From assembly GCF_041361465.1 (NCBI RefSeq), contig NZ_JBGKAC010000001.1:2914001-2978000 (forward strand): 64,000 nucleotides of DNA, written 5' to 3'. This document shows, piece after piece, positions 1 through 64,000 of the stretch. Source of the DNA: Halobaculum sp. MBLA0143. GTDB taxonomy: Archaea > Halobacteriota > Halobacteria > Halobacteriales > Haloferacaceae. Within the stretch, counting starts at the first letter, position 1, and each line of letters opens with the position of its first letter. A program made the translations under genes and the position numbers. Under the pieces are notes generated by a model. The model was not told the DNA's origin, made no database searches, and worked only from the letters and a program-made list of their open reading frames with translations.

Positions 1-1168
1 CGCTGACCTTGTCGGCGACGATCCGACCGTGTTCCGCCTCGATCCGGTCGATCCGGTTGTCGTACGGCTCGACGGCGTGGATCGCGGCCGCCAACAACGC
101 GAGCGTGACGCCGTCCTTCTCGCGGACGTGGCCACGGACGGAGAAGCCGCCGGACTCCTCGCCGCCGATCAGGGCGTCCGACTCCGCCATCGCCTCCGCG
201 ACCCACTTGAACCCGACCCGGGTCTCGACAGTCTCCGTGTCGTGTGCGGCGGCGATCCGGTCGATCAGGAACGTCGTCGAGACGGTCCGCACCGCCGGCC
301 CGGTCTCGGCGGAGAGCAGCGCGTCGTACGTCGCGGCGTACAAGAGGTTCTCGTCGACGACCCCTCGGTCGGGCGTGACGATCGCCAGTCGGTCGGCGTC
401 GCCGTCGTTGGCAATCCCCAGCGTCGCCGGGCCGGAGCGGACGCGCTCGACCAGTTCGTCGAGGTACTCCGCCGACGGCTCGGGGGAAGCGCCGCCGAAC
501 TCCGGGTCCGCCTCCGTCCGGAGCCGGTGAACGTCCGCGCCGGCGTCTGCCAGGAGCGCGTCCGTGACGCCGCGGCCGCTGCCGTGGATCGCGTCGTACG
601 CGACCTCGAGCCCGTTCAGATCGGGGATGCCGTCCGCGACCGCCGGGGTGTCGTCGAGGTAGCGGGCGACGAGCCGGCGAGCGTTGTCGGCGTGGGGGGT
701 CTGGAGGTCGACCCGTCGGACACTCCCCCGGTCGTCGCCGGTCGCGTCCGGGTCGGCGGCGCGGAGTCTGGCGACGATCTCGTCGGTGACGGCCGGCAGC
801 GCCGGCGCGCCGTCCCCGGGGACGAACTTCACGCCGTTGTACTCCGGCGGGTTGTGAGAGGCCGTCACCACGAGCGCGCCGACGGCGTCGCGGTCGACGA
901 TGCCGTAGGCGACCAACGGCGTCGGGCGGTCACGCTCCGGGAGGAGCACGTCGAAGCCGTTGCCGGCGAGCACGTCCGCCAACGACTCCGCGAACCCCTC
1001 CGAGGTCGGTCTGGCGTCGTAGCCGACGAGCACCGGACCGTCCGTCTCCCCCGCGTCCGCGAGGTAGTCGGCGACCGCCTGCCCGACCGCCCGGACCCGT
1101 TCGTCCGTGAACTCCGCCAGCGTGTCCCGCCAGCCGTCCGTCCCGAAGGCGATGGCGTCGGTGTCCAT
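1..1168 (-). CDS. Phosphoglucomutase/phosphomannomutase family protein (C-terminus beyond window)
   Basis: Alpha-D-phosphohexomutase, interconverting hexose 1- and 6-phosphates for sugar-nucleotide and glycan synthesis in the cytoplasm. The reading frame runs leftward from an ATG at 1168 and leaves the window still open, so about 389 codons are present. Visible signatures in order are the N-terminal GTDGWR, the phosphoserine loop TASHNPPEYNGVK (catalytic Ser near residue 104), the metal-binding DGDADR loop and the sugar-binding GGEESGG. These make the family certain. The substrate (glucose, mannose or glucosamine phosphate) cannot be decided from sequence. The intergenic stretch behind it is shared with a divergent flavin reductase gene. 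Confidence 0.9.
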   Translation of the reverse strand, partial: MDTDAIAFGTDGWRDTLAEFTDERVRAVGQAVADYLADAGETDGPVLVGYDARPTSEGFAESLADVLAGNGFDVLLPERDRPTPLVAYGIVDRDAVGALVVTASHNPPEYNGVKFVPGDGAPALPAVTDEIVARLRAADPDATGDDRGSVRRVDLQTPHADNARRLVARYLDDTPAVADGIPDLNGLEVAYDAIHGSGRGVTDALLADAGADVHRLRTEADPEFGGASPEPSAEYLDELVERVRSGPATLGIANDGDADRLAIVTPDRGVVDENLLYAATYDALLSAETGPAVRTVSTTFLIDRIAAAHDTETVETRVGFKWVAEAMAESDALIGGEESGGFSVRGHVREKDGVTLALLAAAIHAVEPYDNRIDRIEAEHGRIVADKVS

Positions 1169-1255
1169 ACGTCGACCGTCGCCCCGACCGGTCAAAAAGC
1201 CGCCCGGAAGCGAACCGTTCGAGCGACTGTCGGCGTAGGCGGGGTGTTAGTGTGT

Positions 1256-1363
1256 CCGTCGGGTGCGTCCCCCGACGGGGTCTTACCGTACCCGTCGGGC
1301 GTACTCTCCGACGGGGTCTCACTGTCTCCGTCGGGCGTACTCTCCGACGGGGTCTTGACCACT
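1256..1363. repeat. Three tandem 36-bp units, each with an internal inverted repeat
   Basis: Three consecutive copies start at 1256, 1292 and 1328 with an exact 36-base period. Copies two and three are nearly identical and copy one has a few changes. Each unit contains CCGTCGGG followed eight bases later by CCGACGGGG, so each can fold into a hairpin. The array ends 17 bases before the ATG of the flavin reductase gene. A period of 12 codons leaves an open frame through the array, but the translated repeat does not look like part of the reductase. Function is unknown; a regulatory array or a recent slippage expansion are both possible. Confidence 0.85.
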
Positions 1364-1380
1364 GGACGGCTACTGTGGGT

Positions 1381-1977
1381 ATGGCAGACTCACCGCGTGT
1401 CGTCGCCGTCTGCGGCTCCCGCCGCGAGGGGAGCTACACTCGGGCGGCGCTCCAGTACGCGCTCGCCGGTGCGGCCGACGCCGGCGCCGAGGCGGAACTA
1501 CTCAACCTGGGCGACCCAGGGCTGGACCTCCCGCTGTACCACCCGGGCCACGATCCCGAAGAGACGGGCGACGTGGCGGCCGCGCTGGAACGGGTTCGGA
1601 CCGCGGACGGTGTCGTCGTAGGGTCGCCGGTGTACCACGGCTCGTACTCCTCTACGTTCCGGAGCTTCCACGACTGGTGTTCGTTCGACGAGTACGACGA
1701 CACCGCAGTCGGGTTGTTGGCGACGGCGGGCGGCGGCACCTTCTCCAGCACGCTCGACCACATGCGGGTGACTGTCCGCGGCGTTCACGGCTGGGTGATC
1801 CCACACCAGGTCGGGGTTCGCAACGCCTCCTCGCAGTTCGTCGACCGGACGGAGACGACCGACGGCGACGGCGTGGACGCGGCGTACGTGTTCGACGACG
1901 AGAGCCTCCGCGACCGGACGGAACGACTCGGCCGCGAGGTGACGACGGCCGCGACACGACTGTTCGGCGAGGAGTAG
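1381..1977 (+). CDS. NADPH-dependent FMN reductase family protein
   Basis: Flavodoxin-fold reductase of 198 residues that would move electrons from NAD(P)H to FMN or a quinone-like acceptor. The N-terminal VVAVCGSRREGSYT is the phosphate-binding loop of the family, and VVVGSPVYHGSYSSTFRSFHDW around residues 75-95 is the second flavin-binding region with the usual GSP.Y pattern. The length matches the family. I chose the ATG at 1381 because the protein then begins right at the Rossmann strand; an open frame upstream is only the 36-bp repeat array. The physiological substrate is not evident. Confidence 0.85.
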   Translation: MADSPRVVAVCGSRREGSYTRAALQYALAGAADAGAEAELLNLGDPGLDLPLYHPGHDPEETGDVAAALERVRTADGVVVGSPVYHGSYSSTFRSFHDWCSFDEYDDTAVGLLATAGGGTFSSTLDHMRVTVRGVHGWVIPHQVGVRNASSQFVDRTETTDGDGVDAAYVFDDESLRDRTERLGREVTTAATRLFGEE

Positions 1978-1983
1978 CGTCGG

Positions 1984-2598
1984 CTACAGCTCTTCGACGG
2001 CTTCGGGGACCGCCTGCGGGCCGGCGACGTGGACGCCGTGCCAGCCCGCGGTGCGGGCACCGTCCACGTCCGCCTCGCGGTCGTCACCGACCATCCAGTG
2101 CTCGTCGGCCGCGACCACCGCCTCCGCGGCCTCGAACGGCGCGACTCGTGGCTTGTGGGCGCCGGCCGCCTGGCTCACGACGACCGCGTCCAACGGCTCC
2201 CGGAGGTCGTGGTGGGCCAGCTTCTCCGTCTGCCAGTCCGTCACGCCGTTGGTCAACACGCCGACGGGGTGGTCGTCGCCCAGCCGTTCCAGACACTCGC
2301 GAACGGCCGTCGGCACCCGCGTGCCGGCACACTCCGCGGTGAGGAGTTCGTCGGCGAACGTCGCCGGGTCCACGTCGACGCCCGCCGCGTCGGCACCGGC
2401 GCGGGCGGCGTCCGCGTACGGCTCCGGCTCCAACGCCTGGAACTGGTCGAGAAACGTCTCCTGGTAGGCAGCAACGAAGTCGGTCCGAGTCTCCCCCTCC
2501 AGTCCGACCGCACCACAGGCGCGTTCGAGAATCTTGCCGTAGTCGTCCACGGCGAGGAGTGTCCCGTCGAGGTCGAACCAGACGGCGGTGTCCGACAT
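1984..2598 (-). CDS. HAD superfamily hydrolase
   Basis: Probable phosphatase of the haloacid dehalogenase superfamily, 204 residues. Motif I is WFDLDGTLL with the nucleophile Asp9 and acid/base Asp11. Motif II is VLTNGV, the lysine of motif III lies in the HKPR segment, and motif IV is VGDDREADVDGA. A helical cap lies between motifs I and II. The fold resembles phosphoglycolate phosphatase and 5-nucleotidase-like members, but the substrate cannot be read from sequence. The gene ends tail to tail with the flavin reductase and starts 10 bases after the PCNA gene on the same strand, so co-transcription with PCNA is plausible. Confidence 0.85.
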   Translation of the reverse strand: MSDTAVWFDLDGTLLAVDDYGKILERACGAVGLEGETRTDFVAAYQETFLDQFQALEPEPYADAARAGADAAGVDVDPATFADELLTAECAGTRVPTAVRECLERLGDDHPVGVLTNGVTDWQTEKLAHHDLREPLDAVVVSQAAGAHKPRVAPFEAAEAVVAADEHWMVGDDREADVDGARTAGWHGVHVAGPQAVPEAVEEL

Positions 2599-2608
2599 GT
2601 GGGGGCGG

Positions 2609-3352
2609 TCAGTCGCCCTGAATCCGCGGCGCGAGCATGAAGGTGACGTGTCCCAGCCCTTCGGCGAAGTCGTAGTGCATCTTCACGGGGAAGTCGTCGC
2701 CGAGCTCCACCCGAACCTCGGCGTCGTTGGGAATCGCCTTGTTCATGTCCTTCAGGTAGTCCAGCGAGAACAGCGAGTCGGCGGCGCCGGGGGTGATGTC
2801 CACCAGGTCTTCGCGCTCCAGGACGAAGTCGACGTCGTCCGTGTCACCCTCCGCCTCGATGACGAACGACTCCTCGGCCTCGTCGACACGGAGCTGGATG
2901 TAGTCGGACACCATGTCGGCGGCAGTGATCCCACGGTCGATCTGGGCACCCTCCGGGACGATCTCCGCCGGCAGGTCCAGGTCCGGAATGTCCGGCTCCT
3001 CCCGGATGGAGTCCGGATCGATCAGTGCCAGCGTGTACGACAGCCCGTCGATGCGGACCTCCAGCTTGCGAGTCTCCTCGTCTAGCTCCATGTGGATCAG
3101 GTCGCCGCTGTCGGCCATCGAGGCGATGTCCTCCAGTCGGCCGAGGTTCACGCCGATGACACCGCCGTCGGCCTCGTAGGCCTCGAACGCCGCCGCCTCC
3201 AGCGTGAGGTCGACCATCCCGACGTTGGCGGGGTCGACCGCACGGATCACGAGCTCGTCCTCGTTCAACCGGATCTTGCACTCGTCGACCAACACGCTCA
3301 CCGAGTCGAGCGCGTCCCGGAGGGTCGACGCGCTCACGATCGCCGTGAACAT
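2609..3352 (-). CDS. pcn: DNA polymerase sliding clamp (PCNA)
   Basis: Homotrimeric ring that tethers replicative polymerases, Fen1 and ligase to DNA. It has 247 residues, the standard archaeal size. It opens with [17 protein letters not shown] and shows the central basic helix and connector followed by the C-terminal [25 protein letters not shown], which is diagnostic of PCNA domain 2. The protein is strongly acidic, as in other haloarchaeal clamps. The open frame extends 16 codons upstream, but the ATG at 3352 gives the conserved N-terminus and lies about 25-30 bases from an AT-rich GTATTTTCAC box, which fits a leaderless transcript. Confidence 0.97.
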
Positions 3353-3528
3353 ATGCAGTGACCTACGGACGGTCCGAGTGAAAATACCGTCGATCCACAA
3401 CTAGCCGGTAGCGACTCGGTACTGCCGATTCCCCGCCGCGGCCGTGTGTTCTGGCCGACAGTGTAGACAAAACCATCTGTCCGAGTGCATCCACAAAAGG
3501 GTTAAACGCCGGCTACGTACTGTGGCTC

Positions 3529-3861
3529 ATGAGTGACTCCCTCGGACCGTCGTTCGACTACCCGGAGGAGACGTACTTGTTGTCGGGGGAGACGGTCCGG
3601 ATCGTCTGTACCGACGGCGTGTTGGACGGTAAGCCACGGGTCGACGGCCACCGTGTGGCCGTCCACTACGTCTACGCCAAACACGAGCGCGGCCGTACTG
3701 TCGAGGAACTGCGCGAAGGGGTCTACTCCGAGCTGTCCGAACAGGAGATTCGCGCCGCGGTGAAGTACGCGAACGAACACCCGGACGTGTTGGAGGACGT
3801 GGCCCGCATCGAGGAGGCGGAGTGGCGACAGCTCGGGCGTCAGTCCGCCGACGAAGGGTGA
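3529..3861 (+). CDS. DUF433 domain protein
   Basis: Cytoplasmic protein of 110 residues. The central stretch from about residue 33 (DGKPRVDGHRVAVHYVYA) to residue 87 follows the DUF433 pattern: a small GKP.+.G.R+.V segment, then a helix-turn-helix-like region ending in IRAAVKYANEHPD. Members are helical DNA-binding-like proteins and some act as antitoxins, but no toxin gene adjoins this one, so function stays open. A TATA-like GGTTAAAC lies 29 bases before the ATG, consistent with a leaderless start. Confidence 0.7.
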   Translation: MSDSLGPSFDYPEETYLLSGETVRIVCTDGVLDGKPRVDGHRVAVHYVYAKHERGRTVEELREGVYSELSEQEIRAAVKYANEHPDVLEDVARIEEAEWRQLGRQSADEG

Positions 3862-3868
3862 CCGCGGC

Positions 3869-4474
3869 TCACTCCTGATTCTCGAGCGCGTCGAGCACGC
3901 AGGCGGCTGCGAGCACGGCCTCCCGTGGCACGTCGCCGTCGGCGTCGACACTGACAGTGTACGTGTCCCGCAGCGAGAACTGTCCCTCGATGGCGCCGAC
4001 CTTGCTGCCGTCCGCGTCGAAGATGTCGTACTTGTTCGGAATCAGGTTCGCGAGCGAGACGGTGTGACGCAGCGCCGCGAGCGGCTTGCTCCTCGTCTCG
4101 ATCGTCGCCAACTCCGACCCCGAGTCGGGGTCGCGGATCGTCCAGACCTCGTCGAACAACGAGAAGTCCTCGTCTAACACGACCACCTCCTCGCCGGTCT
4201 CGGCGTCCGTCACGGCGTAGTTCCCGGCGACGTCCATGATCCCGCCCGCCTTCACCGAGAACACCTCCCGGTCGTCGTCGTCGACGAACGGGAACTCCTC
4301 TTTCATCTTGAACATCTTCTGTTTCCCGCGCAAGGCGACCTCGTCGGCGCTGTTCCGGACGACGTACTTGTTCCGCACCAGCGACTGTTCGACCTCGTAG
4401 TAGTCGTCGTCGAGAGAGACCCGGGAGAACCCGTAGCCGCCCGGCGCCGACCCGTGACCTGAGCTTCGAGACAC
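3869..4474 (-). CDS. LURP-one-related family protein (tubby-like fold)
   Basis: A 201-residue beta-rich protein. Repeated short strands such as KYVVRNSADEVALRGKQKMF, VFSVKAGGIMDVAGNYAVTD, EVWTIRDPDSGSELATIETR and KYDIFDADGSKVGAIEGQFSL match the twelve-stranded LURP-one/tubby-like barrel. The function of archaeal members is unknown; membrane-lipid association is known only for relatives. The frame continues upstream to an ATG at 4531, but I prefer the GTG at 4474 because an A/T-only run (4498-4504) lies 24-30 bases before it, as expected for a leaderless haloarchaeal transcript. The longer start would put that run inside the gene. Confidence 0.65.
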   Translation of the reverse strand: MSRSSGHGSAPGGYGFSRVSLDDDYYEVEQSLVRNKYVVRNSADEVALRGKQKMFKMKEEFPFVDDDDREVFSVKAGGIMDVAGNYAVTDAETGEEVVVLDEDFSLFDEVWTIRDPDSGSELATIETRSKPLAALRHTVSLANLIPNKYDIFDADGSKVGAIEGQFSLRDTYTVSVDADGDVPREAVLAAACVLDALENQE

Positions 4475-4591
4475 AGTGCCACAACCCGGCGCAGGTGAAA
4501 AAAGATCTTCGACGAATCTCCGTTTCGCCAACGGTCACCTCCGCCGGACCGCCAACCATACCACCCCCGACCGGTTAGCTCGACTGCACAC

Positions 4592-5542
4592 ATGTCGAAC
4601 CGCGACGAGTACTACAACCGCGCCAAACAGGAGGGCTACCGCGCCCGCTCGGCGTACAAGCTCCAACAGATCGACGACGCCGAGAACGTCCTCGGCTACG
4701 GCGACACGGTCGTCGACCTGGGGGCAGCGCCGGGCGGGTGGCTCCAGGTGGCCGCCGAGCGGGTCGGCGACGCCGGACTCGTCGTCGGTGTCGACCGGCA
4801 GGCGATCGAGCCGTTGGCGGACCACGACAACGTGGAGACGGTCCGGGGTGACATGACGGCCGAGCGCACCCGCGACCGGCTCCGTGACACCTTGGGCGTC
4901 CCGGGAGTGGGGCCGAACGACCGCCGCGAGCAGTCGAGCCTGGGGTCGGCCAGCGAGCTCCGGGCCAGCGACGAGATCGACACGACGGACGACGACGGCG
5001 AGCCGACCGACCGCCAGTCGGACGACGGGGACGACCGCCAGGCCGACGGCCGCGAACGGCCGGACGGGCCGGCGGCCCGACCGGCCGACGTGGTCGTGTC
5101 GGACATGGCGCCGAACGTCTCCGGCGAGTACGAACTCGACCACGCGCGGTCGATTCACCTGGCGCGACAGGCGTTGGAGACGGCGCTGACGGTGTTGTCG
5201 CCGGGCGGAGACTTCGTCGTGAAGGTGTTCGACGGCCGCGAGCTCGCCGGGTTCCGCGAGGAGGCAGCGGAGTCGTTCGAGTACGTCCGGTCGCTCGACC
5301 CGGAGGCCTCCCGGCCGGAGTCGTCCGAGCGGTACCTGATCGGGAAGGGCCGCGTGGACGCCCCCGTGACGGAGGGGGAGCGCCGCGAAGTGGAGATCAC
5401 GGCCGTGGGCGACGAGGGCGACGGGATCGCCACCGTCGACGGCTACACGGTGTTCGTCCCCGGCGGCGAGCCCGGCCAGACGGTGTCGGTGACGATCGTC
5501 GACGTGAAGCCACGATTCGGCTTCGCCGAGCTGATCGACTGA
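4592..5542 (+). CDS. rlmE: 23S rRNA 2'-O-methyltransferase FtsJ/RrmJ with TRAM domain
   Basis: SAM-dependent ribose methyltransferase acting on 23S rRNA. The K-D-K-E tetrad of the family is visible at Lys23, Asp171 (VVVSDMAPN), Lys211 (DFVVKVF) and Glu246 (SERYLI), and the SAM site is VDLGAAPGGW at 41-50. Residues 262-316 form a TRAM RNA-binding domain, as in other haloarchaeal RrmJ proteins. Residues about 105-165 are a low-complexity acidic insertion between core strands that bacterial FtsJ lacks. The gene diverges from the LURP-one gene and is followed by a TPR gene. Confidence 0.93.
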   Translation: MSNRDEYYNRAKQEGYRARSAYKLQQIDDAENVLGYGDTVVDLGAAPGGWLQVAAERVGDAGLVVGVDRQAIEPLADHDNVETVRGDMTAERTRDRLRDTLGVPGVGPNDRREQSSLGSASELRASDEIDTTDDDGEPTDRQSDDGDDRQADGRERPDGPAARPADVVVSDMAPNVSGEYELDHARSIHLARQALETALTVLSPGGDFVVKVFDGRELAGFREEAAESFEYVRSLDPEASRPESSERYLIGKGRVDAPVTEGERREVEITAVGDEGDGIATVDGYTVFVPGGEPGQTVSVTIVDVKPRFGFAELID

Positions 5543-5599
5543 GTCGGCCGGCACCGACCGTACAGAAGCCTTACACACGCAGACCGACAACGAACGCGT

Positions 5600-6349
5600 A
5601 TGACAGACGAGGAGCCGACGGACCACGACTTCTCGGCGGGTCAGGGGCTCGACGAGGACTACGACGCGTTCACGCTGGACCCGGAGGAGCTACAGGCGGA
5701 CCCGACCGCCGTCGACCCGGTCGACACCCGGGCCGTCACCGACGCGCTGGACCGCCGAAACGTCGCCGCAGACCAGGTCGACGTACAGGAGCTCGTCGAC
5801 GTGGGGCTGTCGTACATGCGGATCAACCGGTTCGAGGCCGCGACGGAGACGTTCGAACGGGCCGCCCAGTTCGCCGACGACGACTCGCTGGACGAACAGG
5901 AGGCCTGGACGAACAAGGGGGTCGCCCACGCGGAGCTGGAGGAGTACGACGAGGCGATCGGCGCCTACCGCGAGGCGCTGCGGATCGACGACGAGTCGGA
6001 ACACGCCGCGACGGCTCACACGAACCTGGCGTACGCGCTGTGGGAGTTCGGCGAGACGGAACAGGCATTGGAACACGCCGAGCGGGCCGTCGAGGTGGAC
6101 CCGCGCTTCGGAGAGGCGTGGTACAACCGAGGGTTCTTCCTGGCCGAGCGCGGGCTCGCGGAGGAGGCTGTCAACGCACTCGACAACGCGATTCGGCTGG
6201 GGTTCCGGAACGCGGACGTGTTAGACGAGAAGGCACGCGCCCTAGAGGAGATGGGCGAGCAGGAGGAGGCCGAGACGGTGGCAGAGCGGGCCGAGGAACT
6301 GCGCGAGGAGGCGGAACGCGAGATGGTCGAAGAGTACGGGGAGCAGTAG
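5600..6349 (+). CDS. Tetratricopeptide repeat protein
   Basis: A 249-residue acidic protein with an N-terminal disordered stretch (1-70) and then about four TPR units. The clearest are AWTNKGVAHAELEEYDEAIGAYREALRID and AHTNLAYALWEFGETEQALEHAERAVEVD, then EAWYNRGFFLAERGLAEEAVNALDNAIRLG, followed by a charged helix that ends the protein. TPR arrays bind partner proteins, but nothing identifies the partner. The stop codon directly abuts the ATG of the DUF424 gene, so the two are surely co-transcribed and probably translationally coupled. Confidence 0.88.
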   Translation: MTDEEPTDHDFSAGQGLDEDYDAFTLDPEELQADPTAVDPVDTRAVTDALDRRNVAADQVDVQELVDVGLSYMRINRFEAATETFERAAQFADDDSLDEQEAWTNKGVAHAELEEYDEAIGAYREALRIDDESEHAATAHTNLAYALWEFGETEQALEHAERAVEVDPRFGEAWYNRGFFLAERGLAEEAVNALDNAIRLGFRNADVLDEKARALEEMGEQEEAETVAERAEELREEAEREMVEEYGEQ

Positions 6350-6655
6350 ATGACCGTCGTCGTGACGGTCCGGGAGACCCCAGAGGGGACACTCGTCGCG
6401 GCCGCAGACAACGACTGTCTGGGCGAGACGTACGAGGACGGCGCGGTGTCGCTCACCGTCGAGGAGTCCTTCTACGCCGGCGACGGGGCAGAAGAGCTCG
6501 AACCGGAGGCGGCCGTCGAACGGGTGCGCGACGGCGACACCGCCAACCTCGTCGGCGAGGCGTGTGTGGAGGCCGCCCTGGCGGCAGGGGTGGTCGACGA
6601 GAGCGGTGTGCTGGAGGTGGACGGCACGCTCCACGCACAGGTCGTCTGGCTGTGA
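6350..6655 (+). CDS. DUF424 family protein
   Basis: Small archaeal protein of 101 residues. It shows the DUF424 pattern: an N-terminal strand VVVTVRETPEGTLVAAADNDCLGETYEDG, then SLTVEESFYAG, and a C-terminal half with ANLVGEACVEAALAAGVVDE. The family is widespread in archaea and its role is unproven. The gene starts at the base after the stop of the TPR protein (TAG then ATG), so expression is tied to that gene. Confidence 0.75.
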   Translation: MTVVVTVRETPEGTLVAAADNDCLGETYEDGAVSLTVEESFYAGDGAEELEPEAAVERVRDGDTANLVGEACVEAALAAGVVDESGVLEVDGTLHAQVVWL

Positions 6656-6972
6656 CCGACCGCCGGCGCCCACTCGTGTAGACGAAGTGACAGCAGGCAC
6701 CACTTTCACCTCGGTTTGCGGACGTTTATACACCCGAGGCCACTGTGTCAGTGGTGTGACGGCGGCTCGCTCGCCGTGACGCGACAGAGTGACAGCCCCA
6801 GCGACGGCACCAGGAGTACAAATCAGTTTGAACTAACGCAAACGTGTCGGAACCCCACCGCTTATACTGGTGGGACCGATACCGGTACCTCGCCCGATTT
6901 CACCATGCACTGCGACCAGCCGACGACCGAGACAGTCCCCGACACCCGGGGAGACGACGTGGAGGAGACAGT
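6656..6972. promoter_or_regulatory. Upstream region of the ribonucleotide reductase gene
   Basis: This 317-base gap has no convincing gene; the short open frames across it lack haloarchaeal codon bias. It carries two AT-rich boxes, TTTATA at 6725 and TTATAC at 6862. The second sits in the loop of an inverted repeat with CCCACC at 6854-6859 and GGTGGG at 6869-6874. Another inverted repeat, GTTTG/CAAAC, spans 6826-6843. The nrdJ ATG lies about 105 bases beyond the second box, so the mRNA would have an unusually long leader for this organism. A regulator-bound promoter is the simplest reading. Confidence 0.5.
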
Positions 6973-9900
6973 ATGAGCCAGCCGGACGTGACCGCGGAGG
7001 AGTTAGAGCTGCCGATCAAGCGAACGGACGGAGACACACTCGAACAACGCCTGACGAGCAACGCGTACGACAACATCCTGCCGGCGCGGTACCTCCGGAA
7101 GGACGCCGACGGCAACGTCACCGAGAACCAGGAGGACCTGTTCGAACGGGTCGCCCACAACATCGCGCTCGCCGAGGCCGTCTACGAGGCCGAGCGCCGC
7201 GACACGACGGTGACGGTGACGCCGGACCAGCTGAAGCCGGACCACCCGCGACGCGACGAACTCGCCGCGGAGGTGTTCGGGGCGGGCACCACCACGGACG
7301 ACGACGCCGAGACGACACTGACGGAGACGAACGTCAACAAGTTCGCCTACGAGACGGTCGTGCCGGAGCTGCCGGGCGAGATCGCCCAACACGTCCAGGA
7401 GACGGCCGCGGAGTTCCGCGACAAGATGGAGCGGCTCGCCTTCATGCCGAACTCGCCGACGCTGATGAACGCCGGCGACGAGCTCCAACAGCTGTCCGCC
7501 TGCTTCGTCGACTCTCCCGCAGACGACATCGACGACATCCACCAGACGGCCAAGGAGGCCGCCCAGGTGTTCCAGAGCGGCGGCGGGATGGGGTACGCCT
7601 TCTGGAAGCTGCGACCGTACGGTGACGCGGTCGGTTCGACGGGCGGGATCGCCTCCGGTCCGATCACGTTCATGCGGACGTTCGACCAGATGTGCGAGAC
7701 TATCGCCCAGGGTGGCGCCCGACGTGGTGCCCAGATGGGCGTGATGCGCGTCTCGCACCCGGACGTGATCCAGTTCATCCACGCGAAGAACAAGGACGTG
7801 TCGCTGGCACGGTCGCTCCGCCTGAACGACCCGGACGACTTCACCCACACGTCCTTCGCCGACGCCTTGGAGGAGGCCCGCGAACTGATCGACGACGACG
7901 GGAAGGTGCCGGAGCACCTCCGGAACGCCGTCGAGGGCCACCTCTCGAACTTCAACATCTCCGTGGGGATCACGGACGACTTCATGGACGCCGTGAAGAA
8001 CGACGAGGAGTACACGTTCACCAACCCCCGGACGGAGGAGCCACACGTCGCCACCCACGAGACGAAGGAACTGTACGAGATGTTCGGGCTGGGCGACCAC
8101 GTCGAGGTCGGCGAGACCCTGTCCGTGCCGGCCACGGAGATCTGGGACCACATCGTCGAGGGTGCCCACGAGAACGGGGAGCCGGGGATCGTCTACCTCG
8201 AACGGATCAACGAGATGCACTCGTTCGACGTAGAAGAAAATCCAGAGCATCAGATTCTTGCAACAAATCCCTGCGTCACCGGTGACACCCTCATCAGCAC
8301 CGAGAACGGCCTCGTTACCGCGGAGGAGCTGTACGAACAGGGTGTTGCGACCGACGTGGTCGTCGACGGTCGTCTGAGCGAAGAGACAGTCAAAGAGGCC
8401 AGCAGCGTCTACGAGACCGGCGAGAAAGACGTGTTCGAACTCACGACCGAGGAGGGCTACGAACTCCGTCTCACGGCCGACCACCGCGTCATGACCGACG
8501 ACGGCTGGGTCGAGGCCGGTGAACTCGACGCCGGCGACACCGTTCACATCCAGAACCGGAAGGGTGCGTTCGGTCAGCACGGCTCCGCAGAAGAGGGGCG
8601 TGTTCTCGGTTGGCTCGTCGGCGACGGCCACCTGAAGAACGGCGAGGAGCGTGCCGTCCTCAACTTCTACGACGAGGACGCAGAAGTGTCCGAGTCGTTC
8701 GCGGACGACGTGAACGAGGTCGTCCGTGAGCCGACTGGCACTGCGAACTACGAGGTCGGAGTCAACGATATCACTCGTAGCGACGACTACCGCGGGGCGC
8801 AGGCCGTCGAGCAGCGAATTCGTTCGACACGGCTGTACGAGTACGCCGCCGAGGCAGGTCTGACCGAGGAGAAGCTACAGGTCCCCGACGCCGTCATGCG
8901 CGGGAGCGAGGAGATGGCCCGCGGGTTCCTGCGTGCGTTGTTCACCGCAGATGGCGGTGTGCAGGGTAACGTCGAGAAGGGCGTCTCAGTTCGGCTGACG
9001 AGTACCAGTGTTGATCTGCTCGGCAGTGTCCAACAGCTCCTCCTCAACTTCGGGATCAAGAGCAAAATCTACGAGGAGCGACACGAGGCCGGCCTGCAGG
9101 AGATGCCCGACGGAAAGGGCGGCACTGCAGAGTACGAGCGACAGGCAGATCACGATCTCATGATCTCGAAGGACGATCTCCTCCAGTTCCGTGAGGAGAT
9201 CGGCTTCCTGCTCGACTACAAGAACGACGCGCTGGACGAGCGCCTCTCCAACTACGACCGCGGCCCCTACAGCACTCGGTTCGAGGCGACGGTCGAGTCC
9301 GTCGAACACGACGGCCACGAGACGGTGTACGACCTGACCGAACCGGAGACGAACTCCTTCGTCGCCAACGGGCTCGTGGTTCACAACTGCGGCGAGCAGC
9401 CGCTCGAAGAGTACGAGGCCTGCAACCTCGGGCACATCAACCTCTCGACGCTCGCGGACCAGGACGCGCCGGACTGGCGCGTCTGGAGCGAGGAACACGA
9501 GTTCGACACGCTGGAGGAGGGTGTCGAGCGGTTCCTCCGGGACGCCGTCGACTTCGAGGAGTTCGACGACCGCATCCAGACGGGCACGCGGTTCCTGGAG
9601 AACGTCGTCACGATGTCGGACTTCCCGGTCGACGAGATCGAGGAGACGGTCGCGGCGATGCGGAAGATCGGCATCGGGATCATGGGGCTCGCACAGCTGT
9701 ACATCCAGTTGGGCGTGAAGTACGGCGACGAGGTGGCGAACGAGATCGCCGAGCAGCTGATGACCCACATCAACCACGAGTCGAAGACGGTGAGCCACGA
9801 ACTCGCACAGGAGCGTGGCACCTTCGACGAGTGGGACGAGTCGAAGTACGCCGACCCGACGGCGTACCGCGAGTGGTTCGAGCACCACACCGGCGAGGAC

Positions 9901-12531
9901 GCCGACGAGTGGGCCGACGGCTACCCGATCCGCAACCACAACACGACGACCATCGCGCCGACGGGATGTGTCGAAGAGAACTCACTCGTCTCGACTGACG
10001 ACGGTCTGCGACCGATCAAAGATCTCGACGAGACGACTGCAGAGTTCGAACAGTGGGACGAGATCGACGTTGGCGTCACGACCGACGGCGGGACCAGAGC
10101 GGCGACCGCCGTCTACGACAACGGGTTCGCCGATGTCCGACAGATCGAGACAGAGGGTGGATTCAGCGTTGCTGCGACACCCGACCACCGCTTCCGAACG
10201 CTCACCGAGGACGGCGAGTACGCTTGGAAGGAGGCAGACGACTTCGAGTCCGGTGACCGTATCCTCCTCCAACGGAATACCTTCGACGGTGGGTCTCGGC
10301 TCTCACTCGACACGAGCGAGCGAGAGAACTACTACCGGAACACCGACGACGATCTCGAACTTCCGGCCGAGATGACGCCCGAACTCGCGGAGTTCCTCGG
10401 CTACTTCATGGGTGACGGCTACGTCCACGACGAAGTCGGTGTGAAACTCGTCGTCGAGTCGGAGGCGACAGATCTTGACGAGCATCTCCGGAGCCTCGGT
10501 GAACGACTGTTCGGTGTCACTCCAACAGTGGAAGACCGAGATACGCGCCACATGCTGACGTTCGGCGGTCGTCACCTTCCCCGGTACTTCGAGGACAACG
10601 GGTGGAAGAAAGACGACGGTAACCACGGTGAGGGAGCCGCGAGCGCGTTCATCCCCGAGGGAGTGCTGCGAGGCGACGAGGCAGTTGCGAAATCGTTCCT
10701 CCGTGGGCTGTTCGAGGCCGATGGAACGGCCTCCCGGAAGATCGAGCTCTCGACCGTCTCGCCGACGCTCGCCGACCAGGTGCAGACACTCCTGTTGTCG
10801 CTGGGCTGTGTGTTCGTCCGAGACACGCTAGAGATGGAAGCCGCGGACGACCACTACGGAGACCGTCCGCGCCACAGCATCCGTGGTGCGAACAAGCGTG
10901 AGGATCAGCGATTCCTCGACGAGGTCGGGTTCCTCACGAAGTCGACGGAATTCGACCTGACAGCGCAGTCGTACAAGAACGACACGTACCCACCGTCGGT
11001 GGTTGAGGATCTGCGGGCAGTCGACGGGTACGATTCCGTGAGCAAGCCAGTCAAGAAACGTGTCAACCAGTCGCCGATCAACGGCTCTGTCTCGCGTAAG
11101 CTCGTAAGAGATGTCGAGGCGGAGACCGGCGAGACAGTCCGAATCGACGGGCGCGAACTGACCGACTTCTACGCGGCAACCGTGGAGTCCGTCACTGAAG
11201 GAACGGCGTACACCAAGGACATCAGTGTCCCGTCGAACAATACGTACGTCGCTGATGGCTTCGTGACTCACAACACCACCTCGATGGTGGGCAACACCAC
11301 CGGCGGGTGTGAGCCGATCTACAACGTCGCCTACTACAAGAACGTCTCCGACGACGTGCAGGGCGACGAGATGCTCGTCGAGTTCGACGACTACTTCCTC
11401 CGGACGCTGGAGGAGAACGACCTCGACGTGGAGGCGGTCAAACGCGAGGCCCAAGACCAGATGGCGACCAACGAGTTCGACGGCGTCGACGGACTGGAGA
11501 CGGTTCCGGACGCAATCGGCGAACTGTTCGTCGTCACCGGCGACTTGGACGCGAAGGACCACGCCGGCGTCCAGGTGGCGTGTCAGTCCGGCGTCGACTC
11601 GGCCATCTCGAAGACGGTGAACGCGCCGAACGACTCCACCGTCGAGGACGCCCGCGAGGTGTTCGAGTACATCTACGACCACGGTGGCAAGGGCGTCACC
11701 TACTACCGCGACGGCACCCGCTCGAAGCAGGTGCTCACCACTCGCGCGGACAACACGGAGTTCGCCGACGAGACGGAGGCGGCCGAGACCATCGTCGATC
11801 AGATCGGCGAGGTGTTCGGCGGCGTCGAGGCGTTCCTCGACAACGAGGACGTGCAGGCGGCCGTCGACGCGGAGATCGACGAACTGCTGGCCGCGAGCGA
11901 GCGACCGCAGGTGAACTACACGGAAAAGCGGCCGCGGCCGGACTCGCTCACCGGGGTCACCCAGCTGATCGAGACCGGCTACGGGAAGATGTACGTCACC
12001 ATCAACGAGGACCCACAGACCGGCGAACCGTTCGAGCTGTTCGCCAACATCGGTCACTCCGGCGGGTTCACCAACTCCTTCACGGAGTCGCTGGCGAAGG
12101 TGATCTCGACGGCGCTGCGATCCGGTGTCGCCCCGGCGGAGATCATCGACGAACTCCAGGGGACCCGGTCGCCGAAGGTGGCCTGGGACAAGGGTGAACA
12201 GATCCAGTCGATCCCGGATGCCATCGGCACGGCGATGCGTCGCTACCTCGACGGCGAGATCGACCGCGCACACCCGGAACAACAGAACCTGGGTGAGATC
12301 GAGGACGCCACGCCGCCGGAGACGCCTCGGGGCGGCACCACGACGGAGCCCCCGGCCGACCCGACGCCGGAGTCCGACGGTGGCGTCGCCGCGGCGGAGG
12401 CGACGAGCGACGCGGTCGAAGAGCTCATCGCCAACGGCGAGTCGCCGGAGTGTCCGGAGTGTGGCAGCATGACGCTGTACTACTCCGAGGGCTGCAAAAC
12501 GTGCGAGAGTTGTGGGTGGAGCGAATGCTGA
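6973..12531 (+). CDS. nrdJ: Adenosylcobalamin-dependent (class II) ribonucleoside reductase with two inteins
   Basis: Makes deoxyribonucleotides using a B12-derived radical. The precursor has 1852 residues; removing the two inteins (372 and 436 residues) leaves 1044, normal for this enzyme. The extein shows QQLSACFVDS (redox Cys), the radical-site motif NP/CGEQPLEEYEACNLGHINL interrupted by intein 1, the phosphate-binding APTG/TTSMVGNTTGGCEP interrupted by intein 2, VACQSGVDSAISKTVN (second redox Cys), and a C-terminal zinc-ribbon-like tail with CPEC, CKTC and CGWSEC. I chose the ATG at 6973; an upstream GTG at 6844 gives a non-conserved arginine- and tryptophan-rich extension. Both splice junctions keep the frame. 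Confidence 0.96.
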   Translation: MSQPDVTAEELELPIKRTDGDTLEQRLTSNAYDNILPARYLRKDADGNVTENQEDLFERVAHNIALAEAVYEAERRDTTVTVTPDQLKPDHPRRDELAAEVFGAGTTTDDDAETTLTETNVNKFAYETVVPELPGEIAQHVQETAAEFRDKMERLAFMPNSPTLMNAGDELQQLSACFVDSPADDIDDIHQTAKEAAQVFQSGGGMGYAFWKLRPYGDAVGSTGGIASGPITFMRTFDQMCETIAQGGARRGAQMGVMRVSHPDVIQFIHAKNKDVSLARSLRLNDPDDFTHTSFADALEEARELIDDDGKVPEHLRNAVEGHLSNFNISVGITDDFMDAVKNDEEYTFTNPRTEEPHVATHETKELYEMFGLGDHVEVGETLSVPATEIWDHIVEGAHENGEPGIVYLERINEMHSFDVEENPEHQILATNPCVTGDTLISTENGLVTAEELYEQGVATDVVVDGRLSEETVKEASSVYETGEKDVFELTTEEGYELRLTADHRVMTDDGWVEAGELDAGDTVHIQNRKGAFGQHGSAEEGRVLGWLVGDGHLKNGEERAVLNFYDEDAEVSESFADDVNEVVREPTGTANYEVGVNDITRSDDYRGAQAVEQRIRSTRLYEYAAEAGLTEEKLQVPDAVMRGSEEMARGFLRALFTADGGVQGNVEKGVSVRLTSTSVDLLGSVQQLLLNFGIKSKIYEERHEAGLQEMPDGKGGTAEYERQADHDLMISKDDLLQFREEIGFLLDYKNDALDERLSNYDRGPYSTRFEATVESVEHDGHETVYDLTEPETNSFVANGLVVHNCGEQPLEEYEACNLGHINLSTLADQDAPDWRVWSEEHEFDTLEEGVERFLRDAVDFEEFDDRIQTGTRFLENVVTMSDFPVDEIEETVAAMRKIGIGIMGLAQLYIQLGVKYGDEVANEIAEQLMTHINHESKTVSHELAQERGTFDEWDESKYADPTAYREWFEHHTGEDADEWADGYPIRNHNTTTIAPTGCVEENSLVSTDDGLRPIKDLDETTAEFEQWDEIDVGVTTDGGTRAATAVYDNGFADVRQIETEGGFSVAATPDHRFRTLTEDGEYAWKEADDFESGDRILLQRNTFDGGSRLSLDTSERENYYRNTDDDLELPAEMTPELAEFLGYFMGDGYVHDEVGVKLVVESEATDLDEHLRSLGERLFGVTPTVEDRDTRHMLTFGGRHLPRYFEDNGWKKDDGNHGEGAASAFIPEGVLRGDEAVAKSFLRGLFEADGTASRKIELSTVSPTLADQVQTLLLSLGCVFVRDTLEMEAADDHYGDRPRHSIRGANKREDQRFLDEVGFLTKSTEFDLTAQSYKNDTYPPSVVEDLRAVDGYDSVSKPVKKRVNQSPINGSVSRKLVRDVEAETGETVRIDGRELTDFYAATVESVTEGTAYTKDISVPSNNTYVADGFVTHNTTSMVGNTTGGCEPIYNVAYYKNVSDDVQGDEMLVEFDDYFLRTLEENDLDVEAVKREAQDQMATNEFDGVDGLETVPDAIGELFVVTGDLDAKDHAGVQVACQSGVDSAISKTVNAPNDSTVEDAREVFEYIYDHGGKGVTYYRDGTRSKQVLTTRADNTEFADETEAAETIVDQIGEVFGGVEAFLDNEDVQAAVDAEIDELLAASERPQVNYTEKRPRPDSLTGVTQLIETGYGKMYVTINEDPQTGEPFELFANIGHSGGFTNSFTESLAKVISTALRSGVAPAEIIDELQGTRSPKVAWDKGEQIQSIPDAIGTAMRRYLDGEIDRAHPEQQNLGEIEDATPPETPRGGTTTEPPADPTPESDGGVAAAEATSDAVEELIANGESPECPECGSMTLYYSEGCKTCESCGWSEC
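8272..9387 (+). mobile_element. Intein 1 in NrdJ, with LAGLIDADG homing endonuclease
   Basis: In-frame protein intron of 372 residues. It begins at Cys434 of the precursor (CVTGDTLIST, block A), has block B with TADH, endonuclease motifs GWLVGDGHL and FLRALFTADG, block F (VYDLTEPETNSFVANG), and ends LVVHN. The residue after the splice point is Cys, so standard Cys1 / His-Asn / Cys+1 chemistry applies. That Cys+1 is the radical-bearing cysteine of the NPCGEQPL motif, so the reductase cannot be active before splicing. Both LAGLIDADG motifs keep their Asp, so the endonuclease may be active. Confidence 0.95.
9967..11274 (+). mobile_element. Intein 2 in NrdJ, with LAGLIDADG homing endonuclease
   Basis: In-frame protein intron of 436 residues, from Cys999 of the precursor (CVEENSLVSTDDG) to the terminal THN. 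Block B is AATPDHRF, the endonuclease motifs are LGYFMGDGYV and FLRGLFEADG, and block F is KDISVPSNNTYVADG. The first C-extein residue is Thr, an allowed +1 nucleophile. It lies in the phosphate-loop motif APTG/TTSM of the reductase. It shares no obvious close identity with intein 1 and has a more mixed codon choice than the extein. Both inteins must splice to give active enzyme. Confidence 0.94.
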
Positions 12532-12703
12532 CACTCCAGTAGCGTCTCTCGACTGATCCGAGCGTCTCTCTGCGCTTCTCTTCTGCGGCTCTACCTCGGC
12601 TCGCTCGACCCGAACACTCCGCCTCTCTCCTCTGGCGTCCGCGGTTCGCGAGCGACCGAGATCGACCGACAGAGGAAAGCCCACCGGGCCGTTAGGCGGG
12701 CGT

Positions 12704-13045
12704 ATGAGCGATCTCGACGCCGAGGTGCAGACGGCAGACGACTACGGCGGTGACGGCCCGCCGGTTGCAGAGAAGCCGTACAAGATCATCTTCGAGGCGA
12801 ACGCCTGTTTCGGCGCCGGGAAGTGTGCCGAGGTGTCCGACACCTGGAGTATGGACATCACCACGGGGATGGCGAAGCCGGAGACGTACTACATCGACGA
12901 GGACGACCTGGACCACAACGTTCGCGCCGCCGAGGTGTGTCCCGCGAAGAAGGACGACGGCTGTATCCACGTCGTCGACCGCCGCACCGGCGAGGAGATC
13001 GCCCCCGACCCACACGGCGACGGGACGTTGAGCGTGGACTGGTGA
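12704..13045 (+). CDS. Ferredoxin with a single low-cysteine Fe-S site
   Basis: Small acidic electron carrier of 113 residues. The cluster motif is ACFGAGKC (Cys-x2-Ala-x2-Cys), with a partner Cys in EVCPAKK and one more Cys in KDDGC. The middle cysteine of the usual CxxCxxC is Ala, as in 3Fe-4S ferredoxins of the actinobacterial and archaeal single-cluster type. Electron partners are unknown. It is separated from nrdJ by 172 bases that hold pyrimidine-rich stretches suited to termination, so it is probably transcribed on its own. Confidence 0.8.
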   Translation: MSDLDAEVQTADDYGGDGPPVAEKPYKIIFEANACFGAGKCAEVSDTWSMDITTGMAKPETYYIDEDDLDHNVRAAEVCPAKKDDGCIHVVDRRTGEEIAPDPHGDGTLSVDW

Positions 13046-13100
13046 GCCACCGCCACTGGTGTGTCAGCCCTCACGGACAGCGAGCCGGGACGTGGTGTCG

Positions 13101-13349
13101 TCAGTCGTAGACGGCGTCACGCGTGTCGAGTGCCAACACTCGGAGCTCGTCTTCTGCCCGGAGCCAGTCGACAATTGCCCTGCGTTTGCCGATTCGTAGT
13201 GAGTACTCCTCACGACCGCGCAGGGGTTTCAGGTGGCGCTCGGGATTCGTTCCAGCGTCGTCCAGCTTCGATCGGACCCGTGACTCGATGTCGTTCGGGA
13301 GGTCGTCGAGCCGCTGTTCGACGTCCGGGTGTAGCAACACAGTCGCCAT
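13101..13349 (-). CDS. RelE/ParE-type toxin
   Basis: An 82-residue basic protein. VLLHPDVEQRLDDLPNDIESRVRSKLDDAGTNP followed by LKPLRGREEYSLRIGKRRAIVDWLRAEDELRVLAL is the RelE/ParE pattern: an N-terminal helical hairpin and then a curved sheet with basic residues on consecutive strands (Arg in REEYSLRIGKRRAIV). RelE members cut mRNA at the ribosome, while ParE members act on gyrase; sequence does not separate them. It starts 6 bases after the stop of an upstream winged-helix gene, in the usual antitoxin-then-toxin order. Confidence 0.78.
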   Translation of the reverse strand: MATVLLHPDVEQRLDDLPNDIESRVRSKLDDAGTNPERHLKPLRGREEYSLRIGKRRAIVDWLRAEDELRVLALDTRDAVYD

Positions 13350-13355
13350 CGTCCC

Positions 13356-13676
13356 TCACAGTTCTCGCCACTCGTCGGCGTCTGCTCGCTCGTCGACGAC
13401 GGCCTCGGTCTCGATACCGAGTTCGGGTGCGACCTCCGCCCACCAACCGACGGCACGAGCACCCAACGTCTTCCGGGAGACGAGTCCGGCGTCGGCCATC
13501 GTCTGGAGTCGCCGACGGACTCCTTCCGTCGTCAACTGGACGTCGAACCGTTGGAGCCCCGTTGCGACCTCTTCGGCAGTCAACACCGGGTCGTCCTCGT
13601 AGTCGAAAATCTTGAGAATCTCTTGATCCGACACGGTCTCGTTGAAGCGGCCGGCGTCGTCACGTCCCTGACTCAT
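13356..13676 (-). CDS. Winged-helix DNA-binding protein, probable antitoxin
   Basis: A 106-residue protein with a winged helix-turn-helix at about 20-75 (SDQEILKIFDYEDDPVLTAEEVATGLQ, then LTTEGVRRRLQTMADAGLVSRKTLG). It most likely represses its own operon and neutralises the RelE-like toxin encoded directly downstream. The frame is open far upstream, but the ATG at 13676 has a TATA-like GGTTATCAGG about 27 bases before it, and the upstream extension has no haloarchaeal codon bias. A wHTH antitoxin with RelE is common in haloarchaea; the pairing here is inferred from spacing. Confidence 0.72.
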   Translation of the reverse strand: MSQGRDDAGRFNETVSDQEILKIFDYEDDPVLTAEEVATGLQRFDVQLTTEGVRRRLQTMADAGLVSRKTLGARAVGWWAEVAPELGIETEAVVDERADADEWREL

Positions 13677-13931
13677 ACGAGGGACCACGATCCGAGTCCT
13701 GATAACCGTTTGGCTCGTGCAAACCGGACTGTGGAAACGTTGCCTCCGACGGTCTCCCAAGGGGTAAAGGAGGTCTTGGTCTCGGGATTCGAACCTCGGT
13801 CGCTCACTTCGTTCGCGGGTCACTCCGTTCCCCGCTCGCTCTGCTTGATCCCCTATCTGCGGTGGCACTGGAGCTAGAACGCGAACGAGGGCCGAAGGCC
13901 CGAGTGAGCGCCTTTTTAATCGAGCTTTTTT

Positions 13932-13964
13932 CCTTGGGTGCGCGCCTGCGGCGCGCACCCAAGG
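13932..13964. repeat. Perfect 15-bp hairpin downstream of tRNA-Leu
   Basis: CCTTGGGTGCGCGCC (13932-13946) and its exact complement at 13950-13964 are separated by the loop TGC. It is flanked by A/T runs on both sides (T6 before it and A5 after it on the plus strand). It sits 26 bases past the 3' end of tRNA-Leu. It could act as a bidirectional terminator or a processing structure. Confidence 0.7.
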
Positions 13965-13968
13965 AGTG

Positions 13969-13973
13969 AAAAA
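13969..13973 (-). terminator. Oligo-T terminator of tRNA-Leu
   Basis: Read on the minus strand, a CCTTTTTC run begins 16 bases after the last base of the tRNA. Short T-runs are the usual archaeal termination signal for stable RNAs. Confidence 0.5.
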
Positions 13974-13989
13974 GGTCAGTGTGTGGTAG

Positions 13990-14074
13990 TGCGAGGGGAG
14001 GGATTCGAACCCACGGACCCCTACGGGAGCGGATCTTAAGTCCGCCGCTTTTGGCCAGGCTCAGCCACCCTCGC
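13990..14074 (-). tRNA. tRNA-Leu (anticodon UAA)
   Basis: An 85-base tRNA folds completely. The acceptor is GCGAGGG paired with CCCTCGC plus discriminator A. The D arm contains GGCTGAGCCTGGCC. The anticodon stem is GCGGA/TCCGC around loop CTTAAGA, giving anticodon TAA. There is a long variable arm (TCCCGTAGGGGTC region), typical of class II tRNAs, and the T arm is GTGGG-TTCGAAT-CCCTC. No intron and no encoded CCA. It decodes UUA, a codon that is rare in these GC-rich genes. Confidence 0.95.
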
Positions 14075-14152
14075 GTGTCCGTCACTGGGGCGCTCACGGG
14101 CTTGTTCGTTACGGTCCACAGGCTTTAGCCGCCGGCCGCCACACCCGAGTGT

Positions 14153-14875
14153 ATGAAGTCGACGGACGGTGCCCGCGCGGCCAAGACCGCCGCGGGCGAG
14201 CGTGCTGCACAGGCCGTCTCCGACGGCGACACCGTCGGCCTCGGCACCGGCTCCACCGCCGCGGCCGCGATCCGAGCGCTGGGCGACCGGGTCGCAGACG
14301 GCCTCTCCGTCACTGCCGTGGCGACCTCCCACCAGTCCCGGGCGCTCGCCCGCGAGGTCGGCGTCCCGCTGACGGCGCTGTCGGACACGGCCCGGCTCGA
14401 CGTGGCTATCGACGGCGCAGACGAGGTGGCTCTCCCCGACGGCGGCGAGCCGCTGGTAACGGCCCCGCCGCTGGTCAAAGGGGGCGGCGCCGCCCACGCC
14501 CGCGAGAAGGTGGTCGCCGCCGCGGCAGACCGGTACCTCGTCGTCGTCGACGACACCAAACTGTCGCCGACGCTGTCACACCCCGTCCCCGTCGAACTGC
14601 TGCCGGCCGCGGAGGCGACGGCGACCCGCCGACTCCGCGAGTCGGGCGCCGACCCGACGCTCCGGGCCGCAGAGCGGAAGGACGGCCCGGTCGTCACCGA
14701 CAACGGGAACGTAGTCGTCGACTGCGCGTTCGGCGAGGTGACGGCCCCCGCCGAACGCGCCGCCGAGATCGCCGCGATCCCGGGTGTCGTCGAACACGGA
14801 CTGTTCCCCGGAGTCGCCGACAGCGTCGTCGTCGGCCGACCGGACGGCGACGCGACTGTCCGACCGGTGAAATAA
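14153..14875 (+). CDS. rpiA: Ribose-5-phosphate isomerase A
   Basis: Interconverts ribose 5-phosphate and ribulose 5-phosphate in pentose metabolism. It has 240 residues, close to the family norm. Visible motifs are GLGTGSTA (about 29-36, phosphate binding), DGADEV (about 87-92, catalytic Asp), KGGGAAHAREK (about 109-119) and the C-terminal GVVEHGLFPGVADSVVVG. The gene diverges from tRNA-Leu and stands alone. Confidence 0.95.
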   Translation: MKSTDGARAAKTAAGERAAQAVSDGDTVGLGTGSTAAAAIRALGDRVADGLSVTAVATSHQSRALAREVGVPLTALSDTARLDVAIDGADEVALPDGGEPLVTAPPLVKGGGAAHAREKVVAAAADRYLVVVDDTKLSPTLSHPVPVELLPAAEATATRRLRESGADPTLRAAERKDGPVVTDNGNVVVDCAFGEVTAPAERAAEIAAIPGVVEHGLFPGVADSVVVGRPDGDATVRPVK

Positions 14876-14904
14876 CGAGAGAAGAACGGCCGGTCCGTCG
14901 AGAT

Positions 14905-15072
14905 CTACAGGTCGCGCGGCTGGACCGTCTTCCGGTCGTTCGCCTCCGCACGCCGCGCTGCGTCGTCGAGGAGCTCCGCGACTTCCTCGTCGAGTGCGTC
15001 GTAGAAGTCCGACGCGACGTTCTTTTCGTCCAGGTACTCCTTGACGGCTGCCTTGATAATGTGATCCGCCAT
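14905..15072 (-). CDS. One-histone-fold protein, DUF1931-like
   Basis: A 55-residue acidic protein that begins MADHIIKAAVKEYLDEKNVA and ends with DRKTVQPRDL. The last segment is the archaeal histone C-terminal signature (R-T-V, then RDL), and the helical pattern matches a histone fold shortened at one end, as in DUF1931-type proteins of haloarchaea. DNA binding is therefore possible, but the strongly acidic composition makes a role unlike classical histones equally likely. A TTATAAAC box lies 26-33 bases before the ATG. Confidence 0.72.
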   Translation of the reverse strand: MADHIIKAAVKEYLDEKNVASDFYDALDEEVAELLDDAARRAEANDRKTVQPRDL

Positions 15073-15097
15073 GCACACGTCGCTACCGGACGGTTAC

Positions 15098-15105
15098 TTA
15101 TAAAC
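15098..15105 (-). promoter_or_regulatory. TATA box of the one-histone-fold gene
   Basis: TTATAAAC on the plus strand (GTTTATAA on the coding strand) lies 26-33 bases upstream of the ATG at 15072. That is the distance expected for a leaderless transcript starting at or next to the start codon. Confidence 0.65.
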
Positions 15106-15224
15106 GTTCTCAAATTCCGGCGGGAAGACCGTCTCTCGCGGTCGTTTAGTTTCTGTGCGACGGGCGTACACACTCGTCGTGCCGGGACCGACGACTACGT
15201 GTCGCCCGAGGCCCTGGGGGGAGT

Positions 15225-15983
15225 ATGCGCGAGACACTCGCGGCCGTCGCAGCGGGGGAGCTCACTCCGGCGGAGGCGGAGGCACGGATCAGGGGGTACA
15301 CGACGATCTCCGACGGGGACCGGAGCGCGCGGTTCGACGCCGCCCGCCAGGGCCGTCGTGGAGTTCCGGAGGGGATCCTCGCCGAGGGGAAGACGGCCGC
15401 GGAGGTGGCCGCCGTGACGGAGCGGGCCGTCGAGACGACCGGTCGTGCGGTCGTCACCAGAGTCGACGACACCACCGCCGACCGGGTTCGCGAGGCCGTC
15501 ACGGCGACTCACCCGGACGCGACCGTGGAGCGAGACGAGCGTGCCCGGACGGTGGTGGTCCACGCCGCCGACTTCGAGCCGCCGTCCGTCGACGGGACGG
15601 TCGCCGTCGTCGCCGCGGGGCTGGCGGACGCCCACGCGGCCGGCGAGGCGGCGGTGATCGCCCGCGAGGCCGGCCCGACGGTGGAGCGGTACGACGACGT
15701 GGGTGTCGCCAACTTGGACCGTGCGCTGGACGTGGTCCCGGCGCTGCGCGAGGCGGACGCGGTCGTCGTCGCCGCCGGCCGCGAGGGGGCGCTCCCGACG
15801 GTGATCGCCGGCCGACTCGACACCCCCGTGATCGGGCTCCCGGTGTCGGCCGGCTACGGTGCCGGCGGCGACGGCCACGCCGCACTCCTGGGGCTGCTCC
15901 AGTCGTGTACGGTGTTGTCCGTCGTCAACGTGGACGCCGGCTTCGTCGCCGGGGCACAGGCGGCGCTGATCGCACGGCCGTGA
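15225..15983 (+). CDS. larB: Nickel pincer cofactor biosynthesis protein LarB (AIR carboxylase-like)
   Basis: Carboxylates the pyridinium ring of nicotinic acid adenine dinucleotide in nickel-pincer-nucleotide synthesis. The 252-residue protein has the LarB N-terminal domain (FDAARQGRRGVPEGILAEGKT) joined to a PurE-like Rossmann domain (VAVVAAGLADAHAAGEAAVIAREAG, then GREGALPTVIAGRLDTPVIGLPVSAGYGAGGDGHAALLGLLQSC). No larA, larC or larE lies nearby, so its partner enzyme is elsewhere or it serves another use. A GGGGGGAG purine tract directly before the ATG may act as a ribosome binding site. Confidence 0.88.
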   Translation: MRETLAAVAAGELTPAEAEARIRGYTTISDGDRSARFDAARQGRRGVPEGILAEGKTAAEVAAVTERAVETTGRAVVTRVDDTTADRVREAVTATHPDATVERDERARTVVVHAADFEPPSVDGTVAVVAAGLADAHAAGEAAVIAREAGPTVERYDDVGVANLDRALDVVPALREADAVVVAAGREGALPTVIAGRLDTPVIGLPVSAGYGAGGDGHAALLGLLQSCTVLSVVNVDAGFVAGAQAALIARP

Positions 15984-16091
15984 CCCGTCTGGGAGCCGCC
16001 GAGGCGGTGGATCTCTACCGACCCCTGGCGAGGGTATTTGTGTGGTCGTCACGTACCGCACGTTACCGGTACTCGTGGACGCCGGCTGACC

Positions 16092-16241
16092 ATGCCACGC
16101 TGTGACCACTGTGGATCCCACGTGTCCGACCGCTTCGCACGCGTCTTCAGCGACGAACGAGGACGACTGAACGCCTGTCCGTCGTGTTCCGCCAACGCGG
16201 GCATCGCCGAAGCGGCACGGGCGCGCTCTCGCCAGGATTGA
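16092..16241 (+). CDS. Small zinc-finger protein, DUF7563-like
   Basis: A 49-residue protein with one CxxC pair near the N-terminus ([15 protein letters not shown]) and a second after about 20 residues ([12 protein letters not shown]), enough to bind one zinc ion. Many such tiny CxxC proteins occur in haloarchaea with no settled function. The ATG and the codon bias support expression. A helical C-terminus rich in Ala and Arg follows the second knuckle. Confidence 0.65.
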
Positions 16242-16315
16242 ACCGAACACCAGCCACGGTCCGCTCCCGGGACGGATCGACAGCCGCTTACCCCCACCCG
16301 GCTCTCCACACGTCC

Positions 16316-16594
16316 GTGAGCGACCACTACGTCTACGTCCTGTCGTGTGCCGACGGGACGCTCTACACCGGCTACACCACGGAGCCAGCCCGCCGCGTCG
16401 CCGAACACGACGCCGGCGAGGGAGCGAAGTACACCCGGGGCCGCACTCCCGTCGAACTCGTCCACGTCGAACGGCACGACTCCCGGTCTGCGGCGCTGTC
16501 CCGCGAGCACGAGGTGAAGTCGCTGTCTCGGGCGGACAAGGAGACGCTCGTTGCGAGCGACCACGGACTCGACCCGGCGGCGTTCCGCGAGTGA
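16316..16594 (+). CDS. GIY-YIG nuclease family protein
   Basis: A 92-residue single-domain protein. [32 protein letters not shown] carries the GIY-YIG core (YVYVL and YTGYT, then the Arg of the RRV helix), and the Glu of [14 protein letters not shown] supplies the metal ligand. Stand-alone members of this YhbQ/UvrC type may process DNA or RNA ends. The GTG at 16316 is chosen because the domain starts immediately, and a TTACC-type AT box lies about 30 bases upstream. Confidence 0.85.
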
Positions 16595-16632
16595 GCGAGA
16601 GTGTTTTCACCGCCCCAGTCCCAATCAAACGT

Positions 16633-16869
16633 GTGCGACTCGGAATCCTCGAGATGGTCGGCACGGTCGGAACGCTGATCTTCGCGCTGCCGGTAGCCGG
16701 CTACGGGGTAGAGCGTGCCATCGGCGGCGACCTCCTGTTCGGAGCCGGCTTCGTCGGCCTGGCGGCGCTGATGGTGTTGCTCCCGCGGAAGCTGACGACG
16801 CCGAGCGACGTGCCGGCCGAGGCCGCAGAACGTGCCGTCGGGGGCGTCGTCGGCGACGACGAGGACTGA
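16633..16869 (+). CDS. Small membrane protein, two transmembrane segments
   Basis: A 78-residue protein with hydrophobic helices at about 8-25 (MVGTVGTLIFALPVAGYGV) and 32-48 (LLFGAGFVGLAALMVLL), followed by a basic PRK motif and an acidic tail. The pattern matches short haloarchaeal DUF-type membrane proteins. Function is unknown. The GTG at 16633 follows a GTTTTCACC box at the leaderless distance. It converges with the thioesterase gene. Confidence 0.6.
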   Translation: MRLGILEMVGTVGTLIFALPVAGYGVERAIGGDLLFGAGFVGLAALMVLLPRKLTTPSDVPAEAAERAVGGVVGDDED

Positions 16870-16870
16870 G

Positions 16871-17323
16871 CTACCGGAACAACCGGTAGGAGGTCCGGCC
16901 GACGGCGATCTCTTTCGTCTCGCCGTCCGGCGCGACGCTCGTGACGAGCGTGTCGGTGAACCCCATCGAGTCGCCGGCGCGCAACACCTCCGCCTCCACC
17001 CGGAGATCGTTCGTCGCCGGCCGGAGGTAGGTGACGTTCAGGTCGGTCGTCGCCAACGACCCGGTCGTGGGGTCGTCGAACGTCGACCGCAGCGCGAACC
17101 CGGAGGCGGTGTCGATCAGCGAGGCCGCGACGCCGCCGTGGATCGACCCGACCTGCGACCCGGGGTTGACCAGCTTCTCGTCGTACGGGACGGACATGAC
17201 GATCCGGCCGCGCTCCAGGTCCTCGACCTCGAGGTTCAGCCACGACAGGAAGCCGTGTGCCTCGACGAACGCCGCCATCAGGTCCGCGTGCTCCTCGTCC
17301 AACGGGACGTGGTCGTCTGCCAT
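16871..17323 (-). CDS. PaaI-type hotdog thioesterase
   Basis: Acyl-CoA thioesterase of 150 residues. The hotdog signature is NPGSQVGSIHGGVAASLIDTASGFAL (about 69-94), with catalytic-loop residues from HGG and the helix Asp, then strands TTDLNVTYLRPA and VGRTSYRLFR. Likely substrates are aromatic or medium-chain acyl-CoA. A GTG at 17380 overlaps the stop of the upstream DUF502 gene in a GTGA and would add 19 poorly conserved residues. I prefer the ATG at 17323, but the overlap shows that the two genes are coupled either way. Confidence 0.82.
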   Translation of the reverse strand: MADDHVPLDEEHADLMAAFVEAHGFLSWLNLEVEDLERGRIVMSVPYDEKLVNPGSQVGSIHGGVAASLIDTASGFALRSTFDDPTTGSLATTDLNVTYLRPATNDLRVEAEVLRAGDSMGFTDTLVTSVAPDGETKEIAVGRTSYRLFR

Positions 17324-17376
17324 GCGGTCCCCGAGCGGTGCCGTCGACTTGACAGGTTCGGTGACGGCCGGGACGG

Positions 17377-18078
17377 TCACGCCCAGTCGTCGCCGTCGCG
17401 GTCGCCCCCGTCACTCGCTTGATCGCCCGCCTCGCTCACGTCCACGTCCACCTCCGTCGGCGCCGGGCTCGACCCGTCGCCGGCGTTCTCTACGTCGATG
17501 GGGACGCCGGTGTCTTGCTCGCCGAAGCCGGCAGAGAGGATACGTGTCAGCGCCTCCTCGACGCGCTCGTCGGTCTCCGTGATGTCGTCCGGGTCGACCT
17601 CGATGACGAACCCGGTGGTGATGTTGGGTGCGGTCGGCAGGAACACGGTCTCGCGGCCGTCGGTGGTCGTCTGTCCCGTCTTGAACGCGGTCATCCGCAT
17701 TCCCGGCCACGGCTCGATCTTCACCGGGGTCTGGAGCTCGTCCGTCCCGGTGAGCGCGGTCTCGATGGCCAGCTTCGAGGCGTTGTACACCACTCGCAGC
17801 CCCGGGACTCGGTTGATCGTATCGTCGATCACCCCTTCCAACACCCGGCCGGCGGTCGTCCGCATCAGGTAGCCCGCGGAGAAGACGAGCAGGACGAACA
17901 CGACGAGTGCGACGAGCACCTGCGCGACCTCCGTCGGCAGCCAGGAGGGTGTGCCGGTGATCTTCGGCACGCCCAACGAGGAGAGCTGTGTGTACACCCA
18001 CCCGATGACGAAGACGATCACCAACAGGGGGGTGATCACGACCAGACCGCTGGCGAAGTCTCGCTTCCAAGTAGTCAT
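17377..18078 (-). CDS. DUF502 family membrane protein
   Basis: A 233-residue protein with two transmembrane helices (about 10-30, SGLVVITPLLVIVFVIGWVY, and 51-70, VAQVLVALVVFVLLVFSAGY). After them comes the DUF502 core: INRVPGLRVVYNASKLAIETAL, then VKIEPWPGMRMTAFKTGQ and VFLPTAPNITTGFVIEV. The C-terminal 45 residues are acidic and disordered. Family function is unknown. It overlaps the thioesterase gene by four bases at the alternative GTG. Confidence 0.85.
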   Translation of the reverse strand: MTTWKRDFASGLVVITPLLVIVFVIGWVYTQLSSLGVPKITGTPSWLPTEVAQVLVALVVFVLLVFSAGYLMRTTAGRVLEGVIDDTINRVPGLRVVYNASKLAIETALTGTDELQTPVKIEPWPGMRMTAFKTGQTTTDGRETVFLPTAPNITTGFVIEVDPDDITETDERVEEALTRILSAGFGEQDTGVPIDVENAGDGSSPAPTEVDVDVSEAGDQASDGGDRDGDDWA

Positions 18079-18169
18079 CGGGGGTCCTGCGTCCGAGTTA
18101 CGTTCGGAGACTATTCAGGGCTTTCACATCGTCCGAGGAGGAACAGACACACGAGCCCGGTAGAAACTA

Positions 18170-19009
18170 TCAGACGCCCAACACGGCCCGGGCGGCGAAC
18201 GTGAGATTCTCCTTGCGCTCGCGCACTCGACGGTAGAAGTACGACAGCCACTTCGCGCCGTACGGGGCGTACTGCCACACCTCGTGGCCCTCGGCTGCGA
18301 GCCGGCGTTGTGCGTCCTCTCGGACACCCATCAGCATCTGCACCTCGAACTCCCCGCCGTGACGCTCTTGGAGCTCCTGGGCGTACGCGATCATCTCCGG
18401 GTCGTGGCTGCCGACGCCGATCCCTTCGTCTCGGTTCTTGAACAGGTACGTCAGGTTCTCGCGGTACGCCTCGTCTACCTCCGCCTTCTCCGTGTAGGAG
18501 ATCTCCTCGCCCTCGTCGTAGGCGCCCTTCACGAGCCGGATCTTCCCCGGCACGTCGACGAGTCGCTCCAGGTCCGCCCGGGTTCGCCGGAGGTTCGCCT
18601 GGACACAGAGTCCGACTCCGCCGTCGAACTCGTGGGCCAACTCCTCGAAGGCGTCTAGCGTCGTGTCCGTCGTCGTGGCGTCCTCCATGTCACACCAGAC
18701 GAACACGTCGTGCTCGTCACCGGCAGCCACGACCCGACGGTAGTTCTCCCGGAACACGTCCGGCCCCACGTCGAGCCCCAACTGCGAGGGTTTCACGGAC
18801 ACACAGCCGTCGAGCTCCGTCTCGCCGAGGTCCGCGACGAGCTGCTCGTAGGCCGCCGTGTCGGCGTCCGCCGGGGGCCGCTCGTGGTAGTGTTCACCCA
18901 AGAGGTTGAGGATCACCGCCACCCCGTCCTCGTTGGCGCGCCGCGTGTGCTCGAACGCCGTCGCCGGTTCCTCCCCGGCGACGAACTGGCTGGCGACTGG
19001 TGGAATCAC
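18170..19009 (-). CDS. putA: Proline dehydrogenase
   Basis: FAD enzyme oxidising proline to pyrroline-5-carboxylate. It has 279 residues and a TIM-barrel pattern: NLLGEHYHERPPA, SVKPSQLGLDVGP, VFVWCDMEDATTTDTTLDAF, GLCVQANLRRTRADLERL, IRLVKGAYDEGEE, GVGSHDPEMIAYA, FEVQMLMGVREDAQRRLA, VWQYAPYGAKWLSYFYRRVRER. The last segment is the RxxYR-type substrate site of PRODH. The frame is open to a TTG at 19060, but the GTG at 19009 gives the expected start MIPPVASQFVAGE. No pyrroline-carboxylate dehydrogenase is adjacent. Confidence 0.9.
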   Translation of the reverse strand: MIPPVASQFVAGEEPATAFEHTRRANEDGVAVILNLLGEHYHERPPADADTAAYEQLVADLGETELDGCVSVKPSQLGLDVGPDVFRENYRRVVAAGDEHDVFVWCDMEDATTTDTTLDAFEELAHEFDGGVGLCVQANLRRTRADLERLVDVPGKIRLVKGAYDEGEEISYTEKAEVDEAYRENLTYLFKNRDEGIGVGSHDPEMIAYAQELQERHGGEFEVQMLMGVREDAQRRLAAEGHEVWQYAPYGAKWLSYFYRRVRERKENLTFAARAVLGV

Positions 19010-19099
19010 GACACAGGGTACCAGACGGTCGGGCTTCAGTGTTCCCTCTCGCGCCGCCAAGAGAGTACTGAACGCCGAGTGAACGTCGCTACCGGTCGC

Positions 19100-19606
19100 T
19101 CACGGTCCGATACCGATCATGCCGTTCTCCAGCGTGTCCACGTCGTCCCCCTCCTCGCCACACTCCGGACAGACGAACCCGAACGTGCCGTCCTCCGTCG
19201 GGACGACGCGGACGGACTCCGTGTCACACGCCGGACAGATCCGTGGCACACGCACGTCCTCGCTGTCGCGCGGGGCACCCAGCGCGATCACCTCCGCCTC
19301 CTCCTCGCCGTGGTTGCCGCCGGTCTGGAACTCACCCGGGCCGAACCGGACGACCTCGCCGTCCGCGACCGTCACCTGGTCGTCTTCGGCCTGTGCCGTG
19401 TGGAAGGTCACTTCACCCTCGATCACGACGAACACCTCCTCCTGATCCTGGTGGGCGTGGAGGTCACCCGAGAGGCGGTCGTCCGGCTGCAGCCGGTAGT
19501 GGTTCACCGCCACGTCTGTCGTCCCCAGCGCTCCCGCCAGCACGCGTTGGTCGACGTCCGTCGCCGTCGCTGCCTGCTCGACCTCGTCGATGGAGATGTG
19601 CTCCAT
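19100..19606 (-). CDS. Cupin domain protein with C-terminal zinc ribbon
   Basis: A 168-residue protein. Residues 35-110 are a small cupin barrel: LQPDDRLSGDLHAHQDQEEVFVVIEGEVTFHT carries the His-x-His and Glu metal ligands, and GEVVRFGPGEFQTGGNHG the second motif. Residues 118-150 are a zinc ribbon with CPAC and CPEC. The ribbon suggests nucleic-acid or partner binding added to a sensor or enzyme cupin. I chose the ATG at 19606 because a TTGTATCC box lies about 27 bases before it. Confidence 0.8.
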   Translation of the reverse strand: MEHISIDEVEQAATATDVDQRVLAGALGTTDVAVNHYRLQPDDRLSGDLHAHQDQEEVFVVIEGEVTFHTAQAEDDQVTVADGEVVRFGPGEFQTGGNHGEEEAEVIALGAPRDSEDVRVPRICPACDTESVRVVPTEDGTFGFVCPECGEEGDDVDTLENGMIGIGP

Positions 19607-19660
19607 ACGCCGAACGTAATCTGCCGGATACAAGTAATTTCATGCTAGTTGCAGTCTCGG

Positions 19661-20923
19661 TTAGGCAATGGCTGTCACGGAATCACGCGACAGCAGCCGT
19701 CGGAGTGTCGCCGTGTACACGTCCGTCGCGGTCTCGACGTCCGCCCACCGGACTCGCTCGTCGGGGAAGTGCGCCGACTCGATGCTCCCCGGGCCGAACA
19801 GGACCGTCGGAATCCCGGCGGCGACGTAGTGTCTGGAGTCGGCGCCGTACGTCGCCCCGACCGGCGTCGTCCGTGCGCCGGCCTCCTCCGCCGCTGCCCG
19901 CAACGCTCGGACGACCGTCGCGTCGGGGGCCGTCTCCGCCGGCTCGAACTGGACCGAGAACCGCTCGAACGTCGGCGGGTGTTCGCGCAGCCAGTCGTCC
20001 GTCTCCGCCGCCGTCGCCAGCCGCTTGCGGAACTGCGCTTCCACCTCGCCGACGGACTCGCCGGGCGCGACGCCGATCCGGAACTCCGCCGTCAGCGACG
20101 CCGGGACACTGGAGGCCCACGATCCCGCCTCGACCGTGCCGGCGACCACCGGCCACGGCGTGTCGAACCGCTCGTACAGCGGGTGTGTCACCGTCTCGGC
20201 CCGTTCGGCCTCCAGTTCCCGGAACGCCGTCCGGATCGTCTCGAACCGCGGCAGCACGGACTCCCCGCGCCACCGTGTCGCGGCGTGTGCCGACCGGCCC
20301 TGGAGCCGGAGCCGCGCCATCAACGACCCCGCGGTCGCCGTCACCGGCCGTAGCTCCGTCGGCTCCGCCACGATCGCCGCGTCCCGTTCGAACGGGTACG
20401 GGTTCGACAGCGCCGCCGTCGCCGCCCCGCTGCCGCCCGCCTCCTCGTCGACGACGGACTCGACGACCACCCGGCCGTCCAACGACGCGTCCGCCTCGCG
20501 GAGCCGGTCGACCGCGAACAGACACGCCGACAGCCCCGACTTCATGTCCGCCGCGCCGCGTGCAGTGAGCCACTCGTCGTCCTCGTCCCAGGTCGGCTCG
20601 AACGGCTCCGTTGACCACGACTCCCGTTCGACCGGCACCACGTCGCTGTGGCCGTTCGTCACGACCGTCGGCCCCGCCTCGGGGTCGCCGAACGACGCGA
20701 CACCGGCGACGTTCGGCCGGCCGTCCGCGTCGATCTCGCCCGGATCGTCCGGGAACGAGTCGTGATCCGCCAGCAGCTCCGGGTCGGCGTGCCAGGTGTA
20801 CGTCTCCAGCCCGCGGTCTGCCAGTCGCTCGCGGAACCACTCCTGTACTTCCCCTTCTCGGCCCGTCACGGAGTCGAACCGGAGGAACGACTCGACGAAC
20901 TCGCGGCGTGTGGTGGCTGTCAC
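19661..20923 (-). CDS. M20 family peptidase/deacylase (ArgE/DapE-like)
   Basis: Zinc-dependent amidohydrolase of 420 residues. Motifs are VVTNGHSDVVPV (metal His and Asp), WLTARGAADMKSG (bridging Asp and the RGxxDMKG pattern), VVDEEAGGSG (catalytic Glu and metal Glu), GRSAHAATRWRGESVL (lid-domain His) and a C-terminal GPGSIESAHFPDE (last metal His). Relatives deacylate acetylornithine or succinyl-diaminopimelate or cleave dipeptides; the substrate is not resolved. It starts with GTG. Confidence 0.87.
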   Translation of the reverse strand: MTATTRREFVESFLRFDSVTGREGEVQEWFRERLADRGLETYTWHADPELLADHDSFPDDPGEIDADGRPNVAGVASFGDPEAGPTVVTNGHSDVVPVERESWSTEPFEPTWDEDDEWLTARGAADMKSGLSACLFAVDRLREADASLDGRVVVESVVDEEAGGSGAATAALSNPYPFERDAAIVAEPTELRPVTATAGSLMARLRLQGRSAHAATRWRGESVLPRFETIRTAFRELEAERAETVTHPLYERFDTPWPVVAGTVEAGSWASSVPASLTAEFRIGVAPGESVGEVEAQFRKRLATAAETDDWLREHPPTFERFSVQFEPAETAPDATVVRALRAAAEEAGARTTPVGATYGADSRHYVAAGIPTVLFGPGSIESAHFPDERVRWADVETATDVYTATLRRLLSRDSVTAIA

Positions 20924-21012
20924 GGCTCGGGGTACGCATGAGCGGCACTAAGTTGTAGGTGCTCTCCACGAGTCGACGCGGTCCAGACAACTACTCGACA
21001 AAAAGAGTATCT

Positions 21013-22059
21013 GTGAGAGATTCCAACACTCTTCGTGAGACAGTGTCTCTTCCGCAAGACCGAGATCAGTTCGCGGACGAACGCGAACTGCGAGCAGACG
21101 TTCACGCCGCCGTCGAGCGTGCGCTCAATCGGACGTTGGAGGGACGCGATCGTAAGGGCACGAACGTAGAGTTGGAAAAACTCGCGTTTCTGGTGATCGA
21201 CGAGTTCGACCTGGAACTGACGTACAGTTGGTACATCGCAGGAGCGTGTACTGCGACCGGACGAAGTTCGACGGATCGACAGGGACCAGACGGTCCCAGC
21301 GGCCCGTCACTGACCGACGACAGAACCCGAGTCGACTTTGGCGACGTGACCGCCGAGATCGACGACGACCGCACGCAGAAGTTCACCAACTACCTCGCGT
21401 CAGAGACGTTGTTCGACGACTACGAACTGCGAGACGTGTGGTACACGGGACGCCACGAGTTCCTCTCTGACTTCTACGAGGCGTGTGCCCCCGAGCGGTA
21501 CACCGACGCCTACCTCGCGGCTACGGAGATCAGGCGTCACCTGAAGGCGTTGGCCGACGACGACCAGACGAACAATCGTAGCCTCTTGGAGTACACGTCC
21601 GGCGAGCAACCGCTGTTGGACGACGAGACAGAAGAAGCGTTCAGACTCTCGGTTTCGGATCTCCACCTCGCGCTCGCCCGCGACGACGACCTCTCGGAGA
21701 CGACTGCCGTCGTCACCGAGGGGACGGACCTGATCGAGCGAACGCTCGACCGACTCACTCGCGTGGAGCCGACGGCGGGAGAAGAGCGGGATCTAATCGA
21801 AGAGCTATCGGAGTTCTTCTTCTTCTACGTCTGGCGGCTCCCGGCGCTCGTGATCTCGATCCAGACCGCAACGGGACCGAACGCCGGCGAGCTACGAGTG
21901 CGAGAGGCCCGGGAACTCGACGGGTTCCCCGAGACCGTCCGGCGTCGGCGTGACGACTTGGCCGAGCATCTTCACGACGCTCGTCTGCTTCCTACACTCG
22001 AAGAAGACAAGGGTTCAGACATCGGCCTGAGTTACGAAATGTCCTTGACAGAGGACTGA
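21013..22059 (+). CDS. Unrecognised protein, first gene of a PIN-domain operon
   Basis: About 348 residues, mostly helical and acidic, with no family that I recognise. Notable stretches are ELEKLAFLVIDEFDLELTYSWYIAG (about 48-72), a disordered acidic segment to 105, KFTNYLASETLFDDYELRDVW, and a hydrophobic FFFFYVWRLPALVISIQTATG near 273-293. The start is uncertain: GTG codons at 20959, 21013 and 21043 are in frame, and the AT-rich box at 20999-21010 best suits one of the later two. It ends 14 bases before a PIN-domain gene. The arrangement suggests a partner or antitoxin for that nuclease, which is inference from position only. Confidence 0.6.
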   Translation: MRDSNTLRETVSLPQDRDQFADERELRADVHAAVERALNRTLEGRDRKGTNVELEKLAFLVIDEFDLELTYSWYIAGACTATGRSSTDRQGPDGPSGPSLTDDRTRVDFGDVTAEIDDDRTQKFTNYLASETLFDDYELRDVWYTGRHEFLSDFYEACAPERYTDAYLAATEIRRHLKALADDDQTNNRSLLEYTSGEQPLLDDETEEAFRLSVSDLHLALARDDDLSETTAVVTEGTDLIERTLDRLTRVEPTAGEERDLIEELSEFFFFYVWRLPALVISIQTATGPNAGELRVREARELDGFPETVRRRRDDLAEHLHDARLLPTLEEDKGSDIGLSYEMSLTED

Positions 22060-22072
22060 CTACGCCCGGTGG

Positions 22073-22738
22073 ATGTCGGCTGCCAACCTCGACACGTCCG
22101 TCCTCGTCGACTATCTGCTGCTCAACCTGGCCGTCCGACTCGGAATCGACGGTCTCCGAGCGGACGTTTCGGAACCCAGCGCGACGGACTCGCTGTTCAG
22201 TGACGGGACACGACACCTCGTGATCGGCGGGAAAGTCGACGAAGAGTTCTCGGCGTTGTGTGACCGCCACCGAGCGATCTATCAGGACGTACTCGACTGG
22301 GCTTACGACAATCCCGACGGCGATCTCGACAACTACGATCTCTCCGAGCGTGACGTACGAGCGACTGCCAACGACACAGCGCTGTTCAGCGGCAAAATAA
22401 ACTACAACTGGAGTGGGACACCGACGCCCGAGCAACTGTCCCGCTTTCGACAACTGAAACAGGAGATCAGGACGGTGGAGGTGGAGATCCATCGCCGGCT
22501 CGACAGCGAGTACGACCAGTTCGACGACCCGAGTCTCACGAGTGAACTCTCCGACCTCGGCCTCGACCACGACACCGATGTCGTCGTCGACGCGGTCGAA
22601 ATCGCGGACGACCACGGGATCGACCTGCTCGTCTCCGTGGACGACGGGCTCACCAATAACGAGTCGGAGCTGAACAACCGAATTCGGGCGGCGGGTCACA
22701 CCGTCTCGCTCCGAGTCGCCCGCCCCAGCGACGCTTGA
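22073..22738 (+). CDS. PIN-domain-like ribonuclease, second gene of a two-gene operon
   Basis: A 221-residue protein. The N-terminus NLDTSVLVDYLL has the first PIN aspartate (Asp7), KVDEEF at about 54-59 supplies the helix Glu, and the C-terminal part (HDTDVVVDAVEIADDHGIDLLVSVDDG, about 166-192) supplies the last acidic residues (near Asp169 and Asp190). A long helical insertion, about 60-160, separates the halves, which is unusual for a 130-residue VapC. It is probably an RNase co-expressed with the preceding gene. It converges with purC, ending one base from it. Confidence 0.68.
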   Translation: MSAANLDTSVLVDYLLLNLAVRLGIDGLRADVSEPSATDSLFSDGTRHLVIGGKVDEEFSALCDRHRAIYQDVLDWAYDNPDGDLDNYDLSERDVRATANDTALFSGKINYNWSGTPTPEQLSRFRQLKQEIRTVEVEIHRRLDSEYDQFDDPSLTSELSDLGLDHDTDVVVDAVEIADDHGIDLLVSVDDGLTNNESELNNRIRAAGHTVSLRVARPSDA

Positions 22739-22739
22739 C

Positions 22740-23780
22740 CTACAACTCTTCCACGGCCGCCACCGCTTCGGCCAGCGACGGCGCCTCGAACCACTCGCTA
22801 CCCTCGGGGTCGCCGGCGGCGTAGGCGTTCGCGCCGGCGGTGTACAGGTTCGCGGCCGTCTCGACGACCTTCCCGGGCAGCGCCGGCGGCTCCCGCTCAC
22901 ACAACGGCCGCCAGTCGGCGACTTCCGCCTCGTCGGCGCGTTCCTTCGCCTCCGAGACGGCCCCCACCCACGCCGGGTGCTCTCGCTTGTAGTACTGCCG
23001 GATCACCTCCTTCGACACCTGACGGCCCTCGTAGCCGAACCGGTTCTCGTCGAACGTGCCGGCCACGTCGGCGACGCCGACCTCGCCGTCGACCCAGTAA
23101 CACTCGATCTTCCCGTCTTGGTGGGTGAGGCCGGCGGCGGCGGCCCGCTCCGTCACCACGTCGTTCACCGTCCGGGCGAGCTCGGCCAGCCGGTCGACGC
23201 TCGCCCGGCCGGCGATCTCGTCTGCGGTCTCGCGGTCGAGGTAACGGTCGCGTTCCTCGAACTTCGTGGAGAACTCCACGACCGGCTCCGGCAGTTCGAC
23301 CGGCTCGTCGGGCCAGGTCTCTCGGTCCAGCCCGACCGCCCGCGGGTCGCGCCGGCGGCGGAGACTGGAGCCCACCGGGACGGCGTTGCGGAACACGATC
23401 TCCAACGGGACGAGGTAGTTGTCGCCCGCGGTGGCGTGGAACGCCTCGTAGTCGTAGCCGTCGGCGCCGCGGTGCGGCAGCTCCGGCACACGGACGAGGC
23501 TGATCGCCATCTCCCGTGGCGGCTCCGTCGCGTCCGCCAGCGAGTGGATCGGCCCGTCTGCGTCCCCCACCCCGCGGTAGTGGGTGGGGACGCCGGCCGA
23601 CTCCAGTAGCTCGAACGTCGTCGCACCCGTCAGACACAGCGCCGCGCCCTTCTGCGGGATCGCGTCCGGCATCTGTCCCCAGTCGAACACGGAGTAGGCG
23701 TCGGTGAACCGGAAGCGCCCACGACCGACCGCCGTCTCCGTCGCCGCCTCCGCCACCCGGAACTCCTTGACGCTCGTCAC
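22740..23780 (-). CDS. purC: Phosphoribosylaminoimidazole-succinocarboxamide synthase
   Basis: SAICAR synthetase of purine biosynthesis: condenses CAIR with aspartate using ATP. It has 346 residues. It opens [12 protein letters not shown] when started at the GTG at 23780. [21 protein letters not shown] is the strong signature, with [23 protein letters not shown] and [20 protein letters not shown] further on. The frame extends 13 codons upstream, but a TATA-like GGTACAGG sits about 30 bases before the GTG. It stands apart from other purine genes. Confidence 0.94.
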
Positions 23781-23876
23781 GCCGCCAACTGTGTCCGGGT
23801 GGTACCTGTACCTTTCCACTCTCGTGTGTACTACGGGGTCCAGAAACCCGGCAGACGACCACGAACGTGCCCACCG

Positions 23877-24794
23877 CTACCGCTCGGCGGCCGCTCGGAT
23901 CGCCCGGTCACGGGCAGTCTCCAGGTCCGCGAGGACGCTCGCGGCCGCCGCCAACACCGGGTGTGTGGCGTCGAGGTCGCCGTAGACGTAGTCGTACCAG
24001 TGTGGGTTGTCCGTCTCCGTGTGGATCTCTGCCTGTCGCTGCGCGACGAGGTCGCTCACCCCCTCCTCGTGCCACTCCAGTCGCTCGACGGTCGCCACAC
24101 AGCCGTCGAAGTCGTCTGTGGCGATGTCCGTCCCGGCCGTGGCGGCGTCCGCGGCCGGCGCGAGCACGTCTTCGGCCTCGCGGAGCCGGCGTTCCTCCGT
24201 GTCCAGGCGGTCGAGCACCGTCTCCCGGCGGTCGCGCGCCTCGACGGCGCCGTCCAACAGCGTCCGGTAGAGCGCTGGCGTGAGCGCCGATCCGGAGGCG
24301 ACGGTGCCGGCGACCCCCTCGGAGAACTCCGCGGCCATACTCTCCGTCAGGGTCTCGTCGTACTCCGCGGCGTGGTGTGGGGTGGACATCACCGTCTCCT
24401 CGTACGCGTCTCTGACGGCTCGCAACCCCCCGCCTCTGTCCGCGACACTACCGGTGACGAGGGTACCCCCGCCGGGCGGCTCCACGTGGTCGCCGGGCGT
24501 GATCCGGTTCGTCTCCAGCCGTCCGACCCGCTGGCGGAACTGTTCGAAGGCGTCGCGTTCTGCGGCCGCACGACGGCGCTCGTCGGCGACGGCGTCGTGG
24601 GCGTCTCCGAGGTGCAGCAACGTCACACCGGCCAGGAGGAGGGCGACGACACTCACGAGGACGACGACACCCGCAGCCAGGAGCTCCGGGTGGCCGCAGC
24701 CGGTGGCGCGACAGACGGAGACGACACTGTCCTCCAGCCCTCTGGTGGACATCCGCCCGACCGCGCTCGACGCGGCCCCGTTCGGTTGTGGCAT
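23877..24794 (-). CDS. DUF7260-like membrane-anchored coiled-coil protein
   Basis: A 305-residue haloarchaeal protein. One transmembrane helix lies near residues 41-60 (LLAAGVVVLVSVVALLLAGV), followed by a long charged helical region (ADERRRAAAERDAFEQFRQRV and DGAVEARDRRETVLDRLDTEERRLREAEDVL) and a C-terminal helical bundle (DLVAQRQAEIHTETDNPHWYDYVYGDLD). No catalytic motif is seen. The ATG at 24794 is chosen because AATAATGTG lies about 30 bases upstream. Confidence 0.6.
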   Translation of the reverse strand: MPQPNGAASSAVGRMSTRGLEDSVVSVCRATGCGHPELLAAGVVVLVSVVALLLAGVTLLHLGDAHDAVADERRRAAAERDAFEQFRQRVGRLETNRITPGDHVEPPGGGTLVTGSVADRGGGLRAVRDAYEETVMSTPHHAAEYDETLTESMAAEFSEGVAGTVASGSALTPALYRTLLDGAVEARDRRETVLDRLDTEERRLREAEDVLAPAADAATAGTDIATDDFDGCVATVERLEWHEEGVSDLVAQRQAEIHTETDNPHWYDYVYGDLDATHPVLAAAASVLADLETARDRAIRAAAER

Positions 24795-24889
24795 ACATCG
24801 TACCGTGTGAACTGGTGACACATTATTGTTTCTCCCGAGTCACACGTTCGTTCACTCTTCGGGCTCGGCGTTCTCCACGGGCTCCACTC

Positions 24890-24955
24890 GCCGGTCACTC
24901 GACGGTCGCCAACGACGCCGCCGCCGGTCACTCGACGGTCGCCAACGACGCCGCC
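24890..24955. repeat. 33-bp perfect tandem duplication spanning a stop codon
   Basis: Bases 24890-24922 and 24923-24955 are identical. The unit equals 11 codons and contains the last codons and the stop of the GGGP-synthase-like gene read on the minus strand. The inner copy supplies the real stop at 24928. The outer copy lies after it and would encode the same C-terminal residues again. The lack of any mismatch points to a recent event. Confidence 0.95.
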
Positions 24956-26130
24956 AGCGCCCGTTCGTAGTCGTCGGACGGCTCCCGGACCGCCCGGCCC
25001 AGCCGTCTGGCGAACGTCTCTGCGCCGTCGGCGAACTGATCGGCGAACGCCGGCACGGTCCACGGCGCCGGCGGGCCGTCGTCGGTCAGCCAGAGCCGAC
25101 AGACGAGCGTGGCCGTCAGGAGCTCTCGGGCCCGCTCCGTCGGCGCGTCGACGCTCGGCACCGTCGAGAGGTACGCCGCCGCCGTCGTGTCGTCGGCCCG
25201 GCCGGCGACCCACGACGCCACAGTCTCCGGGTCCGGGTCGCCGACCGCCTCGCGGTACGCCGCCGCCAGCGTCGCTTCCTCGTCGGCCACGTCGTGGAAC
25301 ACGTCGCCGACGACGACCGTGTCGGCGCCGGCCGACAGCACCGCCTCCGCGGCCGCCCGCGACCGTACACCGCCGCCGTACCACACCCGCGCCCACTGGG
25401 TCGCCTCGTCTAACCGCTCCAACGTCTCCGTCGCCGCCTCGCCGCCGTACGTCCCGGAGTACTCCAGGTAGACGATCTCGCTGTCGAGTCTGTGCTCGGC
25501 CGCCAGCGCCCGGCGTCTGGCCTCCGCCGGCTCCAACACGTCGTCGGCGGTGACGCCAGCCTCGCGGGCGGCGGCGCTGTCCGGGTTCTGGACGATGTAC
25601 GCCTCCGAAACTGCCGTCCGGACGAGCCACGAGGTGAGCACGTCCACGAGACGGTCGCCGACACGACTCTGCAACGACCGGTCGGCCAGCGTGCTCGGGA
25701 GGGCGTGGGCCACCGCCGCTGGCACCTGGTCGTCGTGGAGCGACTCGACCCCGGCGCCGAGTCTGCCGACCAACGACTCGCTGTCCCCGTTCAACACCTC
25801 CGGCAGCGTCAGGAACGTCGCCGCCTCTCGGGTGGCGGGCGTGACGTGAGCGGCCGCGCTCGGCTCGTGGAAGGCCGGCACCGGCGCGGTCGACAGCGCC
25901 GCGAACGTCGCCTCCGTGTGTGCGGCCGTCACGCCGCTGGAACCGCCGACGGAGACGGCGTCCGTCGCCGCGAGGTACGCCGGAAACAACGTCGGCAGCC
26001 GCTTGTCCGGCTCCGGGTCCACCTTCGTGACGTGCGTCCAGTTCGGCACCGGGTTCGTCGCGTCACCGAACAGTTCCTGGGCGACCACACGGACCGCGTC
26101 GACGGCGGCGTACGACGAACGGAGCGACAC
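24928..26130 (-). CDS. GGGP synthase (PcrB) family TIM-barrel protein, enlarged
   Basis: About 400 residues, much longer than the 230-250 of typical geranylgeranylglyceryl phosphate synthases. The family fingerprints are present but spread out: HVTKVDPEPDKRLPTLFPAYLAATDAVSVGGSSGVT near the start, AYIVQNPDSAAAREAGV in the middle, IVYLEYSGTYGG, and VWYGGGVRSRAAAEAVLSAGADTVVVGDVFHD. A large insertion follows the first motif, and about 100 extra residues form the C-terminus. It probably attaches an isoprenoid chain to glycerol phosphate or a related acceptor. The start is uncertain; I use the GTG at 26130. It diverges from a gene with a prenyl-synthase-like motif. Confidence 0.75.
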   Translation of the reverse strand: MSLRSSYAAVDAVRVVAQELFGDATNPVPNWTHVTKVDPEPDKRLPTLFPAYLAATDAVSVGGSSGVTAAHTEATFAALSTAPVPAFHEPSAAAHVTPATREAATFLTLPEVLNGDSESLVGRLGAGVESLHDDQVPAAVAHALPSTLADRSLQSRVGDRLVDVLTSWLVRTAVSEAYIVQNPDSAAAREAGVTADDVLEPAEARRRALAAEHRLDSEIVYLEYSGTYGGEAATETLERLDEATQWARVWYGGGVRSRAAAEAVLSAGADTVVVGDVFHDVADEEATLAAAYREAVGDPDPETVASWVAGRADDTTAAAYLSTVPSVDAPTERARELLTATLVCRLWLTDDGPPAPWTVPAFADQFADGAETFARRLGRAVREPSDDYERALAASLATVE

Positions 26131-26208
26131 AACTCCCCGGGAGACGGCGCGGGCACTTACCTCTCGCGGACGCCACCGACCGGCGGGACAAGACAAGACT
26201 GAAGGCCA

Positions 26209-27480
26209 GTGTCGGGGAACCGTAGCCGAGACGGGTCACCAGACCCGCAGGACACGATGGCAGGCGACCGACGCAGTCGACAGACGCCGCCCCGCCGAGC
26301 GGCCGCGACCGCTGCGGCCGCCGATCCGCTCCCGACCGCCGTCCGGGCGGTCCTCGGCTACTACGCCGACACGGGCGATCTCGCGGTGGGCTCACTCGAA
26401 CTGAAACGCCACGTCGACCGGTTCCTCGACCGGGTCGTCGGCGACGCGTTCGCCGCCGTCGAACGCGCCGTCGCCGACGAGTTCGATGTGCCCGCCGACG
26501 AGGTCGGCTTCGACTACGACACCAAGCTCACGCTCCCGGCCGAGTTGACGCTCAGCCACCTGTTCGGCCGGATTCGGTCGGCGACGACACCGCGGCTGAA
26601 CCCTCTCACCGGCGCGGTCGACGACGGTCCGTTGGGACAACTCCGTCGGATCCGAGGCGAGACCCCGACGGTCGCGGCGCTCGCGGACGCACGCGACCGA
26701 CTGGAACGGGTGCGGGACGTGACGGAGTTGGTCGTCGTCGCGCTGATCGACGGCGACGTGCGCGACGCCATCAACGACGCGGAGTACGAGGACTTCGTCG
26801 TCGCGTTCCCCGTCGACGACGACGACCGTGCGCGAATCGCCGAGATCGCCCAGTCCGTCCTGGAGTCACGGGTCGCCGAACTGTTCGAGCCGTTTCCCGA
26901 CGCCGTCGCCGACAGCTACGAGACGGCCGTCGCGGAGTCGGAGGCTCACCAGGATCGAGACCCGTACTTCCGGGAGCTGATGGCCGACGCCGAGGCCGGC
27001 GACCCCGAGGCGCTCGCGGCCGTCGAGTCGGAGTACAAGTTCGCCAACTTCGACGACCCTCCAGAGCTGTTCTCCGACCGCGAGCTGTCGTTCCCGTACC
27101 TCCGCACACAGTACGGCCGCGTCGGCGTCATCTACCACGGGATGGTGGAGATGTACCGTGCGGCCGGCGTCGAGATCGAGCCGGCGTTCGAACGCTCCAT
27201 CGTCCTCGCCATCGTCGGCGCGCAGATCTGGCTGGACGACGTGGACGACTACGAGGCCGACGCCGCCGAGGGGCAACTGACTCCCGTCACGGCGGAGTAC
27301 CTCCTGGCCGACGACGACGCGGAGGCGGTCGCGCGTGTGGTCGACGTGACAGAACAGTACCTCGGCGCGGCCAAGGCGTACGCGGCACAGACGAACTCCG
27401 GGCTCGCGGGAATCGGCGCCGACTACATCAGACGCTCCGGGTCGACGGCGCCGCTACCCGGGGCCGATCAGTCCCGGTGA
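26209..27480 (+). CDS. Uncharacterised protein with a prenyl-synthase-like Asp-rich motif
   Basis: A protein of 423 residues (407 if the ATG at 26257 is used). I do not recognise a named family. Near residues 330-352 it reads IVGAQIWLDDVDDYEADAAEGQ, which resembles the second Asp-rich region of trans-isoprenyl diphosphate synthases (G..xQ..DDxxD). The rest is helical and acidic, with a basic N-terminus. No clear first DDxxD is seen, so catalysis is doubtful. It shares a 78-base divergent promoter with the GGGP-synthase-like gene, and this pairing suggests a role in lipid synthesis. Its last 13 bases overlap hemA, read convergently. Confidence 0.6.
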   Translation: MSGNRSRDGSPDPQDTMAGDRRSRQTPPRRAAATAAAADPLPTAVRAVLGYYADTGDLAVGSLELKRHVDRFLDRVVGDAFAAVERAVADEFDVPADEVGFDYDTKLTLPAELTLSHLFGRIRSATTPRLNPLTGAVDDGPLGQLRRIRGETPTVAALADARDRLERVRDVTELVVVALIDGDVRDAINDAEYEDFVVAFPVDDDDRARIAEIAQSVLESRVAELFEPFPDAVADSYETAVAESEAHQDRDPYFRELMADAEAGDPEALAAVESEYKFANFDDPPELFSDRELSFPYLRTQYGRVGVIYHGMVEMYRAAGVEIEPAFERSIVLAIVGAQIWLDDVDDYEADAAEGQLTPVTAEYLLADDDAEAVARVVDVTEQYLGAAKAYAAQTNSGLAGIGADYIRRSGSTAPLPGADQSR

Positions 27481-28784
27481 GGCGGCTCCCCGTCGCCGAC
27501 GACACCCTCCGGCGGGCGGACGCCCTCCGGCGGCCCGCCGGCGGCGACGTCGAACTCCGGATCGAACAACTGCATCGCGGTGTAGATAGTGTTCCAGTCG
27601 TCCTCGGCGGCGGCCTCCCGGAGGCTCTTGGTCGGTGCGGCCAGCAGCTGTCCGACCAACGCGTCCGCCAGCGCCTGCACCGTCTCTCGCTGCTCGTCCG
27701 TCAGCTCGCCCTGTGACTCCAGTTTGGTCAGCGCCTCCTCCAGCTCCCGGCGTTTCGTCCGCTCTGCGGCCTCGTACATCGCCGAGACGGCGGCGTCCGC
27801 CCGGTCGCGTTTGAACTGCTCCAACAACCGGTCGAACTCCTCGTCGATCAGCGCCTCTACCGCCCGCATCTCCGCGGCGCGCTGTTCGCGGGCGGCGTCC
27901 GTCACCGCCTCCAGGTCGTCGATGTCGCGCAGCGGGACGGTCGTCTCTGCCTCCGGCGCCACGTCCCGCGGCTGGGCCAAGTCGATACACAGCGCCACGT
28001 CCCGGCGGGCGAAGTCCGACGCCCCGAGGACGTGGCCTTCGGCGTCCGTGGCCGTGACGACCACGCTCGCTCGTTCGAGCGCCCGGTCGGCGGCCGACAA
28101 CGGCACCGCCTCCGCCGTGGTGTCCAGCTCTGCGGCGACGTGTTCGGCCGCCGACAGCGTCCGATTGGCGACGAGCACCCGGTCCACCGCCGCGTCGGCC
28201 AGCGACCGAGCGACGAGCGTCCCCATCTCCCCGGCACCGACGACGAGGACGGTCTCGTCGGTGACGCCCGCCTCCCGACGGGCCAACTCGACCGCGGCCG
28301 ACCCCAGCGACACGGTGCCCTCGTTGATCGCCGTCTCCGTGCGGGCCCGTTCGCCGACGTGGATCGCCTTCGTGAGAATCTCCTCCAACAGCCCGTCGAG
28401 CCCGCCGACCTCGTCGGCGACGCCGACGGCGTCACGCACCTGGCCGATGATCTGGTCTTCGCCGAGCACGAGCGACTCCAGCCCGCTCGTCACCCGCATC
28501 AGGTGTCGGATCGTCTCCTCGTGGTCCAACCGGCGGACGGCCCCGGCTGGCACGTCCGCGGCGAATCCGTCGAGTGCTCGGTCCAGAGCGGCGGCGTTCT
28601 CACCGGCGACGTACGCCTCGGCCCGGTTGCACGTCGACAGCGCGAACGCCTCGTCGACGCCGGACTGTGCGAGCAGCCCGTCGACCACCTGGCGCTCCCC
28701 GTCGCCGCCCGCGGCCTCGATCTGGTCGACCGACGCGCGGCCGTGGGCGACACTGACGCCGGCGACGACTCCCGTCTCCATCAT
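27468..28784 (-). CDS. hemA: Glutamyl-tRNA reductase
   Basis: First committed step of tetrapyrrole synthesis in the C5 pathway: reduces glutamyl-tRNA to glutamate-1-semialdehyde with NADPH. It has 438 residues. The catalytic Cys is in ALSTCNRAEAY; SGLESLVLGEDQIIGQVRDA and LVVGAGEMGTLVARSL (Rossmann loop) are diagnostic, and the C-terminal dimerisation helices are followed by a Pro/Gly-rich tail. The ATG at 28784 overlaps the stop of the upstream precorrin-2 dehydrogenase gene in ATGA. The third gene of a heme operon. Confidence 0.96.
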   Translation of the reverse strand: MMETGVVAGVSVAHGRASVDQIEAAGGDGERQVVDGLLAQSGVDEAFALSTCNRAEAYVAGENAAALDRALDGFAADVPAGAVRRLDHEETIRHLMRVTSGLESLVLGEDQIIGQVRDAVGVADEVGGLDGLLEEILTKAIHVGERARTETAINEGTVSLGSAAVELARREAGVTDETVLVVGAGEMGTLVARSLADAAVDRVLVANRTLSAAEHVAAELDTTAEAVPLSAADRALERASVVVTATDAEGHVLGASDFARRDVALCIDLAQPRDVAPEAETTVPLRDIDDLEAVTDAAREQRAAEMRAVEALIDEEFDRLLEQFKRDRADAAVSAMYEAAERTKRRELEEALTKLESQGELTDEQRETVQALADALVGQLLAAPTKSLREAAAEDDWNTIYTAMQLFDPEFDVAAGGPPEGVRPPEGVVGDGEPPHRD

Positions 28785-29419
28785 TCTGTGACCTCCCGGA
28801 GGATCCGATCTGCCTCTCGCCTGCCCTTGTCGGGTTCTTCAGGTAAATGCTTCCAAACGGCGGAGGATTCCAGAATCTCGAGAATCGCCTCTCTCCGCGT
28901 CTCTGGGTCGGGTTCGTCGGCTTTCAGCCGCTCTCGAACGTCGCCGAGCAGCTCTGCCATCGCGCCCGCCCCGTCGATCTCCGACTCCAGCCGCTGGCGG
29001 AGGTACCGCGACAACGCCGGCGCGGTGCCGCCGGTCGCCAACGCCGCCACGACGGGGTCGTCTCTGACGGTCGCGGGCACGACGACTCCACCCGCCTCGC
29101 GGCTCCCCGACCGGTCCGCGCGGTTGACGAGCGCGCCGTGGTCGCGGGCGGCGGCCGCGACGGCGTCGTTCACGGCCGTCCGGTCGGTGGCGACGACGAC
29201 CAACGCCGGGTCGACCCGACGGACCCACCCGTCGGCGTCCTCCGGCGTCGGCGCCGCACGGACGAGACTCGCCCCCCCGAAGTCGGCGTCCGCGAACGCC
29301 GGGCTGACGACCACCGTCTCCGCCTCGCGGGCGAACGTCCGAGCCTTGCGCGCGCCGACCGCGCCGCCGCCGACGATCAACACTCGCCGGCCGGCGAAGT
29401 CGTGGAGCAACGGGATCAC
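28781..29419 (-). CDS. Precorrin-2 dehydrogenase / sirohydrochlorin ferrochelatase family (Met8-like)
   Basis: A 212-residue NAD-dependent enzyme that oxidises precorrin-2 to sirohydrochlorin on the way to siroheme. MIPLLHDFAGRRVLIVGGGAVGARKA is the Rossmann entry, ALVVVATDRTAVNDAVAAAAR and LVNRADRSGSREAGGVVVPATVRDDPVVAALATGGTAPALSRYLRQRLE are the CysG/Met8 signature. It starts with GTG two bases after the upstream gene and overlaps hemA. Whether it also inserts iron is not decided by sequence. Confidence 0.9.
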   Translation of the reverse strand: MIPLLHDFAGRRVLIVGGGAVGARKARTFAREAETVVVSPAFADADFGGASLVRAAPTPEDADGWVRRVDPALVVVATDRTAVNDAVAAAARDHGALVNRADRSGSREAGGVVVPATVRDDPVVAALATGGTAPALSRYLRQRLESEIDGAGAMAELLGDVRERLKADEPDPETRREAILEILESSAVWKHLPEEPDKGRREADRILREVTE

Positions 29420-29421
29420 GA

Positions 29422-30519
29422 TCAGTCGGAGTTCGTCGCCGTCTCTCCGGCCGTCTCCGTGTGGGCGTCCGCACGCTCGTCCAGCCTGATCCCGGTCTTC
29501 TTCAGGATCTGGGTGGAGAACAACGTGTCCCAGTCGTCGTCTTCGACGTCCCAGTGGTCGGCCATCACGTCACGGACCTGTTGGACCCGGCGCTGGCTCT
29601 CTGCCTCGCTGCGGCCGTGCGTCATGGCGAAGAAGTTGTACGGCCACACCCCCTCGTGGCGCGGTCGGTGGTAGCAGTGGGTGACGAACTCCAACTCCGC
29701 CACGGCCGGCCCGACCGTCGAGAGCATGTCGTCCGGGACGTCCCAGACGGTCATGCCGTTCTCCGTGTACCCCAGCGCGTAGTGGTTCGGGATCACGCCC
29801 ACACGGCGCACCTTCCCCTCGCGCTCGAAGCGCTTGATCGTCTCCACGACCCACGCCGTCGGCTGCCCGATCGCGTCGGCCACGTCGGCGTACGGGGTCT
29901 CCGTCACCGGGAGGCCGCCCTGGATCTCCACGACCAGGTCGCGCTCCCGGGGGGTCAGCGACTGTGCGCCCGTCGGCGTCACGTCCGGTCCGGCGTCCGA
30001 ACAGTCTACGTCGCCGTCCGGGACGGGTCCGTCGAGGAGGAACTTCGCGCCGACGTGGAACTCCTCCCGTTTCGGCATGTTGTACGTCTCCTGGCCGGTC
30101 TCCGACTCGATGTCTGCGAGCACCTCCGGCACCCGAGCCTCGTCTGCCACCGACAGCACGAACCAGACGTTCAGGTGCGGGTGCTCTCGCTCGTAGTTGT
30201 GTGCCACCTCGCGGTGGTCGTTGATCGTCTCCGTCACCGTCTCGAACTCCGGCTCCGGGGCGTGGGTGGCGACCAACGTCGCCGTGCCGCCGATCTCCTC
30301 GGCGTCGACCAGCGCGCCGAACCGAGAGAGCACTCCGTCGTCGTCCAGTTCACGGACGGCAGCCAGCAGTTCGTCGCCGGTCGTCTCCACGCCGCGCTCT
30401 CGGAGCGCGGCAGCAGCCGGCTCCCACGGCTCTGTCACGACCGGGAACCCACCCTGGAAGGCGTTGACGACCGCCCTGTCGAGCGTCGAGAGTTCCACGT
30501 CCGACTCCGCGGTGTCCAT
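29422..30519 (-). CDS. ahb: Siroheme decarboxylase, AhbA-AhbB fusion (Lrp/AsnC-like fold)
   Basis: Decarboxylates siroheme to didecarboxysiroheme in the archaeal heme pathway. The 365-residue protein holds two homologous halves, each a winged helix plus a RAM-like domain. The first (1-160) has YEREHPHLNVWFVLSVAD and ETYNMPKREEFHVGAKF. The second (190-350) has IPNHYALGYTENGMTVWDVP and THCYHRPRHEGVWPYNFFAMTHG. In many organisms these halves are separate AhbA and AhbB proteins. The gene heads an operon with Met8-like and HemA genes, which supports the role. Confidence 0.9.
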   Translation of the reverse strand: MDTAESDVELSTLDRAVVNAFQGGFPVVTEPWEPAAAALRERGVETTGDELLAAVRELDDDGVLSRFGALVDAEEIGGTATLVATHAPEPEFETVTETINDHREVAHNYEREHPHLNVWFVLSVADEARVPEVLADIESETGQETYNMPKREEFHVGAKFLLDGPVPDGDVDCSDAGPDVTPTGAQSLTPRERDLVVEIQGGLPVTETPYADVADAIGQPTAWVVETIKRFEREGKVRRVGVIPNHYALGYTENGMTVWDVPDDMLSTVGPAVAELEFVTHCYHRPRHEGVWPYNFFAMTHGRSEAESQRRVQQVRDVMADHWDVEDDDWDTLFSTQILKKTGIRLDERADAHTETAGETATNSD

Positions 30520-30558
30520 ACCCTACCACCGTCCGTGACGGACATAAGCGTCGCGTTC

Positions 30559-31017
30559 TCACGCCCCGCCAGACTCCGTCCCCGCGTCGCCGTCGTCCAG
30601 TCGCGCCTCCACCGCCGGGTCCGGCACCCGGGTCACGTCCGGTCCCAGCTCCTCGATCCCGTCGACGATCTCGTCTTGATCGGCCGTCGCCTCGTAGTAG
30701 AACACCAGATCGAACGTCCCGTCCCGGAGGAGGTGTTGGCTCTCCCAGACGAACTCGTCGTCGTCGACGGTGAGCCCCTGGTACTGGTTCGAGGAGAAGT
30801 CCGTGGTGTCGTTGCCGGCGTAGATGTACGTCTCTCCGGCGTCTGCGTGCTCGGCGATCACCTCGTTCAGGTTGACGACGAGGTCCTGCATCTCCAGGTC
30901 CTCGTCACCGCCCAGTTCCGTGTGGACGATACAGCCGATCAGCTCGATCTCGCCGGGCTCCAACAACGCCTTCGTCCGACGGTAGAGGTCGTGATCGACC
31001 GCAGACTGTTCCGTCAT
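30559..31017 (-). CDS. Conserved haloarchaeal protein, DUF5778-like
   Basis: A 152-residue acidic protein with no catalytic motif that I can name. Strand-rich segments are LLEPGEIELIGCIVHTELGGDED, VNLNEVIAEHADAGETYIYAGNDTTDFSSNQYQG and TFDLVFYYEATADQDEIVDGIEE. It lies upstream of the heme operon on the same strand, 40 bases away. The ATG at 31017 is preferred over a GTG two codons earlier. Confidence 0.6.
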   Translation of the reverse strand: MTEQSAVDHDLYRRTKALLEPGEIELIGCIVHTELGGDEDLEMQDLVVNLNEVIAEHADAGETYIYAGNDTTDFSSNQYQGLTVDDDEFVWESQHLLRDGTFDLVFYYEATADQDEIVDGIEELGPDVTRVPDPAVEARLDDGDAGTESGGA

Positions 31018-31110
31018 ACTCACGCGTTGGCCGGCGCCGGGTTAGGGGTAGCGGTTCTCTCGTGGCGTCGGAACGGACGCGTCACTGCGTCGAGCTACGG
31101 ACGGTGACGG

Positions 31111-32061
31111 TCAGTGGTCGGCGGCGTTGGAGACGACCGCCAGCCGACGGTCGACGACCCGCAGCAGTCGATCACGCTCGATCACGGCGAACCCACCGAC
31201 GACGGCCAGGAAGCCGGCTGCGGTCGGTACCGTCACCGGTTGACCCAGGAAGACGGCCGCGACGCCGGCGGCCACCACCGGTTCGAAGTACGACACCAGT
31301 GTCGTCTCGGTCGCGCCGGCCGTCGCCAACAGCCGGAAGTACAGCAGGTAGCCGAGTGCGCCGGCCACCAACGCCACGTACGCGAACGCGATCACCGCCT
31401 CCGCCGGAATCGTGGACGGCGCCGGCACCGTCTCGCCGCGGAGTCGAGAGCCCGTCAGCAGCGCCGCGGCGCCGCCGACCATCGCCCACGCCTGTACCGC
31501 CGTGGTCGGGAGCTGTGGGTCGAACGACCGCGTCCCGACGGCGCCGACCGCGAAGGAGACGGCGCCGACGAACACCAAGCCGACGCCCAGTGTCGTCCCG
31601 CCGAGCCGGCTCGGGTCCGGCTGTGCGACCAGCGCCACGCCGGCCAGCCCCAGCAGGAAGCCGACGGCGTCCGCCACGTCCGTCGACTCCGACAGCAACA
31701 GCCCCGCCAACACGGCCGTCACGACCGGCGAGGTGGAGACGACGACGCTCGCGACGCTTCCGGGGACGTACTGTGTCCCGACGAAGAGGAACGCCTGGTA
31801 GCCCGCGATGGTGAACACGGCCGCCGCCGCTGCGGCCCCCACGTCGTCTCTCGTCCGCGGGAGGAACTGCGAGCCCGTGTAGACGGCGTACGGCACCACG
31901 ACCGCCGCCGCGACGGCGTACCGGAGGCCGGCGAGCAACAACGGCGGTGCGTGTGCCACGGCCACTTCGATCCCGACGAAACTCCCTCCCCACGCGAGCG
32001 ACAAGACAGCGAACGGGACGAGCAGTTTCGCTTCCACACCTGTCTGTGAGTCTCCGGACAT
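31111..32061 (-). CDS. EamA/DMT-family transporter
   Basis: Inner-membrane exporter of 316 residues with ten predicted helices in two EamA repeats. The first covers about 10-140 (LLVPFAVLSLAWGGSFVGIEVA to LLGLAGVALVAQPD) and the second about 155-295, ending LGQPVTVPTAAGFLAVVGGFAVI. Members export amino acids or other small metabolites. The ATG at 32061 begins directly after a double ATTCGAAT palindrome, and an Lrp/AsnC gene is divergent, so export of a regulator-sensed amino acid is plausible. Confidence 0.88.
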   Translation of the reverse strand: MSGDSQTGVEAKLLVPFAVLSLAWGGSFVGIEVAVAHAPPLLLAGLRYAVAAAVVVPYAVYTGSQFLPRTRDDVGAAAAAAVFTIAGYQAFLFVGTQYVPGSVASVVVSTSPVVTAVLAGLLLSESTDVADAVGFLLGLAGVALVAQPDPSRLGGTTLGVGLVFVGAVSFAVGAVGTRSFDPQLPTTAVQAWAMVGGAAALLTGSRLRGETVPAPSTIPAEAVIAFAYVALVAGALGYLLYFRLLATAGATETTLVSYFEPVVAAGVAAVFLGQPVTVPTAAGFLAVVGGFAVIERDRLLRVVDRRLAVVSNAADH

Positions 32062-32080
32062 ATTCGAATCTAATTCGAAT
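32062..32080. promoter_or_regulatory. Double ATTCGAAT operator before the EamA gene
   Basis: Two perfect 8-bp palindromes ATTCGAAT at 32062-32069 and 32073-32080 are separated by three bases, so their centres are 11 bp apart, one helical turn. The element abuts the EamA start codon and lies over the expected transcription start, where a bound protein would block transcription. The likely binder is the divergent Lrp-type regulator. Confidence 0.7.
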
Positions 32081-32089
32081 AATAGCCAC

Positions 32090-32106
32090 AAGTGTAAGAC
32101 ACACTT
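32090..32106. promoter_or_regulatory. Inverted repeat AAGTGT/ACACTT in the divergent promoter
   Basis: AAGTGT (32090-32095) and its complement ACACTT (32101-32106) are separated by five bases. The element sits between the EamA operator and the regulator gene and overlaps the region where the EamA TATA box should be. It may be a second regulator site. Confidence 0.45.
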
Positions 32107-32220
32107 CTAACCTGCAAGCCTCTGCGCGGACCGACGGGAACCCGGAACACGTCCGACTCGGGTCGGGTGTCACCGCCCGAGTTGGAACGAACTACAAGGA
32201 GTGAGCCTGTACCCCGAGTC

Positions 32221-32706
32221 GTGGACGAACGAGACGTTCAGATCCTGAAGGCGATTGCAGACCTGGAGACCGGCAGCATCGAGCGCGTGAGCGAGGCGAC
32301 GGACATTCCGGTGTCGACGATCCACTACCGGCTGAACAACCTCCGGGACGCGGGGGTGATCCGCAACGACCTGTACGACCTGGACCTGGACGAACTGGGG
32401 CTGGGCGTGACGGTCGTGTTGGAGGTGTTGACGAGCTACGACCACGGCCACGAGGCGATGGGCGAGGAGATCGCGGAGATCGAGGGGGTGACACAGGTGT
32501 TCTTCACGATGGGGGAGACGGACTTCGTCGTGATCGCTCGACTCCCGGACAGCGACGACGTGGAGCGACTGATCTCCGACTTCGAGGCGCTGGACCACGT
32601 CGACCGAACCAACTCCACGTTCGCCGTCGCCCGCGAACTGGACACGACACGGCCGCTCCAGCAGTACGACGAGGGGTCGCTCGTCGAGGCGCTGACCGAG
32701 GAGTGA
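32221..32706 (+). CDS. Lrp/AsnC family transcriptional regulator
   Basis: A 161-residue regulator. The N-terminal helix-turn-helix is DVQILKAIADLETGSIERVSEATDIPVSTIHYRLNNLRDAGVIRN. The C-terminal RAM-like ligand domain includes VTVVLEVLTSYDH and EIEGVTQVFFTMGETDFVVIARL. The frame is open for 18 codons upstream, but the GTG at 32221 gives the standard start, and ACTACAAGG lies about 30 bases before it. It is divergent from the EamA exporter and probably controls it through the ATTCGAAT pair. Confidence 0.88.
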   Translation: MDERDVQILKAIADLETGSIERVSEATDIPVSTIHYRLNNLRDAGVIRNDLYDLDLDELGLGVTVVLEVLTSYDHGHEAMGEEIAEIEGVTQVFFTMGETDFVVIARLPDSDDVERLISDFEALDHVDRTNSTFAVARELDTTRPLQQYDEGSLVEALTEE

Positions 32707-32711
32707 CCCGT

Positions 32712-32936
32712 TCAGCTCTCGCCCGGCGAGGACGGCGGGAGGCCGTACCGTCGAACGTACGTCACGAACCCGACGAGTCCGACCACGAGACAGACCGCGC
32801 CGACGGCTTCGACCGCGCCGCTCCCGTACGTGGTCGGGTTGTAGTTCGTCAGGTAGATACCGGCGAACTGCAGAACCGCCGACAGTGTCCCCCAGACCCG
32901 CTCCACACGCCGACGCCCGATCCGAGTGGAAGCCAC
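32712..32936 (-). CDS. Small two-helix membrane protein
   Basis: A 74-residue protein with a basic N-terminus (STRIGRRRVERVW) and two hydrophobic helices (about 15-30 and 42-60, AVEAVGAVCLVVGLVGFVTYV). No family is recognised. It starts with GTG and converges with the Lrp-type gene, ending five bases from it. Confidence 0.55.
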   Translation of the reverse strand: MASTRIGRRRVERVWGTLSAVLQFAGIYLTNYNPTTYGSGAVEAVGAVCLVVGLVGFVTYVRRYGLPPSSPGES

Positions 32937-33078
32937 GTGTCACCGTGGACAGCCGGCTCACTTCGATCCTTCGACCGGTCTCGGAACGCTCGACTCGCCG
33001 GCGCTCCCGTGGGTGGGGTCACTCTCGTGGAGCCTCACGAGCGACACCCTTTCGTCGCCGCCACCCCGTGGCTCGCAG

Positions 33079-34938
33079 GTGGAGCCGTCACGCATCCCCT
33101 CGGAGTTCCCCGCCCCCTCTCACCGCGGCAACCAAGAGCACGCGCTGCGGGAGATCCGCGACGCCTTCGCGGCCGGCAACGAAGTGGTGCTCGTGCGCGC
33201 GCCGACCGGCAGCGGGAAGTCGTTGCTCGCCCGCGCCGTCGCCGGTGCGGCCCGCACGACCGCCGACGCCGAGCCGGCACAGGCCACGGGGGCGTACTAC
33301 ACCACGCCACAGGTGTCTCAGTTGGAGGACGTGGCCGACGACGACCTCCTGTCCGACCTCCAGGTGATCCGCGGGAAGTCCAACTACACCTGTATCCTAC
33401 CGGGCGAGGAGACGACGCCCGTCGACCGAGCGCCGTGTGCCCGCGAACGGGGGTACGACTGCTCCGTCCGACACCGGTGTCCGTACTACTCGGCGCGGGC
33501 GATCGCGTCGGAGCGACCCATCGCGGCGACGACGTTGGCGTACTTCATGCGGACCGCCGGCTCCGAACTGTTCCGGCAACGGGACGTCGTCGTGATCGAC
33601 GAGGCCCACGGGCTCGCGGAGTGGGCGGAGATGTACGCCACGATCGACCTGTCGTCGCGGACGGTGCCCGTCTGGGACGAGGTGAACGTGCCGAACGTCC
33701 GGGACGCCGACGACAGCCTGGAGCGGACCGTCCGGTTCGCCGAGTCGCTCGCGGGCGCCTGTGACCGCGCACTGGAGGATCTGCGGGGTCGCCAGGAGCT
33801 GTCGCCGGCGGAGGCGACCCGCCGCGACCGGCTGGCCGAGCGGAAGTCCGAACTCGCGTGGCTCGTCCGGGACGCCCGCGACCCGGAGTCGCCGACGACG
33901 TGGGTGGTCGACCAACCGGACGGTGCCGGCGGCGATATCTCCGTCGTCCCGTTGGACCCGGCGCGGTACCTCCGACACACCGTCTGGGACCGCGGCAACC
34001 GGTTCGCGCTCCTGTCGGCGACGATCCTCGACAAGGAGTCGTTCTGTCGCGGCGTCGGCCTCGACCCGTCGACGGTCGCGTTAGTCGAGGTGGGCCACAC
34101 GTTCCCGGTCGAGAGCCGACCGTTGTTCGACACGACCTGCGGGAAGATGACGTACGACCACCGGACGGAGACGGCCCCGAAGGTCGCCCGGCTGTGTGTC
34201 AGACTGATGGCCCACCACCCGGGCGAGAAGGGGCTGATCCACGCCCACTCGTACGACATCGCCCGCCGACTGGCCGACCGGTTCGCCGACTTCGGTGTCG
34301 GCCCGCGGGTCCGCACCCACGGCCGCCAGGACCGAGACGAACAGCTCCGGCGGTGGCTGGCGACGGACGATCCGGAGGTGTTCGTCTCCGTGAAGATGGA
34401 GGAGGCGCTCGACCTGGCAGGCGACCGCTGTCGCTGGCAGGTGCTGTGTAAGGCGCCGTACGCCAACACGAACGACTCTCGGGTCGCCCGTCGGCTGGCA
34501 GACGACCAGTGGGGCTGGTACTACCGCACCGCACTCCAGACCGTGATCCAGGCGTGTGGCCGGGTCGTCCGGTCGCCCGACGACTACGGCGCGACGTACC
34601 TCGCCGACAGTTCGCTGCTGGAACTGTTCGACCGTGCCGCGAGCGACGTGCCGCCGTGGTTCCAGGACCAGATCGACCGGATCTCGACGCCGTCGCCCCC
34701 GGAGTTCGACCCCGAGGCCGCGATGGCCGACCACCCCGCGCCGCCGACGCCCGGGCGCGAGCCTCGCGGCGGGGTGGGCGACGACGGCCGGCAGACCGAC
34801 GACACGACCGACGGGCGTGGAGGTCGCGGAGACGGGAGCGGTGACGGTGGTCGGGCCGGTGGCGACGGCGGGAGTGACGACACTGACGGCTCCGGTAGCG
34901 ACGTGGACGACCACCCGCTGTCGGACGTGTGGGGGTAG
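33079..34938 (+). CDS. Superfamily 2 DNA helicase with Fe-S domain (XPD/DinG-like)
   Basis: ATP-dependent 5'-3' DNA helicase of about 619 residues. HRGNQEHALREI is the Q-motif-like entry, APTGSGKS is Walker A, and VIDEAHGLAEWAEMY is the DEAH box. The iron-sulfur region has four Cys, spaced NYTCILPGEE, RAPCARERGYDC and RHRCPYYSA. Motifs in the second RecA domain include LLSATIL, FVSVKMEEALDLAGDRCRW and VIQACGRVVRSPDDYG. The last 85 residues are a low-complexity Gly/Asp tail. The open frame begins at 32926; the GTG at 33079 gives a conserved start but is not certain. Confidence 0.88.
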   Translation: MEPSRIPSEFPAPSHRGNQEHALREIRDAFAAGNEVVLVRAPTGSGKSLLARAVAGAARTTADAEPAQATGAYYTTPQVSQLEDVADDDLLSDLQVIRGKSNYTCILPGEETTPVDRAPCARERGYDCSVRHRCPYYSARAIASERPIAATTLAYFMRTAGSELFRQRDVVVIDEAHGLAEWAEMYATIDLSSRTVPVWDEVNVPNVRDADDSLERTVRFAESLAGACDRALEDLRGRQELSPAEATRRDRLAERKSELAWLVRDARDPESPTTWVVDQPDGAGGDISVVPLDPARYLRHTVWDRGNRFALLSATILDKESFCRGVGLDPSTVALVEVGHTFPVESRPLFDTTCGKMTYDHRTETAPKVARLCVRLMAHHPGEKGLIHAHSYDIARRLADRFADFGVGPRVRTHGRQDRDEQLRRWLATDDPEVFVSVKMEEALDLAGDRCRWQVLCKAPYANTNDSRVARRLADDQWGWYYRTALQTVIQACGRVVRSPDDYGATYLADSSLLELFDRAASDVPPWFQDQIDRISTPSPPEFDPEAAMADHPAPPTPGREPRGGVGDDGRQTDDTTDGRGGRGDGSGDGGRAGGDGGSDDTDGSGSDVDDHPLSDVWG

Positions 34939-35148
34939 CTACTCGTCGTCTGCGTCGGCGACTACGAACTGTGAGAACTCGGGGGTCTCGAGGTCACTCA
35001 CATCCTGGGTCCCCTGTGTCGGCTCCGTCTCTGTGGGCTCGGTCAGTTCCGACAGCAGTTCGTCCCGTTGCTCGTCGGACAGTCGCGGGACTGTCGGCCG
35101 TCCGAACGATCCATCCGTGCGTTCGTCCCGAAATCTGTCCAGACTCAT
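34939..35148 (-). CDS. Small acidic protein, partner of the proteasome-like gene
   Basis: A 69-residue protein, about one third Asp/Glu, mostly disordered with one likely helix (LSDEQRDELLSELTEP). Its ATG shares a base with the stop of the upstream proteasome-like gene (TAATG), so the two are translationally coupled. No family is recognised. It could be an assembly factor or regulator of that hydrolase, or an unrelated passenger. It converges with the helicase gene. Confidence 0.55.
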   Translation of the reverse strand: MSLDRFRDERTDGSFGRPTVPRLSDEQRDELLSELTEPTETEPTQGTQDVSDLETPEFSQFVVADADDE

Positions 35149-35992
35149 TACTCACCCCAGTCTACGGGGTCATCGTTTAGAATCTTTTCCCTCACGCTCT
35201 CCTGCTCGTCTGCGATCCGTTGCTGTCTGTCCATCAGCTGCTCGATGGTTCCGCTATCAACCTCTCTCGCACCGTCGGACGAGACAACCATTGCGTCAAG
35301 CTCTCCGCCAACGCCACTGGCTTTCGACGCTTGGTGATGGGCAGCGGCAATCGTAGCAAACGTATCTGAAATCGAATTGTCCTTTGCGTAGTCCCCCTTT
35401 ATAAACTCGGACTCTGCAGGCTGTGATCCACTTCCAATCGTTGCGTAGCCGAGGTCGTTCTGCGGATTGTGATCCCCACTACTAATCTGATACACACCCG
35501 CTCCGTCGGGACCTACGCCACCGATGAGAAAATTAAGATTGCGGTTTATCTCACGACGAACTTGTTCTGACTCTGCAAGAATATCCTCGAAGAAACTGTC
35601 TTTAAACTGATGCTGTCGGCTGAGATCTTCGAGCGAGAGCCCGTACGGTTTGGGGGCGTGCGTCTCGATCTTCTTCTGTACGAGCCGTCTGTACTCCTTC
35701 GCTGCTATTTGTGCAGCAGTCTGCACCCACGGTTCTCTTTCCTTATCATTCAAAAAGTATATCAGAGAATCGTCCACTTCGTTCAAGTACTGCTCTCCCA
35801 GCTCGACACTCCCGGCTATCACGCCGACAAGATGTGTCTCATCGAGAAAATCTCCAACCTCGTTCAGCTTCGTCTCCGGATGCTCGTGTTCGATTGCCGA
35901 CTGCTGTCGCGTCGTGATCATACGGTCAGACGAGACAACACCTTCGGGTCGTCCGTCCCGTGTGCGGAGATTGCTGCGATACCGACTGTCAC
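35148..35992 (-). pseudogene. Proteasome-type Ntn-hydrolase, frame broken by one base
   Basis: Two frames join into one 20S-proteasome-beta-like protein. From the GTG at 35992 the first frame reads MTVGIAAISAHGTDDP. From the neighbouring frame follows EGVVSSDRMITTRQQSA and on to the stop at 35148. Homology cues are TVGI then GVV.SDR, K in HPETKL, VGVIAGS, and YATIGSGSQPAESEFI. After Met removal, Thr would be residue 1, with Asp22 and Lys41 near the expected triad positions. The switch maps to a GGG run at 35946-35948 (CCC on the coding strand); one extra C would restore the frame. An ATG at 35921 alone gives a 257-residue product lacking the first strands. AT-rich composition suggests transfer. 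Confidence 0.7.
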
Positions 35993-36015
35993 ACCAGTCT
36001 GCTAGCTCCCTCCAG

Positions 36016-36025
36016 AAATATAAAA
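36016..36025 (-). promoter_or_regulatory. TATA box of the proteasome-like gene
   Basis: AAATATAAAA on the plus strand (TTTTATATTT on the coding strand) lies 24-33 bases upstream of the GTG at 35992. This spacing is ideal for a leaderless transcript and supports 35992, not 35921, as the true start. Confidence 0.65.
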
Positions 36026-36059
36026 TCTGTTCGAGCTATCGAGTACGTCCGCCGATAAC

Positions 36060-37214
36060 TCATCCATTATCGACGATCAGTTCTGGCACCAGAAACACCT
36101 CGCCGTCGAACTTCACGGCCGGCACTGTCTCCCCCTCGGTCGCGCCGTCCGCGTCGAAGAAGTCGGGGTTGGGGACGCTGACGGCTTCGAACGTCTCCGG
36201 ATCGAGCACCTGGACGGCGTTCTCGTCCTCGACGGCCACGAGTGTCACGGGGTCGCCGTCGTCGACGTGGCCCAGCTGCTCGGCGTCGCTCAGGTCCGCG
36301 TCCGTCTGGAACTGTCGGCCGCTCCGGAGCCGGACGCCGGTGATCGCTCCGCCGACGGTCTCCACCACCACGGGCCCCGACCCCTCGACGGCCGTCAGCC
36401 CGGCGGGCTCGGGGTCGATCACGTCGCCCGGGCGGAACCGTGGCAGTCGGACGGAGTAGGTGACGCGGTACACCTCGTTGCCGTCGCTGTCTTCGGTGAC
36501 GAGTGTCGCCGACTCCGAGACGCTCCCGCCCAGTTCGCGGACGATCCGGTCCGCGACGCGGCCGCCGAGCTTCGTCGTGGACAGCTTCACGTTCGGGCCG
36601 TCGTCCGTCCGGTCGACCTCCGTCAGGAACGCCTCCCGGTCGCCGGCGTCCTCTCGCTCGGCGACCACCTCGCGGACGATCTCGACGGCGCGGTCGCGTT
36701 CGTCGCTCGACGGCCGACGGTCCACCGCCCGCACCTGGACGGTCGCGGCGTACGAACCGCCCGCGATCCGGCCACACCGCTCGCACGTCTGCCGGGCGAT
36801 CTTCACCGGGACCGTCGTCTCCGCCTCGACGGCCGACTCGCGGACGATCCCCGTGAACTGACAGTGCATCCGGATCGTCGTCTCGTCGACCTGCTCCGGC
36901 TCGACACCCCAGGTCACCTCTCGGGCGTCTAAGTGGACCCCAAGCGACTGTGTCACCTCCTCTACGGCCACGTCCGTGTAGTCACGGGCGCCAACGTCCA
37001 CCCAACGGTTGCCCCGGTGGACGGCGCCACACCGGGCACACACCCGGACCTGGACCCGGTCGGGGGCGTCGACGAGGTCGAACGTCTCGAAGTAACAGTC
37101 GTCACACAGCAACCGGTCCCGGTCGCGCGGCGCCCCGGGCAACGGCTCCTCCCGCGGCGGGACGGCGTCGCCACACTCCGGGCAGAACTCCCGGCGTTCC
37201 CGCGTCTCGCTCAT
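36060..37214 (-). CDS. NMD3 family protein (60S export / large-subunit maturation factor homolog)
   Basis: A 384-residue protein. The N-terminal part holds Cys pairs for zinc knuckles (FCPECGD, LLCDDCYF, VRVCARCGAVHRG, then ARQTCERCGRIAGGSYAATVQVRA), which is the NMD3 layout. The middle is a KH-like/eIF5A-like region and the last 90 residues are a beta-rich domain. In archaea NMD3 binds the large ribosomal subunit and is thought to take part in its maturation. The gene borders the AT-rich proteasome-like module at its 3' end. Confidence 0.9.
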   Translation of the reverse strand: MSETRERREFCPECGDAVPPREEPLPGAPRDRDRLLCDDCYFETFDLVDAPDRVQVRVCARCGAVHRGNRWVDVGARDYTDVAVEEVTQSLGVHLDAREVTWGVEPEQVDETTIRMHCQFTGIVRESAVEAETTVPVKIARQTCERCGRIAGGSYAATVQVRAVDRRPSSDERDRAVEIVREVVAEREDAGDREAFLTEVDRTDDGPNVKLSTTKLGGRVADRIVRELGGSVSESATLVTEDSDGNEVYRVTYSVRLPRFRPGDVIDPEPAGLTAVEGSGPVVVETVGGAITGVRLRSGRQFQTDADLSDAEQLGHVDDGDPVTLVAVEDENAVQVLDPETFEAVSVPNPDFFDADGATEGETVPAVKFDGEVFLVPELIVDNG

Positions 37215-37322
37215 AGCCGTCGTTGTTCGTCTGAAGGTATAAGAGGACTGAGTCAGGGAACCTGCACCACTACGTCCAATTGTAGTCTAGAAACACACCG
37301 TGTACGATAAAGTCCGACGGCC

Positions 37323-38753
37323 TCAGTTCCCGGTCCACCGCAACAACGCCAGCGTCCCCTCGAAGAGGACGACCATCGTCGCGGCGACGATGATCGGCGA
37401 CATCCCGGTGGGGTCCGGGGAGAGGACGAACGAGATTCCGAGGAACGACCCCCAGAACAGGAGCCGGCGCTGCTCCAGCCACACCCGGCTGACGACACCC
37501 ATCATTGTCGCCAACTGGATGAACAGGGGGATCTGGAACACGACGGCCATGTACCCCATCAGCAGGAGGATGAGGTTGAACGTCTCCCGGAGGCCGAACG
37601 CCAACTGCGCGCTCGCCTCCGTGTAGCCGATGAAGTACTGGAAGATCGCCGGCAGCACGACGAAGTGAGCGAACGCGATCCCGACCAACGCGAGCACGAG
37701 ACTCGTCGGCACTGCCGCGAGGTAGTAGCGCCGCTCGTTGGGGTACAGCCCCGGCCGCATGAACCGGTACGTCTGGTAGACGAACACCGGCAGTGCGGCG
37801 ACGACCCCCGCCAGTCCAGCCACCTTCAGCTTCGTCAAGAGGAGCTCCAACGGGCCGTACACGTACGGTCGGTAGTTGTCGAACCCGACGTGTGAGTCCC
37901 AGAGGAAGGTGATGATCGACTCCGCGTTCGGCACCGCCTCGGTGACGTTGCCGGCGACGAGCACGCCGAGCGTCACCGCGCCGCCGACGGCGAACACCGC
38001 GCCCAGCCGGCGCATCATCTCCTCGATGTGCTCCGTGAGCGGCATCTCCTCGTCGGACTCCGGTCCCTCGCCGAACAGTCCGTCGTCGTCTGTGTCGTCG
38101 ACGACACCGGCCCCGCCGGCGGTCCCCGTGCCGCCGCCGCCGGCGGTTCCCGTCCCGGCGCCGACCGGCTCGGCCCCCGGCGTGGCGTCGCCGCTCACCT
38201 TCCGCGGCCCCCTGTCGACGAGGGCGTCCTCTGCCAGCGGAGCCTCCGGCGTCGCGTCTGGGTCCCGGTCCTCACCGGGTTCGCCGTGACGCTCGACGTC
38301 GTCGTCCGTCGGCGACGACTCCGACGGTTCGTCGCGCTGGTCGTCCACACCGTCCGGGAGCCGGTCGTCGGCGACCCCGTCGACATCACGGTCCGGGGTG
38401 GCCGGTGGGTCGTCGTCGCGTCTGGGGCGGTCGTACCCACCCCGGTCGCCGACGGTCTGAGCGTCGTCGACGGGAGTGTCTGCCGAGGCGCCGGAGGCGT
38501 CACCGTCGGTACCGTCGTCGTCACTCGGGCCGTCGGAATCTCCGGTGGTGTCCGGCTCGGAGCGCTCCTCGCCGTCGACCCGTTGGAAGTCCGCCCGGCC
38601 GCTCCCGTTCGTGCGTTCGTCGTCCGACACCCGTGAGAAGCCGCCGTCGTGGGACTCGGTGGTGTCCGCGTCCGGAGCCGACCCGCCGTCGTCGGATTCG
38701 GGGCCGGCTGTGTCCGCCGGCCGCTCGTCGTCCCCGTCCGAGCCGTCGGTCAT
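37323..38753 (-). CDS. tatC: Sec-independent translocase TatC (TatCo type)
   Basis: Twin-arginine translocase core component of 476 residues. The first 230 are acidic and disordered (repeated Asp/Ser/Glu, a Gly-rich stretch near 205). The TatC domain follows: PLTEHIEEMMRRLGAVFAVGG with the conserved N-terminal Glu helix, then six helices, with LYPNERRYYLAAVPTS and FGLRETFNLILLLMGYMAVVFQIPLF as landmarks, ending RWTGN. Haloarchaea export most proteins by Tat, so this is essential machinery. A CCTATAATG box lies 29 bases before the ATG. It diverges from the double TatC gene. Confidence 0.93.
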   Translation of the reverse strand: MTDGSDGDDERPADTAGPESDDGGSAPDADTTESHDGGFSRVSDDERTNGSGRADFQRVDGEERSEPDTTGDSDGPSDDDGTDGDASGASADTPVDDAQTVGDRGGYDRPRRDDDPPATPDRDVDGVADDRLPDGVDDQRDEPSESSPTDDDVERHGEPGEDRDPDATPEAPLAEDALVDRGPRKVSGDATPGAEPVGAGTGTAGGGGTGTAGGAGVVDDTDDDGLFGEGPESDEEMPLTEHIEEMMRRLGAVFAVGGAVTLGVLVAGNVTEAVPNAESIITFLWDSHVGFDNYRPYVYGPLELLLTKLKVAGLAGVVAALPVFVYQTYRFMRPGLYPNERRYYLAAVPTSLVLALVGIAFAHFVVLPAIFQYFIGYTEASAQLAFGLRETFNLILLLMGYMAVVFQIPLFIQLATMMGVVSRVWLEQRRLLFWGSFLGISFVLSPDPTGMSPIIVAATMVVLFEGTLALLRWTGN

Positions 38754-38869
38754 ACTGTGGCCTACACCCCCGGTGCATTATAGGCCTTTTCCGATCTACT
38801 CGCGGCGAAACGACCGTCGTGACCTCTCGGAGCAGAAGGTTGATAACGACCACTCGGCTCCCTTCCCGT

Positions 38870-41635
38870 ATGTCCAGTGCCCTCGACGAGGACACTCAGG
38901 AGACTCTCGCCCAGGGCAGAGAGACCCTCGGCGCGATGCTCCGGTCCGCACAGAAGGACCTCCAGAAGGTGTTCATCGTCTTCGTCGTCGGGTTCATGGG
39001 AACGTTCTACGCCCTCCGTCTGTACGTCTGGGAGTTCCTGAAGAACGTCACCAGGGCTCGTCTCGATGCCCAGACTGCCGGCGAGGTGGAGATCATCGCC
39101 CAGACCCCGTTCGACGTGATCCTGTTGCAGGCGAAGATCGGCCTCGTGATCGGAATCGTCGTCGCCATCCCACCGTTGCTCTACTTCTCGCGTGACGCGC
39201 TCCGGGTGCGCGGGATGTGGCCCGACGCCCCGGTCGCCCGGTGGAAGCTCGCGGGCATCGGACTGCTCGCGGCCGGGTTGTTCGTCGCTGGCGTCCTGTA
39301 CGGCTACTCCGTCTTCTTCCCGTTCATGTTCGCGTTCCTGGCGAACAACGCGCTGTCGGCCGGCATCCAGCCGACCTACTCCATCGTGAAGTGGGCGCAG
39401 TTCATCGCGTTGCTCACCTTCTCGTTCGGCTTCGCCGCCCAGATGCCGTTGCTCGTCACGGCGCTGTCGTACGCCGAGATCGTCCCCTACGAGACGTTCC
39501 GGAACAAGTGGCGTCACGCGGTCGCACTCATCTTCGTGTTCGGGGCGTTCTTCTCCCCACCGGACCCGTTCACCCAGATCATGTGGGCGATCCCGTTGAT
39601 CCTGCTGTACGGCGCCTCGTTGTTCCTCGCTCGGGTCGTCGTCACCGCTCGCCGGGGAGGCGAGACGGTCGACGTGGCCGCGACGATCCGCGCCGGGTGG
39701 AACCGAGTCGCCGCCGTCGCAGTCGTCGGCGGCGGCGCGACGTACCTCTTCTTCACCCGCGGGCCGGCCGCCAGCGTGAACGCGCTGCTGGCGGACACGA
39801 GCGTCACGAGCGCTCAGATTCCCGTTCTGTCTGGCCCGGCGCTCCTGGCGGCGACGGCCGCCGTCGCCGTCGCCGCCGGCGTGATCGCGCTCGCGGCGGT
39901 CGTCTACACCGAACTGGAGGCGGCCGTCACGGAGAGCGGCGAGTTCGGTAACCCCGCCGAAATCGCCCTCTCGGAGCTCGACGCCGAGGGTGTCCGGGCG
40001 GCACCGGACGAGGCGTTCGCCGCGCTGTCCGAAGAGGAGGTGCTCGCGCTCGCCGAGGAAGCCATCGCGGCCGACGCGAAGCCGAAGGCCCGCGCGCTGC
40101 TCGACCGTCACGACGAGGTGACTGGCGGTGACGACGCGACCGAGACGAGCGAGACGACCGACGCCACCGGCGGGACGGGCGTCCCCTCGGACCTGTTTGC
40201 CGCCGAGGTGGGGCTCCTCGGCGCCGTCCAACGGGGCGCAGGGTTCGTCGACTGGCGGAGCCGGGTCGGCGCCCTCTGGAACGTCCTGCTGGGCCTCGCC
40301 GTCGCCGTCTTCGGCGTCGGCTACGCGCTCGTCGAACGACCGACACTGTCGGGCGAGGTTCTGGCAGTCGTCGGGCTCTCTCGCCCGGATCTCCCGGCGA
40401 CGCTGGGGCTGTCGCCGACGGCGACGCTCCTGGCGGCCGGCGGCGCTGGGCTCGCCGTCGCCGCCCTGTTCGGCGGCGTGATCGCCGTCTCGGCGGCGTA
40501 CCTCGCCGGCACGGACCCGACGGCGGTGGACGTGCCGGCGCTGTCGACGACGGAACTCCGGCGAGCGCCGCCGGCGACGTTCGCGGCGCTGTCGGAACGC
40601 CGGGTGAACTACCTCGCCGACCGGCTCTCCGAGACGGACCCGGAGCGGGCCCGGGTGTTGCTCGACCGCTACGACGACCTGCAGTCGTCGTCGGCCGACA
40701 CGACCCCCGACGCTCCCGACGCCGGCGCGATCCCCGGCGTCTCCGACGACGCCGGCAGTCGAGTGTCGCGTGCCAGTGGGGCGTTCCTAGACGACTTCAC
40801 CGGCGGTGACGACGGTGAAGACGACATCGGCGGCTACTACGACGACGTCGCGTTCGTACTGGACTCGATGCGGGGCGGACTGTTCCGGATCGTCGCCGTG
40901 TTCGGACTCGTCCTCGCGGGCGTGTTCGCGTGGCTGTACTCCGGCGGGATCGGCGACCTCCGGGAGGACTTCGTCGCCCGACTGCCGGAGTCCGTCGTCG
41001 GCCCGGGGGCGGAGAACTTCGGCGTGATCGTGCTCCACCCCGTGGAGGCGCTGATCTTCGAGGTGAAGTTCTCCACGCTGATCGCCGTCGCCGCGGCGCT
41101 GCCGGTGGCCGCCTACTACGCCTGGCCCGCGCTGCGCGACCGTGGGTTCGTCCGCGGCCGCAAACAGGTGATCTTCGGGTGGGTCGCGGCGTTGCTCGTC
41201 GGGCTCGCCGGCGGCTTCGCCCTGGGCTACACGACCATCGCCCCGTCGATCATCTCCTGGCTCGTCGCCGACACGCTCTCGGCCAACATGGTCGTCAGCT
41301 ACCGGATCAGCGACTTCTTCTGGCTGATCTTCTTCACGACCGCCGGCATCGGCATCCTGGTGGACATTCCGGTGTTGATGCTGTTGCTCAACTCCGTCGG
41401 CGTCTCCTACCAGGCGATGCGCCGGCGCTGGCGCGAGGTGACGATCGGACTGCTCGTCCTCGCGGCGTTGTTCACGCCCGCGGACATCATCACGATGATG
41501 CTCGTCACCGTCCCGCTGATGTTCGCCTACGGGGTCGGCATCCTCGCCCTGTTCTTCGTCACCGCCGGCGGGCGCCGCAACCTCGCGGAGCCCACTGTCG
41601 GCGGCGACGACCTCAAGCTCGGGCTGGACGACTGA
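38870..41635 (+). CDS. tatC: Fused double TatC protein (TatCt type)
   Basis: A 921-residue membrane protein with two TatC domains, the haloarchaeal TatCt form. The first (about 20-260) begins LDEDTQETLAQGRETLGAMLRSAQKDLQKVF. A linker of roughly 390 residues has four extra helices and long acidic segments. The second (about 660-900) has MRGGLFRIVAVFGLVLAGVFAW and RDRGFVRGRKQVIFGWVAALL. At 921 residues it is longer than the roughly 700 I recall for studied relatives, owing to the linker. I take the ATG at 38870, preceded by TTGATAACG at the leaderless distance; an open frame upstream runs antisense to tatCo. Confidence 0.92.
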   Translation: MSSALDEDTQETLAQGRETLGAMLRSAQKDLQKVFIVFVVGFMGTFYALRLYVWEFLKNVTRARLDAQTAGEVEIIAQTPFDVILLQAKIGLVIGIVVAIPPLLYFSRDALRVRGMWPDAPVARWKLAGIGLLAAGLFVAGVLYGYSVFFPFMFAFLANNALSAGIQPTYSIVKWAQFIALLTFSFGFAAQMPLLVTALSYAEIVPYETFRNKWRHAVALIFVFGAFFSPPDPFTQIMWAIPLILLYGASLFLARVVVTARRGGETVDVAATIRAGWNRVAAVAVVGGGATYLFFTRGPAASVNALLADTSVTSAQIPVLSGPALLAATAAVAVAAGVIALAAVVYTELEAAVTESGEFGNPAEIALSELDAEGVRAAPDEAFAALSEEEVLALAEEAIAADAKPKARALLDRHDEVTGGDDATETSETTDATGGTGVPSDLFAAEVGLLGAVQRGAGFVDWRSRVGALWNVLLGLAVAVFGVGYALVERPTLSGEVLAVVGLSRPDLPATLGLSPTATLLAAGGAGLAVAALFGGVIAVSAAYLAGTDPTAVDVPALSTTELRRAPPATFAALSERRVNYLADRLSETDPERARVLLDRYDDLQSSSADTTPDAPDAGAIPGVSDDAGSRVSRASGAFLDDFTGGDDGEDDIGGYYDDVAFVLDSMRGGLFRIVAVFGLVLAGVFAWLYSGGIGDLREDFVARLPESVVGPGAENFGVIVLHPVEALIFEVKFSTLIAVAAALPVAAYYAWPALRDRGFVRGRKQVIFGWVAALLVGLAGGFALGYTTIAPSIISWLVADTLSANMVVSYRISDFFWLIFFTTAGIGILVDIPVLMLLLNSVGVSYQAMRRRWREVTIGLLVLAALFTPADIITMMLVTVPLMFAYGVGILALFFVTAGGRRNLAEPTVGGDDLKLGLDD

Positions 41636-41644
41636 CGGCGTTCG

Positions 41645-42004
41645 TCAGCCCGTCTCGGTTCCGTTCGGGTCGTCGTGTGTGTCGCCGTCTGTTGTGTCAC
41701 CGTCGCCCGCGCCGTCGTCCGTGGTACCCTCGTCGTCACCCTCCTCACGGGCGATGGGCGGTCGCCGAACGTCGTTATCCTCCTCGGCCGGATCGCGGAG
41801 GTGTGCCAGATCCGGCCGCTCGAACTGTCTGGCCCTGGCGTGTTCGAGGTGTGACTCGATCAGCGCGTTCACCTGGCGGCCCCACTCCTCGTCGGGGTGC
41901 GTGCGAACGTACTCCGCCCACGCCTCTATCTGCCGGCGACGCTCGGCGTCGTCGCGGCCGAAGTCACCCTCCAGCGGTGGGTCGTCGTCTTCGTCGTCCT
42001 CCAC
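41645..42004 (-). CDS. Conserved acidic haloarchaeal protein
   Basis: A 119-residue protein with an ordered helical middle (RRRQIEAWAEYVRTHPDEEWGRQVNALIESHLEHARARQFERPDL, about 23-67) between acidic disordered ends. The helical part looks like a small DNA- or protein-binding bundle, but no family is recognised. It starts with GTG and converges with the double TatC gene. Confidence 0.55.
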   Translation of the reverse strand: MEDDEDDDPPLEGDFGRDDAERRRQIEAWAEYVRTHPDEEWGRQVNALIESHLEHARARQFERPDLAHLRDPAEEDNDVRRPPIAREEGDDEGTTDDGAGDGDTTDGDTHDDPNGTETG

Positions 42005-42085
42005 ACCCGACAGCCGACGCGCCGTTAACGAGAACCTTGCGCCGAACCCACAGAAGTATTACCGAGAGGCACGGCAGACGCTACC

Positions 42086-42307
42086 GTGCCGAAGATAAGC
42101 GTCGAAATTCCGGGGGAACTGCTGGCGGATCTCGACGAGCACGTCGGCGAGGACGGGAAGTTCGTCAACCGGAGCGACGCCGTCCGGGCGTCGGTCCGGA
42201 AGACGTTGGACGTGTTAGACGAGATCGACGCCAGACACGGGCGACTGGAGCAACGGACGACCACCACACACGCGACCGACGACGCGGAGGACGACGGTGG
42301 CGAGTGA
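42086..42307 (+). CDS. Ribbon-helix-helix DNA-binding protein
   Basis: A 73-residue regulator of the CopG/NikR N-terminal type. PKISVEIPGELLADLDEHVGEDGKFVNRSDAVRASVRKTLDVLDEI shows the strand (KISVEIP) and two helices with the G.F.NRSDA turn. It is too short to hold a metal- or ligand-binding domain. Its 3' end overlaps the GTG of the transporter gene by 11 bases, so it may regulate that transporter. AAGTATTACC lies about 30 bases before the GTG start. Confidence 0.83.
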   Translation: MPKISVEIPGELLADLDEHVGEDGKFVNRSDAVRASVRKTLDVLDEIDARHGRLEQRTTTTHATDDAEDDGGE

Positions 42308-43007
42308 GCCGGCGGGGCCGCGCCGGATCTCCGTCCCGATCGCGGCGGTGGCGCTCACGGCCGTGTTCGTCGCGGCACTCGTCACCGCCCAGGTCATCTC
42401 TGCGAAGCTGTTGGCGGTGACGCTGCCCGTCCTGGGTGCCGTCTCGGCGCCCGGCGGGACGTTGGCGTACGCGGTGACGTTCTTCGCGTCCGACTGTCTC
42501 TCGGAGCTGTACGGCCGCGAGTACACTCGGCGTGTCGTCAACGTCGCCTTCGGGACGAACTTCGTCTTGCTCGCGCTCGTGTGGGCGACGATCCAGATCC
42601 CGGCCGCGGACGGCTCCGTCGACCCGACGGCGTTCGCCACGGTCCTGGGGCTGTCGACGAACGTCGTCGCCGGCTCGCTCGTCGCCTACCTCGTCAGCCA
42701 GAACTGGGACGTGACCGTGTTCCACCGCATCCGAGAGCTGACGGGCGGCTCGGCGCTCTGGCTCCGCAACGTCGGCTCGACGGCGACGAGCCAACTGCTG
42801 GACACCGTGATCTTCACCGTCGTCGCCTTCCGGGTCGCGCCCGCGGTCGGCGTCGGGCCGTCGCTCCCGTTGTCGGTGATCGGTTCACTGATCGTCGGCC
42901 AGTACGTCCTCAAGCTGCTGATCGCGGTCGTGGACACGCCGCTCGTGTACGCCGCCGTCGGCGCCGTGCGGCGTCGGGACGGTAGCGTCGCGGCGAGCGC
43001 GGACTGA
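42297..43007 (+). CDS. Queuosine precursor transporter family (YhhQ/VUT)
   Basis: A 236-residue membrane protein with six predicted helices. The family pattern is VTAQVISAKLLAV and GTLAYAVTFFASDCLSELYGREYTRRVV, then ALWLRNVGSTATSQLLDTVIFTVVAF near residue 150-180. Bacterial members import queuine precursors such as preQ0. In archaea preQ0 feeds archaeosine in tRNA, so import for that purpose is likely, but it is inferred. The overlap with the ribbon-helix-helix gene indicates one operon. Confidence 0.87.
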   Translation: MASEPAGPRRISVPIAAVALTAVFVAALVTAQVISAKLLAVTLPVLGAVSAPGGTLAYAVTFFASDCLSELYGREYTRRVVNVAFGTNFVLLALVWATIQIPAADGSVDPTAFATVLGLSTNVVAGSLVAYLVSQNWDVTVFHRIRELTGGSALWLRNVGSTATSQLLDTVIFTVVAFRVAPAVGVGPSLPLSVIGSLIVGQYVLKLLIAVVDTPLVYAAVGAVRRRDGSVAASAD

Positions 43008-43026
43008 CCCCCGTCACACTCGACAG

Positions 43027-44262
43027 TTACTCCGCGGCCGTGGCGCCGCGCTGCTCGCCAGACACCGGGACGACGAGCGGCCGGTCGGCGGCGACGATCA
43101 GCCCGACCGCGAGCACGGCGTACGCGCCGAGCCCGACGAACGCGGTCGTCTCCGAGAACAGGTCCGCGACACGGCCGGCGACCAACAGGACGGGCACGCG
43201 AGCGACGGCGTACAGGAACGAGACAGCGCTCATCTCCGTCGCGCGGCCGACGGCGTCCGCGTGGTCGTGGAGGTAGCTATTCCGGATCGGCGCCGCGACG
43301 GACGGGACCGTCCGGAAGGCGAGCACGGCCGGCACGACGAAGACGGGGTGGATCGCCGGGAGCAGCATCCCGACGGCGCCGAACAGGTACACCCCGACGA
43401 CGGCGCGTGCGGTCCCGAGTCGGTCCTCCAGCCACCCGGCCCGGTCGACGACGATCGCACTCCCGGCCGCGAGAACGCCGTAGAGGAGCGCCAGGAACAC
43501 GACCTCCGGCACGTCCAGCGCCGCCGCGGTCAGCCCTCCCCCCGGGATCGCCCCCGCCACGAGCGGTTGAACGAACTGGCTCCCGGTGTACATCACGCCG
43601 GCGTACACCGTTGCGATCAGGACGAGTGACCGCGTCGCGTCCTGCCGGAGGAACGACGCCGTCGCGGACGCTGCTTCCGTCGGCGAGAGGGCCGACCCGT
43701 CCTCGTCACGGTAGTCGGCGTCTCGGGGGAACGTCCAGACGAGCGCGGCGGCGAGCCACGCCCCGACGGCCGCGAGCAGGAACGCGACCCACGGCAGCGT
43801 GAGGTACACCACGGCACCGACGATCCCGGTGAGGCCGTACGTCCACTGACTGAGACTCTGTGCCCGTGCCCGCACGTCGGTGAACGCCCGATCCGTGTCC
43901 TCCAACACCTCGTACACCCACGCGGAGTCACTCCCGCTCTTGAGTGCGACCCCGGCGCCGTTCAGCGTCTGGACGACCACGACCGTCGCCAGGGAGTCGA
44001 CGAAGAACCACAGCGACGCGCCGAGCGCCGTGGCGACCTTCGCAATCAGGAGCGTCTGTCGGCGACCGAGTCGGTCCCCCAGGTAGCCGCTCGGTACCTC
44101 CAGCAACACGGTCGTGAGCGCCATCGAACTCGCCGCGACGGAGATTGCGGTGAACGAGATCCCTCTGTCGAGGAGGAACAGTACGAGAAAGGGGTTCAGT
44201 AGTCCAAGTGTGGAGAGACACCGGTAGAGGTAGTACCGCCACACCGCTCGGTCAGTCTGCAC
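43027..44262 (-). CDS. Major facilitator superfamily transporter
   Basis: A 411-residue protein with twelve predicted helices. The MFS motif A equivalent is GYLGDRLGRRQTLLIAKV after helix 2, and a weaker counterpart lies before helix 8. Substrate is unknown; sequence resembles sugar or drug efflux carriers. The frame is open 20 codons upstream, but the GTG at 44262 is preferred because GCATACG lies about 30 bases before it and the protein then begins VQTDRAVWRYYLYRCLSTLG. Confidence 0.85.
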   Translation of the reverse strand: MQTDRAVWRYYLYRCLSTLGLLNPFLVLFLLDRGISFTAISVAASSMALTTVLLEVPSGYLGDRLGRRQTLLIAKVATALGASLWFFVDSLATVVVVQTLNGAGVALKSGSDSAWVYEVLEDTDRAFTDVRARAQSLSQWTYGLTGIVGAVVYLTLPWVAFLLAAVGAWLAAALVWTFPRDADYRDEDGSALSPTEAASATASFLRQDATRSLVLIATVYAGVMYTGSQFVQPLVAGAIPGGGLTAAALDVPEVVFLALLYGVLAAGSAIVVDRAGWLEDRLGTARAVVGVYLFGAVGMLLPAIHPVFVVPAVLAFRTVPSVAAPIRNSYLHDHADAVGRATEMSAVSFLYAVARVPVLLVAGRVADLFSETTAFVGLGAYAVLAVGLIVAADRPLVVPVSGEQRGATAAE

Positions 44263-44439
44263 AGACTCCAGAGCGAAAGCGACGAGGCGTATGCTTTTCG
44301 ATGCCGTGGTGTGGGGCAACACCCAACTCGGACACCGGCAGTCGACACTGTCTGTTCGGCCTTCACACGGCGCTCGTGTACGCCGCGCTCGTGGCGCCGA
44401 ACCGCGGCGACGGCGGTGCCGCGGCGAGTCTAGACTGGC

Positions 44440-44619
44440 TCAGCCGTAGCGTCGGTAGACGAGCAGTCCGACGACGACCGCGACGCCGAGGGCGACCGCG
44501 ACCGGTTCGTCGAAGCCGCCGTAGTCCCAGCCGAAGAAGACGCTCCCGACGACTGCGACGGCGGCGACGACGACGCCGACGATCGTCCCGGCGGTCGAGT
44601 CGCTACCGGGCCCGGGCAT
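44440..44619 (-). CDS. Small two-helix membrane protein
   Basis: A 59-residue protein with a short Gly/Pro/Ser N-terminus and two hydrophobic helices: GTIVGVVVAAVAVVGSVFFGW (11-31) and PVAVALGVAVVVGLLVYRRYG (39-59). Codon bias is strongly haloarchaeal. A GGAG lies about nine bases before the ATG. No family is recognised. Confidence 0.6.
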   Translation of the reverse strand: MPGPGSDSTAGTIVGVVVAAVAVVGSVFFGWDYGGFDEPVAVALGVAVVVGLLVYRRYG

Positions 44620-44800
44620 CTGTCTCCTCTGTCGTGGGCGTGGTCGTCTGTCTCATCTGTACTCGGACGGTCGACTGTTCGCCTGGTAAATCCCGGCCAC
44701 CCGATTCACCGTGTGCAGCCCCGACCGGGGGGTCGGCTGCGTCCACGAGCAGGCGGTGTTCCTCGCCGACCCGGACCGCGTGACCCGGGGTCGACGCCAC
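44603..44800 (-). CDS. Possible small protein between Tsr3 and the two-helix gene
   Basis: A 65-codon frame from a GTG at 44800 to a stop at 44603, overlapping the start of the next gene. The first half has third-position GC typical of real genes here (VRVGEEHRLLVDAADPPVG), while the second half is rich in Thr and less biased. No family is recognised and no promoter is evident. It could equally be non-coding. Confidence 0.25.
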   Translation of the reverse strand: MASTPGHAVRVGEEHRLLVDAADPPVGAAHGESGGRDLPGEQSTVRVQMRQTTTPTTEETDARAR

Positions 44801-44844
44801 ACCCGGGACGTACGCGTCTCCTCGCGTCCCGCCCGGACCCCGAA

Positions 44845-45405
44845 CTACTCCCCGCGGTCGAGGTACTCCTGTTGGACGGCGACCACCTCGCCGGAGTCGG
44901 CGCAGTCGGCGTACCGCGACAACGGCTCCTCGTTCAACTCGGCGAACGTCTCCCCCCAGGTGAACGTCGACAACAGTTCTTCGGCGTGGTCGCGGTCGCC
45001 GAGAATCCACAGCCCGGCCGCCAGCGCCTCCACCGTGGTGAGCCGCATCGGCCGCCCGAAGTTGACGGGGTTGGCGGCCACGAGGTACGGTAGCGCGCGG
45101 TGATCGCCCGGCAGCGAGAAGCGTGCCTCGCCCGCAGACTCCCAGGAACAGTCCAAGGCGACGAGTCGGTCGTCGCCCGCACGGTCGTCGGCCGTGTCGC
45201 CGTCGGTCGTGTCGCCGGACGCCTCCGTCTCGGGGGCGTCGGCCGGCGACAGCGCGCGCTCGGCGTGGGGGTTGAGCACGACCCCGTACGGCGTCGCCCG
45301 GTCCGTCCGGTGGAGTTCGAGACGGTCGTGACGGGCGAGCTTCCGGGCCGTACACTTCTCGGGGTCGTCGTCGCCCTCGTACCGAGCGTGTAGCTCCACA
45401 GTCAC
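44845..45405 (-). CDS. tsr3: Tsr3/DUF367 family rRNA aminocarboxypropyltransferase
   Basis: Adds a 3-amino-3-carboxypropyl group from SAM to a hypermodified uridine of the small-subunit rRNA. It has 186 residues. [19 protein letters not shown] is the conserved N-terminal motif, [13 protein letters not shown] holds the conserved DCSW, and [32 protein letters not shown] is the core SAM-site signature. An acidic insertion lies between the first two. The GTG at 45405 is chosen because GCTTTTCACC lies about 27 bases upstream; the open frame continues to 45462. Confidence 0.9.
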
Positions 45406-45496
45406 AGCACAGACGGCTTCGGTGAAAAGCCGTGCGTCCACCGACGGCGGGTGGCGAGACACAAGCTACTTTTGTCGACACAATCTCCCGTTCTCG

Positions 45497-45685
45497 ATGG
45501 CAGACACGACTCGAATCGCCGGCATCGCGCTCGCAGTCGCGTTCGGCTTCGTCGGGCTCGACGTCGTCTTCGGCGGCGAGCCGGCGACCGTCGACGCGCT
45601 CGTCCGTGGGGTCAAACTCTTCGTCGTCGCCGCCCTCGTCGGTACGGTCGCAGACCGCCGCGAACGACTGTCGACGCGGTTCTGA
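45497..45685 (+). CDS. Small two-helix membrane protein
   Basis: A 62-residue protein with helices at about 5-24 (TRIAGIALAVAFGFVGLDVVF) and 34-51 (ALVRGVKLFVVAALVGTVA), ending in a basic RRERLSTRF. TACTTTTG lies about 30 bases before the ATG. It converges with serS, six bases from its end. Function unknown. Confidence 0.6.
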   Translation: MADTTRIAGIALAVAFGFVGLDVVFGGEPATVDALVRGVKLFVVAALVGTVADRRERLSTRF

Positions 45686-45690
45686 CCAGA

Positions 45691-47070
45691 CTACTCCTTC
45701 TCGCCGGCCCCGACCGCGGCCTCGCCCACCTTCTCGGAGCCCTCGATCCGTTCCATCCCGCCGAGGTACGGCCGCAGTTCCTCGGGGACGGTGATCGTCC
45801 CGTCGTCGTTCTGGTAGTACTCCATGATGGCGACGAGCACGCGCGGCACCGCGACCCCCGAGCCGTTCAGCGTGTGGAGGTACTCCGCCGACTCGTGACG
45901 CTCCGGCCGGAAGCGGAGCCCGGCACGCCGGGCCTGGTAGTCCCGGAAGTTCGACACGGACGACACCTCCAGCCACCGGCCGCCGGTCTCCGGACCCTCC
46001 TCGGTGTCGTCGGCGGGCGCCCACACCTCCAGGTCGAGCTGGCGGGCGGCCTTGTCGCCGAGGTCCCCGGTACAGATGTCGAGCACGCGGTACGGTAGTC
46101 CCAGCCGGCGCAGGACTTCCTCCGCTTCGTCCAACAGCTCCCACAGTCGCTCGTCGCTGTTCTCCGGCCGAGTGAAGTTGACCAACTCCACCTTGTTGAA
46201 CTGGTGGACGCGGACGATCCCGCGGGTCTCCGTGCCGTGTTCGCCCGCCTCGCGCCGGAAGTTGGGGGTGTACGCCTGGTGTTTCACCGGGAGGTCGTCG
46301 TCCAACAGGATCTCGTCGGCGTACATGTTCGTCACCGGCACCTCGGCGGTCGGGCACAGCCACAGGTCGTCGTCGTCGTACGACTCGTGTTCGCCGCCGC
46401 CGACCCGGTAGGCGTCCTCGTTGAACTTCGGCAGTTGCCCGGTGCCCTGCATCGCGGCGCTGTTGACCGCGATCGGCGGGAACAGGTCCGTGTACCCCTG
46501 CTCGCGGTGCACGTCGAGCATGAACTGGATCAGGGCGTGTTCCAGGCGTGCGCCGGCACCCTTCGTGAAGTAGAAGCCACCGCCGGCCACCTTCGCTCCC
46601 CGTTGGAAGTCCAACACGTCCAACTCCTCGCCGAGGTCGTAGTGGGGGACCACGCCGTCGGGCACGTCCCTGTGGTCGTCGAACCCTTCGCGACGCCGCT
46701 CCACGTTGTCCCCCTCGTCGTCGCCGTCCGGCACTTCCTCGTCGGGGATCTGTGGCAGCCGGAGCAGCCCCGCCTCCAACTGTTCTTCCAGTTCGTCTGC
46801 GCGGTCTTCCACCTCTGCGAGCCGTTGTTTCAGCTCCTGTGACCGCTCGATGGCCTCTTCGGCTGCCTCCTCTCTCCCCTCGGCTTTCAGCTGGCCGATC
46901 TCGCTGGACACCTCGTTTCGCTCGTGGCGCAGGTCGTCACCCTCCGCCTTCAGCTCCCGCCACTCCTCGTCGATCTCCAACAGCCCGTCTAACTCCGTGT
47001 CGTCGCCGCGTCGATCCAACGCCGCGCGAACCGTCTCCGGCTCCTCGCGGAGGAACTGCCTCGAAATCAT
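45691..47070 (-). CDS. serS: Seryl-tRNA synthetase
   Basis: Charges tRNA-Ser. It has 459 residues and the bacterial-type architecture: an N-terminal coiled coil (about 28-105, EIDEEWRELKAEGDDLRHERNEV to EDRADELEEQLEAG) that grips the tRNA variable arm, then the class II core. Motif 2 is FRREAGEHGTETRGIVRVHQF and motif 3 is NGSGVAVPRVLVAIMEYYQ. LWLCPTAEVPVTNMYADEIL is the serine-site loop. Starts with ATG at 47070. Confidence 0.96.
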   Translation of the reverse strand: MISRQFLREEPETVRAALDRRGDDTELDGLLEIDEEWRELKAEGDDLRHERNEVSSEIGQLKAEGREEAAEEAIERSQELKQRLAEVEDRADELEEQLEAGLLRLPQIPDEEVPDGDDEGDNVERRREGFDDHRDVPDGVVPHYDLGEELDVLDFQRGAKVAGGGFYFTKGAGARLEHALIQFMLDVHREQGYTDLFPPIAVNSAAMQGTGQLPKFNEDAYRVGGGEHESYDDDDLWLCPTAEVPVTNMYADEILLDDDLPVKHQAYTPNFRREAGEHGTETRGIVRVHQFNKVELVNFTRPENSDERLWELLDEAEEVLRRLGLPYRVLDICTGDLGDKAARQLDLEVWAPADDTEEGPETGGRWLEVSSVSNFRDYQARRAGLRFRPERHESAEYLHTLNGSGVAVPRVLVAIMEYYQNDDGTITVPEELRPYLGGMERIEGSEKVGEAAVGAGEKE

Positions 47071-47338
47071 TTAAGTCACTCTGTGTCGCCCCCCGGCAAA
47101 ACCGTGTCGCCTCCGTTCGGACCGTTGTCACGGACGAGAGCGACCGCCGGCACACGACAGCCGGCGCCGCGACCGGTTCCACCCGAAACGGAGGGGTTCG
47201 GGAGCGTGTCACACGGTCGACACGGGGACGCGCCGCCGCCGAGCCGCTCGGCGACCCCGGCGTTCGTTCTCGTCGGACGAACACAGCGGTCAGCAGACGG
47301 CACGCACCGTTATGTACCGGGCGGTCGTACCGAGGGGT

Positions 47339-48091
47339 ATGCAGATTCGAACGGCAGCCGAGGACGACATCGACGCGATCAGGGCGCTCGCTCGGGAGTC
47401 GACGGCGGCCTCGTACGGTCACGCTCTGTCGGAGTCGGTGATTCACGAGGCGGTGGGGTCGTGGTACGCGCCGGCGGACATGGCCGAGGAGATGAGCGAC
47501 GACGACGCCGTCTACATCGTCGCCGACGACGACGGCGAGATCGTGGGCTACGTCCAGAGCTACTACGTCGAACGACGCGACCCGGTGGGCGAGATCGACT
47601 GGCTCCACGTCGCCCCCGACGCGCGTGGCCGTGGCGTCGGGCGCGACCTGCTCACCCGGTGTGAGCGGGAACTGCGGGGCCGCGGCGTCGAGCGCCTGGA
47701 GGGGCGTGTCCTGACTGCCAACGAGACGGGCGCGGAGTTCTACGAGGACGAGGGGTTCACCGTCGCCGGCGAGCGCGACGTCGACATCGGCGGGGAGTCG
47801 TTCACGGAACGGTTCTACTCGAAGTTCGTCGACGACACGGGCGAACAGCTCCTGACGGAGGCGCGGACGGACGCGGACGGCCGCCGGATCTACGTCGCCT
47901 TAGACGAGGCAGAGCGGGGTGGGAAGGCACCCTTCTACGTCACGTACGACGACCGCGAGCGGACGGACCGCCGTGGGTTCCTCTGTGGCGCCTGTGACAG
48001 CGTCGTCGACACGATGGACGCGATGGGGCGCGTGGCGTGTTCCTGTGGCAACCGGCGGAAGGCGACTCGATGGGACGCGGCGTACCTGTAG
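47339..48091 (+). CDS. GNAT N-acetyltransferase with C-terminal zinc domain
   Basis: A 250-residue two-domain protein. Residues 1-160 are a GNAT fold: MQIRTAAEDDIDAIRALAR, then WLHVAPDARGRGVGRDLLTRCEREL (acetyl-CoA loop) and TANETGAEFYEDEGFTVAGE. Residues 175-250 form a DUF5816-like zinc domain with FLCGACDS and VACSCGNRR. The acceptor is unknown. TTATGTACC lies about 29 bases before the ATG, which supports the start at 47339 over an upstream one at 47312. Confidence 0.88.
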   Translation: MQIRTAAEDDIDAIRALARESTAASYGHALSESVIHEAVGSWYAPADMAEEMSDDDAVYIVADDDGEIVGYVQSYYVERRDPVGEIDWLHVAPDARGRGVGRDLLTRCERELRGRGVERLEGRVLTANETGAEFYEDEGFTVAGERDVDIGGESFTERFYSKFVDDTGEQLLTEARTDADGRRIYVALDEAERGGKAPFYVTYDDRERTDRRGFLCGACDSVVDTMDAMGRVACSCGNRRKATRWDAAYL

Positions 48092-48169
48092 TAACCGACC
48101 GCCGGCTCCGGTATCACCACCGATAGCGCCGCCGAGTGAACTAAGTACGACGGCGAGCCTTCTGGAAGT

Positions 48170-48970
48170 GTGAACGGACGTGTCCTCGCGGTCGCGGGCG
48201 CCAAGGGGGGCGTGGGCAAGACCACGACCAGCCTCAATCTCGCGGCAGCGCTGGGCGCAGACGGTCGCGCGGTCGTCGTCGTGGAGGCGGACCTGGCGAT
48301 GGCGAACGCGGTCGACTTCTTGGACGTGGAGGTGGGGAGCCGGGCCTCGCTCCACGAGGTGCTCGCCGGCCGTGTCGGCGTGGAAGCGGCGGTGTACCCC
48401 GCGCCCGGCGGGTTCGACCTCGTCCCCAGCGGTACGAGCCTGGAGGGGTTCACCGACGCGGACGTGTCGTTGTTCCCGGACGTGGTGGACTCGCTGCGGG
48501 GACGGTACGACGCGGTCGTGATCGACACCGGCGCGGGGGTGAGCCGCGAGACGGTCGTCCCGACCGGCGCGGCCGACGCGACGATTCTCGTGTCCACCCC
48601 CCGGGTCGCGTCCGTCCGGGACGCCGACAAGACGATGTCCGTCGCTCACCGCGCCGGGGCGCCGGTCGGCGGTGTCGTGCTGACGAAGTCCGGCACCGGC
48701 CGCTCCCCACCGGCCGAGCGAATCGCCCAGTTTCTCGACACGGATCTGTTGGGACACGTCCCCCAAGACGCCGCAGTGCCGGAGTCACAGGACGCCGGTG
48801 TTCCGGTCGTCGCCCACAGCCCGGACAGCGAGGCGGCCGTCGCCTACCGCGACATCGCGGGTGAACTCAGACAGCGCCCGGACCTGATCGGAATGTCTGC
48901 GACCGACGACACCGGCGGCTTCCAGTTCGGCAACGTCGACACGGCCGCGGACGGCGGCGAGGGGTTCTGA
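48170..48970 (+). CDS. MinD/ParA-like ATPase
   Basis: A 266-residue deviant-Walker ATPase. VLAVAGAKGGVGKTTTSLNLAAALG is the Walker A loop with the signature Lys, VVVVEADLAMANAVDFL is the A' motif (Glu in place of the usual Asp in DxD), and YDAVVIDTGAGVSRETV is Walker B. Haloarchaea carry several MinD homologs that position archaella and chemosensory arrays; which role this one has is not shown. The C-terminal 25 residues are polar and may replace a membrane-targeting helix. Confidence 0.86.
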   Translation: MNGRVLAVAGAKGGVGKTTTSLNLAAALGADGRAVVVVEADLAMANAVDFLDVEVGSRASLHEVLAGRVGVEAAVYPAPGGFDLVPSGTSLEGFTDADVSLFPDVVDSLRGRYDAVVIDTGAGVSRETVVPTGAADATILVSTPRVASVRDADKTMSVAHRAGAPVGGVVLTKSGTGRSPPAERIAQFLDTDLLGHVPQDAAVPESQDAGVPVVAHSPDSEAAVAYRDIAGELRQRPDLIGMSATDDTGGFQFGNVDTAADGGEGF

Positions 48971-49017
48971 CCGCGACCGCAGGCCTTACCCGGTGACTCG
49001 CCGTACCCCGGACAGGT

Positions 49018-50079
49018 ATGGACCCGTTGGACGCGCGGTACCCGTTCCTGTCGAGCGCTCGCCGTGCCGTTCGGGAGGCGGGTGTCGACCTGGCGACGCT
49101 CGTCGGGTCGTCGGACCCGGTCGTCGACCGGGCGGGCGAGCGGGTCGAACGGGCGTTGTTGGAGGGCACGACGGACAGCGAGACGCCTCGCGAGTGGAGT
49201 GCCCGCGAGGAACTGCTCTCGTACCCGGTCGCGCGCATCCTCGTGTCCCTGCTCGACGCCGACGCCGCCGTCGAGAAGTACGCCGTCGCGGAGGCGACGA
49301 CCGCGTACGATCGATTCCGGACCGACGTCCGGAGCGACGACGGCCGCGCCGACCGCGTCGACCTCGGGACGCTCCTCCGGGAGTTCGACCTCGCGGGACG
49401 GTGTCGGTCGGAGCCCCCGAGCCGCGGCGCCCCGGAGCCCCAGTGGTTCCGGCTGGGCGTGGGGGCGTACCTGGATCTAGCGGACCCCTCCTGGAGTGAC
49501 GACTGGCGGCTCGTCAACCGCGAACTCGCCGACGGCGAGGTTCGCGTCGAGCGGGAGGAACTGCACCGACTGCTCCGAGCGGCGATCCGCGCCCGGGTCG
49601 CCGAGGGCCTCCCGTTCGACGGCGTCGACGACGACATCGCGGCCGAACTGGAGCGTGAAGTCGCGGACCTCCGGGAGCTGTTGGCCGACCGCACGGCCAC
49701 CGCCGACGTGGACTCGGTCGTGCCGGAGCTGTTCCCGCCGTGTCTCGCCGACCTGTTGGAGCGTGTCCGTGGCGGTGAGTCCGTCTCTCCGCCGGCCCGG
49801 TTCGCGCTCCTGTCGTTCCTCGTCGCCGTCGGTATGGAGACGGAGGGGGTCGTCGGAATCACCGACGACAGTCTCGACCCGACGACCGTCGCCGAGACGG
49901 TCGACACGCTACGCGACCGCGGCGGGAGCCAGTATCCTCCGCCGTCGTGTGCCACGCTGGCGTCGTACGGCGTCTGTGAGAACCGCGAGGACCACCGCGC
50001 CGTCGCCGCCCACCCGTTGGACTACTACGAGCGACAGCTCCGAGACGCGGACGACCCGATGGACTGGCGGGAACGGTAG
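49018..50079 (+). CDS. priL: DNA primase large subunit PriL
   Basis: Regulatory Fe-S subunit of archaeal primase, 353 residues. The helical N-terminal domain is followed by a C-terminal cluster domain with Cys242 (FPPCLADLL), Cys311 (PPSCATLASYG) and Cys320 (GVCENRED), ending AHPLDYYERQL as in the family. The fourth cluster cysteine expected shortly after Cys320 is absent; His326 and His332 are nearby. The only other Cys is Cys129. The small subunit gene is not in this window. Confidence 0.9.
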   Translation: MDPLDARYPFLSSARRAVREAGVDLATLVGSSDPVVDRAGERVERALLEGTTDSETPREWSAREELLSYPVARILVSLLDADAAVEKYAVAEATTAYDRFRTDVRSDDGRADRVDLGTLLREFDLAGRCRSEPPSRGAPEPQWFRLGVGAYLDLADPSWSDDWRLVNRELADGEVRVEREELHRLLRAAIRARVAEGLPFDGVDDDIAAELEREVADLRELLADRTATADVDSVVPELFPPCLADLLERVRGGESVSPPARFALLSFLVAVGMETEGVVGITDDSLDPTTVAETVDTLRDRGGSQYPPPSCATLASYGVCENREDHRAVAAHPLDYYERQLRDADDPMDWRER

Positions 50080-50094
50080 CGACTCTGTCGCCGG

Positions 50095-51366
50095 TCAGAA
50101 CAGTCCGCTCGCCCGGAGTGCGAGCGTCAGGAGGTCACCGACGACCAGCGCCGCGACCACCCCGAGGAACAACGGGACGACGAACGGCAGTCCCGGCGAC
50201 ACCCACACCGTCTCGCGGTCGCCGTCCGCGACCGCCTCCAACCCCCGGCGGAGCCGTTCCGGGGTCGTGCCGTACGCGGAGCCGTCGATCTCCGACAGGA
50301 ACGCCGCCGCTCCCCACGGATCGTCTACTGACGTGTCGCCGGGCGTCTCACCGGCGTCCGCGGCACGGTCGGCGTCCTCGTCGTCGCCAGCCCCGGCCGC
50401 CGCAGCCTCGCTACCGGACGCGGCTGCCGCGGGCTCCGTCGCGCCCTCGTCGACGTGACGCACCTCGGCGGGGACGAACCCCGTCCCGGTCCACTCGTCC
50501 GGGGGCGCGTCGGCGGTCTCCCCGTCGTGTTCCGACTCGTCTCGCGGTCGGCCGCCGTCGGCGGACCCGTCGGGCGGTCTCGGCCCCCCCTCGCGCAGCG
50601 CCGGCCACTCCGGCTCCCGGTGGACGGCGCCGTCCGTCGGGTCGTACGTCTCGCCGACCGTCGCGGGGTCGCGCAGTCCCGGGTTCGCCCGGAGTTCGGC
50701 GAGCGTACACCCCCGCCACCGGAGGTACATCCGGAGGGCGTCCAAGTCCAGTCCGCCTCGGGGGAGGCGTCCGTCCGTCACGAGCAACGAGCCGTGACGG
50801 ACGGGCAGCGTCTCCGTGGCCGTCGGTCGCCCGACGAACATCGCCGTCGACAGCCGACCGGTCAGGAGGTTCCGGAGCGTCAGCCAGACGACGTAGCCGA
50901 ACGCGACGAAGACGGCGTTCGTCAACACCGCCACGGCCGTCACCCCCAGTAACGACGGGTACAGCGGCAGCGACAGCCGCGGGAGCGCGGTCACCAACTC
51001 CGGCGGCAGTCGGGCGATCAGCTCCGCCGGCAGTCGGTAGGTCGGCGCCACCGGGAGTACGACCGCCAGCGTGGCGATCGCCTTCGCGTCGGCGCCGCCG
51101 AACGCCCGGAACCAGTACGCCAGGAACGCGAACGGGAGGAGGAAGCCGAGCGCGAACCCGATCCGGACGAGGAACAGCCGGTCGTCGTTCAGCGGGAGTC
51201 GGGCGAACACGTCGAGCCCGAGCGCGACGAGGCCGACCAGGACCAGGGGAGGCCACAGGAGATTCGGCAGCCGCCGCGTCCGGAGATCACGGTAGGCCGC
51301 CCAGGCGAACGCCGGGACGACGACGAGCCGTAGCAGGTCGGCGACCGACGCCACGCCCAGTGTCAT
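50095..51366 (-). CDS. A24 family prepilin peptidase (PibD-like)
   Basis: Membrane aspartate protease that cleaves pilin or archaellin signal peptides. It has 423 residues. The two catalytic aspartates are in AYRDLRTRRLPN (first) and FRAFGGADAKAIA (the GxGD-like motif). Multiple hydrophobic helices flank them. Residues 215-390 are a long acidic cytoplasmic insertion, and a final helix (about 398-418) closes the protein. The ATG at 51366 is preceded by CTTTGTACCG at the leaderless distance. The frame is open to 51480. Confidence 0.85.
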   Translation of the reverse strand: MTLGVASVADLLRLVVVPAFAWAAYRDLRTRRLPNLLWPPLVLVGLVALGLDVFARLPLNDDRLFLVRIGFALGFLLPFAFLAYWFRAFGGADAKAIATLAVVLPVAPTYRLPAELIARLPPELVTALPRLSLPLYPSLLGVTAVAVLTNAVFVAFGYVVWLTLRNLLTGRLSTAMFVGRPTATETLPVRHGSLLVTDGRLPRGGLDLDALRMYLRWRGCTLAELRANPGLRDPATVGETYDPTDGAVHREPEWPALREGGPRPPDGSADGGRPRDESEHDGETADAPPDEWTGTGFVPAEVRHVDEGATEPAAAASGSEAAAAGAGDDEDADRAADAGETPGDTSVDDPWGAAAFLSEIDGSAYGTTPERLRRGLEAVADGDRETVWVSPGLPFVVPLFLGVVAALVVGDLLTLALRASGLF

Positions 51367-51512
51367 ACAGACCGTGGCCGCTGCTCGGTACAAAGACGTT
51401 CGGGTGGTGTCCGTCGCCCGTCTGACGGGGTGTCGCGGCTCGACTGACGGCTGTCGTCGCCCGCTGCGAGCATTCATCACGACTAATACGACTGGGGCCC
51501 GACATTGGGTAG

Positions 51513-52943
51513 ATGGCCCAGGACACGGGGGTCTCGAACGTCCTCTTCGTCACAGTGGACTCGCTACGGGCCGACGCGGTCGGAGCGTACGCCGACGACA
51601 GCCACACGCCGGTGTTGGACGAACTCGCGGCGCGCGGGACGGTGTTCGAGCGCGCGTTCGCCACCGGCAACTGGACGCCGTTCTCCTTTCCGTCACTCTT
51701 GGCCTCGCGGCCGGTGTTCGCCGACGGCGGCCGGATCGGCGTGGAGTCGTCGCCGACGTTGGCCGAGACTGTCGCCGACGCCGGCGTCGCGGCCGGCGGG
51801 TTCAACGCCGCAAACGGCTTCCTGACGAACCACTGGGGGTACGACGCCGGCTTCGACTCCTTCGAGCCGTTCGTCGCCGGCGCGGGGTCGTCGCTGTACG
51901 CCCGGTACCTCGCCCGACACCCCACCGTAGAGGCGTGGCTCCAGCTGGCTGCGTCGCCGCTACGCCGACTCGGCGCCCGGCTCCGCGGCGGAGCCGACGA
52001 CCGTCCGTTCCTCGACGCCTCCCGGATGTTCGACGTGGAACGTGGCGCGACGGGGTTCGTCGACGACACGGACGACCCCTTCTTCCTGTGGGTCCACTAC
52101 ATGGACGCCCACACGCCGTACGTCCCGGCGCCGCGGTACATCCGCGAGGTCTCGGGCGGCACGCTGGGCACCCACCGAATGCTCCACGCTCACACCCGGA
52201 CGGGGCTCGGCTGGGAGGTGACCGACCGGACGCTCTCCGACCTCCGGACGCTGTACCGTGCGGCCGTCCGTCAGGTGGACGCCAGTCTCGGCCGACTACT
52301 CGACCACCTGGAGGCCGCGGGCGTCGCCGACGAGACGGCGGTCGTCGTCGCGGGCGACCACGGCGAGGAGTTCCAAGAGCACGGCCACCTGGCTCACTAC
52401 CCGAAGCTGTACGACGAGCTGATCCGGGTCCCGTTGCTCGTCGCGCTGCCGGACGGGGAGTCGCGGCGCGTCGACCGTCAGGTCGGACTCGACGACGTGC
52501 CGCCGACCGTGGCGAACCTGTTGGGGGTGTCGCCGCCGTCGGCGTGGACCGGCGACTCGTTGCTGCCGGCCGTCCGCGGCGACGGTCCCCCAGCAGACGA
52601 GCCGGTCGTCTCCGTCACCGTCCGCGGGGAGACGGTGACGAGCCAGCCCATCCCGCGGTCGTTGTCCGACGGGGAGTTACTCGTGTCCGCCCGCGGCCGC
52701 GACTGGACGTACCTCCGCAACGTCGACACGGACGCGGCGGAACTGTACTTCCGTCCGGACGACCCCACACAGCAGGAGAATCTGGCGGACTCGGACCGCC
52801 CGGACGCCGCGGCCGCCCGCGAGCGGCTGGCACCGACCGTCCGCGACCACGAGCGGCTACTGCGCGACGGTGACGAGACGGACACGACGACGGTGGAAGA
52901 CGACGACTTGGGAGCGCGGCTGGACGCGCTGGGCTACCGATAG
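51513..52943 (+). CDS. Sulfatase/alkaline-phosphatase superfamily protein
   Basis: A 476-residue hydrolase. LFVTVDSLRADAVGAY carries the first metal Asp, VHYMDAHTPY the next metal site, and VVVAGDHGEEFQEHGHLAHY the Asp-His pair. The nucleophile region reads NWTPFSFPSLL: Ser58 occupies the C/S position of the formylglycine motif (C/S-x-P-S-R), but Leu replaces the Arg, and Thr55 is an alternative nucleophile. It may cleave sulfate or phosphate esters, or transfer lipid-linked groups. No signal peptide is seen, so it is likely cytoplasmic. Confidence 0.82.
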   Translation: MAQDTGVSNVLFVTVDSLRADAVGAYADDSHTPVLDELAARGTVFERAFATGNWTPFSFPSLLASRPVFADGGRIGVESSPTLAETVADAGVAAGGFNAANGFLTNHWGYDAGFDSFEPFVAGAGSSLYARYLARHPTVEAWLQLAASPLRRLGARLRGGADDRPFLDASRMFDVERGATGFVDDTDDPFFLWVHYMDAHTPYVPAPRYIREVSGGTLGTHRMLHAHTRTGLGWEVTDRTLSDLRTLYRAAVRQVDASLGRLLDHLEAAGVADETAVVVAGDHGEEFQEHGHLAHYPKLYDELIRVPLLVALPDGESRRVDRQVGLDDVPPTVANLLGVSPPSAWTGDSLLPAVRGDGPPADEPVVSVTVRGETVTSQPIPRSLSDGELLVSARGRDWTYLRNVDTDAAELYFRPDDPTQQENLADSDRPDAAAARERLAPTVRDHERLLRDGDETDTTTVEDDDLGARLDALGYR

Positions 52944-52944
52944 C

Positions 52945-53463
52945 TCAGCCGTCGGCGATGATCTCCGAGACGTGCGTGAGCCGGTAGTCGTCCTTCTCGT
53001 GACGCTCGATTTCGAGCCGTTCCAGGCTCTCTTCTTCGGCGTCCGTGGCGCTGTAGTCGTCGAACGCCGTGACGATCTGCTCCGTTCGCTCGTCGTCGTC
53101 GAGACGAGCACCGACCCGCTCGCCGTCCTCGGTCAGTGAGACATCGCTGCGGCGGTTCCCCATGAACGTCAACGCCGTCTCCTCGGTGAGCAGCCCACGC
53201 CGCTTGAGTTCGTCGAACGCCTCCATCAGATCTCTGCTGAACGGTCCGTGATCGTAGATCACGTAGTCGTCGAACGCACCGACACGCTCTGTCGGATGGA
53301 GTTCGTCGTCGTCGGGGCGGTAGAACTCTCCGAAGAACCCGAGTTTCATCAGCTTCGTCCGACCGCGGACCGGCCCCGACGACGCCGCGACGAGACGGAG
53401 GAGCTGCGACTCCGTTTCGTCAAGGCTGTCCAAGTGACGGTCGTCTGTGCCGGCTTCAGTCAT
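52945..53463 (-). CDS. Panacea/SocA-like regulatory protein
   Basis: A 172-residue acidic protein. RGRTKLMKLGFFGEFYRP, then DYVIYDHGPFSRDLMEAFDELKRRGLL, resembles the Panacea (SocA-like, formerly DUF4065) pattern of KL.KL.+F...+ and a YGPF helix; a winged-helix C-terminal half follows. Panacea proteins are antitoxins or adaptors, but the gene beside it does not look like a classical toxin. The ATG at 53463 is fixed by a strong TATA box at 53485-53494; the frame is open to 53544. Confidence 0.6.
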   Translation of the reverse strand: MTEAGTDDRHLDSLDETESQLLRLVAASSGPVRGRTKLMKLGFFGEFYRPDDDELHPTERVGAFDDYVIYDHGPFSRDLMEAFDELKRRGLLTEETALTFMGNRRSDVSLTEDGERVGARLDDDERTEQIVTAFDDYSATDAEEESLERLEIERHEKDDYRLTHVSEIIADG

Positions 53464-53484
53464 AGGTGGGAATGTGTGCTGGCG

Positions 53485-53494
53485 AAATAAATAT
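53485..53494 (-). promoter_or_regulatory. TATA box of the Panacea-like gene
   Basis: AAATAAATAT on the plus strand (ATATTTATTT on the coding strand) lies 22-31 bases before the ATG at 53463. It separates this gene from the nuclease-like gene behind it, so each has its own promoter. Confidence 0.65.
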
Positions 53495-53509
53495 CCGGTG
53501 GTGTCTACA

Positions 53510-54199
53510 CTACAGTCTCCTGACGATGTTCTCTGTAGTTTCAAGCGCTCCGAAATTTTTGGGACCGAGCGGTGTTGGGATCGTTCGCACTCTCATCCAT
53601 CCGTCTACCCAGCCTGGGTGTTCCTTCACCAGCTCCTGGTACCCGCGCACCAGCCTCTCGGCACGCCAAGCGGGCGTATCGCAGATTAACGGGAAGTACA
53701 TCACCAACACTGAGGGAATCGAGGGCTGTCGTGCATGCCAGCCCTTGTCCACGAACCCATCAACGTAGCCAGATATACCCTGACTGCTCACTGTCCGCTT
53801 GATTTCGAGCTTGGCCACAGTGACACTCTGTTTCTCTACGATGATATCCGGCTCCGAGTCTGACCCTCTGCTCTCCGTCTCGCATGACACTTGATTGATA
53901 TTGTCCGTGAGATGCTGTGAGACAAACGGTACAGTCAGTTCGTCCCCCTCAAACAGCACCCGCTTGAGGTACTGCTCGTCCGTCTCGTACTCGCTGTCTC
54001 TTCTTCGCTCACGCAGTCCTCTGTCGAGCAGTCCGTCCATCAAATCCTGCCCCCTCCGCAGGATACTCTGTTTCTCTTCAGTTTGGAGTTGGCTCTCTAT
54101 CCAAATTTGATTGTAGCTCAGACAACTGAGAGCGAACAACTCTTCCCTATCTTCCTCCGGTAGCCTCCGGAACAGGTTCCACCAACTGTCTCCCGCCAC
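53510..54199 (-). CDS. PD-(D/E)xK nuclease-like orphan protein
   Basis: A 229-residue protein of unknown family. SEPDIIVEKQSVTVAKLEIKR at 115-135 gives Asp118, Glu132 and Lys134 in the PD...ExK spacing of restriction-type nucleases, with a following Gln140 and SGYVDGFV helix as seen in that fold. The N-terminal 100 residues are helical. The gene is clearly AT-richer than its neighbours, with tail-to-promoter AT stretches on both sides, which suggests transfer. It starts with GTG, with TAGATAAG about 27 bases upstream. No methyltransferase lies nearby, so classical restriction is unlikely. Confidence 0.6.
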   Translation of the reverse strand: MAGDSWWNLFRRLPEEDREELFALSCLSYNQIWIESQLQTEEKQSILRRGQDLMDGLLDRGLRERRRDSEYETDEQYLKRVLFEGDELTVPFVSQHLTDNINQVSCETESRGSDSEPDIIVEKQSVTVAKLEIKRTVSSQGISGYVDGFVDKGWHARQPSIPSVLVMYFPLICDTPAWRAERLVRGYQELVKEHPGWVDGWMRVRTIPTPLGPKNFGALETTENIVRRL

Positions 54200-54335
54200 T
54201 GTAAGAGGAACAAGATCTTATCTATGTATATATTTTGATGTTCTATCTGCATCTAACTAGGCCGGAGGAACACCGACGCGTCGCTACCGACTCCGATCAG
54301 TGTAAAAACGGGAACCGGACGACAGCCGCGCCGGA

Positions 54336-54725
54336 TCAGATGACGCGGTTCTGGAGGTAGTCCAGGTGCTTGGCGTTGTAGACGATCCGCACGTCGTCGG
54401 CAGCCGGGGACCCGATACAGGTCAGCCGGACGTTCTTCTCCTGGACCTCCTCGTCGGAGAGGATCTGCTGCATGTCCATGTCGATGTCACCCTCCTTGAC
54501 GATGGCGGCGCAGTTGGCGCACGCGCCGGCACGACACGAGAACGGCCAGTCGTACCCCTGGGCCTCGGCGGCCTCCAGGATGTACTCGCCCTGGTTCACG
54601 TCCAGAGAGCCGTAGTCTTCGCCGTCGAGACCGGCCTCGTCGGCCTTCTCGAACAGGTCGTCGTCGTCCATCGACCAGCCGTGGTCGTCCAGCACTTCGT
54701 AGTTGAGGTACTCGACAGTGGGCAT
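54336..54725 (-). CDS. fdx: 2Fe-2S ferredoxin, halophilic plant-type
   Basis: Electron carrier for 2-oxoacid:ferredoxin oxidoreductases. It has 129 residues. The cluster is CRAGACANC with a distal Cys in VRLTCIGSP. The N-terminal acidic domain ([27 protein letters not shown]) is the extra hyperacidic insertion known for halobacterial ferredoxins. The ATG at 54725 gives [11 protein letters not shown], the usual start; the open frame runs eight codons further. Confidence 0.96.
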
Positions 54726-54814
54726 CAAGTGTCGGTAGTGCCCGAGCACAATTAGGTGTTGCTATCCGACTCTGTGAGAATCCTCTCCACGGCGTCCGTG
54801 TCGCCGGAACACGG

Positions 54815-55999
54815 TCAGATCGGGACGAACTGGAACAACGCCCAGGAGGCCGCGAACGACAACGACGGCGTGAGGATCCAGAAGAAGATGACGCGGCCGG
54901 TCGTCCCGGGGTCGAACAGGTCCTCGGCGAGCAGGTCGTCGTCCTCCTCACCGAGCCCCGGCACCTCACCGGCGTCGTCCGTCTCGCCGCCACCCCCGCC
55001 GGCGGGCGCCGTCTCGGCGGCCAACGCGTCGACAGACACCTCCGGGGCGTCGCCGCGGACGGCGTCACCGATCGTCGTCGTCCGAGTCGCACGTCCCCAG
55101 CCCAGGCCGACGATACTCATCGTCGCCGAGACGGCCAGCGACGCCGGCACGTCGATCCACGAGAGGAAGGCGATGAGGCTCGCGGAGACGACCTCCACGA
55201 TCAGCGCCGCCAGGATCGGCAGGTCGGTGAGGTCGTTGCCGACGGTGTCCAGCGTCCGGCGGGCGATAGTGAACGCGCCCAGGCCGATAGCGCCACACGC
55301 CACCAGGATGCCGAGGTCCGTCGAGAGATTCGCCTCCGGCGACCCGACCAACGGTCCGACGGCGTTGGCGGCGTTCGACGCGCCGGCGGAGAAGGCCATG
55401 TAACAGGCGACGACGACGACCGCGACCGTGCCGACGAACTCCTCGCGGCTCGTCCCGTCGGCCAGCCCGACGGACAGCCCGTCGCGTTCGAGGACGGGGC
55501 CGGAGGAACGGTCGATCCGAAAGTTGGCGTCGAGATACGGGTAGAGGTAACGGCCGACGACGGCACAGATCCAGAAGGCGAGCACGGGGGAGACGAGCCA
55601 CCAGCCGACGATCCGGGCCATCTCCGGCTCCTGGAGCGTGCCGGTAGCGACCCCCAACCCCGCGATGGCGCCGACGGCAGTCATCGACGTGGACGCGGGC
55701 ACGCCGAACGTGTTGGAGACGAGCAACGCCAACCCGACGAACAGGAGGATGATCACGCTGACGAGTAGGGTGAACTCCGAGGAGGGGACGATAGCGCCCC
55801 CGAGGGTGTCGATGACGCCGCGGCCGGCCGTCGCCGCCCCCAGGAGCGCGAACACGGACATCAGGAGGGCGGCCGCGAGCTTCGACACCAGCCCGCTGCC
55901 GACCGCCGGTCCGAACGCGACGCCCGTGGAGGACCCGCCGATGTTGAACCCGACGAACACTGCGACCGCGAGCCCGACGACGAGCAGGAGGCTGACCAC
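54815..55999 (-). CDS. pit: Inorganic phosphate transporter, PiT family
   Basis: Low-affinity phosphate permease of 394 residues with about ten helices. The two PiT signature repeats are visible: VFVGFNIGGSSTGVAFGPAVGSGLV near the N-terminus, and FSAGASNAANAVGPLVGSPEANLS in the middle. VSNTFGVPASTSMTAVGAIAG is the other conserved loop. A hydrophilic Gly/Asp linker of about 60 residues precedes the last helix. The GTG at 55999 is fixed by a textbook TATA box at 56023-56030; the frame is open to 56053. Confidence 0.92.
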   Translation of the reverse strand: MVSLLLVVGLAVAVFVGFNIGGSSTGVAFGPAVGSGLVSKLAAALLMSVFALLGAATAGRGVIDTLGGAIVPSSEFTLLVSVIILLFVGLALLVSNTFGVPASTSMTAVGAIAGLGVATGTLQEPEMARIVGWWLVSPVLAFWICAVVGRYLYPYLDANFRIDRSSGPVLERDGLSVGLADGTSREEFVGTVAVVVVACYMAFSAGASNAANAVGPLVGSPEANLSTDLGILVACGAIGLGAFTIARRTLDTVGNDLTDLPILAALIVEVVSASLIAFLSWIDVPASLAVSATMSIVGLGWGRATRTTTIGDAVRGDAPEVSVDALAAETAPAGGGGGETDDAGEVPGLGEEDDDLLAEDLFDPGTTGRVIFFWILTPSLSFAASWALFQFVPI

Positions 56000-56022
56000 A
56001 GTGGGCGTACCCCCGCGACGAC

Positions 56023-56030
56023 GTATAAAT
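56023..56030 (-). promoter_or_regulatory. TATA box of the phosphate transporter gene
   Basis: GTATAAAT on the plus strand (ATTTATAC on the coding strand) lies 24-31 bases before the GTG at 55999. It decides this start over an upstream in-frame candidate at 56053, which would place the box inside the coding region. Confidence 0.65.
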
Positions 56031-56106
56031 CGACGGGTGTCGCCGCAACCCACTGGCGGCGAGACCGAGCGACACCGTTTAGCTGTTCCACAGCCTATCG
56101 TTACGT

Positions 56107-56982
56107 ATGGACTGGCAGACAGACTGGGGCCTCCGCGGACGGATGGTCGTGGTCGTCGTACTACTCGCCGCGCTGTACGCCGGGTTCCTCGGCGCGATGT
56201 CGCTGTACGGCGTCGGCATGTTCGGCATGATCCTCGTGATGGGGCTGCTGATGGGTGGGCAGCTCCTGTTCAGCGACCGGCTCGCTCTCTACTCGATGGG
56301 CGCACACGAGGTGTCCGAACAGGAGTACCCGGAGCTCCACCGGAAGGTGACTCGACTGAGCCAACAGGCGGACCTCCCGAAGCCGACGCTGGCGGTCGCC
56401 GACAGCCGCACCCCGAACGCGTTCGCGGCCGGCCGGTCGACGAAGAACGCCACCGTCTGCGTGACGACCGGGCTGCTCCGGACGCTGGACGACGACGAAC
56501 TGGAGGGTGTGCTCGCCCACGAGCTCGCCCACGTGAAGAACCGAGACGTGGCGATCATGACGATCGCCTCGTTCCTCTCGACGCTGGCGTTCATGGTCGT
56601 CCGGTGGGGGTGGCTGTTCGCCGGCGGCGACGAACAGGAGGGTGGCGGCGGCGTGATCGTCGCCGTGGTCGCCTCCTTCGTCGTCTGGGTGCTGTCGTTC
56701 GTCCTGATCCGGGCGCTCTCGCGGTACAGAGAGTTCGCCGCGGACCGGGGTGGGGCGGCAATCACCGGCAAGCCGGGTGCGCTCGCGTCCGCGCTGATGA
56801 CGATCGACGGCAGGATGGACAAGGTGCCCGACGACGACCTCCGGGGACAGGCGGAGATGAACGCGTTCTTCGTCATCCCGATCAAGAGCGGCACGATCGG
56901 CAAGCTGTTCTCCACGCACCCGGACACGGAGACCCGCATCGAGCGGCTCCGTGACCTGGAGAAGGAGATGGAGACGCGCTGA
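56107..56982 (+). CDS. htpX: HtpX-type M48 membrane metalloprotease
   Basis: Zinc endopeptidase for damaged membrane proteins, 291 residues. Two N-terminal helices (about 12-56) are followed by the protease domain: VLAHELAHVKNRD (HExxH), then two more helices and REFAADRGGAAITGKPGALASAL with the third zinc ligand Glu, ending FSTHPDTETRIERL. Single gene, divergent from the phosphate transporter. Confidence 0.94.
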   Translation: MDWQTDWGLRGRMVVVVVLLAALYAGFLGAMSLYGVGMFGMILVMGLLMGGQLLFSDRLALYSMGAHEVSEQEYPELHRKVTRLSQQADLPKPTLAVADSRTPNAFAAGRSTKNATVCVTTGLLRTLDDDELEGVLAHELAHVKNRDVAIMTIASFLSTLAFMVVRWGWLFAGGDEQEGGGGVIVAVVASFVVWVLSFVLIRALSRYREFAADRGGAAITGKPGALASALMTIDGRMDKVPDDDLRGQAEMNAFFVIPIKSGTIGKLFSTHPDTETRIERLRDLEKEMETR

Positions 56983-57350
56983 TCGCCTCACACCTGCGAA
57001 CGAGCCGGTCTTCGCCTCGTCGAGTCCGAGCCGCTCGGCGGTGACCCACTCGACGGCCGACAGTTTCTGTCGCCGCGCCCACGCGCCGGCGGCCGCACCG
57101 AGACACGTCGTCAGAGTCGTCACCAGGGGGCTGGCGACCAGACTGAATCCGAGACCCACCTCGACAGGGCCGATGTCGTCTCTGCGCCGAGCACTGTCGC
57201 AGTGTTCTCCGCGAAGACGAGTCACCGAACCCTCGATGCCGCGCCGGCCCTCGTCTACACCCCGACCGTCTCCGCGTCGACCGACCCGCCGGGCGAGGCA
57301 ACGGCGGCGCCGGTCAGTCCGGCCCGTTCCCGACGAGTTACCTCCCGTCG
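56983..57350. other. Gene-free stretch between htpX and the interrupted creatininase gene
   Basis: About 370 bases. On the minus strand an open frame contains a hydrophobic segment (VEVGLGFSLVASPLVTTLTTC, near 57171-57109) and then a charged WVTAERLGLDEAKTG, which looks like a piece of a small membrane protein. It has no clear start and runs without a stop into the antisense of htpX. I treat it as a possible gene remnant. No RNA gene is seen. Confidence 0.4.
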
Positions 57351-57704
57351 GTGTCGAGAACGTGTGTGAACGACACCGAACCCGACGAGACCGAGCAGAC
57401 GAGCAGCGACGAGACCGGCGACGCCACGGGGTTCCGCGACCGCGTCGGCACGACCGGCGAGCGACCGGAGACGGACGACGACCTCTACGGGATGACCTGG
57501 GAGGCGGCGGGCGACGCGTTCCTGACGGCGGACGCGGCCGTTCTCCCGACCGGCAGCGTCGAACAACACGCCACCCACCTCCCGATGTCGGTGGACAGCC
57601 TCCGGGCGGACCACCTCTCGGCGGAGCTGGTCGACGCTGCGAGCGAGGTGGGTCTCCGGCTCGTCCGGCTCCCGGTGTTCTCGTACGGCTACTCGGAGCA
57701 TCAT

Positions 57705-59088
<1,384 letters not shown>

Positions 59089-59667
59089 ATGAACTTCCCC
59101 GGGACGGTGACGCTGTCACAGGACACGTACCGCGACGCGATCGTCGATGTCGGCGCGTCGCTGGCCGAACACGGCGCCGAGCGACTGATCCTCCTCAACT
59201 GTCACGGCGGCAACCGGGAGCCGTTGTCGCTGGCCGTCGACCGACTCGGCCGCGACCACGACCTGACGACCCACCTCGTCCACTGGACGGACTTCGCCCG
59301 CGACCGGCTGGAGGCGGCGTTCGGCGACGACTGGGGCCACGCCGGTGAACACGAGACGAGCGTGGTCGAGCTGTTCCGGCCGGATCTCGTCCGCGAGACG
59401 GAGAAACGCCCCCAACAGACCCGGGAGTTCCCCGAGACGACGACCTACCGGTACTTCGACGACGTGACCGAACAGGGTGGGCTGGGCGACCCGACCGCGA
59501 GCGACCCGGCGTTGCTGTCGGAGATCGTCCCCGAGACCACCCGCGAGATCCTCTCGAAGCTACGGGCAGACGTCGAAGACGGGTGGTGACGGCGGCTGCG
59601 AGCCGCTGAAATCCCCTGTGACGGGCGAAAGGATGAATAACACTCTGTCCACTGGTACGATGCAGTC

Positions 59668-61485
59668 ATGAGTACAGAGCCGGCGGGCAACGGGGACGAT
59701 CGCGGGGCAGACCACGTCACCGAGACGGAGGTGGTCGTCGTCGGCGGCGGGTCGACCGGAACCGGGATCGTCCGCGACCTGGCCTTACGAGGCGTCGAGA
59801 CCACGCTGGTCGAACAGGGGAACCTCACACACGGCACGACCGGCCGGATGCACGGGCTGCTCCACAGCGGCGGTCGGTACGCCGTCGCCGACCAAGCCAG
59901 CGCCCGGGAGTGTATGGAGGAGAACCGCGTCCTCCGGGAGATCGCCACCCACTGTGTCGAGGAGACCGGCGGGATGTTCGTCAAACGGCCGGAGGACGAC
60001 GAGTCGTACTTCCAGGAGAAGCTGGAGGGCTGTCGCACCTGCGACATCCCCGCGGAGGTGATCTCCGGCGAGGAGGCGCGTCGCCGGGAGCCGTACCTCG
60101 CGCGCGACGTAGAGAAGGCGATCGTCGTGCCGGACGCAGCGGTCGATCCGTTCCGACTGTGTGTGTCGAACGCGGCCGACGCGGAGGAACACGGCGCCCG
60201 CGTCGCCACCCACGCGACGGTGACGGACCTCCTCGTTGAGGACGGCGCCGTCGGTGGTGTGGTGATCGAACACGGCGACGGCGCGGGCAAACGCCGGGAC
60301 ACGCCCGGCAACGCCGGTGTCGGTCCGGGTGCGACGGAGGTGATCCACGCGGACCACGTCGTCAACGCTGCGGGGGCGTGGTCGGGCCAGATTGCCGACA
60401 TGGCCGGTCTGGACGTGGCCGTCCGGCCGTCGAAGGGCGTGATGACGGTGATGAACGTCCGGCAGGTGGACACGGTGATCAACCGTTGCCGGCCGAAGGG
60501 TGACGCGGACATCGTCGTCCCCCACGAGACGGCCTGTATTCTCGGAACCACAGACGAGGAGGTGGACGATCCGGCGGAGTACCCGGAAGAACAGTGGGAG
60601 GTGGACCTGATGATCGAGACGCTGTCGGAACTCGTCCCGGCGCTCCAGGACGCCCGGACGCTCCGGTCGTTCTGGGGGGTGCGGCCCCTCTACGAGCCGC
60701 CGGAGACGGGGACGGACGACCCGACGGACATCACTCGGGACTACTTCCTGTTGGACCACGACGACCGGGACGGCGTCGGCGGGCTGACGACCGTCGTCGG
60801 CGGGAAGCTCACCACCTACCGGATGATGGCGGAGTCGGTGACAGACCACGTCTGTGACCTGTTGGGCGTGGACGCGGACTGTGTGACGGCCGACCGGCCG
60901 TTGCCCGGCTCCGAGGGAGCGGCCGGTCGCGACCGGGTCCGGGAGTACCAGGAGGCGTTCGGGCTGCGGTCGCCGGTCGCCCGACGGTCGACAGACCGGC
61001 TGGGCTCCCGGACGGAGGAGGTGCTGTCGTCGGTCGACCCGAACCCGGTCGTCTGCGAGTGTGAGGGTGTCACCCGGGCGGAGGTGCAGGACGCGATCGA
61101 CGGCGCCGGCGCGGACCCGAACGCGATCAGGCTGCGCACCCGGGCCTCGATGGGCAACTGTCAGGGCTGTTTCTGCGCTCACCGGATCGCAGACGAACTG
61201 TACGAGCCGTTCGACGCGGCGACGACCCGCGGGGCGCTGTCGGAACTGTACCGAGAGCGCTGGAAGGGGCAGCGTCACGCGCTGTGGGGCCAACAGCTGT
61301 CGCAGGCGGCGTTGTCGCACATGCTGCACGCGACGACGATGAACCGCGACCACGGCCCGGACGGGGGCGGCGAGCCGGACACCGGCATCGACTTCGACGC
61401 CTTCGACGACGGCACCGGTGATCCGGCGACCTCGTCCGGCGAGACGAGTGTGGCGACGGACGGGGGTCGAAGTGGCGATCAGTAG
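59668..61485 (+). CDS. glpA: Anaerobic glycerol-3-phosphate dehydrogenase subunit A
   Basis: FAD subunit that oxidises glycerol 3-phosphate to dihydroxyacetone phosphate; haloarchaea use it for glycerol catabolism. It has 605 residues. [21 protein letters not shown] is the FAD loop, [21 protein letters not shown] is the DAO signature, and [19 protein letters not shown] closes the FAD domain. A C-terminal BFD-like Fe-S domain has [11 protein letters not shown] and [20 protein letters not shown] lies about 33 bases before the ATG. First gene of glpABC. Confidence 0.96.
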
Positions 61486-62821
61486 CGAGGTGCTCGTCGT
61501 CGGCGGCGGGCTGGCGGGAGTGACGGCGGCGCTGTCGGCGGCTCGCGCGGGCGCAGACGTGCGGCTGGTGTCCCACAAAGCGAGCACGCTCCGGCAGGCC
61601 TCGGGGCTGATCGACGCCCTGGGGTACGTCCCGTCGGCGTCGGCGGCCGACGCGGACGACGACGAGGGGCCGTTGCAGTCGCCGTACGACGGGATCGACC
61701 GCCTACGGGCGGACCACCCGTTGTCGGTCGTCGGGAGCGACGCGCTCCGAGCGGGGCTGTCGACGTTCGACGACGCGACCGGCGACAGCTACCGCGGCGA
61801 GCACACGGATCGGAACGCGCTCGTCCCGACGGTCGGCGGGACGGTGAAGCCGACGGCCCGTTACCCGGCCTCCGTCGCGGCCGGGCTGGCGAGCGACGCG
61901 CGGCCGACGCTGATCGTCGGGCTGCGGTCGCTGACGGGGTACGACGCCCGGGTGGTCGCCGACGGACTCCGGGCCTCGGGCGTCCCGTTCCCGGTCGCGG
62001 GCGCGGAGGTGTCGTTCGCGGCCGACTTCGCCGTCGACGCGTCGCTGACGCGGCTGGCGACCGCGTTGGACCGCGACGAGCCGTTGGAGGACGGCGACGG
62101 CGCCGCGACGCCGGCCCGGGAGGCGCTGGCGGCCGCCGTCGCACCCCACCTGGACGACGCCGGCGGTCCCGGGGCGTCGGCCGCCCGGGTCGGACTCCCG
62201 GCGTTCCTCGGCGACGACCACCCGGAGGCGGTCCGGACGGAGTTGGCCGAGCGACTGGGTGTCGACGTGTTCGAGGTGCCCGGCACGCCGCCGAGCCTCC
62301 CGGGGATGCGCCTGGAAGACCGGCTGTACGAGGCGTTAGACGAGGCGGGCGTGCGGTTCGAGACCGGCAACCCGGTCGTCGGGACGGTGACGGACACCGG
62401 CGGCGACGACGGCCGGGTCGACCACGTCCTGGTGGAGCGGAAGAACCAACGCGTGCCGTACGCGGCGGAGTCGTACGTTCTGGCGACCGGCGGGCTCGTG
62501 GGTAAGGGGGTCGACAGCGACCGCGAGGCGGTGCGGGAGCCGGCGTTCGGCTGTCACGTCCCCCACCCGGACGACCGGTACGACTGGTTCGTCGACGAGC
62601 CGTTGGGCGACCAGCCGTACGCCCGGTTCGGCGTGGCGACGGACGACCGCCTCCGGCCGCTCGCGGCAGACGAGACGGTACAGTACCCCAACGTCCACGT
62701 CGCCGGCGCGACGCTCGGCGGCGCGGACGTGGCCAGAGAGAAGGCGGCCAGCGGCGTCTCGCTGGCGACCGGCTACGCGGCCGGCGAGTTCGCCGCCGAC
62801 GCCACGGAGCAGTCAACATGA
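61472..62821 (+). CDS. glpB: Anaerobic glycerol-3-phosphate dehydrogenase subunit B
   Basis: FMN/FAD-binding accessory subunit of the GlpABC complex, 449 residues. [30 protein letters not shown] is the dinucleotide-binding loop, and [18 protein letters not shown] with the C-terminal [18 protein letters not shown] is typical of GlpB. The GTG at 61472 overlaps the end of glpA by 14 bases, so translation is coupled. The frame is open upstream inside glpA, but that part has the wrong codon bias. Confidence 0.93.
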
Positions 62822-64000
62822 CCGACGACACATCCGACACGAACGAGACGAGCGAGACGAACGGGGCAGACCGGACGACGGACCCCCAGCCGCGCGTCCC
62901 CGACCAGGGGCGGGACGAACAGCCGGCGGTGTTCGTCCCGGACGACGGGACGTACGACGACACGACCGGGGGCGACACGGGTGACGCGAGCGACGCGGCC
63001 CGACCCGCGACGGACGGCGGCACGGAGTCGGACTCGTGGCCGTTGGGCGACCACGGCCCGTTGTCGCCGGACGACGACCCGTTGCCGGACGGGAGTGAGG
63101 TCGCCGCCGACGGCGCTGCCGACCCGTTGGACCCCGGGGAGTACGACCCCGTCGACGTGTTCCCCGGCGGCGACCTCGACCTCCGAGAGGGTGCCGACTC
63201 CTGTTACAAGTGTACGTCGTGTGATACGTCCTGTCCGGTCGCGGAGGTGGACGACGACTTCCCGGGGCCGAAGTTCCAGGGGCCAGAGCAGTGGCGGCTC
63301 AAGCGCAAGGAGGACGCCGACATCGACGACTCGATCACGGGCTGTTCGAACTGTATGCGGTGTGACGACGCCTGTCCGTCCGGCGTTCCGTTGTCGCAGA
63401 TGCACAACGAGGCCCGCGGGGAGTACGTCACAGAACAGATGGACAAGCTCTCCAGGGAGTACGTCCGCAACCGGATCCTCTCGAACTACCGTCTGTTCGC
63501 GGAGGCTGCGAGCAAGGTGCCGCGGCTGGCCAACGCCGTGACGAGCCTGCCGGGCGTGGGCTGGCTCGGTGAGAAGGTGTTGGGGGTCGCGGGCGAGCGC
63601 GACTTCCCGGAGTTCGCGACCCAGACGTTCCGGGAGTGGTGGCAGGAGCGTGGCGGCGCGAAGGTGTCGAACTCGGACAAACGGATCGCGTACTTCCACG
63701 GCTGTTACTCCAACTACAACACCCCGGAGGTGGGGAAGGCCGTCGTCCGAGTGTTCGAGTCGTTCGGCTACGAGGTGATGGTGCCCCCGCAGAAGTGCTC
63801 CGGCACGCCGATGTTCGCCAACGGGATGCTGTCGGACGCCCGCCGCCACGCCGAGACGAACGTCCGGGAGCTGACGGACGCCATCGCCGACGGCGCGGAC
63901 GTGATCGCCTCCTGTACCTCCTGTTCGCTGTCGCTGCGTCAGGAGTACCCGGAGCTGTTCGACATCGAGGGGATCGACGACTTAGCGGCTCACACCTACG
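62818..64000 (+). CDS. glpC: Anaerobic glycerol-3-phosphate dehydrogenase subunit C (3' end beyond window)
   Basis: Membrane-associated Fe-S subunit passing electrons from GlpAB to the quinone pool. The ATG at 62818 overlaps the glpB stop in ATGA. Residues 1-125 are an acidic disordered extension not found in bacterial GlpC. Two ferredoxin clusters follow (CYKCTSCDTSCPV and CSNCMRCDDACPS), then CCG-type Cys-rich segments (YFHGCYSNYNTPEVG, then KCSGTPMF and ASCTSCSLSL). The frame is still open at the window end after 394 codons. Confidence 0.94.
   Translation, partial: MTDDTSDTNETSETNGADRTTDPQPRVPDQGRDEQPAVFVPDDGTYDDTTGGDTGDASDAARPATDGGTESDSWPLGDHGPLSPDDDPLPDGSEVAADGAADPLDPGEYDPVDVFPGGDLDLREGADSCYKCTSCDTSCPVAEVDDDFPGPKFQGPEQWRLKRKEDADIDDSITGCSNCMRCDDACPSGVPLSQMHNEARGEYVTEQMDKLSREYVRNRILSNYRLFAEAASKVPRLANAVTSLPGVGWLGEKVLGVAGERDFPEFATQTFREWWQERGGAKVSNSDKRIAYFHGCYSNYNTPEVGKAVVRVFESFGYEVMVPPQKCSGTPMFANGMLSDARRHAETNVRELTDAIADGADVIASCTSCSLSLRQEYPELFDIEGIDDLAAHTY

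Follow-up and report, generated by a model that had tools for sequence, protein, structure and literature searches.

The genome of Halobaculum sp. MBLA0143 contains a short AT-rich segment in which two adjacent reading frames seem to make up one proteasome-like protein and in which a tiny acidic protein is encoded directly downstream. This arrangement raises the question of what kind of unit the two genes form and why the larger one is interrupted. The segment lies in a stretch of 64,000 nucleotides, which was analysed as a whole and is referred to as the window. In our view, the locus probably represents a mobile cassette, here in a broken copy, whose two genes encode a hydrolase and a small regulator used in conflicts involving mobile elements.

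Layout of the locus and its interrupted reading frame

The coordinates of the locus given in the original prediction, which was made from the sequence alone, proved to be correct (Table 1). Between positions 35001 and 36000 the GC content is 0.54, compared with about 0.69 in the surroundings. The frame that begins at the GTG codon reads MTVGIAAISAHGTDDP... and runs into a stop after 24 codons, and the 257-codon frame behind it carries the equivalents of Lys33 and Gly47, a helical insertion and a C-terminal helix. The start of the small ORF overlaps the stop of the hydrolase gene as ATGA. The TATA box that had been proposed to fix the GTG as the start codon is indeed present, and the TTTATA sequence is common to the genome G001 from the same genus, the viral contig G726 and others, where it is located at -31; a TATA-like box is found at -27 to -33 in most other members of the cassette family. 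The distance between box and GTG codon implies that the transcript is leaderless or nearly so. The upstream neighbour is a gene that we take, from our reading of its sequence, to encode an NMD3-like protein.

Table 1 Features of the cassette and of the genes flanking it (positions in the window)
Feature	Position	Strand	Remarks
Helicase-like gene, host backbone	32926..34938	+	Convergent; other flank of the cassette
Complete cassette	34939..36024	-	TATA box, split hydrolase gene and 69-codon gene
Small acidic partner gene	34939..35148	-	69 codons; helix motif LSDEQRDELLSEL
Remaining open frame of the predicted proteasome-like Ntn hydrolase	35148..35921	-	ATG at 35921; 257 codons
5' part of the hydrolase gene	35922..35992	-	GTG start; Met-Thr with the predicted catalytic Thr1, up to Asp17
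TATA box (TTTATA)	36019..36024	-	32 nt 5' of the GTG start
NMD3-like gene (presumed), host backbone	36060..37214	-	Upstream neighbour; in 30/30 relatives searched

An intact orthologue with the same neighbours is present in G001 (L011:10186-11034). It encodes 282 aa in a single frame, has ATG as its start codon in place of the GTG of the window, is 83-84% identical to the window hydrolase and is covered over residues 1-281 without a break. Since this syntenic, 84% identical orthologue comes from the same genus, the joined reading frame of the window hydrolase is real, as had been proposed. Moreover, the segment 35922-35992 is present in the homologues, which leaves that claim unrefuted. The aligned hydrolase genes of the window and of G001 differ by one base in length, and as sequenced the window copy is broken. 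The original prediction demanded an additional C in the CCC at 35946-35948. However, in the DNA alignment with G001 the gap falls a few nt 3' of CCC, at AAGGT-GTTGT versus GAGGTGGTTGT, and the one-base deletion lies within about 35938-35948. When both placements were compared with four relatives, AAGGT-GTTGT gave 12, 8, 8 and 6 matches and the C run 12, 7, 6 and 5 (of 13). The relatives thus slightly favour a loss at AAGGT-GTTGT, and the missing base need not have been part of the C run.

The broken state of this particular copy could also be due to an error in sequencing or assembly, with an intact and working gene in the organism, and we take this explanation seriously without favouring it. 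The 257-codon part contains no further stop or indel and shows a dN/dS of 0.09 in comparison with G001, so that the base must have been lost recently or the loss is a sequencing error. Moreover, the genome of the window (G000) has no second copy of the hydrolase. However, the site contains no long homopolymer, and truly decayed copies exist elsewhere in the family. No other split frame was detected in about 25-30 orthologous stretches across the window, where short shifts near gene ends would escape; this argues against an indel-rich assembly, while one error is still possible. Programmed -1 frameshifting, another option of the original prediction, would suit two frames that are both still open in an otherwise conserved gene, but it is very improbable and was rejected because a single frame encodes the protein in the orthologue and in every intact relative.

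The comparison with G001 revealed two further peculiarities. The part of the hydrolase gene at 35151-35921 has a dS of 1.1 relative to L011, whereas the values are about 0.5 for both neighbours and 0.34 for the small gene; the weaker codon bias of an AT-rich gene or an exchange of alleles could be the cause. At 6973-12528 of the window, a 1462-aa protein of G001 matches with its residues 1-434 and 1158-1462 only, and the differing middle perhaps represents inteins.

Predicted fold and active site of the hydrolase

Structure prediction was carried out as a test that could have refuted the proposed proteasome-type hydrolase. The AlphaFold2 model, which was built on the intact G001 orthologue and 15 relatives, is confident (pLDDT 87.3, pTM 0.83) and contains the four-layer alpha-beta-beta-alpha sandwich of Ntn hydrolases. 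It includes the helices H1 (63-84), H2 (90-117), H3 (190-199) and H4 (208-222), inserted helices after H1/H2 (121-125 and 132-152) and a long C-terminal helix (247-274), and H3 and H4 are linked by a short loop with no insertion. A Foldseek search matched the model to beta subunits of the 20S proteasome with an E value of about 1e-11, and a VIA-align superposition on 20S beta gave a Z of 25.7 and an rmsd of 2.1 over 209 residues, with residue 2 of the model lying on residue 1 of the beta subunit. The family profile also matched an archaeal beta subunit in the PDB (E 1.5e-7). The residues T2, D23, K42 and G61, which correspond to Thr1, Asp17, Lys33 and Gly47, are invariant in the 16 sequences. 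Taken together, the model and the invariant active site support the original assignment, and the protein is predicted to be a stand-alone Ntn hydrolase with the proteasome-beta fold. The Pfam model PF00227, with a gathering cut-off of 22.4 bits, gave 24.8 for the protein of L016, 19.8 for L012, 18.7 for L011 and 15.9 for the window ORF.

The hydrolase starts with Met-Thr and lacks a propeptide. With Thr in the second position, the usual removal of the initiator Met would bare the Thr nucleophile, and the enzyme is presumably proteolytic.

The acidic partner and the mobility of the pair

The haloarchaeal hydrolases form a clade of their own (tree support 100/99), and in 10 of its 11 lineages a short acidic ORF starts about -14 to +9 nt from the hydrolase stop. 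The exception is L014, in which the hydrolase frame has been kept, the small ORF is missing and the start codon has also been lost. Among 204 control ORFs, 22 are followed by any such short ORF and 8 (4%) by an acidic one, which corresponds to a p of about 1e-11 for the pairing, a value that overstates independence because the lineages are related. The coupling to the hydrolase that had been proposed for the small protein is thus a feature of the haloarchaeal family. The small proteins consist of 41-70 aa and can hardly be aligned to each other. However, a motif search uncovered a common helix, SxEExxxLLxxL, with a score of 61.3 versus 44.0 +/- 3.6 for shuffled sequences (highest of 40 scores, 53.3). 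Contrary to the original prediction, according to which the 69-residue protein has no match, it is 78% identical to its counterpart in G001 and has motif-level relatives at about ten other loci. The small gene shows a dN/dS of 0.33 between the window and G001 (p 0.008) and of 0.29 between L015 and L016 (p 0.02), and these values support a coding gene under purifying selection. When the hydrolase and the partner of L055 were modelled as one chain, with the stop read as Gln, the motif helix was moderately ordered (pLDDT block means of 79 and 70) and the rest was poor. We infer that the partner physically contacts the hydrolase.

In the wider, non-haloarchaeal family, several members have no acidic partner. 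Sometimes, as in L066, L069, L070 and L114, an overlapping 41-60-aa ORF is located directly 3' of the hydrolase homologue, and its product is basic rather than acidic. A different arrangement was observed for two divergent haloarchaeal homologues of the MTICI/MTVCI type (L037:7331-8706 and L127:1357-2740, from the genomes G410 and G737). They have no acidic downstream gene; upstream lies a gene for a membrane protein of about 190 aa, which overlaps in L037 and whose product is weakly similar to PycTM/2TM defence effectors (PADLOC E 0.003-0.01). These homologues possibly form another type of pair, in which the hydrolase is combined with a membrane effector.

The original prediction had read the low GC content as a sign of transfer, and the distribution of the cassette bears this out. 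A single homologous block of 1,155 bp, 91.4% identical, is common to Haloarcula argentinensis (L015) and Halorussus marinus (L016). It begins about 100 bp before the hydrolase gene and extends to about 90 bp past the small gene, thereby including the promoter and both genes; no other alignment between the two loci was obtained in 16 kb. This block shows that the hydrolase and its partner move as a 1.15-kb cassette with its own promoter. Moreover, scans of viral contigs with subsets of the 16-sequence family alignment identified intact pairs in two IMG/VR contigs that derive from tailed viruses of haloarchaea. In IMGVR_UViG_3300010222_000172 (G726) the pair is located directly before the tape measure gene, and in IMGVR_UViG_3300026962_000013 (G725), which also carries terminase, portal, capsid-type and integrase genes, it follows fibre-like genes. 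The copy of the latter contig groups with Halorubrum sp. CSM-61 in the subclade of the window (100/100), and in the tree the viral and chromosomal hydrolases are interleaved.

A decayed copy is present on plasmid pL23 of Natronomonas pharaonis (NC_007428; L056:6001-6411), the sole match among the plasmids. It consists of 42 N-terminal codons, an internal deletion and the intact small gene, which is annotated as hypothetical; its product WP_011323375.1 is the surviving partner of a deleted proteasome-like hydrolase. G001 also has a further copy (L017), in which the hydrolase gene has decayed and the small gene is intact. The prevalence is patchy, with 8 of 392 genomes of the order and 8 of 170 genomes of the family. 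A scan of the genome contigs with a single hydrolase protein gave no match, whereas the family alignment as query retrieved 5 loci, and the phage records contained no match to the hydrolase family.

The window is a stretch of a haloarchaeal chromosome, and the content of the spot that the cassette occupies there differs among relatives. For instance, G017 has about 200 bp between the NMD3 and helicase genes and no cargo gene. A gene with weak similarity to UPF0175 is found in G009 and a comparable ORF in G004, and G002 carries another set of genes, which weakly resemble PemK and MarR (the cargo loci are L106:3492-4755, L079:2641-2832 and L093:2666-2860). From these gene contents, the NMD3-helicase interval looks like an insertion spot for small cargo.

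Possible function and relation to known systems

The pair could function as follows. Both proteins would be made from one short transcript, and the combination of a propeptide-free hydrolase and a tiny acidic protein on this transcript suggests that the partner restrains or steers the enzyme. The acidic protein, with its one conserved amphipathic helix, would most likely be a dedicated regulator, acting either as an inhibitor or as a substrate adaptor. The cassette travels among haloarchaeal chromosomes, plasmids and tailed viruses, and its carriage by viruses and plasmids suggests a role in virus/plasmid conflict, in which the pair would most likely aid its carrier by cleaving a specific protein. 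The original prediction had considered a defence or protein-control unit, which may be correct. The conflict role is inferred from the locations, which would also fit an ordinary viral accessory gene. Tentatively, we propose that haloarchaea and their tailed viruses carry a hitherto unrecognised kind of conflict module, whose proteasome-like Thr hydrolase lacks a propeptide and is checked or aimed by a small acidic protein dedicated to it.

Alternatively, the genes could be an addiction pair similar to toxin-antitoxin systems, in which the free hydrolase is harmful and neutralised by the small acidic protein, so that a separate defence role would not be needed. Compact, overlapping genes on mobile elements are in line with this explanation, as are the weakly PemK-like and UPF0175-like genes in the same spot of relatives. 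Moreover, the hydrolase is broken and the small gene intact in the window, in L017 and in pL23. However, the hydrolase gene is about four times longer, so that three cases with a broken hydrolase would arise by chance at roughly even odds, and from gene length alone the small gene is expected to survive in decayed copies about half the time. As proof of toxicity this pattern was therefore dismissed as statistically weak, the larger gene being mutated more often. The enzyme gene also comes first, opposite to most type II pairs, and we regard an addiction pair as unlikely.

The pair could also be a viral accessory for the assembly or maturation of virions, for instance for the processing of tail proteins, that is occasionally stranded in hosts. 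This explanation would account for the position of the pair beside tail genes in the two viral contigs, where it precedes the tape measure gene in G726 and follows the fibre genes in G725. However, the scans gave only these two haloarchaeal viral contigs, purifying selection acts on chromosomal copies that lack other virus genes, and the moving cassette comprises two genes only. A purely viral accessory function therefore seems rather improbable. If the preferred reading of a conflict between elements is true, the proteasome fold would have been put to a new use; the literature searched contained no report of proteasome-like proteins acting in conflicts, with preprints and most subscription journals outside the search. 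The function of the hydrolase and its partner can be tested in a genetically tractable haloarchaeon.

The hydrolase is a member of the "new proteasome homologs", a protein class that has been described previously and comprises 22 new proteasome-like families for which no informative genomic context was reported (Fuchs, Alva and Lupas 2021; PMC8665760). New here are the conserved acidic partner and the finding that the pair is mobile and also occurs in archaeal viruses, and the three features of partner, cassette mobility and viral carriage provide a handle on the function of one of these families. With the beta subunit of the 20S proteasome, the hydrolase shares the fold, Thr1/Asp17/Lys33/Gly47 and a profile similarity that is detectable in the C-terminal half; unlike the beta subunit, it is about 80 residues longer, has no propeptide and is not accompanied by an alpha subunit. 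The hydrolases reach 19-28 bits with the archaeal beta equivalog TIGR03634 of NCBIfam, for which the cut-off is 224 bits, and the genome of the window has three regular proteasome-subunit matches elsewhere; a 20S beta subunit was ruled out on both grounds. Two other candidates were also rejected. PMI-4 (Fuchs et al. 2021) does not fit a model that lacks an insertion between H3 and H4, and connectase (DUF2121), which has no H1/H2 and a two-helix insertion between S3 and S4, does not fit one in which H1 and H2 are present; a match of the hydrolase to DUF2121 was not obtained either.

Like type II toxin-antitoxin systems, the cassette is a compact, mobile and overlapping pair with a small acidic member, and one relative has a weakly PemK-like gene in its place, but the enzyme of the cassette is a proteasome-like hydrolase that is encoded by the first gene. 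A comparison with the PADLOC models of known anti-phage defence systems gave no family for the hydrolases, nor for the small protein of L011, even at E values as high as 1. The phage-borne proteasome homologs PPH and AAH (Fuchs et al. 2021) are likewise proteasome-like proteins of tailed viruses; they are bacterial, belong to group I and are short, with no insertion, whereas the present ones are haloarchaeal-viral and have a partner gene. In its layout, the hydrolase is nearest to the PHI class (representative WP_012956871.1; Fuchs et al. 2021, PMC8665760), which occurs in archaea and bacteria, including Euryarchaeota, and has a C-terminal coiled coil in some members. Both are stand-alone proteasome-like subunits without a propeptide, with a long insertion following H1/H2 and a C-terminal helix, and in both H3 and H4 are joined without an insertion. 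In contrast to the PHI proteins, for which the paper gives no partner gene or informative context, the present hydrolase is accompanied by an acidic partner in a mobile cassette that is also carried by archaeal viruses.
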